A stretch of 34,115 nucleotides of DNA from Phycisphaerae bacterium. Its GTDB lineage: Bacteria > Planctomycetota > Phycisphaerae > Sedimentisphaerales > UBA12454. Below the pieces are notes generated by a model that saw only the letters and a program-made list of their open reading frames with translations, searched no databases and was not told the DNA's origin. Made by a program: the position numbers and the translations under genes. Shown piece by piece: positions 1-34,115 of this stretch; the stretch's first letter is position 1, and each line of letters opens with the position of its first letter. The DNA lies in NCBI GenBank assembly GCA_026386845.1, contig JAPLMW010000093.1, positions 1 to 34,115 of the forward strand, given 5' to 3'.

Positions 1-3000
1 CCTTTTACGTCGCTGTAAGAGATGGTTACCTCGGCCGTTTGTTTATCTGCGGCGTCGAAGTTGCTGCCAATCGAGATTTCCGGACCGTAACCAGCTCTGT
101 TGTTCCAGAATATGCTGTTGATAATCTTCGTATTAGCCTGATAGGCGCAACTCAAGCCGCCGCCGTAGCTGGCCATAAAGCCGATTCCTGTCGCGTTATT
201 TTGCGAGAAGGTGCAGTTTGATAGAGAAAGCTGTGTATCCCAGTTGGCCGATACACCGCCGCCGTCTCTGCCGGCGTTATTGTATATAACGAGGCAGTTA
301 TGCATATTCGGCTCAAGCTCACCTGTAAAGTATGCTGCGCCGCCGCTTGCCGAAGCGTTGTTGGCGTTAAATTCGCAATCGTAGAATTTTAACGCACTTG
401 ATGCAGAGTAAATTGCGCCGCCCTGGCCTACCGGGTCGATTGCCTGATTTCCGCTAAAGTCGCATTCGAATAAGATGGAATTGCTGTCAATCAGCGACAC
501 AGCGCCTCCAAGCATAGCGATGCAGTTTTCAAAAGTGCTTCTGCTTATATGAGCGATTGAATTTTCCCAGTACATACCGCCGCCGGCACAGGCATGGTTA
601 TTGTTGAATGTACAGCCCTTGAAGACCGGTGTTGCCGTACCTTCTGCGCAGATTCCGCCGCCGTAGCTTATTACCGAGTCGTACAGAACGGTATCTGCTA
701 TTACTGTTTCTAATATATCTATATTAGGCACATTAGGGTCGGAACCTGCTATCTGGCCTCTTGTATGAGCTTCGTTATTGACAAAATTGCAGTCCGTAAA
801 TTTTGCTTCGCTTCCGGCCGCCAGATAAACGGCGCCGCCGAATGAATCAATGGCATAATGCTCCATTGGGTATCCTACTATATTAGCGCTGCCGCTAATG
901 CCGCAGACGCCGCTGTAGGCAATGTTGCCCTGGAAGAGACATTTTTCGAATTGGGGCTTGCTGCCGCCCATACAGTAAATAGCTCCGCCACGGCCGCTGT
1001 AATACCAGTAATCTTCATAAGGACCAAAGTCCCAGGTATGATATATGCCGCCATTTGGGTCGCCCCAGTTTCCGCCGTGGCCCCATCGACCAGTAGCGTT
1101 CATACCGTTGCTGCCCTGAGCGTAACAGTCTATAAATTGGCAGTTTTTAAATATCGGATTACTTGTTGAATCGATACCTACAGCGCCGCCCCATGCGTAA
1201 CCTGCCCAGCCGCCGTCGCCGTATTCGCCGGTACCGCTGCATCCATTACTGGCAAGGGCCGAGCATCTGACGAATCGACAGTTGCGGATTGTCGGCGAAG
1301 CGTTGTAAAGTGCAATAGCGCCGCCGAAGATACTTCCGCCGTTTATACCGTCGCCTGTTGGCCCATGAGCCCCTTCTAAGCCGCAGTCAATATTACCATA
1401 ATAGTAGTGGGCATCCTGAATGGTTATTCCATCCAGAACCATATCGCTGTCAACGTTCATAAATACAAAGCCGTTACCCTGCAGGATAGTCTGTGCGACT
1501 ACACAGGGGTCGTCCGGATTTGTGCCGGTAATTGTGATGTTCTTTCCAATAACGATGATTTTTGAATAGTCGTAATTGGTCTCTGAACCATAATATGTTC
1601 CTCTGGCAAGAATGATTTTATCTCCGTTCTTGGCGGCATTAAAAGCATCCTGCAGAGAGGTGTATTCTCCTGGTACGTAGAGATTTTTCGGCTGCTCGAA
1701 TAATACGGCAACATCTCTGTTTCGAATCATAACAACATAATTTTTCGTACTGGTTGAGCTGTCGTTGTCTGTGCCTGTCCATTTGTTCACTCGCCAGCCT
1801 GCGTCGGGCAGGGCGGTAAGCTCAATGGTCGTGCCTGCGTAATACTGGCCGCTTGGCGGCTCAATATCTCCGTGGCTGTCGATAGCGGTTGTTGTAAGAT
1901 TGAATCTTCTCGGCCAGTTAGGCTCGATATCAATATAGTGGAACCCTATATCAAGCTGACCTGCGTCGCCGGCGTCCACTGCCGTATCATTGCTGTCGGT
2001 TCTGGTTGTATAATCCGCCATATTATCATCTGGCAAGACATTAACATTCACAGCCAGCGAGCTGCCGTGATTTATAGCAGGACTCTGGCTCGCATTGGGT
2101 GGTATCTGACTGAGATAGTAATTACCCAAATCCGATGGCAAGAAATTCGGATTGCCTGCTATGTTGTTGCCGTCGGTTACATTGTTAAGGGCCGTAAGAT
2201 TAACAATAGGATTGTTTGCGTCGTTGGTGTCATATGTAATGCCTGTCTGATAGTCATAGAAATCGCCGGGTATGTTTTTATTGAACAGGCAGTATGATAT
2301 GTTCGGGTCGCAATCAGCGCTGTTAGCATAAATAGCCACTCGTTTCGTCTGGTCAAAGATACAGTCTTTTATTGTTGGCGAGCAGTTATAAGCAAAGAAT
2401 ATCGCACCGCCCGCACCGCCCGGCTCGCATCCGTTTTTGCTGAAAGTGCAGCTTGTTATTTTCGGCGAGGAGTTGAGCGAGATATATATCGCGCCGCCCC
2501 TTGCATTGGCGGAGTTGCCGACAAACAGACAGTTGTGGATCTTCGAGGTTGTAGTGCCTGGGCCTTTGAGCATAATGCCGCCGCCGCTGTAGAACGAACT
2601 GTTTCCGATTATCTGGCAGTTGACGATTTCAAGCGGCATATTCGATATATAAGCTCCACCGCCTTCGGCGTTTGCACCGATGGCCTTATTTTGCATAATA
2701 GTGCCGCCGTAAATTCTCGCGGCTGATACGTTTGATGTAAAGTACAGACCGCCGCCGGTCAGGGCTGTGTTCCTGTTGATATAGCAGTCGATGAAATTGG
2801 CATCGAAGTTTGCGGCCATAATCGCACCGCCTGTGCCGCCTGAGATATTGTCGGTGAAGGCACAGTTATTAATGTCGAGTCTGCAGATGTTGGTGTCATT
2901 TAGAGTGCCTATTATCAGGGCGCCGCCGTTACCGTCTGCGATATTGCCGCCAAAGTAGCAGTCTGCCAGTTTGATATTATTTTTAGGACCGAACCTGATG

Positions 3001-6000
3001 GCGCCGCCGTTGCCGCCCGTAGCTTTATTGCCGGTCAGATTGGTTTTAAGTATTGATATACCGGCACAGTTAGGTTCGCAGTAGATAGCGCCGCCGTCGG
3101 TGTCATAAACGCCGGTTGTGTCAGCTTCAATAGTGTTATTAATAAAGTTGCAATCATTGATATCGACTGTTGTACCCTTTTCGTAGTAGATTGCACCTGA
3201 TAAACCTGCGCCGATTGATGAACCGTCATAGCCGTCATACGCAAATGGCGGATCATCCGGTATCTGTCCCGGACCCTGCCGGCCGCCTTGGCCGCCGAGT
3301 CCCATTGAAGCTATATTTTCAATAAAGCTGCATCTGACTATCTTTGGTTTAGCGTTTGCTGCCGCATAAATAGCGCCGCCATAACCTCGGCCTGAACCAT
3401 TGCCGCCGTTACCGCCGTCGCCGCCGATTTTGCTGGTTGTGCCGTCTCCGCCGGTTCCGCCGTTGCCGCCGATACCGCCTTGTGCAATGCTGTTACTGAT
3501 TGTGCAGGCCAGTATCGTCGGACTGCTGTTCTGGTCGCAGAAAATAGCGCCGCCGTAGCCATTGCCGTAGCCGTTTCCGCCGTTGCCGCCGCCGCCTCTG
3601 TTTCTTACGTCATCAGGAAACAGGTTATACCCATCCGCACCGTCACTGCCGATGCCGCCGGCAACCTCGCAATTTGAAAAGACACAGTAGCGAATGGTTG
3701 GACTTGTATTTCTGCCGATAAAGATGGCTCCGCCGAAACCATTGCCGGTTGCATCAATGCCGCTCAGACGATTGGGGTCAATCGGGTCTGTCCGCACGCC
3801 GACAGCTATAGCGCCCGCGGACAAGCTGTTGATTATAGTAAGACCCTCAATAATACTGTTCGCATCTTCGCCGTTCTGGAAGATAAAAGCTCGTCCCCTG
3901 TTATTGCAGTCTATTATAGTTGTCGCCACGACGTTCGGGTCCTGCGGATTTTCAGAACGTATAGTTATGGCTTTGCCTTTGAAATCAAAACCGTTAGGGT
4001 CGGTAATATAGTGCGGCAAGCCGCTAATTTTTCTGTATATGTAAATAGTATCGCCGCTTACGGCTGCATCTATTGCTTCCTGAATAGTTGCATATTCATC
4101 GGGAACAATCAGATTACCGGGAGAGTAAGACTCAAATCTGACCGTAACGGTATGTGGTCCGTTCATTACTATATTAAAGTAAGTGTTGTGTGTTTCAGAT
4201 TCGACGCCATCGAGAATCCATGCGGCCACTCTGGTGTTGACATCTGGAATCGCGTGAAATCTTACTGCGGCGCCCGCATAGAGATTATAGGTATGGCCTG
4301 GTATATAAGGCGCTTCGATTGTGCCGTTTGCGTCGTTGCAGTCGGTCTCTACCCGCAAGGTATAACTCGGCACGCCGCTATCATAATGATAGCCGAGGTC
4401 AACAATACCGCTGTCTTTTACGCCGTCGGTTCTTGTGGTATAGTTGTTAAGGTTGAGATTGGCCGCAGTGTCTGAACCTATATCAAAGCAGGGACTGTTG
4501 AAGTTCTGCATGGCCTCTGTGCTGCTTAAGTAAAATCCCAGCAAGAAATTCGGGTCTTTGGAGATATTATTATGGTCATCAATAATCCAGGTGCCGTTCG
4601 CATCTTGTGCCAGGCCGGTTATTGTAGAGCCGGTCTCACGGTAAATCGGCACGGCCTGAGACATCAAGGCAATTGCTGCGCCGACGTTTACTCTGGGTTT
4701 TGTAATCGCGACTTTTGTATCCGTAACAGAATCGCCTGTTATTCTTAAGAGCGTTCTGACCTGTGAAGGAGTCAGATGCGCGCCTCTTAACTGCATTGCC
4801 GCACTTTGCAAAGCTGCGACACTTCCTGCGGCGAATGGACAGGCAGAGCTTGTCCCGTTAAAGTATGGGTAGTAATCGCCGGGGTTATAACCGCCGGCTC
4901 CGACAATATCAGTTGTATAGACAGGGTCTGCAGGAGCAAGAATATCGAGTATATTAGCAGTGTTTGAGTATTCAGTAACCCGGTCTGTCGTATCATATAC
5001 AGCGCCTACGCTGATTACGTTTGACATAGCTGACGGCCAGGAAATGCCCTGCCCCGCGAAGCCATCGTTGCCGGATGCTGCAAGGATTGCTATGCCCGCA
5101 TCGACAGCGGTCTGTGCCGCTGTTGTATGTGCAGGCGAAAACGCGTCTGCATCTGCAGCATTATTTATTGGATAACCGGGCACTCCCCAGCTATTGCTCA
5201 TTGCCCTGATTGGATTGGCGGGGTTATCATTCCTGTGTGTTATGCACCAATCCCATGCTGCCAGTGTTGAATCTGTAGGCCATATTCCTTCATCTGTTGT
5301 AAGCTTAAGAGCATAAATTTTAGCATTGTAAGCAACGCCACCGATATAATCTCCGACAGTTCCCAGAAGGCCTGCGGCAATGCCGGCGCAGCAAGTGCCG
5401 TGTGCTTCGCCAACCGGCATCGGGTCAGTGTCGTTATTACCTGTATCATAACCGCCAATGACTTTACTGTTCGGGAAACCTCCACCGCCTAACCTTGGGT
5501 GTGTATAATCCACGCCGCTGTCAACAATTGCGACTGATACGCCTGAGCCATTATATATCGGTCTGGTATCAAGTGCATTTGCCAGAGGAATGGCCTGAGC
5601 CAGCGCAGGATGAACGGTTCTAACCGGCTCAATGTGAGCAACTGCCGGATTGGTCATAAGTTTATTAAGGCCCGCCTGTGTAACCTGTCCGCTTAAGATT
5701 GCCGCGTTTGTCAGCTTCTGCCGCAGTGTAAATTCGCCTGCGCTGAATATTGAAAGCACCTGATTTTGCAGTGTTGCGACTTGACTTCGCAATGTGCTGA
5801 CAGAAGCAGATGAAGACCAGTCTGTTGTTTGTGCCCCTGCCGGTTCAGTGAGGCTTACGATAACTTTTGCTGTGCCGGAGGCGGCAATTTCATTATTAAT
5901 GGTTTGCGAGTCGACAAGGACGCCGGTAGTTGTGCCGGTGCCTGTGCCATCTTCGAGAACGAGCGAATTGAAATCGGTTCCTTCCCGCAGGTCGATGTCG

Positions 6001-9000
6001 CTGTATGTAACGGTAAGTTGGGCCGGCATATCGGTGTATGGTCCGCCGTTGGTTAGCGCAATCTGCGAGCCGTCAACGCCGCTGTTTGCCCAGAAGATAG
6101 TATCTTTTACAATTACCTCTGCTGCGTAAGAAGCAAACAAACCGCCGCCGTTGCTGGTTGCGCCGGATACGATATTTTCCGCTATCGTGCAGTTCTGAAT
6201 TTTCGGTTCTGCAAAATATATCGCGGCAATACCGCCGCCCTCGTCCGTTGCCGTATTAGCGGTAATAAGGCAGTTTTTAATATGAGGTATTTGAGTAAAT
6301 GGCGTATCGCCGTCGAAGCAGATACCGCCGCCTGTAAGCCTTGCGTAGTTCTCTGTTACAAAGGTATCATTGATATCTATCAGTGAACTAAGTACATATA
6401 TGCCGCCGCCCGTTCCAAACAGCGCATCGCCTGTATCTGTGTAATAGCCTGTTTGAGTGCCGGCAATGTTTCCCTTGATAGTTGATTTATTTATAGTTCC
6501 TACACTGTCTAAAGCAAGGACGCCGCCGCCGGCCATAGAGATATTATTTGTTATATTGCAGTTGTTGATGTATATACCGCTTCCTTCGCCGTATATACCG
6601 CCGCCGACAGGCGAAGAGTTGAGGGTAAATGTGCAGTTGTTAATATCAGAGTTGAGTGTATACCACAGGCACAGACCACCGCCCCTGCCGGTATATTCGC
6701 CGTAATAGTCGGTTAAGTTTGGTTCATCCAAATCTATTATATCCGTTTGGTAATTGGGGTCTTCGAACTCCTGATTATACGCGGTCCTGTTGCTCTCGAA
6801 ACGGCAATTCTTGAAAACAGGTGACGAGGAGGGGGAAATGAACACGCCGGCGCCGTAGTCTGGCATACGAATATTTTTACGAGGCGGGCTTTGCCCGATT
6901 CTGCTGGTACCGGTGCCGCCGATACCGCTTACGCTGCTGTAAATTTTGTTTCCTGTAAAGCCGCAATTTGTGAACTTTGCACTTGATGAGTTGTCGCAAA
7001 ATACTGCGCCGCCTTTTGTGGTAAATCTTGTTAGATCACCCTGATTTGCCCCAGAGTCAACAGTAAGTCCGCCATAACCACCTGGCCACCAATTATTGCG
7101 GTACAAGAGTCCGGCATCGCCGCCGTTACCGCCTTTGCCGCTGTAGCCGATGCAGTTTTCGACGGTGCAGTTGGTAAGAACCGGAGATGAATTAGCTGAG
7201 AAGTATATACCTGCGCCATTAGTCTTTCCGGGTACACCGCCGTCGGCGCCCGCAACATCTTCTACGCCACTGGCGCCGTTACCGCCGTTACCGGATATCG
7301 CAATACAGTTTCTGATGGTTACATTGGTAAGTTTAGGGCTGCCCTGCTGGCAGAAGATGCCTGCCCCAAAAGCGTCGCCGCCGACGCCGCCGTAACCGCT
7401 TATCCCTTTAGGAAACGTGCCTGGCGGGTATTTTGTCGGGTCATTCCATGCGATTCCACCATTACCGCCGTCACCGGCCTCGGCTCTGCAGTTTTCAATT
7501 AATACGTTTGTGATATTAGGGTCGCCCCAAGCGATATAAATTCCGGCTCCGCCCGCGTTGCCGCCCTTACCGCCGTTGCCGCCGTGCTGGCTATTCGGCT
7601 CATTAGGGTCATGACCTGGGTTGCCGTTTGCACCCGGATTAACATAAACGGCGCAATCTCTGATAATGCAATTTTTGATATTATGAGTGCCATACACAGT
7701 CAATCCGCCGCCGTAATTGTTCCCGGAAGGATAACCGTTTGTGCCAGGCCCACCGGCCGAGGAGAGTGACGGCATCTCGGGTGTCAGAACTACTCTACCG
7801 AGATTTATTATGGTAAAACCATTAAACGTGCAGCCATTAATCGGACTCCCCGAGCTTCCAATACTAATGGCACCAATTCCTTCTCCCTGGTAATCGAGAA
7901 TTACAGTTTCAGGGTGTTCAGGGTCGCCGACGATAGTAATGATTTTATTTACTACAATATTTGTAGAGATGTTATAAGTGCCGGGATGAATTTCAATTGT
8001 GTCGCCGTTCTGTGCCTGATTGATAGCAGCCTGAATACCGTTAACATCGCCAAAGACATGTATCACTCTGCTGTAATCAACCTCAAAGGCCAGCGCAATG
8101 GTTTTATTGGCGTTCATAGTGACAGTATATGTGTTTTTATCCCACGTATTGGCGTCGCCCGCCCAGCTTTTTACACGATAGCCCTCGCCGGGTATCGCGG
8201 TTAAAGTTACAACGGTGTTTTCAAAGAACCAACCGCTATTTGGGTCGACGGAGCCCATATTCGGGTCGTTGACATCAACGATTAGCTGATATTGCGGTAT
8301 GGCCTCGAACTCGACCGTAACGGTCTTGTTGGTGTTCATTGTAACGATGTTATTGACATCCGTTGAGTTGTTATCAGCCCCCGTCCATTGTTTAACCCTG
8401 TATCCGTAGTCCGGTGTCGCTGTGAGTTGTACGATAATTCCCTCAGGCTGGTAACTGCGTCTTGGGCTGATTGTGCCGTGCCCGCCGATGACACTGGTGT
8501 TAAGCAGATGCGTTACCGGGTTGGTTTTGAATTGGACGGCAACTGTTGTGTTTGATACGAGTGTTAATCTGTATGTGGTATTCGGGTCGTTGCTGTCAAC
8601 GTATGTGTTTGCGTCATTTATGTCGAATGTTTCAGCAGCACCTTTGAGCCATCGTTTTACAACATAGCCCGGAGTTGGATGGGCGTTTATATCAATCACG
8701 CTGTGTTTGACGAAAGGCTGTGCATTATAAGTATCGATTGTGCCGTTGCCGTCGATAACGAGAGTTGTGAGAGTGCAGAAGACAGTTGAACTGAACTTGG
8801 CGATTACGGTATGATTGGCATCCATTGTAACGATGTTATTGACATCCGTTGAGTTATCGTCGTTCGTTCCTGTCCATTTTTCAAGGTGGTAGTTTACATC
8901 AGGAACTGCAGTAAGCCGCACATCTGAAAACTGCTTGCAGATTCGGCCGGGAGCAGGAAGACACGGGTCTATCGTGCCGTAGTTTCCATTTGGGTCAACG

Positions 9001-10052
9001 CCGGTAATAAGCACATAGTTGACGTCAATGCCAGATGGATAATGGAAGCCCATATCCACGATATTTGAATCGGGTACATTGTCCGTTCTTGTAATACGGT
9101 GGTTCGAGTCGGGCATATTGGTATCGTTATTATCATTGGCTATGCCGTGGCCTGCATTGATGCAGGGGCTGTTGTAAAACTGGTTGGCATCAATCTGGCT
9201 TAAATAATAATTGCCATAAGAAAAATAAGGGCCTTTTCTGAATATTGGGTTGGTATATATATTTCCGGCACCTGTAACATTAGTGTCCTGGATACAGGAA
9301 TAGGTAATTGATACGCCGGTACTGCTGCCGTTATCCCAGAGTATAGAATTTATTATTGCAGGGCTGCTTGCGCCGGAGGCATAAATACCGCCGAGGTTTG
9401 CATCACCTGTATTGTCAGTCATAGTGCAGCTGGTAATCGCAGGCGAAGACCCATCAAAGCAGTCAATAGCACCATATCCACCCGCCGTGTTATTTATAAT
9501 AAGACAGTTATTTATTACGGGCGATGATTCGCTGCCGCATTCTATAGCTCCGCCGTCGAGGTCGGCAGTGTTGTCGGCGATAATACAATTTTTGATAACA
9601 GGCGAGGAATAGAAGCAGTCTATCGCACCGCCGTAAACGGCAATATTGTTTGTTATTATACAGTTGTTGATAGTCGGCGAAGAAGCTATTTCGCATTCTA
9701 TCGCGCCGCCGTAATATGCGTTACCATTTTTGATAGTAAAGCCTTCTACGCTCGCGGCCGGTGTTTCGCCGTTATGAAAGTAAAAGGCACGTCCGGTGTT
9801 GTTGCAGTTGATGATACAATTTTGCGGGCCGTTTTGGCTTTTCAGCGTAATCAGTTTACCGCCGAAATCAAAACCGTCCGCATTAGGCGGGGTGTAGTTG
9901 CCGTCAGCAACGATGATTTCATCGCCGTCAATCGCGGCGTTGATTGCCGCCTGGATTGTGGGATAGTCCAGTGGTACTCTCAGAGGCGCTGCTGTTGCGA
10001 GATTGGTTAGAAGAAATGTTGCGATTAAGCAGAATGTAATTTTCCTGTTCAT
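1..10052 (-). CDS. Giant secreted multidomain protein (>=3350 aa, partial, C-terminus off the left edge): signal peptide, right-handed parallel beta-helix modules, InlB-B-repeat-like domains, internal S8 subtilase
   Basis: Manual reverse-strand translation from ATG 10052-10050 (MNRKITFCLIATFLLTNLATAAPLRVPLDYPTIQAAINAAIDGDEIIVADGNYTPP...) stays open to the window edge (...AEVTISYSDVK). Repeated rungs of the type SSPxIxNCxIxxNxAxxGGGI. Not in the ORF track because it has no stop inside the window. Confidence 0.93.
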   Translation of the reverse strand, partial: MNRKITFCLIATFLLTNLATAAPLRVPLDYPTIQAAINAAIDGDEIIVADGNYTPPNADGFDFGGKLITLKSQNGPQNCIINCNNTGRAFYFHNGETPAASVEGFTIKNGNAYYGGAIECEIASSPTINNCIITNNIAVYGGAIDCFYSSPVIKNCIIADNTADLDGGAIECGSESSPVINNCLIINNTAGGYGAIDCFDGSSPAITSCTMTDNTGDANLGGIYASGASSPAIINSILWDNGSSTGVSITYSCIQDTNVTGAGNIYTNPIFRKGPYFSYGNYYLSQIDANQFYNSPCINAGHGIANDNNDTNMPDSNHRITRTDNVPDSNIVDMGFHYPSGIDVNYVLITGVDPNGNYGTIDPCLPAPGRICKQFSDVRLTAVPDVNYHLEKWTGTNDDNSTDVNNIVTMDANHTVIAKFSSTVFCTLTTLVIDGNGTIDTYNAQPFVKHSVIDINAHPTPGYVVKRWLKGAAETFDINDANTYVDSNDPNTTYRLTLVSNTTVAVQFKTNPVTHLLNTSVIGGHGTISPRRSYQPEGIIVQLTATPDYGYRVKQWTGADNNSTDVNNIVTMNTNKTVTVEFEAIPQYQLIVDVNDPNMGSVDPNSGWFFENTVVTLTAIPGEGYRVKSWAGDANTWDKNTYTVTMNANKTIALAFEVDYSRVIHVFGDVNGIQAAINQAQNGDTIEIHPGTYNISTNIVVNKIITIVGDPEHPETVILDYQGEGIGAISIGSSGSPINGCTFNGFTIINLGRVVLTPEMPSLSSAGGPGTNGYPSGNNYGGGLTVYGTHNIKNCIIRDCAVYVNPGANGNPGHDPNEPNSQHGGNGGKGGNAGGAGIYIAWGDPNITNVLIENCRAEAGDGGNGGIAWNDPTKYPPGTFPKGISGYGGVGGDAFGAGIFCQQGSPKLTNVTIRNCIAISGNGGNGASGVEDVAGADGGVPGKTNGAGIYFSANSSPVLTNCTVENCIGYSGKGGNGGDAGLLYRNNWWPGGYGGLTVDSGANQGDLTRFTTKGGAVFCDNSSSAKFTNCGFTGNKIYSSVSGIGGTGTSRIGQSPPRKNIRMPDYGAGVFISPSSSPVFKNCRFESNRTAYNQEFEDPNYQTDIIDLDEPNLTDYYGEYTGRGGGLCLWYTLNSDINNCTFTLNSSPVGGGIYGEGSGIYINNCNITNNISMAGGGVLALDSVGTINKSTIKGNIAGTQTGYYTDTGDALFGTGGGIYVLSSLIDINDTFVTENYARLTGGGICFDGDTPFTQIPHIKNCLITANTATDEGGGIAAIYFAEPKIQNCTIAENIVSGATSNGGGLFASYAAEVIVKDTIFWANSGVDGSQIALTNGGPYTDMPAQLTVTYSDIDLREGTDFNSLVLEDGTGTGTTTGVLVDSQTINNEIAASGTAKVIVSLTEPAGAQTTDWSSSASVSTLRSQVATLQNQVLSIFSAGEFTLRQKLTNAAILSGQVTQAGLNKLMTNPAVAHIEPVRTVHPALAQAIPLANALDTRPIYNGSGVSVAIVDSGVDYTHPRLGGGGFPNSKVIGGYDTGNNDTDPMPVGEAHGTCCAGIAAGLLGTVGDYIGGVAYNAKIYALKLTTDEGIWPTDSTLAAWDWCITHRNDNPANPIRAMSNSWGVPGYPINNAADADAFSPAHTTAAQTAVDAGIAILAASGNDGFAGQGISWPSAMSNVISVGAVYDTTDRVTEYSNTANILDILAPADPVYTTDIVGAGGYNPGDYYPYFNGTSSACPFAAGSVAALQSAAMQLRGAHLTPSQVRTLLRITGDSVTDTKVAITKPRVNVGAAIALMSQAVPIYRETGSTITGLAQDANGTWIIDDHNNISKDPNFLLGFYLSSTEAMQNFNSPCFDIGSDTAANLNLNNYTTRTDGVKDSGIVDLGYHYDSGVPSYTLRVETDCNDANGTIEAPYIPGHTYNLYAGAAVRFHAIPDVNTRVAAWILDGVESETHNTYFNIVMNGPHTVTVRFESYSPGNLIVPDEYATIQEAIDAAVSGDTIYIYRKISGLPHYITDPNGFDFKGKAITIRSENPQDPNVVATTIIDCNNRGRAFIFQNGEDANSIIEGLTIINSLSAGAIAVGVRTDPIDPNRLSGIDATGNGFGGAIFIGRNTSPTIRYCVFSNCEVAGGIGSDGADGYNLFPDDVRNRGGGGNGGNGYGNGYGGAIFCDQNSSPTILACTISNSIAQGGIGGNGGTGGDGTTSKIGGDGGNGGNGSGRGYGGAIYAAANAKPKIVRCSFIENIASMGLGGQGGRQGPGQIPDDPPFAYDGYDGSSIGAGLSGAIYYEKGTTVDINDCNFINNTIEADTTGVYDTDGGAIYCEPNCAGISILKTNLTGNKATGGNGGAIRFGPKNNIKLADCYFGGNIADGNGGALIIGTLNDTNICRLDINNCAFTDNISGGTGGAIMAANFDANFIDCYINRNTALTGGGLYFTSNVSAARIYGGTIMQNKAIGANAEGGGAYISNMPLEIVNCQIIGNSSFYSGGGIMLKGPGTTTSKIHNCLFVGNSANARGGAIYISLNSSPKITSCTFSKNGCEPGGAGGAIFFAYNCSPTIKDCIFDQTKRVAIYANSADCDPNISYCLFNKNIPGDFYDYQTGITYDTNDANNPIVNLTALNNVTDGNNIAGNPNFLPSDLGNYYLSQIPPNASQSPAINHGSSLAVNVNVLPDDNMADYTTRTDSNDTAVDAGDAGQLDIGFHYIDIEPNWPRRFNLTTTAIDSHGDIEPPSGQYYAGTTIELTALPDAGWRVNKWTGTDNDSSTSTKNYVVMIRNRDVAVLFEQPKNLYVPGEYTSLQDAFNAAKNGDKIILARGTYYGSETNYDYSKIIVIGKNITITGTNPDDPCVVAQTILQGNGFVFMNVDSDMVLDGITIQDAHYYYGNIDCGLEGAHGPTGDGINGGSIFGGAIALYNASPTIRNCRFVRCSALASNGCSGTGEYGDGGWAGYAWGGAVGIDSTSNPIFKNCQFIDCYAQGSNGMNATGRWGHGGNWGDPNGGIYHTWDFGPYEDYWYYSGRGGAIYCMGGSKPQFEKCLFQGNIAYSGVCGISGSANIVGYPMEHYAIDSFGGAVYLAAGSEAKFTDCNFVNNEAHTRGQIAGSDPNVPNIDILETVIADTVLYDSVISYGGGICAEGTATPVFKGCTFNNNHACAGGGMYWENSIAHISRSTFENCIAMLGGAVSLIDSNSILFECDFSGNQAIDPVGQGGAIYSASSALKFYDCEFNANNASASGGAAYFTGELEPNMHNCLVIYNNAGRDGGGVSANWDTQLSLSNCTFSQNNATGIGFMASYGGGLSCAYQANTKIINSIFWNNRAGYGPEISIGSNFDAADKQTAEVTISYSDVK
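4660..5570 (-). other. S8 subtilisin-like catalytic domain inside the giant CDS
   Basis: Asp motif VAIVDSGVDYTHP (about 5480-5535), His motif GEAHGTCCAGIAAG (about 5362-5411), oxyanion Asn in AILAASGNDG, Ser motif FNGTSSACPFAAGSVA (about 4815-4865). Confidence 0.92.
5590..5820 (-). other. Probable I9-type subtilase prodomain immediately N-terminal to the catalytic domain
   Basis: Translation ...FTLRQKLTNAAILSGQVTQAGLNKLMTNPAVAHIEPVRTVHPALAQAIPLANA..., the usual sGxVTxxGLxxLxxxPxVxxIEP pattern preceding subtilases. Confidence 0.7.
8085..9025 (-). repeat. Four tandem InlB-B-repeat-like domains (about 75 aa each) in the giant CDS
   Basis: Units with GxGTIxP...VxLTAxPdxGYxVKxWxGxxxxxxxxxxxTVTMxxNKTVxVxF, e.g. 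SVIGGHGTISPRRSYQPEGIIVQLTATPDYGYRVKQWTGADNNSTDVNNIVTMNTNKTVTVEF. Single further copies at about 4130-4370 and 1715-1920. Confidence 0.8.
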
Positions 10053-10491
10053 AAATTTGCTCCATCCTGACAAATTTAAATAACCTTTTAATTTTTTTGC
10101 CTCGAACATTTTGAAATCCTGTCAAAATTTATAGTTTATGCGCATTACTTAAATTCAGGCTGAATCGTTTTTAGGTTTGTCCGTAAACCCTGCGTTAAAT
10201 CCTGCGGCCCTAAAGCCGGCAAAAACCCGCCGGCACGGGCAACAAAATGCCCTTCCTCCTTAAACCCCAAATGGCAAGTAAATTCTATCAGACCTTTAGT
10301 CATATTGCAAGATAAAAACGCCATTACAATTCTTTCAACAAGCCTTTTTAACAAAAGAACTTCCGTTATTTATTGACAGTCGCTTAAACTGTCTGTAATT
10401 TAGCTTACACTTTCTGCGATATCGCAGGATATATCGGCTTGTTTTTTCCATAATATAACTTGTTCATTTTATTGACTTTAATGAAACAGCT

Positions 10492-11718
10492 ATGATTAAA
10501 ATTAATGAAAATTACCTTAAATTACAATCTGGCTATCTTTTTCCGGAAATTTCCCGCAGGGTAAAAACATTTTCGGCAAAAAACCCTGATGCAAGGATTA
10601 TCAGACTTGGAATTGGCGATGTAACAGAGCCGTTGCCTCCCGCAATTATTGAGGCTATGCACCGTGCCGTTGACCAGATGGGCAGCAGAGACGAAGTTAA
10701 AGGGTATGGCCCTGAGCAGGGCTATGATTTTCTGATAGATGCGATAATCGCCAATGATTACAAAAGCCGGGGCGTAAGTCTCGAAAGGACAGAGGTTTTC
10801 GTCAGCGATGGCGCAAAATGCGATACGGGCAACATACAGGAAATTTTCGGTATTGATAACGTAATTGCTGTAACCGACCCTGTGTATCCTGTTTATGTTG
10901 ATACCAATGTGATGGCCGGCAGAACCGGTAAAGCCGACAAAAATGGGCGGTTTACGGGGATAGTTTATATGCCGGCTACGGCCGATAATAATTTCGTTCC
11001 TGAATTGCCTGCCCAGAAGGTTGACCTGATTTATTTATGCTTTCCCAATAACCCCACCGGTGCGGTTGCTGCAAAAGAGCAGCTTAAAAAATGGGTCGAT
11101 TTCGCGAAAAAAAATAAAGCGATAATTTTGTTTGATGCCGCTTATGAGGCGTTTATTTCCGATAATATTATCCCTCACTCAATTTATGAGATTGAAGGAG
11201 CAAAACAGGTCGCGATTGAATTTCGCAGTTTCAGCAAGACTGCCGGTTTTACCGGACTAAGATGCGCATTTACCGTCGTTCCTAAAGAATTGAAAGCCTG
11301 GACATCCGATGGCAGAGCCATCGAGATAAATCCAATATGGAACAGACGGCACTGCACGAAATTCAACGGCGCAAGCTATGTTTCGCAGGCGGCGGCGGCG
11401 GCGGTTTACAGCGAGCAGGGCAGGAAACAAGTTCGCAAAGTCATAGAGCTTTATATGTCAAATGCCGCACTTATTGTCGGCGCACTCAAAAAATTAGGCT
11501 TCGAAGTTTACGGCGGTGTCAATGCTCCATACATCTGGCTCAGAACGCCGAACAAAATGAGTTCGTGGGAATTTTTTGATTTTCTGCTCGAAAAAGCAAA
11601 TGTTGTCTGCACGCCCGGCAGCGGATTCGGCGCAGCAGGAGAAGGTTTTGTTCGATTAAGCGCATTCGGCAATCCCGCAAACGTGGCAGAAGCGATGGAA
11701 CGCTTTAAAAAACTGTAA
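10492..11718 (+). CDS. dapL: LL-diaminopimelate aminotransferase
   Basis: [53 protein letters not shown]...; PLP-lysine motif [13 protein letters not shown]; full length 408 aa. Confidence 0.95.
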
Positions 11719-11729
11719 AAGGAATACAA

Positions 11730-12848
11730 ATGTCCGGTGAGACAGCAGCATATATCGGCCTTGGCAGCAACTTAGGCAACAGGGAAAAGAATATAAACAA
11801 AGCTCTTGATGCGATTGCCGCCGACAAACATATAAAACTATTCCGAACAAGCAGCATAATAGAAACAAAACCGCTGATGGATTCGGCAAGCTCACCACGG
11901 GCAGGAAATAAACAGCGGGATTATCTGAATAGTGTCGCTGAAATAAAAACAAATCTAAAAGCCGTCAGTCTGCTGAAAATCTTAAAAAAGATTGAAACTA
12001 AACTGGGCAGAAAATTAACTAATGAAAAATGGTCATCAAGAACAATTGACCTTGATATACTTTTGTTCGGCAATAAAAATATTCATAAAAAAAATCTCGT
12101 CATACCCCACAGACAAATGCATTTGAGGTCATTTGTTCTGAAAAGTCTTTGCGAACTTGACTTGCAGACAGTTCATCCGGTGCTTAAAGAGAGCGTTTCT
12201 GTTCTTTACAGCAGATTAAACGGCAGAGATTTTTATTTTGACGAGAATCGTCCGCAGCTTATTTCGATTGCAGGCGTAATCGGTGCAGGTAAAACCACTC
12301 TTGCAGAAGGTTTAAGAGATTTATTCGGATTTAGACTGATAAAAGAGGCTTATGATGCCAATCCTTTTTTGTCGAAGGTTTACGCGGGCCAAAAATCTCT
12401 TGCTCTCGACAGCCAGATGTTTTTCTTACTGAGTCAGTGTGACCAGTTAAAGCCTGACAGTTTCACCGGCCGTGATGTTGCCGTAAGCGATTATATAATG
12501 GACAAGGAAATGATTTACGCCCGTCTCTGACTCGACGCGGTGCAGTTTGAGATATACAGAAAAGTCAATGCTGTTATGACTAAAACAGTTGCTGAGCCGG
12601 TATTGGCGATATATCTTAAAGTTCCGCCGCAAAAGGCTCTTGAGCGGATAAAAAAACGCAGCCGTCCGTATGAGCAGGGCATTGATTCAGGTTTTCTTGA
12701 AAAGCTTCATATCGGCTACGAAAAACTCTTCGAGACGTTTAATCGCTGTCCGGTGATAACGATAGATGCCGGTGCAGTTGATTTTCGGCAGAAACAGGAA
12801 ATCGAAGCAATCGGCAAGAAGATTAATTATTATATTGGGCGGGACTGA
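11730..12848 (+). CDS. folK: FolK (HPPK)-deoxynucleoside kinase fusion, interrupted by an in-frame TGA at 12528-12530 (ORF parts 11730-12530 and 12540-12848)
   Basis: N-terminal HPPK (AAYIGLGSNLGNREKNINKAL ... SSRTIDLDILLFG) joined to a dNK P-loop (ISIAGVIGAGKTTLAEGL). The dNK fold continues in the same frame after the TGA (LDAVQFEIYRKVNAVM...AIYLKVPPQKALERIKKRSRPYE). Confidence 0.85.
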
Positions 12849-12850
12849 AA

Positions 12851-12896
12851 AGGAAATAAGGAAGTAAAGAGGTAAAGAAGTAAGGAAATAAGGAAA
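12851..12896 (+). repeat. RGRRGTAA octamer array between the dNK stop and panC start
   Basis: GGAAATAA-GGAAGTAA-AGAGGTAA-AGAAGTAA-GGAAATAA-GGAA directly followed by the panC ATG. Confidence 0.9.
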
Positions 12897-13741
12897 TGAA
12901 AATTGTTAAAGCGATAGACAAAATGAGAAAGATTGTCGCAAAGGCAAAATCAGCCGGTAGGAAAATCGGGTTGGTGCCGACGATGGGAGCTCTGCACGAA
13001 GGACATTTTTCGCTTATAAGGGCCGCTAAAAAGCAGACAAAATTTGTAGTTGTGAGTATTTTTGTAAATCCTACGCAATTCGGCCCCGGCGAAGACCTTG
13101 CTAAATATCCGCGACCGTTTAAGAAAGATATAAATGCCTGCAGAAAGCTGGGGGTTGATGTTGTTTTTGCGCCGACGGTTGGACAAATGTATCCTGAGAA
13201 AAATTTTGCCTGGATAAATGTCGAAAAGCTCAGCGAATCTTTGTGCGGCAAAAGCCGACCGGGGCATTTCAGAGGTGTCGCCACGGTTTGCGGCAAACTT
13301 TTCAATATTGTTCAGCCGGATTTTGCTTTTTTCGGCCAGAAAGACGCTCAACAGACAATTGTTATACAGCGGATGGCTGCTGATTTGAATATGCCGCTCA
13401 AAATTGTTGTCTGTCCGACTGTTCGTGAAAAAGACGGACTTGCGATGAGCAGCAGAAACGTGTATTTAAAATCGAAGGAAAGAAAAGATGCTGCGCTATT
13501 GTATGCCGCTCTGCAGGAAGCGGAGGTTTTCATTGCGGCGGGCGAGCGAAAGAGCAAAACGCTGGTCAGTCAGATGAAAAAAATTCTTAAAATCAGCAGG
13601 CAGATTAAAATAGATTATATAAAGATTGTCGATGCGAAAACACTCGAAGATGTTAGTCGAGTAAAAGGCAAAGTTCTGATTGCTGTTGCGGTAAAAATCG
13701 GCAAAACTCGATTGATTGACAATTGTTTAGTTGATGTTTAG
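12896..13741 (+). CDS. panC: Pantoate--beta-alanine ligase
   Basis: VPTMGALHEGHFSLIRAAKK, IFVNPTQFGPGEDLAKYPR, FFGQKDAQQ, MSSRNVYL motifs. Confidence 0.96.
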   Translation: MKIVKAIDKMRKIVAKAKSAGRKIGLVPTMGALHEGHFSLIRAAKKQTKFVVVSIFVNPTQFGPGEDLAKYPRPFKKDINACRKLGVDVVFAPTVGQMYPEKNFAWINVEKLSESLCGKSRPGHFRGVATVCGKLFNIVQPDFAFFGQKDAQQTIVIQRMAADLNMPLKIVVCPTVREKDGLAMSSRNVYLKSKERKDAALLYAALQEAEVFIAAGERKSKTLVSQMKKILKISRQIKIDYIKIVDAKTLEDVSRVKGKVLIAVAVKIGKTRLIDNCLVDV

Positions 13742-13780
13742 AATATGGCGAGCTTTGTTTATTAATTTTCAGGTGAAATT

Positions 13781-14137
13781 ATGTTTATTAAGGTATTAAA
13801 GAGCAAGATTCATCGTGCGACAGTTACAGATGCACTTATAGATTATCCCGGAAGCATCGGAATAGATGCGGCGCTATTAGAAGAATCCGGCATAGTGCCT
13901 TACGAACTTGTGCTTGTTGCTGATGTAACCAACGGCGCGCGTCTCGAGACATACGTTGTGCCTGAACCGGCAAAGTCAGGGAAGGTAACTATTCTCGGCG
14001 CTGCCGCAAAGCTTATGAAGAAGGGGGATAAGGTGATTGTGATGAGTTTTGCGTATCTTGAGCCTGCTGACGCAAGGCATATGAGGCCTAAAGTCGTTAT
14101 GGTTGACGAATTAAACGGCATTAAAGAATCACTTTAA
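13781..14137 (+). CDS. panD: Aspartate 1-decarboxylase
   Basis: MFIKVLKSKIHRATVTDALIDYPGSIGID (Gly-Ser self-processing site), NGARLETYVV, GAAAKLMKKGDKVIVMSF. Confidence 0.95.
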   Translation: MFIKVLKSKIHRATVTDALIDYPGSIGIDAALLEESGIVPYELVLVADVTNGARLETYVVPEPAKSGKVTILGAAAKLMKKGDKVIVMSFAYLEPADARHMRPKVVMVDELNGIKESL

Positions 14138-14140
14138 AAT

Positions 14141-15112
14141 ATGCATCCGGAACTTTTCAGAATTCCGTTCACCGAACTTACGGTCAAAAGTTACGGTGTT
14201 ATGATGGTCTGCGGTTTTATCGCGGCGATATATATTATCCGCAGACTTTCGCGCGGTATGGGCGAAAACGCCGAGCACGTAACGACCGCGGCCTTGTATA
14301 GCCTTATTGCCGGCGTCGCGGGCGCGAGGATTTTTTACGTTATTCATTACTGGCAGCAGTTCAGGGGCAGAGGAATTGTTGAGATGTTCGCAGTCTGGAA
14401 TGGCGGGTTAGAACTTCTCGGCGGAGTCCTGCTGGCAATTCTTATTATAGTTGTTTATCTGTGGGCAAAAAAGCTGCCTGTAAGGCGCTATCTTGATATT
14501 CTTGGCGTAGGTTTGATGCTGGCTCTTGTTTTCGGCAGGCTCGGCTGTTTTTTTAACGGCTGCTGTTACGGCAGGCCGACGAATTCTTTTATTTCAGTGC
14601 GTTTTCCTTATGGCTCGCTGGCCTATCAGAGTCAGGTCAGGCCGGATGCCGAAAGGCATAGATTAAAACCTTATTTTGATTTGCCTGACGATTTTTTTAG
14701 TTATATTCCGCAGGAGGGCAGGTCTTATTTAAAGCCCTTTGACCAATTAACACCGCAGCAAAGGCTTGAAGTAACTGAAGGGCCGTTTCGCTGTCTTGCG
14801 GTTTGGCCGACACAGATTTTTGAATCTTTTTGTGCCCTTGCGGCCGCCTTTCTGCTTTATCTTCATCGCAAGAAAGGAATCAAGCTGCAAAAAAGCGGGG
14901 CAAAGATACCGTTCTTTTTCAGGAGCGGCGTTACATTTGCGCTGATGTTTATAATTTACGGCACGATGAGATTTTTTATTGAGTTTTTGCGCGACGACAA
15001 TCCATTTGGCGCCAACGGCCTTACTGTTTCGCAGAATTTAAGTATCACACTTGTGATTGGAAATATTTTGCTTATATGGCTTTTTGCCAAAATGTCGCCA
15101 GACGCTCCATAG
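14141..15112 (+). CDS. lgt: Prolipoprotein diacylglyceryl transferase
   Basis: YGVMMVCGFIAAIYIIRR, GLMLALVFGRLGCFFNGCCYGRPT, GTMRFFIEFLRDDNP; multiple TM segments. Confidence 0.93.
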   Translation: MHPELFRIPFTELTVKSYGVMMVCGFIAAIYIIRRLSRGMGENAEHVTTAALYSLIAGVAGARIFYVIHYWQQFRGRGIVEMFAVWNGGLELLGGVLLAILIIVVYLWAKKLPVRRYLDILGVGLMLALVFGRLGCFFNGCCYGRPTNSFISVRFPYGSLAYQSQVRPDAERHRLKPYFDLPDDFFSYIPQEGRSYLKPFDQLTPQQRLEVTEGPFRCLAVWPTQIFESFCALAAAFLLYLHRKKGIKLQKSGAKIPFFFRSGVTFALMFIIYGTMRFFIEFLRDDNPFGANGLTVSQNLSITLVIGNILLIWLFAKMSPDAP

Positions 15113-15135
15113 CTTTAGCGACGGAGCGAAGCAGG
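15099..15135. repeat. Short palindromic repeat spanning the lgt stop codon
   Basis: CGCTCCATAGCTTTAGCGACGGAGCG, arms CGCTCC/GGAGCG; similar to CCGCCATAGCCTTTGGCGGCGG at 33991-34012. Confidence 0.7.
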
Positions 15136-15154
15136 ATAAATTTCCCGCCCCAAA

Positions 15155-16315
15155 TTAGCCACGAATTACCACATCTAACGTTTTGCAAAGCGAATCTATT
15201 TGTTCTTTTGTGTGGTCGCACTGGATGGAAATTCGCAGTCTCGCTGTTCCGGGCGCAACTGTCGGCGGACGAATCGCAACAACCAGAAATCCTTTTTCAA
15301 AAAGCTTTTCCGAGACTTCAAGCGTCTTTTTATTATCGCCAATAATTACAGGAATTATATGGCTGCTGCTTTGACCTGTATTGAGACCCAGTTTTTTCAG
15401 TTTCTGGCGCAAATAATCAGCGTTTTCTTTTAGCCTTTTTCTTTTATCTTTTGCGGTTTTGATTATTTCGATTGCGCAAAGAGCGGCAGCCGAATTTGCG
15501 GGCAGCGGGGCGGTCGTATAAATAAATGGTCTTGCCTTGTTTATCAGATAATCAATCACGTATTTATCGCTGACAACAAAACCGCCCATGCAGCCTGCGG
15601 CCTTGCTTAATGTTGCAATAATTATATCAACATTATTCAGCAAGCCTAATTCTTCCGCCAGACCTGCGCCGGTTTCACCCATACAGCCAAAGGCGTGGGC
15701 TTCATCAACGATTAAATATGCGTTGTATTTTTTCTTTAGTTCGACGAGTTTTTTTAATTCAGCGAAATCACCATCCATTGAAAAGATAGTTTCGGTAACG
15801 ATAAATTTACGGTTGTATTTGTCAGAGGCGAGAAAATTTTCTATTTTGTCGAATTGTGTTCGGTGATACGTTCTGAACTGGGCTTCGCTGCCTTTTGCGG
15901 CATCGATTATTGAGGCATGGTTAAGTTTATCAAGCAGAATCAAATCTCCTTTTTGCGGGATTGTCTGCAAAACGGCAAGATTTGCCATATATCCTGTCGG
16001 GAAAACAAGAGCGGCTTGTTTGCCGAACATTTGAGCTAATTTTTCTTCCAGTTCGATATGCGGTCTTATTGTTCCGCTGATAAGTCTTGATGCGGCTGAG
16101 CCGACGCCGAATTTATCCATCGCTTCTTTGGCGGCAGCGGAGATTAGCGGATTATTTGCCAGATTGAGGTAATTATTGCTGCAAAACAGCACTTTTTCAG
16201 CGTTTCCGACCCGAATCACAGGCCCTGCAGCAGAATCGATGCTTAGCAGTTTTCGCAGGAGATTGTCCTGCCGGAGCCGGTTTAGCTGTTCTTTTATAAA
16301 ATCAAAGCTACTCAT
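15155..16315 (-). CDS. bioF: 8-amino-7-oxononanoate synthase / alpha-oxoamine synthase family
   Basis: FCSNNYLNLANNP, GSAASRLISGTIRPHIELEEKLA, DEAHAFGCMGETGAG, TLSKAAGCMGGF PLP-lysine motif. Confidence 0.85.
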   Translation of the reverse strand: MSSFDFIKEQLNRLRQDNLLRKLLSIDSAAGPVIRVGNAEKVLFCSNNYLNLANNPLISAAAKEAMDKFGVGSAASRLISGTIRPHIELEEKLAQMFGKQAALVFPTGYMANLAVLQTIPQKGDLILLDKLNHASIIDAAKGSEAQFRTYHRTQFDKIENFLASDKYNRKFIVTETIFSMDGDFAELKKLVELKKKYNAYLIVDEAHAFGCMGETGAGLAEELGLLNNVDIIIATLSKAAGCMGGFVVSDKYVIDYLINKARPFIYTTAPLPANSAAALCAIEIIKTAKDKRKRLKENADYLRQKLKKLGLNTGQSSSHIIPVIIGDNKKTLEVSEKLFEKGFLVVAIRPPTVAPGTARLRISIQCDHTKEQIDSLCKTLDVVIRG

Positions 16316-16397
16316 TTAAATTTTCCGATTGAACAAACCACGGTTTTTCCGATATTATAAGAGAAGCGTCGATAAAACAATAATTTTGGGACAATTT

Positions 16398-17252
16398 ATG
16401 GGAATTTACGACAGGGATTATTACCGGCCTGACTACGAGGAGCAGGCAGGCCCTCCGCAGATGCAGTTCAGATTACCGCAGTTAACGCCTGTCGTTAAAT
16501 GGCTTTTGTTGCTTAACGTCGGGATATTTCTGCTGTGTATTATCGTAAAACCTGTCGGCGGATTTATTTACGAATGGTTCAGTGTCGATTCGACCTCTTT
16601 TGCCCGTTATTCTCAGATTTGGCGATTAATTGGTTATCAGTTTCTGCACGACCCTACGACCTTGTGGCATCTGGCTATGAATATGATGGGTCTGTATTTT
16701 CTTGGTCCGACACTTGAGCGGTTCTGGCACGGCAAAAAGTTTCTGATTTTCTATCTTGTTTGCGGTGTTGCGGGCGGAGTTTGTTATCTGCTGCTTACGG
16801 CACTGGGCATAACTGCACCGGGTATTCTTATCGGCGCCTCCGGCGCAATACTTGGAGTATTTGCAGCCTGCGCAATATTGTTTCCGCAGTTTGTGGTGAT
16901 TTTATTTATATTTCCTGTTCCTATCCGCCGTGCAGCGGTAATTTTTACATTTATTTATATTGTCAGCATCTTCATAGGTGCAGTCAATGCCGGCGGCGAT
17001 GCGGCCCATCTTGCAGGTATGGCAGTCGGCGCCGGATATGTATATCTTTGGCCGAGATGGAAAAACAGATATAAAATTGTTTCACATACCGATGACTGGG
17101 AGAAGAAATTCAAAGCCTACAGCGAACTCCAGAAAGAAGTTGACAGGATTTTAGTCAAGGTCAACGAGCAAGGTATTTCAAGCCTGACAAGAAAAGAAAA
17201 AAAGACGCTTGAAGAAGCTACGAAATTGGAACAAATGAAAAGCGGATTATAA
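16398..17252 (+). CDS. Rhomboid family intramembrane serine protease (ORF opens at 16329; start at 16398 preferred)
   Basis: IGASGAILGVFAA (catalytic Ser), GDAAHLAGMAVG (catalytic His), HLAMNMMGLYFLGPTLER. MGIYDRDYYRPDYEEQ is the likely N-terminus. Confidence 0.88.
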   Translation: MGIYDRDYYRPDYEEQAGPPQMQFRLPQLTPVVKWLLLLNVGIFLLCIIVKPVGGFIYEWFSVDSTSFARYSQIWRLIGYQFLHDPTTLWHLAMNMMGLYFLGPTLERFWHGKKFLIFYLVCGVAGGVCYLLLTALGITAPGILIGASGAILGVFAACAILFPQFVVILFIFPVPIRRAAVIFTFIYIVSIFIGAVNAGGDAAHLAGMAVGAGYVYLWPRWKNRYKIVSHTDDWEKKFKAYSELQKEVDRILVKVNEQGISSLTRKEKKTLEEATKLEQMKSGL

Positions 17253-17358
17253 CCCCCACACCTATTTGCACTGTGTTTGGGCAAATAGAAACCGACCCAA
17301 AGTTGGTTTTATCGACAAAGTTTAAATTTGTTTCCCCAATGCAAATAGGTGTGGGGGT
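17252..17358. repeat. 19-bp perfect inverted repeat (17252-17270 / 17340-17358) enclosing about 69 nt
   Basis: acccccacacctatttgca ... tgcaaataggtgtgggggt, exact reverse complements. Confidence 0.95.
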
Positions 17359-17385
17359 AAAAAAAGCCCCTTCGCAAGAAGGGGC
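17359..17385 (-). terminator. Rho-independent terminator for the minus-strand gene ending at 17419
   Basis: Minus strand GCCCCTT-CTTGCG-AAGGGGC followed by TTTTTTT. Confidence 0.88.
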
Positions 17386-17418
17386 CTTTACCATAAGGGA
17401 AGCCGTTAAAACAGGTTT

Positions 17419-18333
17419 TTAATCCCAGTCGAACTGACCAGCCTGATTGATAAGTTCGTCCAGGTGCTTCTTAATTAGGTCTTCCTTGTTCTTTTTGTAG
17501 TTTTCGAGTTCTGTCTGGCTTTTGGTTACGTTCTGCTTAAGTTCTTCGAGTTTCTTTTTGAGGTCTTCGTATTTGAGCTGTTTTTTCTGCAAAACAACGT
17601 CGAATCTTTCACTGGTTACTTCCTTCAACTGTGCCATCAGTTCTGTCTTCTGTTTTTCATCTGTGGCGCCTTTATATTTTTCAAGCAGCTTATTTCTTTT
17701 TTGTTTAAGGACAAGGTCTTTCTTGAGCAGCTCGGCCATAGCCGGATTTGTTTGCTCGGCATCTATAATCTCACGGTATTTTTTCATATCGACAGACAAT
17801 CTTCTCATATAAGCACGCGGGTCTTTTTCCTTCAGGGCAGCAAGTTCATTTGCCTCGCCGGGTTCATTTTTTTGGAGCCAGCTTGTGAGTTCTGCCTCCA
17901 TATTCTGGAGTCTGTCACGGATTCTTTCCTTTCCTCTCAGTCCCATCGACTCATCTTCCGGTGCACCTATCCTGGCTTCTCTGCGGCCGGCGCGGTCAGG
18001 TCCCATACCTTCCCGCGAACCTTTGTGCTGCTGGAAAGCAAGTTTTCTCATTTCAACCTGAAAGAGTCCGGGATTTTCTTTCCGGAGATTCTCAAGTCTT
18101 TGCGCCTCATTTGGGTCATTCTGTTTAACTTTTTCAAGAATCTCCGCAATGTAACTTTCATCAAGCGTAAATCTTGGACCCTCCGGCGGAAGAACCGGAG
18201 CCGATTCTGTCTGTGGAGGCGGAGGCGGTTCCACAGGCGGCGCAGCCGATTCGGATTCCTGAGCATAGCCAATTACCGCTGTCAGAACGAGAATAATCAT
18301 CGGCAGCAGCGTCATCCTTAATGTTGCTTTCAT
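17419..18333 (-). CDS. Exported coiled-coil protein with two about 40-aa internal repeats; third gene of a sigma/anti-sigma cassette
   Basis: Signal peptide MKATLRMTLLPMIILVLTAVIGYAQ. Repeats NDPNEAQRLENLRKENPGLFQVEMRKLAFQQ and NEPGEANELAALKEKDPRAYMRRLSVDMKK. Charged coiled-coil C-terminus. Confidence 0.8.
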   Translation of the reverse strand: MKATLRMTLLPMIILVLTAVIGYAQESESAAPPVEPPPPPQTESAPVLPPEGPRFTLDESYIAEILEKVKQNDPNEAQRLENLRKENPGLFQVEMRKLAFQQHKGSREGMGPDRAGRREARIGAPEDESMGLRGKERIRDRLQNMEAELTSWLQKNEPGEANELAALKEKDPRAYMRRLSVDMKKYREIIDAEQTNPAMAELLKKDLVLKQKRNKLLEKYKGATDEKQKTELMAQLKEVTSERFDVVLQKKQLKYEDLKKKLEELKQNVTKSQTELENYKKNKEDLIKKHLDELINQAGQFDWD

Positions 18334-18336
18334 TTT

Positions 18337-18891
18337 TTATCCTTTCCAAAATGTATTTTCTGTTTCTATTATTTCGAGTTCAACCTGTTCAACCCGGTCG
18401 GTAAGAATGCCGTTTGTGCCGGTTTCCTCGCCGAGGTTTATAGCCAATAATTCGTTTTTAAGCTGGGTTATTTCCGCCTCAAAGGCTGATATGTCGGTAT
18501 CGGATTGCAATAGGGATGCTTGCTGTTTGTCGTTAGTATATTGAATCGAATCTTTTTGGCTGAAATTCAGCAGCATAATAGCGGAGACAATAACAACAAT
18601 CGCTGCGACAGCCGCTGTTTTTGCAAGAACAGTTGTCCAGTGCCGTAAGGCATCTGCCGTTAGGCATCCCCAAGCGGACCATAGCGGACTTATGCGATTT
18701 CGGTTTTCAAGCTGTTGAGCTGTTCTTTGTTTGATTTCCGCAAGTATCTGCGGCGGGGGATTCGGCGCGGGAAATTTTTCGAAGAGCGAGTCGGCGGACG
18801 CAAAATCATCTTTTATCTGTTCAGCCTGGTCGGGCGAAAAGAATTTTGACAAAAGCTCATCAATATTTTCATTTTTAAATTCAGTCATCAC
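18337..18891 (-). CDS. Single-TM putative anti-sigma factor (non-ZAS type)
   Basis: Overlaps the ECF sigma gene by 11 bp. Cytoplasmic N-terminus, one TM (TAAVAAIVVIVSAIMLLNF), coiled-coil periplasmic part; no HxxxCxxC motif seen. Confidence 0.65.
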   Translation of the reverse strand: MMTEFKNENIDELLSKFFSPDQAEQIKDDFASADSLFEKFPAPNPPPQILAEIKQRTAQQLENRNRISPLWSAWGCLTADALRHWTTVLAKTAAVAAIVVIVSAIMLLNFSQKDSIQYTNDKQQASLLQSDTDISAFEAEITQLKNELLAINLGEETGTNGILTDRVEQVELEIIETENTFWKG

Positions 18892-19435
18892 TATTTTCCA
18901 TTAACTGTCGCAGCCTTTTAAGTCCGCGATGCACTTTTGAAAGACAGGTTCCGAGCGGTTCTTTTCGGATTTTTGCCAGTTCTTCAAAGCTCAAACCTGA
19001 ATAATAACGCATAACAATAATTTCGGCAGTTTCGGCGTCGAGCCTTTGCAGTTGTCTGGTTAATTTGTCGGTCATATGGTCGCCGGCAGGCAAAGGTTGT
19101 ATTTCGGTCTGGACCTCTTTTGCCATTTGGTCGAGCATTTTTTCGTGCCGTTTTTTGGCCCTGATGTAGTCCATAAAGAGATTCGAGGCCATTTTAAATA
19201 GCCAGGCATTAAAAGTCTCAGGCCGGCAGGTGCCGATTTTCTCAACTATTTTTAAAAAGAGCTCGCTAAGCAGTTCGTTCGAGTCGTCCCTGTTGCCTGT
19301 TAATCTGTAAAAGTAGCCGTATAAACGACTTGAGTAGCTGTCAACTAATTGCGAAAAACCTTCTTTCTCGCCTTGTTGGCAGAGTTTTACGAGTTGAGTA
19401 ACATCATTTGGACTACTCATTTTTTGTTTTTTCAT
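18881..19435 (-). CDS. ECF-type RNA polymerase sigma factor
   Basis: Sigma-2 like YFYRLTGNRDDSNELLSELFLKIVEKI...FNAWLFKMASNLFMDYIRAKKR; sigma-4 like AEIIVMRYYSGLSFEELAKIRKEPLGTCLSKVHRGLKRLR. Confidence 0.9.
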   Translation of the reverse strand: MKKQKMSSPNDVTQLVKLCQQGEKEGFSQLVDSYSSRLYGYFYRLTGNRDDSNELLSELFLKIVEKIGTCRPETFNAWLFKMASNLFMDYIRAKKRHEKMLDQMAKEVQTEIQPLPAGDHMTDKLTRQLQRLDAETAEIIVMRYYSGLSFEELAKIRKEPLGTCLSKVHRGLKRLRQLMENSDD

Positions 19436-19624
19436 TAGTTAAGACGCCTGACAAGGGGGCTTTATTGCATAATATTATTATCGACTTTTTTAGTGTAGAA
19501 ATATTAAAGACTCATCGGCTCTGGAATCAAAAAACAATTTCCTTTACATATATCGGCTGAATTTCTATAATACCTTGCTTTCTAAAAAGTTCGGTATTTT
19601 TAATTTTTCAGGAGTTTTAACCAG

Positions 19625-19954
19625 ATGTATGCTGTTATTGAGCAAGGCGGTAAGCAATATAAGGTTGCACAGGGCGACCGGTTACAAATCGAATTGACTG
19701 AAGTTGCCGATGATGCAAAGACAATAGAGATGGGTAAGGTATTGTTTGTTGCTGATGGCAAAGATTATAAAATTGGCACGCCTTTCATTGAAGGAGCAAA
19801 GGTTATCGGCAAATTTGCCGACACTGCTGCCGAATCAATAGTAAAAGGCGAGAAATTATTTCCGACCCATTTCAGACGTCGCAAGAACAGCAAGAAGCGA
19901 ATCGGCCATCGCCAGAAATATATGGAATTAACCATCGAGAAGATTAAAGCCTAA
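19625..19954 (+). CDS. rplU: 50S ribosomal protein L21
   Basis: MYAVIEQGGKQYKVAQGDRLQIE ... FRRRKNSKKRIGHRQKYMELTIEKI. Confidence 0.97.
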   Translation: MYAVIEQGGKQYKVAQGDRLQIELTEVADDAKTIEMGKVLFVADGKDYKIGTPFIEGAKVIGKFADTAAESIVKGEKLFPTHFRRRKNSKKRIGHRQKYMELTIEKIKA

Positions 19955-21846
19955 TCTCCACTGTATCCGAAGTATATTTCCATTCCACAGCCTGCTCTGC
20001 GAAGCGCTACGCAGGCCCGCGAAGCAGAGTTGCCGCAGAGAAATCTGACTTCATATTCCCTGCCGTCCTCGTCCTGCAAAATCAGCGGCTCAGCAGAAGT
20101 TTCCGAGCCGGTCTGCCGACAAAGATTGAGTTCCTTCCTTAGGCAATACTTTGTCTTCATAACCACTTGCCCCGTTAAATCCTGCCCCGATTCCGCTGCC
20201 GGTTCGTTTTTCGTAACGCCGCAGCGGAGATAAAAATCCTCTGCTTTATTGTTTAATACATTGCCGATGAAACTTAAGTGTTTCTGCGGAAAAGCGATGT
20301 TATTTTTCGAGATTTTTGAAATCAAACGTGGACGATTAATCTCTCGCGCCTTGAGTAATTGCTCAATAAGTTGACGCCGGGCCTCGTTTAATTGGGAAGC
20401 AGGCACAAAATACATATCCAGCGTCTCGATTTTCAAATCAGAACATTCAAAAATGGTATTTCCAAGTCGTGTAAGCTGATTGTGAAAAGCTTCTTTGGCC
20501 GTTTCTTTTTTCAATGCTGGTTTCTTGCCGCTTTTTATTTCTACTTCTGCATTATTACCATCTTCATCCGTGCCTGTCAAAATCAAACCATTTTCTGTTT
20601 CTTTTATTATTATCGAAAGGCCGATTTTTCGTTCTGCCGGATTATTAGTGAGCTTATGGACAAATTGATAATCTAAATTGCGATAAATTTTTTGGCCTTC
20701 AAAAATATCGTTTATGTTTTTCGGATAAATCTTCTGTCCCTCGACGCCATTGACGGTTGTTCCAAGCAGATTTTGCTGTCGGTCGAAAAAGCAAATCCCA
20801 TCGCCGTTATGCAATTCTTCTTTGCTGTCGATTAAAAAGAAGGTTTTTTCCATTTTTTTTACGACACCCAAAAACTCACCGATAGATTTTGGCGTGTCAA
20901 TCGAACCGAGATTAGAAACTTTTCCTGTAATGCCGTAGTCAGTAAATCCGCGATTGAAAGTTTTTTCTAAATTCGGCTCAAAATTCAAATGCACCGAGTC
21001 GGAAGAGCTTTTCTGAAGTTTTTTCTTTTCGAGGATTTTATCAAGCAATTGGCGATAGAAAGCTGTAGTGTTGACGACATAAGGAATGTCTTTTAATCGG
21101 CCTTCAATCTTGAAGGCGCTTACGCCCGCGTCAATCAATTCTTCAAGATACCCGGAGAGATTGAGGTCTTTAAGCGACAGCAGGTATCTGTCTTTAACGA
21201 GGGTTTCCCTGGTTGTGTCTTTAAGGCTGTAAAGCCTTCTGCAAGGCTGAGCGCATTGTCCGCGATTGCCGCTTCGTCCGCCGATTGCGTAGCTCAATAA
21301 ACAGAGCCCGCTTGCGCCGACGCATAATGATCCGTGAATGAAACATTCCAGTTCGATAGATGTTTCGCTGCGGATATGCCGAATTTCTTTGAGTGTTAGT
21401 TCTCGCGCCAAAATTACCCGGCTGAAACCAACATCCTGCCAAAATTTAATCTTTTCGAGCGTGCTGTTATCCATCTGAGTGCTGGCAATCAGCGGGATAG
21501 GCGGCAGGTCAAGTTCGAGCAGACCGACATCCTGAATAATCAGTCCATCGATTCCTATTTTATATAACTGCTTAATTATTTTCTCTGCTATTGGAAGTTC
21601 GTCATCATATAACAGTATATTAAGCGTAACATAAACTTTTGCGTAATATTGATGTGCGAAATCCGTAACTTTCTGAATGTCCGCTATTGTGTTTGCTGCA
21701 GCCTGGCGGGCGCCGAATCGTTCAGCGCCGATATAAACAGCATCCGCTCCGGATTGGATTGCTGCAATTGCTGTTGGGGCGTCTTTCGCGGGGGCTAATA
21801 ATTCAATCTTTCTGGTCATTGATGTTAGTTTCGGCGGGGGATTCAA
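19951..21846 (-). CDS. U32 family peptidase / RlhA-like protein (preferred start MTRKIELLAP at 21819), carrying a 13-codon palindromic insertion near its C-terminus
   Basis: KIELLAPAKDAPTAIAAIQSGADAVYIGAERFGAR, ELECFIHGSLCVGASGLCLLS, GNRGQCAQPCRRLY, FKIEGRLKDIPYV; C-terminal half DUF3656-like. Confidence 0.9.
   Translation of the reverse strand: MNPPPKLTSMTRKIELLAPAKDAPTAIAAIQSGADAVYIGAERFGARQAAANTIADIQKVTDFAHQYYAKVYVTLNILLYDDELPIAEKIIKQLYKIGIDGLIIQDVGLLELDLPPIPLIASTQMDNSTLEKIKFWQDVGFSRVILARELTLKEIRHIRSETSIELECFIHGSLCVGASGLCLLSYAIGGRSGNRGQCAQPCRRLYSLKDTTRETLVKDRYLLSLKDLNLSGYLEELIDAGVSAFKIEGRLKDIPYVVNTTAFYRQLLDKILEKKKLQKSSSDSVHLNFEPNLEKTFNRGFTDYGITGKVSNLGSIDTPKSIGEFLGVVKKMEKTFFLIDSKEELHNGDGICFFDRQQNLLGTTVNGVEGQKIYPKNINDIFEGQKIYRNLDYQFVHKLTNNPAERKIGLSIIIKETENGLILTGTDEDGNNAEVEIKSGKKPALKKETAKEAFHNQLTRLGNTIFECSDLKIETLDMYFVPASQLNEARRQLIEQLLKAREINRPRLISKISKNNIAFPQKHLSFIGNVLNNKAEDFYLRCGVTKNEPAAESGQDLTGQVVMKTKYCLRKELNLCRQTGSETSAEPLILQDEDGREYEVRFLCGNSASRACVALRRAGCGMEIYFGYSGD
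19990..20028. repeat. 39-nt palindromic repeat inserted in frame in the U32 CDS
   Basis: CTCTGC (19995-20000) / GCAGAG (20024-20029) outer arms. Encodes SASRACVALRRAG between ...RFLCGN and CGMEIYF. Confidence 0.7.
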
Positions 21847-22462
21847 TTATTTTCCTGGCATAACTTCGCCATTTGCCGGAACCGTTCTTAATAAAATATT
21901 CGAACGATTCATCGCCGACAAGTTTGCCCATAAGTGCCTTGCGCTGGGCCGAGTCCGGCACTTCTTCCATAATATATTTTCGGATTGTTTCAAGTTCTGC
22001 CAGAAATTCGCCGTGCTTTTCGGTGAAGACACTTTCAAGTTTTTGTCTGATATGACCCGCATACGCAGGGCTGTATCCGTCAGTGCCGACAGCGATTTGG
22101 AGGTCGCCGCGTTTAACAACAGCCGGGACAAAAAAGTCGCAAAGCTCAGGGTCGTCCGCCACGTTGCAGAGTACCTCAAGCTGCTGGCAGTCTTTGTAAA
22201 TCTGCTCATTTAGTTCTTCATCATTTGTCGCGGCAAAGGCGATTGTTGCACCGACAAGATAGTCTTTTGAATATTTTGCTTCCACAAATTCGGTATTTGT
22301 ATTTTTACATCTGGTTTTCAGAACCTCGTCAATCTGTTCGGCAACGACAACAACGCGGGCTTGTGCGTCGAGAAGGCCCAATATTTTTCTTGCGGCAACA
22401 GAGCCTCCGCCGATGACCACCGTGCGTTTCGATTTCAGGTTTAAGAAAATGGGGTATTTCAT
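21803..22462 (-). CDS. Precorrin-2 dehydrogenase / sirohydrochlorin ferrochelatase-like (CysG N-terminal, Met8 family)
   Basis: MKYPIFLNLKSKRTVVIGGGSVAARKILGLLDAQARVVVVA ... CNVADDPELCDFFVPAVVKRGDLQIAVGTDGYSPAYA. Confidence 0.92.
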   Translation of the reverse strand: MKYPIFLNLKSKRTVVIGGGSVAARKILGLLDAQARVVVVAEQIDEVLKTRCKNTNTEFVEAKYSKDYLVGATIAFAATNDEELNEQIYKDCQQLEVLCNVADDPELCDFFVPAVVKRGDLQIAVGTDGYSPAYAGHIRQKLESVFTEKHGEFLAELETIRKYIMEEVPDSAQRKALMGKLVGDESFEYFIKNGSGKWRSYARKIIESPAETNINDQKD

Positions 22463-22575
22463 AGCAATATATATGATAGCACTTTTTAAGGCTTACAGCA
22501 ACGAATTATTTGACGTGCAAAGAACGCTTTTTTGTGTAAAATACGCTTATTGAGTCGATTTTACCGGGAAGTTTT

Positions 22576-23109
22576 ATGAAAAAGATTACAACGCCTTTGA
22601 CGGATGAAGTTGTTTGCTCACTTAAAGCCGGCGACGAAGTATCTATAAGCGGCATCGTTTACACTGCACGCGACGCGGCACATAAAAGGCTTTGTGAGCT
22701 TGTCGGGCAAAAAAAGCAATTGCCGATACCGATAGAAGGGCAGATTTTTTATTTCGTGGGTCCCACGCCTGCCCGGCCGGGAAAAATAATCGGCTCGGCA
22801 GGACCAACGACATCGGCAAGGATGGATAGTTTCAGCCCAATACTTTTAGCGGCAGGTCTGAAAGGAATGATTGGTAAAGGTTATCGCTGTGATGCTGTCA
22901 GAGATGCGCTGAAAAAATATTGTGCGGTTCATTTTGCCGCGCTCGGCGGAGCAGGGGCTCTTTTAAGCCAATATATAATTTCAGCACAAGTTGTCGCATA
23001 TGAGGATTTAGACACGGAAGCAATAAGGAAACTTGAGGTTAAGGATTTCCCTGCGATTGTAGCGTATGATTCTTACGGAAACAGTGTTTTTAAAAAGGTT
23101 GAAGAATGA
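22576..23109 (+). CDS. Class I fumarate hydratase / L-tartrate dehydratase beta subunit
   Basis: SGIVYTARDAAHKRL, FYFVGPTPARPGKIIGSAGPTTSARMD, GKGYRCDAVRDALKKY, FHFAALGGAGAL-like segment; about 177 aa as expected for a beta subunit. Confidence 0.9.
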   Translation: MKKITTPLTDEVVCSLKAGDEVSISGIVYTARDAAHKRLCELVGQKKQLPIPIEGQIFYFVGPTPARPGKIIGSAGPTTSARMDSFSPILLAAGLKGMIGKGYRCDAVRDALKKYCAVHFAALGGAGALLSQYIISAQVVAYEDLDTEAIRKLEVKDFPAIVAYDSYGNSVFKKVEE

Positions 23110-24161
23110 AAGCTGCATTTCTTGGAATAATCGGTTCGGGTAAAAGCACACTGCTTGCAGCCGTCAGCGGCAGAAAGCTCGGTCATACTGGAGTATCGCA
23201 GCTTGAAGAAATAGTCGTCCCTGTGCCTGACGAAAGACTCGACTGGCTTTATAATTTATATAAGCCGAAAAAAAATGTCCGTGCGACGATAGATTGTCTC
23301 GATTTGCCGGGTCTGTCTTTTGCCGACGACCATACCAGGACTGCCGCAAAAAGACTGCTCGACCAGGTGCGGACAAGCGAACTGCTTGTGCTGGTTATAA
23401 GGGCGTTCGACAGTGCGGGTATTAAGGCGGAGCCTTTAAAAGAGCTTTCGCAACTGATGACTGAGCTGCTTCTTGCAGACCTTGGGCTTGTTGAAACAAG
23501 AATTGATAAGCTCCAGAAACAGCTTTATAAGCCCACAAAAGATGCAGCAAAACAAAAAACAGAACTTGAACTTCATTTAAAATTAAAACAGACTATTGAG
23601 GCTGAAAAACCATTAAAGACGGCAATCAAAACCGCTCAGGAGATTGAACTTGCAAAACCGCTTGGATTTCTGACGTTAAAGCCTGTGGTTGTTGTTTTTA
23701 ATACCGCTGAAAATAATCCGGCACAGGCTTTCGATACAGCCGGTATTATTGATTCGACTATTCCGGTAATTTCGGTTTGTGCTGAAATTGATTATGAGAT
23801 AAGTCAGCTTGACCAGGCAAGCAAAGCGGAATTTATGAAAGATTTGGGTCTGACTGAGCCTGCGGCGAATAAATTTGTCAGAAGCTGTTATTCAGCGATG
23901 GGGTTCATTAACTTTTTTACGGTCGGCGATGACGAAACACGAGCCTGGCCGATTACAGCCGGGACAACCGCGCTCGATGCTGCAGGCAAGGTCCATAGCG
24001 ATATAAAGCGCGGCTTTATCAGGGCTGAGACAATGCATTTTGAGGATTTAAAAAAGCTCGGCGATGAAAAAGCGGTGAAAGCCGCCGGCAAAATGCACCT
24101 CGAAGGCAAAAACTATATCGTTCAGGACGGCGACGTAATATGTTTCAGGTTTAATGTTTAA
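23106..24161 (+). CDS. YchF/Obg-related GTPase/ATPase with a divergent P-loop and C-terminal TGS domain
   Basis: FLGIIGSGKSTLLAAVSG P-loop, DLPGL G3-like, C-terminus HSDIKRGFIRAETMHFEDLKKLGD...GKMHLEGKNYIVQDGDVICFRFNV typical of the YchF TGS domain. ATGA overlap with the upstream gene. Confidence 0.88.
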   Translation: MKAAFLGIIGSGKSTLLAAVSGRKLGHTGVSQLEEIVVPVPDERLDWLYNLYKPKKNVRATIDCLDLPGLSFADDHTRTAAKRLLDQVRTSELLVLVIRAFDSAGIKAEPLKELSQLMTELLLADLGLVETRIDKLQKQLYKPTKDAAKQKTELELHLKLKQTIEAEKPLKTAIKTAQEIELAKPLGFLTLKPVVVVFNTAENNPAQAFDTAGIIDSTIPVISVCAEIDYEISQLDQASKAEFMKDLGLTEPAANKFVRSCYSAMGFINFFTVGDDETRAWPITAGTTALDAAGKVHSDIKRGFIRAETMHFEDLKKLGDEKAVKAAGKMHLEGKNYIVQDGDVICFRFNV

Positions 24162-24170
24162 CCTGAAAAA

Positions 24171-24363
24171 AGAAGTAAGGAAGTAAAGAGGTAAAGAAGT
24201 AAGGAAAATCGTTGAACGGTTGACTTCGACGAGCTCGGTCGAGTTGCGGTCACGCTGCTCGTCACGGTTTACGTCAGACGTCTTACGAAACGATTATCGC
24301 AACCGCAGAACGTATGGCGTTTTTAATCCTTACATCCTTAATTCCTTATTTCCTTACTTCCTA
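24171..24363. repeat. Composite element: RGRRGTAA octamer array (24171-24208), about 118-bp core, inverted octamer array (24327-24363)
   Basis: Left AGAAGTAA-GGAAGTAA-AGAGGTAA-AGAAGTAA-GGAA; right, reverse-complemented, GGAAGTAA-GGAAATAA-GGAATTAA-GGATGTAA-GGAT. Confidence 0.85.
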
Positions 24364-24405
24364 AATTTAATTTTTTTAAAATTCTGATTTTTTAATAGGA
24401 AAATT

Positions 24406-25440
24406 ATGAAAGCGCTGGCTTTAACAGGATTAAAGCAATTAGAATTTGTTGATGTTCCGCAGCCTAAGATAATAAATGATACCGATGTGCTGCTTAAAAT
24501 TGCGGCAGTAGGGGTATGCGGCAGCGATGTCCATTATTATGAAACCGGCAGGGTAGGTTCGCAGGTTGTAATTTATCCGTACAGAATCGGACACGAATGT
24601 TCCGCGACGGTAACTCAAATCGGCAAAGCAGTAAAGAAAGTAAAAGTCGGTGATAAAATTGTCGTTGAACCTGCTGTATCCTGTCATAAGTGTGACCAGT
24701 GCAGAATGGGCAGGGAAAATACCTGCAGAAATTTACAGTTTCTCGGCACACCCGGACAGGGTGACGGCTGTCTTTGCGAATATATGGTTATGCCCGAAGA
24801 AAGTTGCCTTGTAATCAACGATAAGCTGACGCTTATTCAGGCGGCGTTATGCGAACCTTTTACGATAGGCGTCTATTCGGTAAAACAGGGACAGGGACCG
24901 TATAGCGGCAAAATAGCGATACTCGGCTCGGGGCCGATAGGTCTGAGCTGTATGACAGCGGCCAGAATACAAGGCGCCGGTAAAATTTATATGACCGATA
25001 TTCTTGATTATCGTCTTGCTGTCGCAAAAAAACACGGCGCAGATTGGACAGGCAATCCCGACAAAAGCGATATTGTCAAAGAAATAAGTAAAATTGAGCC
25101 GCTTGGCGTTGATGTCGTTTATGAATGTGCAGGGCAGCAGAGCACGATTGACCAGGGTATTGAGCTTCTGCGGCCGGGCGGAAAAATTGTCCTTGTCGGC
25201 ATCCCCCGCGAAAGCCGCATTTCCATTAGTATTGACTATGCACGCAGGAAAGAAATTACGATTGTAAATATCCGCAGGCAGAATCGCTCAACGGAAGATT
25301 CGATTAAACTGCTCGCAGAAAAAAAAGCAAATATTGATTTTATGGTTACACACAAATTCAAATTCGAGGATTCAAAAAAAGCTTTTGAACTTGCGGCCGG
25401 CTACAAAGACGGCGTAATTAAAGCGATGGTTGAACTTTAG
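24406..25440 (+). CDS. Zinc-dependent medium-chain alcohol/polyol (sorbitol/xylitol-type) dehydrogenase
   Basis: VGVCGSDVHYYETGRVG, IGHECSATV, structural Zn CHKCDQCRMGRENTC, Rossmann ILGSGPIGLSCMTAARIQGA. Confidence 0.92.
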   Translation: MKALALTGLKQLEFVDVPQPKIINDTDVLLKIAAVGVCGSDVHYYETGRVGSQVVIYPYRIGHECSATVTQIGKAVKKVKVGDKIVVEPAVSCHKCDQCRMGRENTCRNLQFLGTPGQGDGCLCEYMVMPEESCLVINDKLTLIQAALCEPFTIGVYSVKQGQGPYSGKIAILGSGPIGLSCMTAARIQGAGKIYMTDILDYRLAVAKKHGADWTGNPDKSDIVKEISKIEPLGVDVVYECAGQQSTIDQGIELLRPGGKIVLVGIPRESRISISIDYARRKEITIVNIRRQNRSTEDSIKLLAEKKANIDFMVTHKFKFEDSKKAFELAAGYKDGVIKAMVEL

Positions 25441-25443
25441 TAA

Positions 25444-25857
25444 TTAATTATTGCTCTGCAATTTAAGATTTTTTGCTTCCAATCGATATTTGTGCTGTCT
25501 TTCATAATCAGCAATCTGGTTCTCGTATTCTCTGCAGGTGAGCGAGAAAAATTCCAGGAATTTTTCCTCATCTCGGCTGAAAAGCAATTTGCCTTTTAAA
25601 GTCTCGAAACGGTAAACAGGTTCGGTATTATTTAAAATTCCAATATCAGGTTCAGAATCTGGTACTACAGAGGCAACAATGCCGTAAATTTGTTGATAGA
25701 GGTCGAGAGTGGCTTTTCCATTAATATAGATTGCTATATCTATATCACTGCCTTCTCTAATGATACCTTCCTGAGATGAACCGTGCAAAATAGCAAAAAT
25801 TATTTCTGGGCATTGCTTGTTAAGGGATTCTGATAATTTATTAGTGTCAAATTTCAT
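25444..25857 (-). CDS. mntA: MntA-like nucleotidyltransferase antitoxin (type VII TA)
   Basis: GSSQEGIIREGSDID fits GS-X10-DXD exactly; small minimal nucleotidyltransferase, ATGA overlap with hepT. Confidence 0.85.
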   Translation of the reverse strand: MKFDTNKLSESLNKQCPEIIFAILHGSSQEGIIREGSDIDIAIYINGKATLDLYQQIYGIVASVVPDSEPDIGILNNTEPVYRFETLKGKLLFSRDEEKFLEFFSLTCREYENQIADYERQHKYRLEAKNLKLQSNN

Positions 25858-26261
25858 ACCTTGTCAATCTCATCCCGAAACATTCTAAATGAATCAAGTT
25901 GATTTTTTGCGATATTGAAAACTATCTCAGGGTCAATTTCTTCATATTGATGAACAATAAGATTACGGAATTTAATCATATTGCCATAAGACTGGGCAGA
26001 TTTAATTACGCCAAGCTTCTCCAATTTCTCAAGGGCTTCTGTGGAGGTAGCTGCCGGTCCGGCGTTTTCAATCGCAATTATACGCTCCGCTATATCAATA
26101 ACAATTTCAACCATAACCTGCAAAGAACGTTCAGCCATACATCGAAGCGCCCAGTCATTTTTAAAAACCGAAAAATTTACATCCTTGAGATGTTTTTGCA
26201 GCTCAAGTAAATGCTTGTCGAGAAGAGTAAATTTTCTTTGGATAACCCCATTATACTTCAT
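25854..26261 (-). CDS. hepT: HepT-like toxin (type VII TA, DUF86 family); ORF opens at 26321, preferred start ATG 26261
   Basis: RNLIVHQY fits the HepT R-X4-H-X-Y motif. SD AAGGA upstream of MKYNGVIQRKF. Confidence 0.87.
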   Translation of the reverse strand: MKYNGVIQRKFTLLDKHLLELQKHLKDVNFSVFKNDWALRCMAERSLQVMVEIVIDIAERIIAIENAGPAATSTEALEKLEKLGVIKSAQSYGNMIKFRNLIVHQYEEIDPEIVFNIAKNQLDSFRMFRDEIDKV

Positions 26262-26292
26262 AACGATATCCTTATGTTTAAAATCCCTTATT

Positions 26293-26321
26293 ATTATAAT
26301 AGTTATTGTATTGTTTGTCAA
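26293..26321 (-). promoter_or_regulatory. Consensus sigma70-type promoter for hepT-mntA
   Basis: Minus strand TTGACA (26321-26316), 17-nt spacer, TATAAT (26298-26293): perfect hexamers and spacing. Confidence 0.8.
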
Positions 26322-26343
26322 AATCTCTTTTTTGGTTTATAAT
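26315..26343 (+). promoter_or_regulatory. Sigma70-type promoter for cinA, -35 overlapping the hepT -35
   Basis: TTGTCA (26315-26320), 17-nt spacer, TATAAT (26338-26343). Confidence 0.72.
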
Positions 26344-26352
26344 TGCGGCTAT

Positions 26353-27621
26353 ATGCAGAATAACGCCGCTATAATCAGTGTAGGCAATGAGCTTTTGAAC
26401 GGCAATACCGTTGATACAAACAGCACTTGGCTTTGCAGCAGGCTGCTTTCTGTATCAATCCCTGTGGTTTATAGCTGTGCTGTCGGAGACGATATTGAAG
26501 AAATTAAAAACGCAATCGAATACGCATCCGGCAAAGCGGATATAATTTTAATCACCGGCGGTCTGGGCCCAACGGATGACGACCTGACGAGAGATGGAAT
26601 TGCAAAATTTCTTGGTGTTGAACTCGAATATCATCCTGATATCTTTGAAAAAATAAAAAAGTTTTTCGCTGTCAGAAATTATCCGATGCCTGAAAAAAAT
26701 AAAATCCAGGCGTATCTTCCTGCAGGCACGAGTGAAATTGAAAACGACCTCGGCACTGCGCCGGGAATATTTTATGAAAAAGATAAAAAAATAATCGCAT
26801 TGTTTCCCGGTGTGCCTTCCGAAATGAAACAGATGTTTGACAAATCAATTTTGCCTAAGCTGAAAAAGCTTGCCCTGAGTGAAGTCGAAGGGTCTGCTCA
26901 AGGCGATATTTTAGTTGTGAGGAAGATTAGATGTATCGGAGCAGGAGAATCAGCAATAGCGGAAATGCTCGGCGATTTAATGAAACGCGGCCGTAACCCT
27001 CTGATTAACTGCACCGTGGATTGCGGAATTATTACTCTGCATATTATCGCACGGGCAGGGGACAAAAACAAAGCGGCAGCTTTAGCCCAGGAGGATATTC
27101 AAAGACTTCGCGGTATTCTTGGCAAACTTGTTTACGGTCTTGATGAACAAACTCTCGCTGAAGTTGTGGGCAAAAAACTTTTGGATGCGAAAAAGACTTT
27201 GGCAGTGGCCGAATCCTGCACAGGTGGTCTTATAGTTAAAATGATTACTGATGTGCCCGGCTCAAGCAGATATTTTACTTATGGCTGGGTTACTTACAGC
27301 AACGAGTCGAAGGTATCTGAGCTTGGCGTGAAAAAGGAATTGATTGAAAAATTCGGTGCGGTCAGCAGTGAAGTTGCGCAGGCTATGGCAGAGGGGGCTA
27401 AGCGAAAAAGCGGCTCGGATTTCGCCGTAGCCGTTACGGGAATAGCCGGTCCGGACGGCGGCAGCGAACAAAAACCTGTGGGGTTGGTATATATTTCCAT
27501 AGCTTCGCCCGATGGCATTAATACGGAGAAATTTTTATTTGGGCCAAGGGATAGGGATTTTATCAGACTTAGGGCATCTCAAACCTTACTTAATTTACTC
27601 AGATTAAAGTTGGACATTTGA
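26353..27621 (+). CDS. cinA: CinA (competence/damage-inducible protein; NMN amidohydrolase domain). ORF opens at 26041 but the real start is about 26353
   Basis: MQNNAAIISVGNELLNGNTVDTNSTWL ... ITGGLGPTDDDLTRD ... VAESCTGGLI ... AVTGIAGPDGGSEQKPVGLVYI. Confidence 0.93.
   Translation: MQNNAAIISVGNELLNGNTVDTNSTWLCSRLLSVSIPVVYSCAVGDDIEEIKNAIEYASGKADIILITGGLGPTDDDLTRDGIAKFLGVELEYHPDIFEKIKKFFAVRNYPMPEKNKIQAYLPAGTSEIENDLGTAPGIFYEKDKKIIALFPGVPSEMKQMFDKSILPKLKKLALSEVEGSAQGDILVVRKIRCIGAGESAIAEMLGDLMKRGRNPLINCTVDCGIITLHIIARAGDKNKAAALAQEDIQRLRGILGKLVYGLDEQTLAEVVGKKLLDAKKTLAVAESCTGGLIVKMITDVPGSSRYFTYGWVTYSNESKVSELGVKKELIEKFGAVSSEVAQAMAEGAKRKSGSDFAVAVTGIAGPDGGSEQKPVGLVYISIASPDGINTEKFLFGPRDRDFIRLRASQTLLNLLRLKLDI
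26873..26892. repeat. CCCTGAGTGAAGTCGAAGGG dispersed palindromic repeat, in frame in cinA
   Basis: Encodes LSEVEG. Related to CCTTCGACAAGCTCAGGACA at 33920-33939 (opposite orientation). Confidence 0.8.
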
Positions 27622-27686
27622 CCTATTTAACCGATATTGGTATAGTAGTGTAACGACTGCGGCCAAATTTATGTTAGATTGTATGT

Positions 27687-29402
27687 ATGGCAAAAAACCG
27701 GAGAAAATTAGGCGAGATTCTCTACAAAAGCGGCCTGGTCGGCAAGGAAGAGCTTGTCGAAGCTCTGAAAGAATCGCAGAAGAATAACAAAAGGCTTGGC
27801 GAGACGCTGGTAGAGCGCGGCAAGTCTGTCTCTGAGGAAGATATCAGCAAGGCCGTCGCTGAGCAATTTGGTTTTGAGTATATAGACCTCGATAAACATT
27901 CGATTCCGAAAAGCACGTTAAATCTCATACCCGAGGAGATTGTTCAGAAATATGGCGTTGTGCCGTTGAGCAAGGAAAACGGCAGATTAAAGCTTATAAT
28001 AAGCGACCCCCTGGATTTGGATATGCTGGACACGCTGCGGTTTCGGCTTAACAGCGAAATTGACTGTTGTGTCGCAAGTCCGACAAAGATTCGTGCTTTT
28101 ATCGACCGCAATCTCGACGAGGTAAGAAGCAGTATAGACGCGACAGCAGCAGAGCTTACCGAGGAAGGTCATACGATTGAAGAGGAGATTCGCAAGGCCG
28201 AAGCTGCCGGCGGGGATGACGAAGGCCCGATTATTCGGCTGGTGAATCTGATTATTGATGAAGCGGTTCATTTGAAGGCAAGCGATATTCATATTGAGCC
28301 GATGACCGACCGTGTGAGAGTCCGCTATCGTGTTGACGGTGTTTGCTCCGAACGCGACAATATACCCAAAAATATGCAGGCCTCAGTAACGGCTCGTCTG
28401 AAAATTCTTTCGGGAATGGATATAGCGGAACGGCGTCTTCCGCAGGACGGCAGAATACAGCGGGAAATTGACGGCAGCAAAATAGACTTCCGTGTTTCCG
28501 CTCTTCCCGGTTATCACGGCGAAAGCATAGTTCTTCGTATTTTGGAGCCTGAGTCAATCAATATAGGTATTCAGGCGCTCGGTCTTGGCGATGAGGATAA
28601 TCAAACATTTTTGAAAATAATCAAAAGACCCAACGGCATATTTCTGGTAACAGGTCCGACAGGAAGCGGTAAAAGCACGACGCTTTATTCGGCCCTTAAA
28701 GAGCTTAACCGTCCGGATAAAAAGATTATTACCGCGGAAGACCCTGTTGAATACAACGTTGCTGGAATAAATCAGTGTCAGGTCAAGGAGGACATAGGGC
28801 TGACATTTGCAAGAATACTGCGGTCAATGCTTCGTCAGGCGCCGAATGTGATTCTTGTCGGTGAAATTCGTGACTCTGAGGTTGCTGATATTGCAATACA
28901 GGCTGCATTGACAGGCCATTTGGTGTTCAGCACTCTACACACAAATGACGCTCCCAGCGCGATTACGCGTTTGATAGATATGGGCGTAAAACCGTTTTTG
29001 GTTGCCAGTTCGATTCAGGCCATTATGGCGCAGAGACTTATACGCAGAATATGTGCAAACTGCAAAGTTGTTGATGAGCATCCCGACCCGCACTTTCTGA
29101 GGTTATTGAATATCGGGCCTGATGAGATAAAAAAATATCCCATATATAAAGGTGCCGGCTGCAGCAGATGCCGCGGCACCGGTTACAAAGGCCGGCAGGG
29201 TATTTTTGAAATACTTGAAATGAATAGTGAATTAAGGGAACTTGCGTTTGCCAGGTCTTCGGCGTCAGAACTTCGCAGGGCTGCCAAAGCCGGTGGTATG
29301 AAAGGTCTGCTTGAAGATGGCAAGGCCAAGATATTCAAAGGTATAACTACGCCTGAGGAAATTGCTAAGCATGCCCAGACGGAAGGTCTTGTATTGGAAT
29401 AA
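27687..29402 (+). CDS. PilB/GspE-family secretion ATPase with N-terminal MshEN-like domain (paralog 1)
   Basis: GPTGSGKSTTLYSALKELN, VGEIRDSEVADIAIQAALTGHLVFSTLHTNDAPSAI, C-terminal zinc motif CANC...CSRCRGTGYKGRQGIFEI. Confidence 0.93.
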   Translation: MAKNRRKLGEILYKSGLVGKEELVEALKESQKNNKRLGETLVERGKSVSEEDISKAVAEQFGFEYIDLDKHSIPKSTLNLIPEEIVQKYGVVPLSKENGRLKLIISDPLDLDMLDTLRFRLNSEIDCCVASPTKIRAFIDRNLDEVRSSIDATAAELTEEGHTIEEEIRKAEAAGGDDEGPIIRLVNLIIDEAVHLKASDIHIEPMTDRVRVRYRVDGVCSERDNIPKNMQASVTARLKILSGMDIAERRLPQDGRIQREIDGSKIDFRVSALPGYHGESIVLRILEPESINIGIQALGLGDEDNQTFLKIIKRPNGIFLVTGPTGSGKSTTLYSALKELNRPDKKIITAEDPVEYNVAGINQCQVKEDIGLTFARILRSMLRQAPNVILVGEIRDSEVADIAIQAALTGHLVFSTLHTNDAPSAITRLIDMGVKPFLVASSIQAIMAQRLIRRICANCKVVDEHPDPHFLRLLNIGPDEIKKYPIYKGAGCSRCRGTGYKGRQGIFEILEMNSELRELAFARSSASELRRAAKAGGMKGLLEDGKAKIFKGITTPEEIAKHAQTEGLVLE

Positions 29403-29420
29403 TATAATTTTTAACAGGAT

Positions 29421-30563
29421 TTGAATATGGCTACAGTACATATAGACAGGCTTCTTGAAGCATGTATAAATATGGGTGCCTCTGACCTTCACCTTACGGT
29501 CGGCAAGTCGCCGACCTTGAGACTTAACGGCAGGTTAAGGCCTCTTGAGACCAAAGTGCTTGAGCCGGATGATACAGCCTCGCTTATGAAAAGTATCACG
29601 CCGGAGAAAAAACAGCAGGAGCTGCAGGAAAAAGGTGGGACGGATTTTGGCTTTGCTTTTGGAGACAAGGCTCGGTTCAGAACGGCTGTTTTCAAACAGA
29701 AAGGCAATGTTACAATTGTTTTAAGGCTTATACCATATAAGCTGCTGACTTTTGATGAGATTGGTCTGCCGAAGATTTGTGCGGCTCTTTGTCGCCGGCC
29801 GAGAGGACTTTTCCTTGTAACGGGTCCGACCGGCTGCGGAAAGACCACAACGCTTGCGAGTATGATTAACTATATAAATGAGACGCTCGACCGACACATA
29901 GTTACCGTTGAAGAGCCGATTGAGTATTATCATATGCATAAAAAATCAATTATAAACCAGCGGGAGGTCGGGGTTGACGTGCCGACTTTCGCTGAGGCAC
30001 TGAAAAGGGTTCTGCGGCAGGACCCAGACGTAGTCCTTGTCGGCGAGTTGCGCGACCTTGAAACTATGGAAAATGCCATTCGAGCGGCGGAAACAGGACA
30101 CCTTGTGTTCAGCACGGTTCATACTACAGGCTGTCAGGGTACCATTACCCGAATAATTGATGCCTTTCCGGTTGCCCAGCAGGAGCAGATACGAGTTCAA
30201 ATGAGCACCAATCTTCTTGCGGTTCTCAGCCAGTCGCTGTGTCCGTTAAAGAGCGGCAAAGGCAGAGTGGCTGCTTACGAATTTATGGTTGTAACGCCTG
30301 CGATTGCCAACCTTATCCGTGAAAATAAGACCTACAGGATTGAGTCGAGTATTCAGACAGGCAAAAAGCTCGGTATGCAATTGCTGGATGACCATTTGTG
30401 GGAGCTTTACGACCAGGATAAAATATCTCTTGAAGAGATGCTTGAAAAGGCCAGACAGCCCAATATGCTGCTTGAAAAGGCGGAGAAGAAACAAGGGTTC
30501 AGAACCCAAGATATTCGCAAGGAACTTGATGATATAGGACCGGTTCTCGGGGCGTCAGAATAA
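29421..30563 (+). CDS. pilT: PilT-family twitching motility ATPase
   Basis: ASDLHLTVGKSPTLRLNGRL, GPTGCGKTTTLASMINYIN, VGELRDLETMENAIRAAETGHLVFSTVHTTG. Confidence 0.94.
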   Translation: MNMATVHIDRLLEACINMGASDLHLTVGKSPTLRLNGRLRPLETKVLEPDDTASLMKSITPEKKQQELQEKGGTDFGFAFGDKARFRTAVFKQKGNVTIVLRLIPYKLLTFDEIGLPKICAALCRRPRGLFLVTGPTGCGKTTTLASMINYINETLDRHIVTVEEPIEYYHMHKKSIINQREVGVDVPTFAEALKRVLRQDPDVVLVGELRDLETMENAIRAAETGHLVFSTVHTTGCQGTITRIIDAFPVAQQEQIRVQMSTNLLAVLSQSLCPLKSGKGRVAAYEFMVVTPAIANLIRENKTYRIESSIQTGKKLGMQLLDDHLWELYDQDKISLEEMLEKARQPNMLLEKAEKKQGFRTQDIRKELDDIGPVLGASE

Positions 30564-30876
30564 ATTTTATTTGAAAGTCAAGCCTGTTATATAGTAAGCA
30601 GACAAAATAATACTATAATTTTTATGGGATATTTTTGTCTGCCTGAAACTTATGAAATTATGGGGTTTATGTTATAAAGTGATATACCAGTTTATTTATT
30701 TTGCCGAATTTAAGTATGGTATAAACACTATAATAATATACTTATAATGTATTTTATTTTGCATAAACCAAGTGTCATTTACATAATTTTCTTGCTGTAA
30801 TGATGTTATGGACGTATATTGGTAATGGATTAAGAAATAAGTTTAGTTTATTTATTTTAGGTTTCGGAGGTCTGTT

Positions 30877-32625
30877 ATGGCCAAAGACATTCCGATAGAT
30901 CAGTTGAGGGGTCGGACATTGGGCAGAATCCTTGTCAAGATGGGAATTTTGACAAGGGAGAAAGTTCAAGAATGCCTTGTTGTCCAAAAGAAACAAGGTG
31001 GGGGCAAACAGCTTGGCGATGTGATACGCGAGCTTGGTCTGATAGATGAGAAGCAGCTTCGCAAGGCCTTGGCGGCTCAGCGGGGTATGGAGTATGTGGA
31101 CCTTGCCGGCTTAGAACTGTCTCATGAGGTTATTGAACTAATTCCCGCTCAAATGGCTAATGCTTACCGCGTTGTGCCTATACTATATGACAAATCCCAA
31201 AATAGTATGGATGTAGCGATTGATAGTCCGGACAACTTCAAGGCAACCGACGATTTAAGTACGCTAATGGGATTCAAAGTCAAGGCAAAGGTTACTTCCC
31301 CCACTGACCTTAATGATGTTCTCAAGAAATACTATTCCAAGGAGGAGGAGAGTATAAATGACCTTATCGGCAAGCTGGAACAGGATGATTTTCTGGCGGA
31401 ATTCCAGGGCAGAGACCAGAGTATAGACCTCAGCGAACTTAAAGAGCTTGCGGAGTCGAATCCAGTCAAAAAACTGCTGAACCTTGTTTTGCTGCAAGCC
31501 ATCAAAGACAAGGCTTCGGACATACACTTTGAACCGTTTGAAGCCGAGTTCAAGATGCGGTATCGTATTGACGGTGTGCTTTACGAGATGGTTCCTCCGC
31601 CCAAGCATATTGCCGTAGCCCTCAGTTCACGAATAAAAGTTATGGCAAATCTTGACATAGCGGAAAGGCGGCTGCCGCAGGACGGCAGAATTCCGCTGAC
31701 GGTTCAGGGCAATCCGGTTGACCTTCGTGTAAGTATTTTGCCGACGATGTTCGGCGAAAGCGTAGTGCTTCGTGTTCTCGACAGGGCGCAGCTCGATTTG
31801 AAGCTCGAAAATCTCGGTATGGATGCAGAGGATATGAATATAGTCCGGCAGCTGATACAGAAACCCAACGGCATTGTGATTGTAACAGGACCGACCGGCA
31901 GCGGCAAAACGACGACGCTTTACTCTGCGCTTAAGGAACTTAATACTATCGACAGCAAGCTGATTACAACGGAAGACCCTGTCGAATACGATATTGACGG
32001 TATTATTCAGGTGCAGATGAAGCCTGACATAGGCCTGACATTTGCAAGGTGTCTGCGGTCTATATTGCGTCAGGACCCTGATATCATAATGGTCGGAGAA
32101 ATTCGTGACCTTGAGACGGCACAGATTTCAGCACAGTCGTCCCTGACAGGGCACCTTGTTTTTACGACGCTTCACACCAATGACGCTCCCAGTGCGATAG
32201 CAAGACTTTTAGACCTTGGACTTGAGCCGTTTTTGATTACGGCAACTCTTGAAGGTATTGTCGCCCAGAGGCTTGTTCGCAAAATTTGCAAAAACTGCAA
32301 GGAGTCTTATGAGCCGACAGAAGAGCAGCTTTTGGAGCTTGATTTAACGCCTGATATGGTGCGCGGCAAGACATTTTATTACGGCCGCGGCTGCGACCAG
32401 TGCAACAGCACCGGCTACAGAGGCAGAATAGGGATATTTGAAATAATGGTATTTAACGATGAGATACGTGAGCTGGTAATGAATCACAGTTCTACAAACG
32501 TTTTGCGCAATGCCGCCAAAAAGGAGGGGATGAGGATGCTTCGTGAAAAAGGTCTGACTGCGATATATAACGGCCAGACAACTATTGAGGAAGTAGTCAA
32601 AGAAACGATTATGGAAGAAGTATAA
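30877..32625 (+). CDS. PilB/GspE-family secretion ATPase with N-terminal MshEN-like domain (paralog 2)
   Basis: GPTGSGKTTTLYSALKELN, VGEIRDLETAQISAQSSLTGHLVFTTLHTNDAPSAI, CKNC...CDQCNSTGYRGRIGIFEI. Confidence 0.94.
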   Translation: MAKDIPIDQLRGRTLGRILVKMGILTREKVQECLVVQKKQGGGKQLGDVIRELGLIDEKQLRKALAAQRGMEYVDLAGLELSHEVIELIPAQMANAYRVVPILYDKSQNSMDVAIDSPDNFKATDDLSTLMGFKVKAKVTSPTDLNDVLKKYYSKEEESINDLIGKLEQDDFLAEFQGRDQSIDLSELKELAESNPVKKLLNLVLLQAIKDKASDIHFEPFEAEFKMRYRIDGVLYEMVPPPKHIAVALSSRIKVMANLDIAERRLPQDGRIPLTVQGNPVDLRVSILPTMFGESVVLRVLDRAQLDLKLENLGMDAEDMNIVRQLIQKPNGIVIVTGPTGSGKTTTLYSALKELNTIDSKLITTEDPVEYDIDGIIQVQMKPDIGLTFARCLRSILRQDPDIIMVGEIRDLETAQISAQSSLTGHLVFTTLHTNDAPSAIARLLDLGLEPFLITATLEGIVAQRLVRKICKNCKESYEPTEEQLLELDLTPDMVRGKTFYYGRGCDQCNSTGYRGRIGIFEIMVFNDEIRELVMNHSSTNVLRNAAKKEGMRMLREKGLTAIYNGQTTIEEVVKETIMEEV

Positions 32626-32652
32626 ATAATTCAAAATTAAAAAAGGTGATAT

Positions 32653-33897
32653 ATGCCGGTTTTTCAATATGAAGCATTGGACTCAAAAGGCCAGGAGGTA
32701 AAAGGCCAGATAGAGGCTCTCAGCGGCGATGAAGCCCTGAGCAAGATACGGAATATGGGTTATTTTCCCACCAAGCCGCCCAAGCCGAAGGGCGGGGCCC
32801 GTGAAAAGAAGACTGCGGCGGCGAGACCAAAAACGCGTCGCGGAACAGGCGGCAAGGTAAAAATAAAACAGCTTACGCAGTTTGCCCGGCAGCTTTCGAC
32901 GCTTCAGGACGCGGGTCTGCCGATACTTCGTTCACTCAGGATTCTGGAAGAACAGCAGAAGGCGGGCACGTTTAGACGCGTTATCGGCGCTGTAGCTGAT
33001 GATATAGAAGGCGGAGCGACATTGTCGGAGGCGCTCGGTAAATTTCCGCGGGCGTTTAACCGGCTGTTTGTCAATATGGTTGCGGCAGGCGAGGTCGGCG
33101 GCGTGCTTGATGTTATTCTCGCAAGGCTTGCGGACTTTATGGAAAAGTCCGAGCGGCTCAAGGCCAAGGTCAAGGGCGCGATGGTTTATCCGGTTGTGGT
33201 TATGACCGCCGCGTTTGGTATAGTTATGGGATTGATGATAGGAGTAATTCCGAAATTCAGCGAAGTTCTCAAGGAGATGACCGGCGGCGAACTGCCCGCA
33301 CTTACTAAAATTCTTATGGCAATAAGCGACTGGATCGCGTTCAAATGGGGCTGGGCAGTAATGATTGCGATACCGTTCGGAATAGTTTTTACGATGAGGC
33401 TTATAAAAAAGTTTACTCTCGGCAGGTTGATACTTGATATGATTAATCTCAGGCTTCCGGTTATCGGCCAGCTTGTTTACAAGGTTTCTGTCGGGCGATG
33501 GACAAGGACGCTCGGGACTCTTATCGGCGCAGGCGTGCCGATACTCGAGGCGATAAACATAACCGCCGATACCGCGGGCAACGAGGTTTATTCGAATATG
33601 CTTCGCAAGGTATATAACGCTATCCGGCAGGGCGATACGTTCGCAAATCCGCTCAAACAATCCAAGACCGCCGATAGTCTGGTGGTGAATATGATTGATG
33701 TCGGCGAAGAAACAGGCGATATGGACAAGATGCTTACAAAAATCGCGAACAATTACGATGAAGATGTGGATGTGCTTGTCGGCTCACTGATGAGTCTGCT
33801 CGAACCGATAATGATTATTACTCTTGGCAGCATCGTAGGCGTCATCGTTCTGAGCATCTTTCTGCCGATGATAAAAATTATTACATCGCTGATGTAA
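32653..33897 (+). CDS. PilC/GspF-family inner membrane platform protein
   Basis: FQYEALDSKGQEVKGQIEALSGDEALSKIRNMGYFP, FARQLSTLQDAGLPILRSL, GEETGDMDKMLTKIANNYDEDVD, C-terminal TM. Confidence 0.95.
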   Translation: MPVFQYEALDSKGQEVKGQIEALSGDEALSKIRNMGYFPTKPPKPKGGAREKKTAAARPKTRRGTGGKVKIKQLTQFARQLSTLQDAGLPILRSLRILEEQQKAGTFRRVIGAVADDIEGGATLSEALGKFPRAFNRLFVNMVAAGEVGGVLDVILARLADFMEKSERLKAKVKGAMVYPVVVMTAAFGIVMGLMIGVIPKFSEVLKEMTGGELPALTKILMAISDWIAFKWGWAVMIAIPFGIVFTMRLIKKFTLGRLILDMINLRLPVIGQLVYKVSVGRWTRTLGTLIGAGVPILEAINITADTAGNEVYSNMLRKVYNAIRQGDTFANPLKQSKTADSLVVNMIDVGEETGDMDKMLTKIANNYDEDVDVLVGSLMSLLEPIMIITLGSIVGVIVLSIFLPMIKIITSLM

Positions 33898-33905
33898 TTT
33901 AAACA

Positions 33906-33960
33906 GGAAGTAAGGAAGTCCTTCGACAAGCTCAGGACAGGTAAAGAAGTAAGGAAACAA
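33906..33960 (+). repeat. Octamer array interrupted by CCTTCGACAAGCTCAGGACA (33920-33939)
   Basis: GGAAGTAA-GGAAGT-[ccttcgacaagctcaggaca]-GGTAA-AGAAGTAA-GGAA compared with the intact array at 12851. Confidence 0.85.
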
Positions 33961-33964
33961 TTTT

Positions 33965-34075
33965 AAATCGGTGTAATCCGCGAAACTTGTCCGCCATAGC
34001 CTTTGGCGGCGGCGGGTCAGCGGTTAAAAAAGTTAAGATAAATCAGAGTAATCCGTGAAATCAGTGGTTAAAAAA
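33965..34075. repeat. Two copies of a 36-nt repeat (33965-33985+34017-34031; 34040-34075), the first interrupted by a 31-nt GC-rich palindrome
   Basis: AAATCGGTGTAATCCGCGAAA-[31 nt]-TCAGCGGTTAAAAAA vs AAATCAGAGTAATCCGTGAAATCAGTGGTTAAAAAA, 32/36 identical. Confidence 0.9.
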
Positions 34076-34099
34076 CAGTTATTATTGAAAGGTCATAAG

Positions 34100-34115
34100 A
34101 TGGAAACGAAAAAGA
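34100..34115 (+). CDS. Start of a truncated CDS (METKK...), position consistent with a pilin-like gene but product unknown
   Basis: ATG at 34100 preceded by GAAAGGTC; only 5 codons in the window. Confidence 0.4.

Follow-up and report, generated by a model that had tools for sequence, protein, structure and literature searches.

The window, by which we mean the whole stretch of 34,115 nt analysed here, is contig C37 of a 2.4-Mb assembly of 96 contigs. Towards its right end, a cluster of intergenic repeats lies between the gene for a GspF/PilC-type inner-membrane protein and a prepilin-like gene that runs on into contig C11. Within the last 151 bases of the contig, a 36-nt repeat occurs twice, once interrupted by a 31-nt unit and once empty; this arrangement at 33965-34075 agrees to the base with the original prediction of a filled and an empty insertion site side by side. 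The features are:

32653-33897, + strand: gene for a GspF/PilC-type inner-membrane protein, upstream of the intergenic repeat cluster
33919-33941, - strand: 23-nt inserted-looking hairpin, CCTGTCCTGAGCTTGTCGAAGGA, with foot CCTG, stem TCCT/AGGA and loop GAGCTTGTCGA
33965-33985, + strand: left half of the filled 36-nt host repeat, AAATCGGTGTAATCCGCGAAA, aligning with 34040-34060
33986-34016, + strand: 31-nt inserted unit, CTTGTCCGCCATAGCCTTTGGCGGCGGCGGG, consisting of foot CTTG, stem TCCGCC, inner part ATAGCCTTTGGCGGC and stem GGCGGG
34017-34031, + strand: right half of the filled 36-nt host repeat, TCAGCGGTTAAAAAA
34040-34075, + strand: empty copy of the 36-nt host repeat

Copy 1 (33965-34031) is split after 21 bases of the repeat, and copy 2 starts eight bases further on. 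Without the insert, both copies are 36 nt long and share 32 of the 36 bases, which is far above the chance expectation for neighbouring 36-mers; between copy 1 and copy 2, no base was lost and no target sequence duplicated. The insert, originally described as a palindrome, does form a hairpin, albeit an imperfect one, whose 3x3 internal loop is conserved and whose 5′ end carries a foot of four nucleotides. It ends in GGCGGG where the consensus has GGCGGA, so the window copy has begun to decay slightly.

The locus lies at a contig end, i.e., at a branch point of the assembly graph, where a filled/empty pair could arise as an artefact. The next contig (G000:C11), however, opens with an exact 141-base overlap, corresponding to 33975-34115; two contigs that adjoin in the assembly graph therefore carry the insert together with the two repeats. 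As the filled arrangement is, moreover, seen again at other loci and in other genomes, we consider an artefact extremely improbable. A precise excision of the 31-mer from copy 2, with no gain by copy 1, would give an identical filled/empty pair, and excision events have been reported for REPINs (PMC3116915); the original prediction had this reading depend on whether all other copies of the 36-nt repeat carry the segment. They do not. The host phrase is itself a repeat family with 15 uninterrupted matches in the same genome (at most three mismatches), and the fetched loci together hold 25 empty AATC-type phrases and three that are filled at exactly this point, as counted with a strict pattern that leaves out the decayed window copy. 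Because empty phrases outnumber filled ones and the 31-mer also sits in unrelated hosts, the gain of the 31-mer by copy 1 is the better reading of these sequences, and its loss from copy 2 very unlikely.

A genome-wide search for the unit, proposed along with the original prediction, located it at about 12 places in its own assembly: the 20-nt palindrome core was listed 12 times (at most three mismatches) and its reversed control not once, two of the 12 rows being duplicates, since C11 repeats the window copy and one copy in contig C77 was read on both strands. The copies in this genome and in family members share a consensus of 30-32 nt, which consists of a foot CTTG or CCTG, a 6-bp stem, the inner motif RNAGC-N(2-7)-GCGAM and the stem again; folded as DNA, it gives the 6-bp stem, an internal loop of mismatched bases and a small cap. 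Across 205 loci, the inner motif lies between fully paired 6-bp arms in 162 instances and between arms with five of the six pairs in 28. Compensated stem changes were found (TCCTCC/GGAGGA, TTCTCC/GGAGAA and TCCACC/GGTGGA), and the stems CCCGCC and TCCTAC also occur with their complements, TCCGCC being the majority stem in part through the use of a TCCGCC pattern to fetch many of the loci. The foot is CTTG in 75 and CCTG in 38 of the 162 fully paired units. The ends of the unit could be defined from filled/empty pairs, as had been suggested, and they are the same across many unrelated hosts.

The 23-nt hairpin upstream of the filled repeat (33919-33941) splits a CTTACTTC-like tandem repeat and has the same foot as the 31-mer. 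It occurs at 13 places in the same genome (at most three mismatches), and one copy, at locus L009, enters between AAATCCGTGTA and ATCCGTGG, one base from the point of entry of the 31-mer into the same phrase. Its loop, of the type GAGC..TCGA, is common to different 4-bp stems, with small counts (19 fully paired); the 23-mer alone folds weakly. Many intergenic regions of this genome and of family relatives contain degenerate phrase repeats of the AATCCGTG, CTCTGTG and CTTTGTGCC types with a period of some 8-9 nt. Nothing in Rfam matches 33500-34115.

Amongst the matches listed, the strict pattern was found in GTDB contigs of Verrucomicrobia, Lentisphaerae, Kiritimatiellae, Planctomycetota, Omnitrophota, the candidate-phyla radiation, Bacteroidetes, Acidobacteria and Proteobacteria, including Bradyrhizobium isolates. 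When 49 listed genomes were searched again, 47 held 1-27 copies and the reversed control gave none. The unit is present in 67 of 120 Bradyrhizobium genomes; in the phylum of the window, only five of 297 genomes have exact pattern matches, which reflects either a patchy spread or too strict a pattern. In one Bacteroidetes genome, 25 copies have the cap GGAACGCG or a close variant; such genome-specific cap letters point to amplification within genomes. Plasmids and phages were rejected as carriers, since neither collection holds a full-length match. Twelve IMG/VR stretches (L248-L259) carry the exact unit.

A sequence logo of 100 insertion sites shows A or T at +1 (90%), G at +2 (59%), a purine at -1 (77%) and C at -3 (51%), thus an approximate target C-[GT]-R^W-G, with CGA common immediately 5′ of the site. 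Fold energy of the joined flanks is a weak test, as control windows fold too, and we used a tight-loop test instead, counting loops no longer than 8 nt with a closing stem of six or more perfect pairs and shuffling the right flanks among loci for control. By this measure, 14 of the 100 insertions fall in a tight hairpin loop (1.3 expected; maximum of six in 1000 shuffles), and the occupied loops include those of GTAG-type REPs, of CGTC-type REPs and of the unit itself. Filled and empty states that match exactly were found for the hosts AATCNGNGNAA^TC, CTCTG^TG, CATTCCCGCGA^AGGCGGGAATCC, CATTGCGAGCGNAGCGA^AGCAATCC, CCCCGCT^TGCGGGG and GGGCAAAGCGA^AGCGTGCCC. Most targets are other short intergenic repeats, and often they are the unpaired tips of hairpins. 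In the asymmetric host CATTGCGAG, all 16 strict filled matches have one and the same orientation. Self-nesting, a unit within the loop of another, takes place at CCGA^AGCC (L057, L140 and L168); positions ~1-150 of L057, a contig of Candidatus Tantalella remota, contain several such layers. Within 1.5 kb of a 3-kb locus of an order-level relative (L176), two hosts, including the dRS3-like CATTCCCGCGA^AGGCGGGAATCC, are each present filled as well as empty. With exact ends and with many unrelated targets entered without duplication, the units behave as predicted for palindromes that move as discrete entities.

Nearly all the Bradyrhizobium copies listed sit in a few hosts, CATTGCGAGCGNAGCGA^AGCAATCC, CCCCGCT^TGCGGGG and the loop of a GTAG-type REP; many copies of the first start with CGTC and end with CCA, like CGTC-1 REPs (PMC3733652). 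Beside one gene, a unit occupies the GTAG-REP loop in sequence L260, and the exact empty form is extant in L261. Identity between the two is 99% on the right flank and about 88% across 1.4 kb of neighbouring sequence. At this locus, several other species are empty, one sequence (L270) has a partial unit, and L262 is filled; the latter groups near L260 in a tree of the neighbouring 1.4 kb, and its sequence after the REP differs. Polarising the pair by the empty outgroups was abandoned once L262 proved filled. On the sequences compared, the pair demonstrates exact ends, not the direction of change, the sister L262 being filled as well.

The original prediction further proposed that a Y1/RAYT transposase be sought in the genome. 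There are five matches to PF01797 (Y1_Tnp), and for four of these genes the nearest NCBIfam models are REP-associated or IS200 transposases, below cut-off; the strict unit was not found flanking any of the five. One of them is adjoined by variant hairpins with foot TTAA that lack the CTTG foot. These two hairpins, GGCCTTAA[TCCT..AGGA]TGCC, lie on either side of the gene at L030 (~1267-1291 and 1832-1860) and are possibly its cognate REPs. Amongst 64 Y1 loci, four have units or variants, one with a different foot; L175 and L176 are repeat-rich ground, and at 880-2350 of L176 repeats are dense around an IS200-like Y1 gene. A good Bradyrhizobium RAYT gene (L212; 183 bits) has at its flanks the GTAG-REP used as a target and not the unit. 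The REP GTAGGGTGGGCAAAGCGAAGCGTGCCCACC flanks the RAYT genes of Bradyrhizobium at both L212 and L346, the latter with several tandem copies of the surrounding block. Across 120 Bradyrhizobium genomes, the presence of Y1_Tnp shows no relation to copy number (mean 2.3 copies with and 1.4 without; p = 0.62); Y1 is present in 14 of the 17 genomes with at least five copies. The Bradyrhizobium genome behind L153 holds 16 copies and one Y1 gene. Several hosts, G382 (one contig), G344 and G349, have copies in the absence of a detected Y1 gene, and copies reach 10 in a single-contig genome of this kind. Flank scans, co-occurrence and the copy-number correlation gave nothing in favour of a RAYT as linked mover, and the RAYT link that had been suggested for these palindromes was not supported, with neither consistent flanking nor a relation to copy number in the 120 Bradyrhizobium genomes.

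The unit has defined ends, inserts exactly, prefers certain targets, favours loops, keeps a fixed orientation in asymmetric targets and nests within itself. We put at about even chances that the 31-mer is a non-autonomous mobile hairpin joined exactly through single-strand Y1/HUH transposition in trans; the single-strand step, the foot as guide and the class of the enzyme are what we infer from these marks. The unit would move as one short single-stranded piece comprising foot, 6-bp stem, mismatched internal loop and small cap; its foot, CTTG or CCTG, would act as a guide, and it would be joined exactly at about C-[GT]-R^W-G, without duplication or loss, in a strand-specific transposition by an IS200/IS605- or TnpA-REP-like Y1/HUH enzyme supplied in trans. 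Further filled copies probably come about when filled host repeats recombine with empty ones. A foot with a mismatched hairpin, exact joins and targets prone to be single-stranded have been reported for TnpA-REP and IS200/IS605 chemistry (PMC6006769, PMC8266576), and a trans-acting or divergent Y1 enzyme, whose known chemistry appears to fit the marks best, is a possible candidate.

Two other explanations concern the mover and the route of spread. The unit could be mobile and exact, and be moved by something other than Y1/HUH, either an unrelated recombinase or a copying of hairpins based on RNA or replication. The lack of linkage to or co-occurrence with PF01797, the 10 copies in a single-contig genome without any detected Y1 gene, and a tag that differs from GTAG/CGTC all speak for such a mover, which we hold to be unlikely, though a serious contender, as the exact joins, the hairpin with its 5′ foot and the loop targets resemble known Y1 chemistry, and trans-acting or divergent Y1 proteins could fall below the detection threshold. 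Alternatively, transposition would be rare and old, and most filled sites would stem from homologous recombination or gene conversion of host repeats, or from composite spread. In Bradyrhizobium, copies of one host repeat are filled at an identical site time and again, and the L260/L261 flanks show a recombination-like shift of identity from ~99% on one side to 88% over the neighbouring 1.4 kb. Nevertheless, many unrelated host families carry the unit with identical ends, and self-nesting requires an insertion of the unit itself; we rate this account as rather improbable.

We tentatively suggest, with less confidence than for a hairpin moved by a Y1/HUH enzyme, a cross-phylum family of ~30-nt single hairpins that is moved by an enzyme as yet unknown, homes to hairpin tips and lives mainly inside REP-type repeats and itself. 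The unit appears to rank among the smallest kinds of mobile DNA. REP-type sequences are common, and studies of REPINs regard the inverted pair as the form that moves and take single units for dead remnants (PMC3116915); for the single units described here we find exact ends, a site logo, copies nested in themselves and many targets without relation to one another, features that make single-hairpin movement and site choice directly testable in culturable Bradyrhizobium. The unit also offers a possible origin for the mosaic hairpins in bacterial intergenic DNA.

The REP-like reading of the original prediction stands as to shape and mobility, and fails as to tag, REPINs and a linked or co-occurring RAYT. 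Like GTAG/CGTC REPs, the unit is an imperfect hairpin within the 20-40-nt range, with a foot of four nucleotides at the 5′ end and a stem mismatch, intergenic and present several times per genome (30-32-nt hairpins; 47 of the 49 genomes hold 1-27). Unlike them, it has the foot CTTG or CCTG, the terminal tags GTAG and CGTC not being listed amongst the 162 fully paired units; it is single, almost never in inverted pairs, and occurs in tens rather than hundreds of copies, and no RAYT gene is consistently flanked by it, in contrast to REP/RAYT systems (PMC3733652, PMC6006769, PMC8266576). Some GTAG-23 and CGTC-1 REP units have been reported inside other palindromes (PMC3733652); here, the loops of GTAG and CGTC REPs serve the unit as targets. 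The inverted pairs of REPINs are represented by a single case, next to four direct pairs, amongst neighbours within 300 nt in 166 distinct units, and the terminal inverted repeats and target-site duplications of MITEs are absent from the filled/empty comparisons, where the joins are exact.

The cyanobacterial small dispersed repeats, attributed to Elhai et al. 2008, are reportedly units of ~20-30 nt, some of them inside other repeats and apparently mobile, for which no enzyme is known. They would differ from the unit in sequence and hosts, as the unit crosses many phyla and its foot and loop are fixed. Mobile cyanobacterial repeats of very small size are cited in PMC3116915. In the papers searched, also by 10-11-nt sequence fragments, we found no cross-phylum family of single hairpins with a CTTG foot that enters REP loops; at least one such fragment occurs in 117 papers, and none of the 25 listed concerns a repeat of this kind, to judge from the titles. 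The hairpins associated with class 3 TnpA-Y1 genes in Planctomycetes, Acidobacteria and Proteobacteria have the foot CnGA and flank the class 3 gene (PMC6006769). They resemble the unit in their atypical, non-GTAG foot, overlapping phyla and possibly high copy number, whereas the unit has the foot CTTG/CCTG and no linked gene. The ends of IS200/IS605 elements also have a subterminal hairpin with a guide and are joined without target duplication; here, however, no coding element lies between two ends, and it is the single hairpin that moves. The unit is REP-like in its working and perhaps uses the same class of chemistry, yet it stands outside the tested definitions of GTAG/CGTC REPs, REPINs and MITEs.
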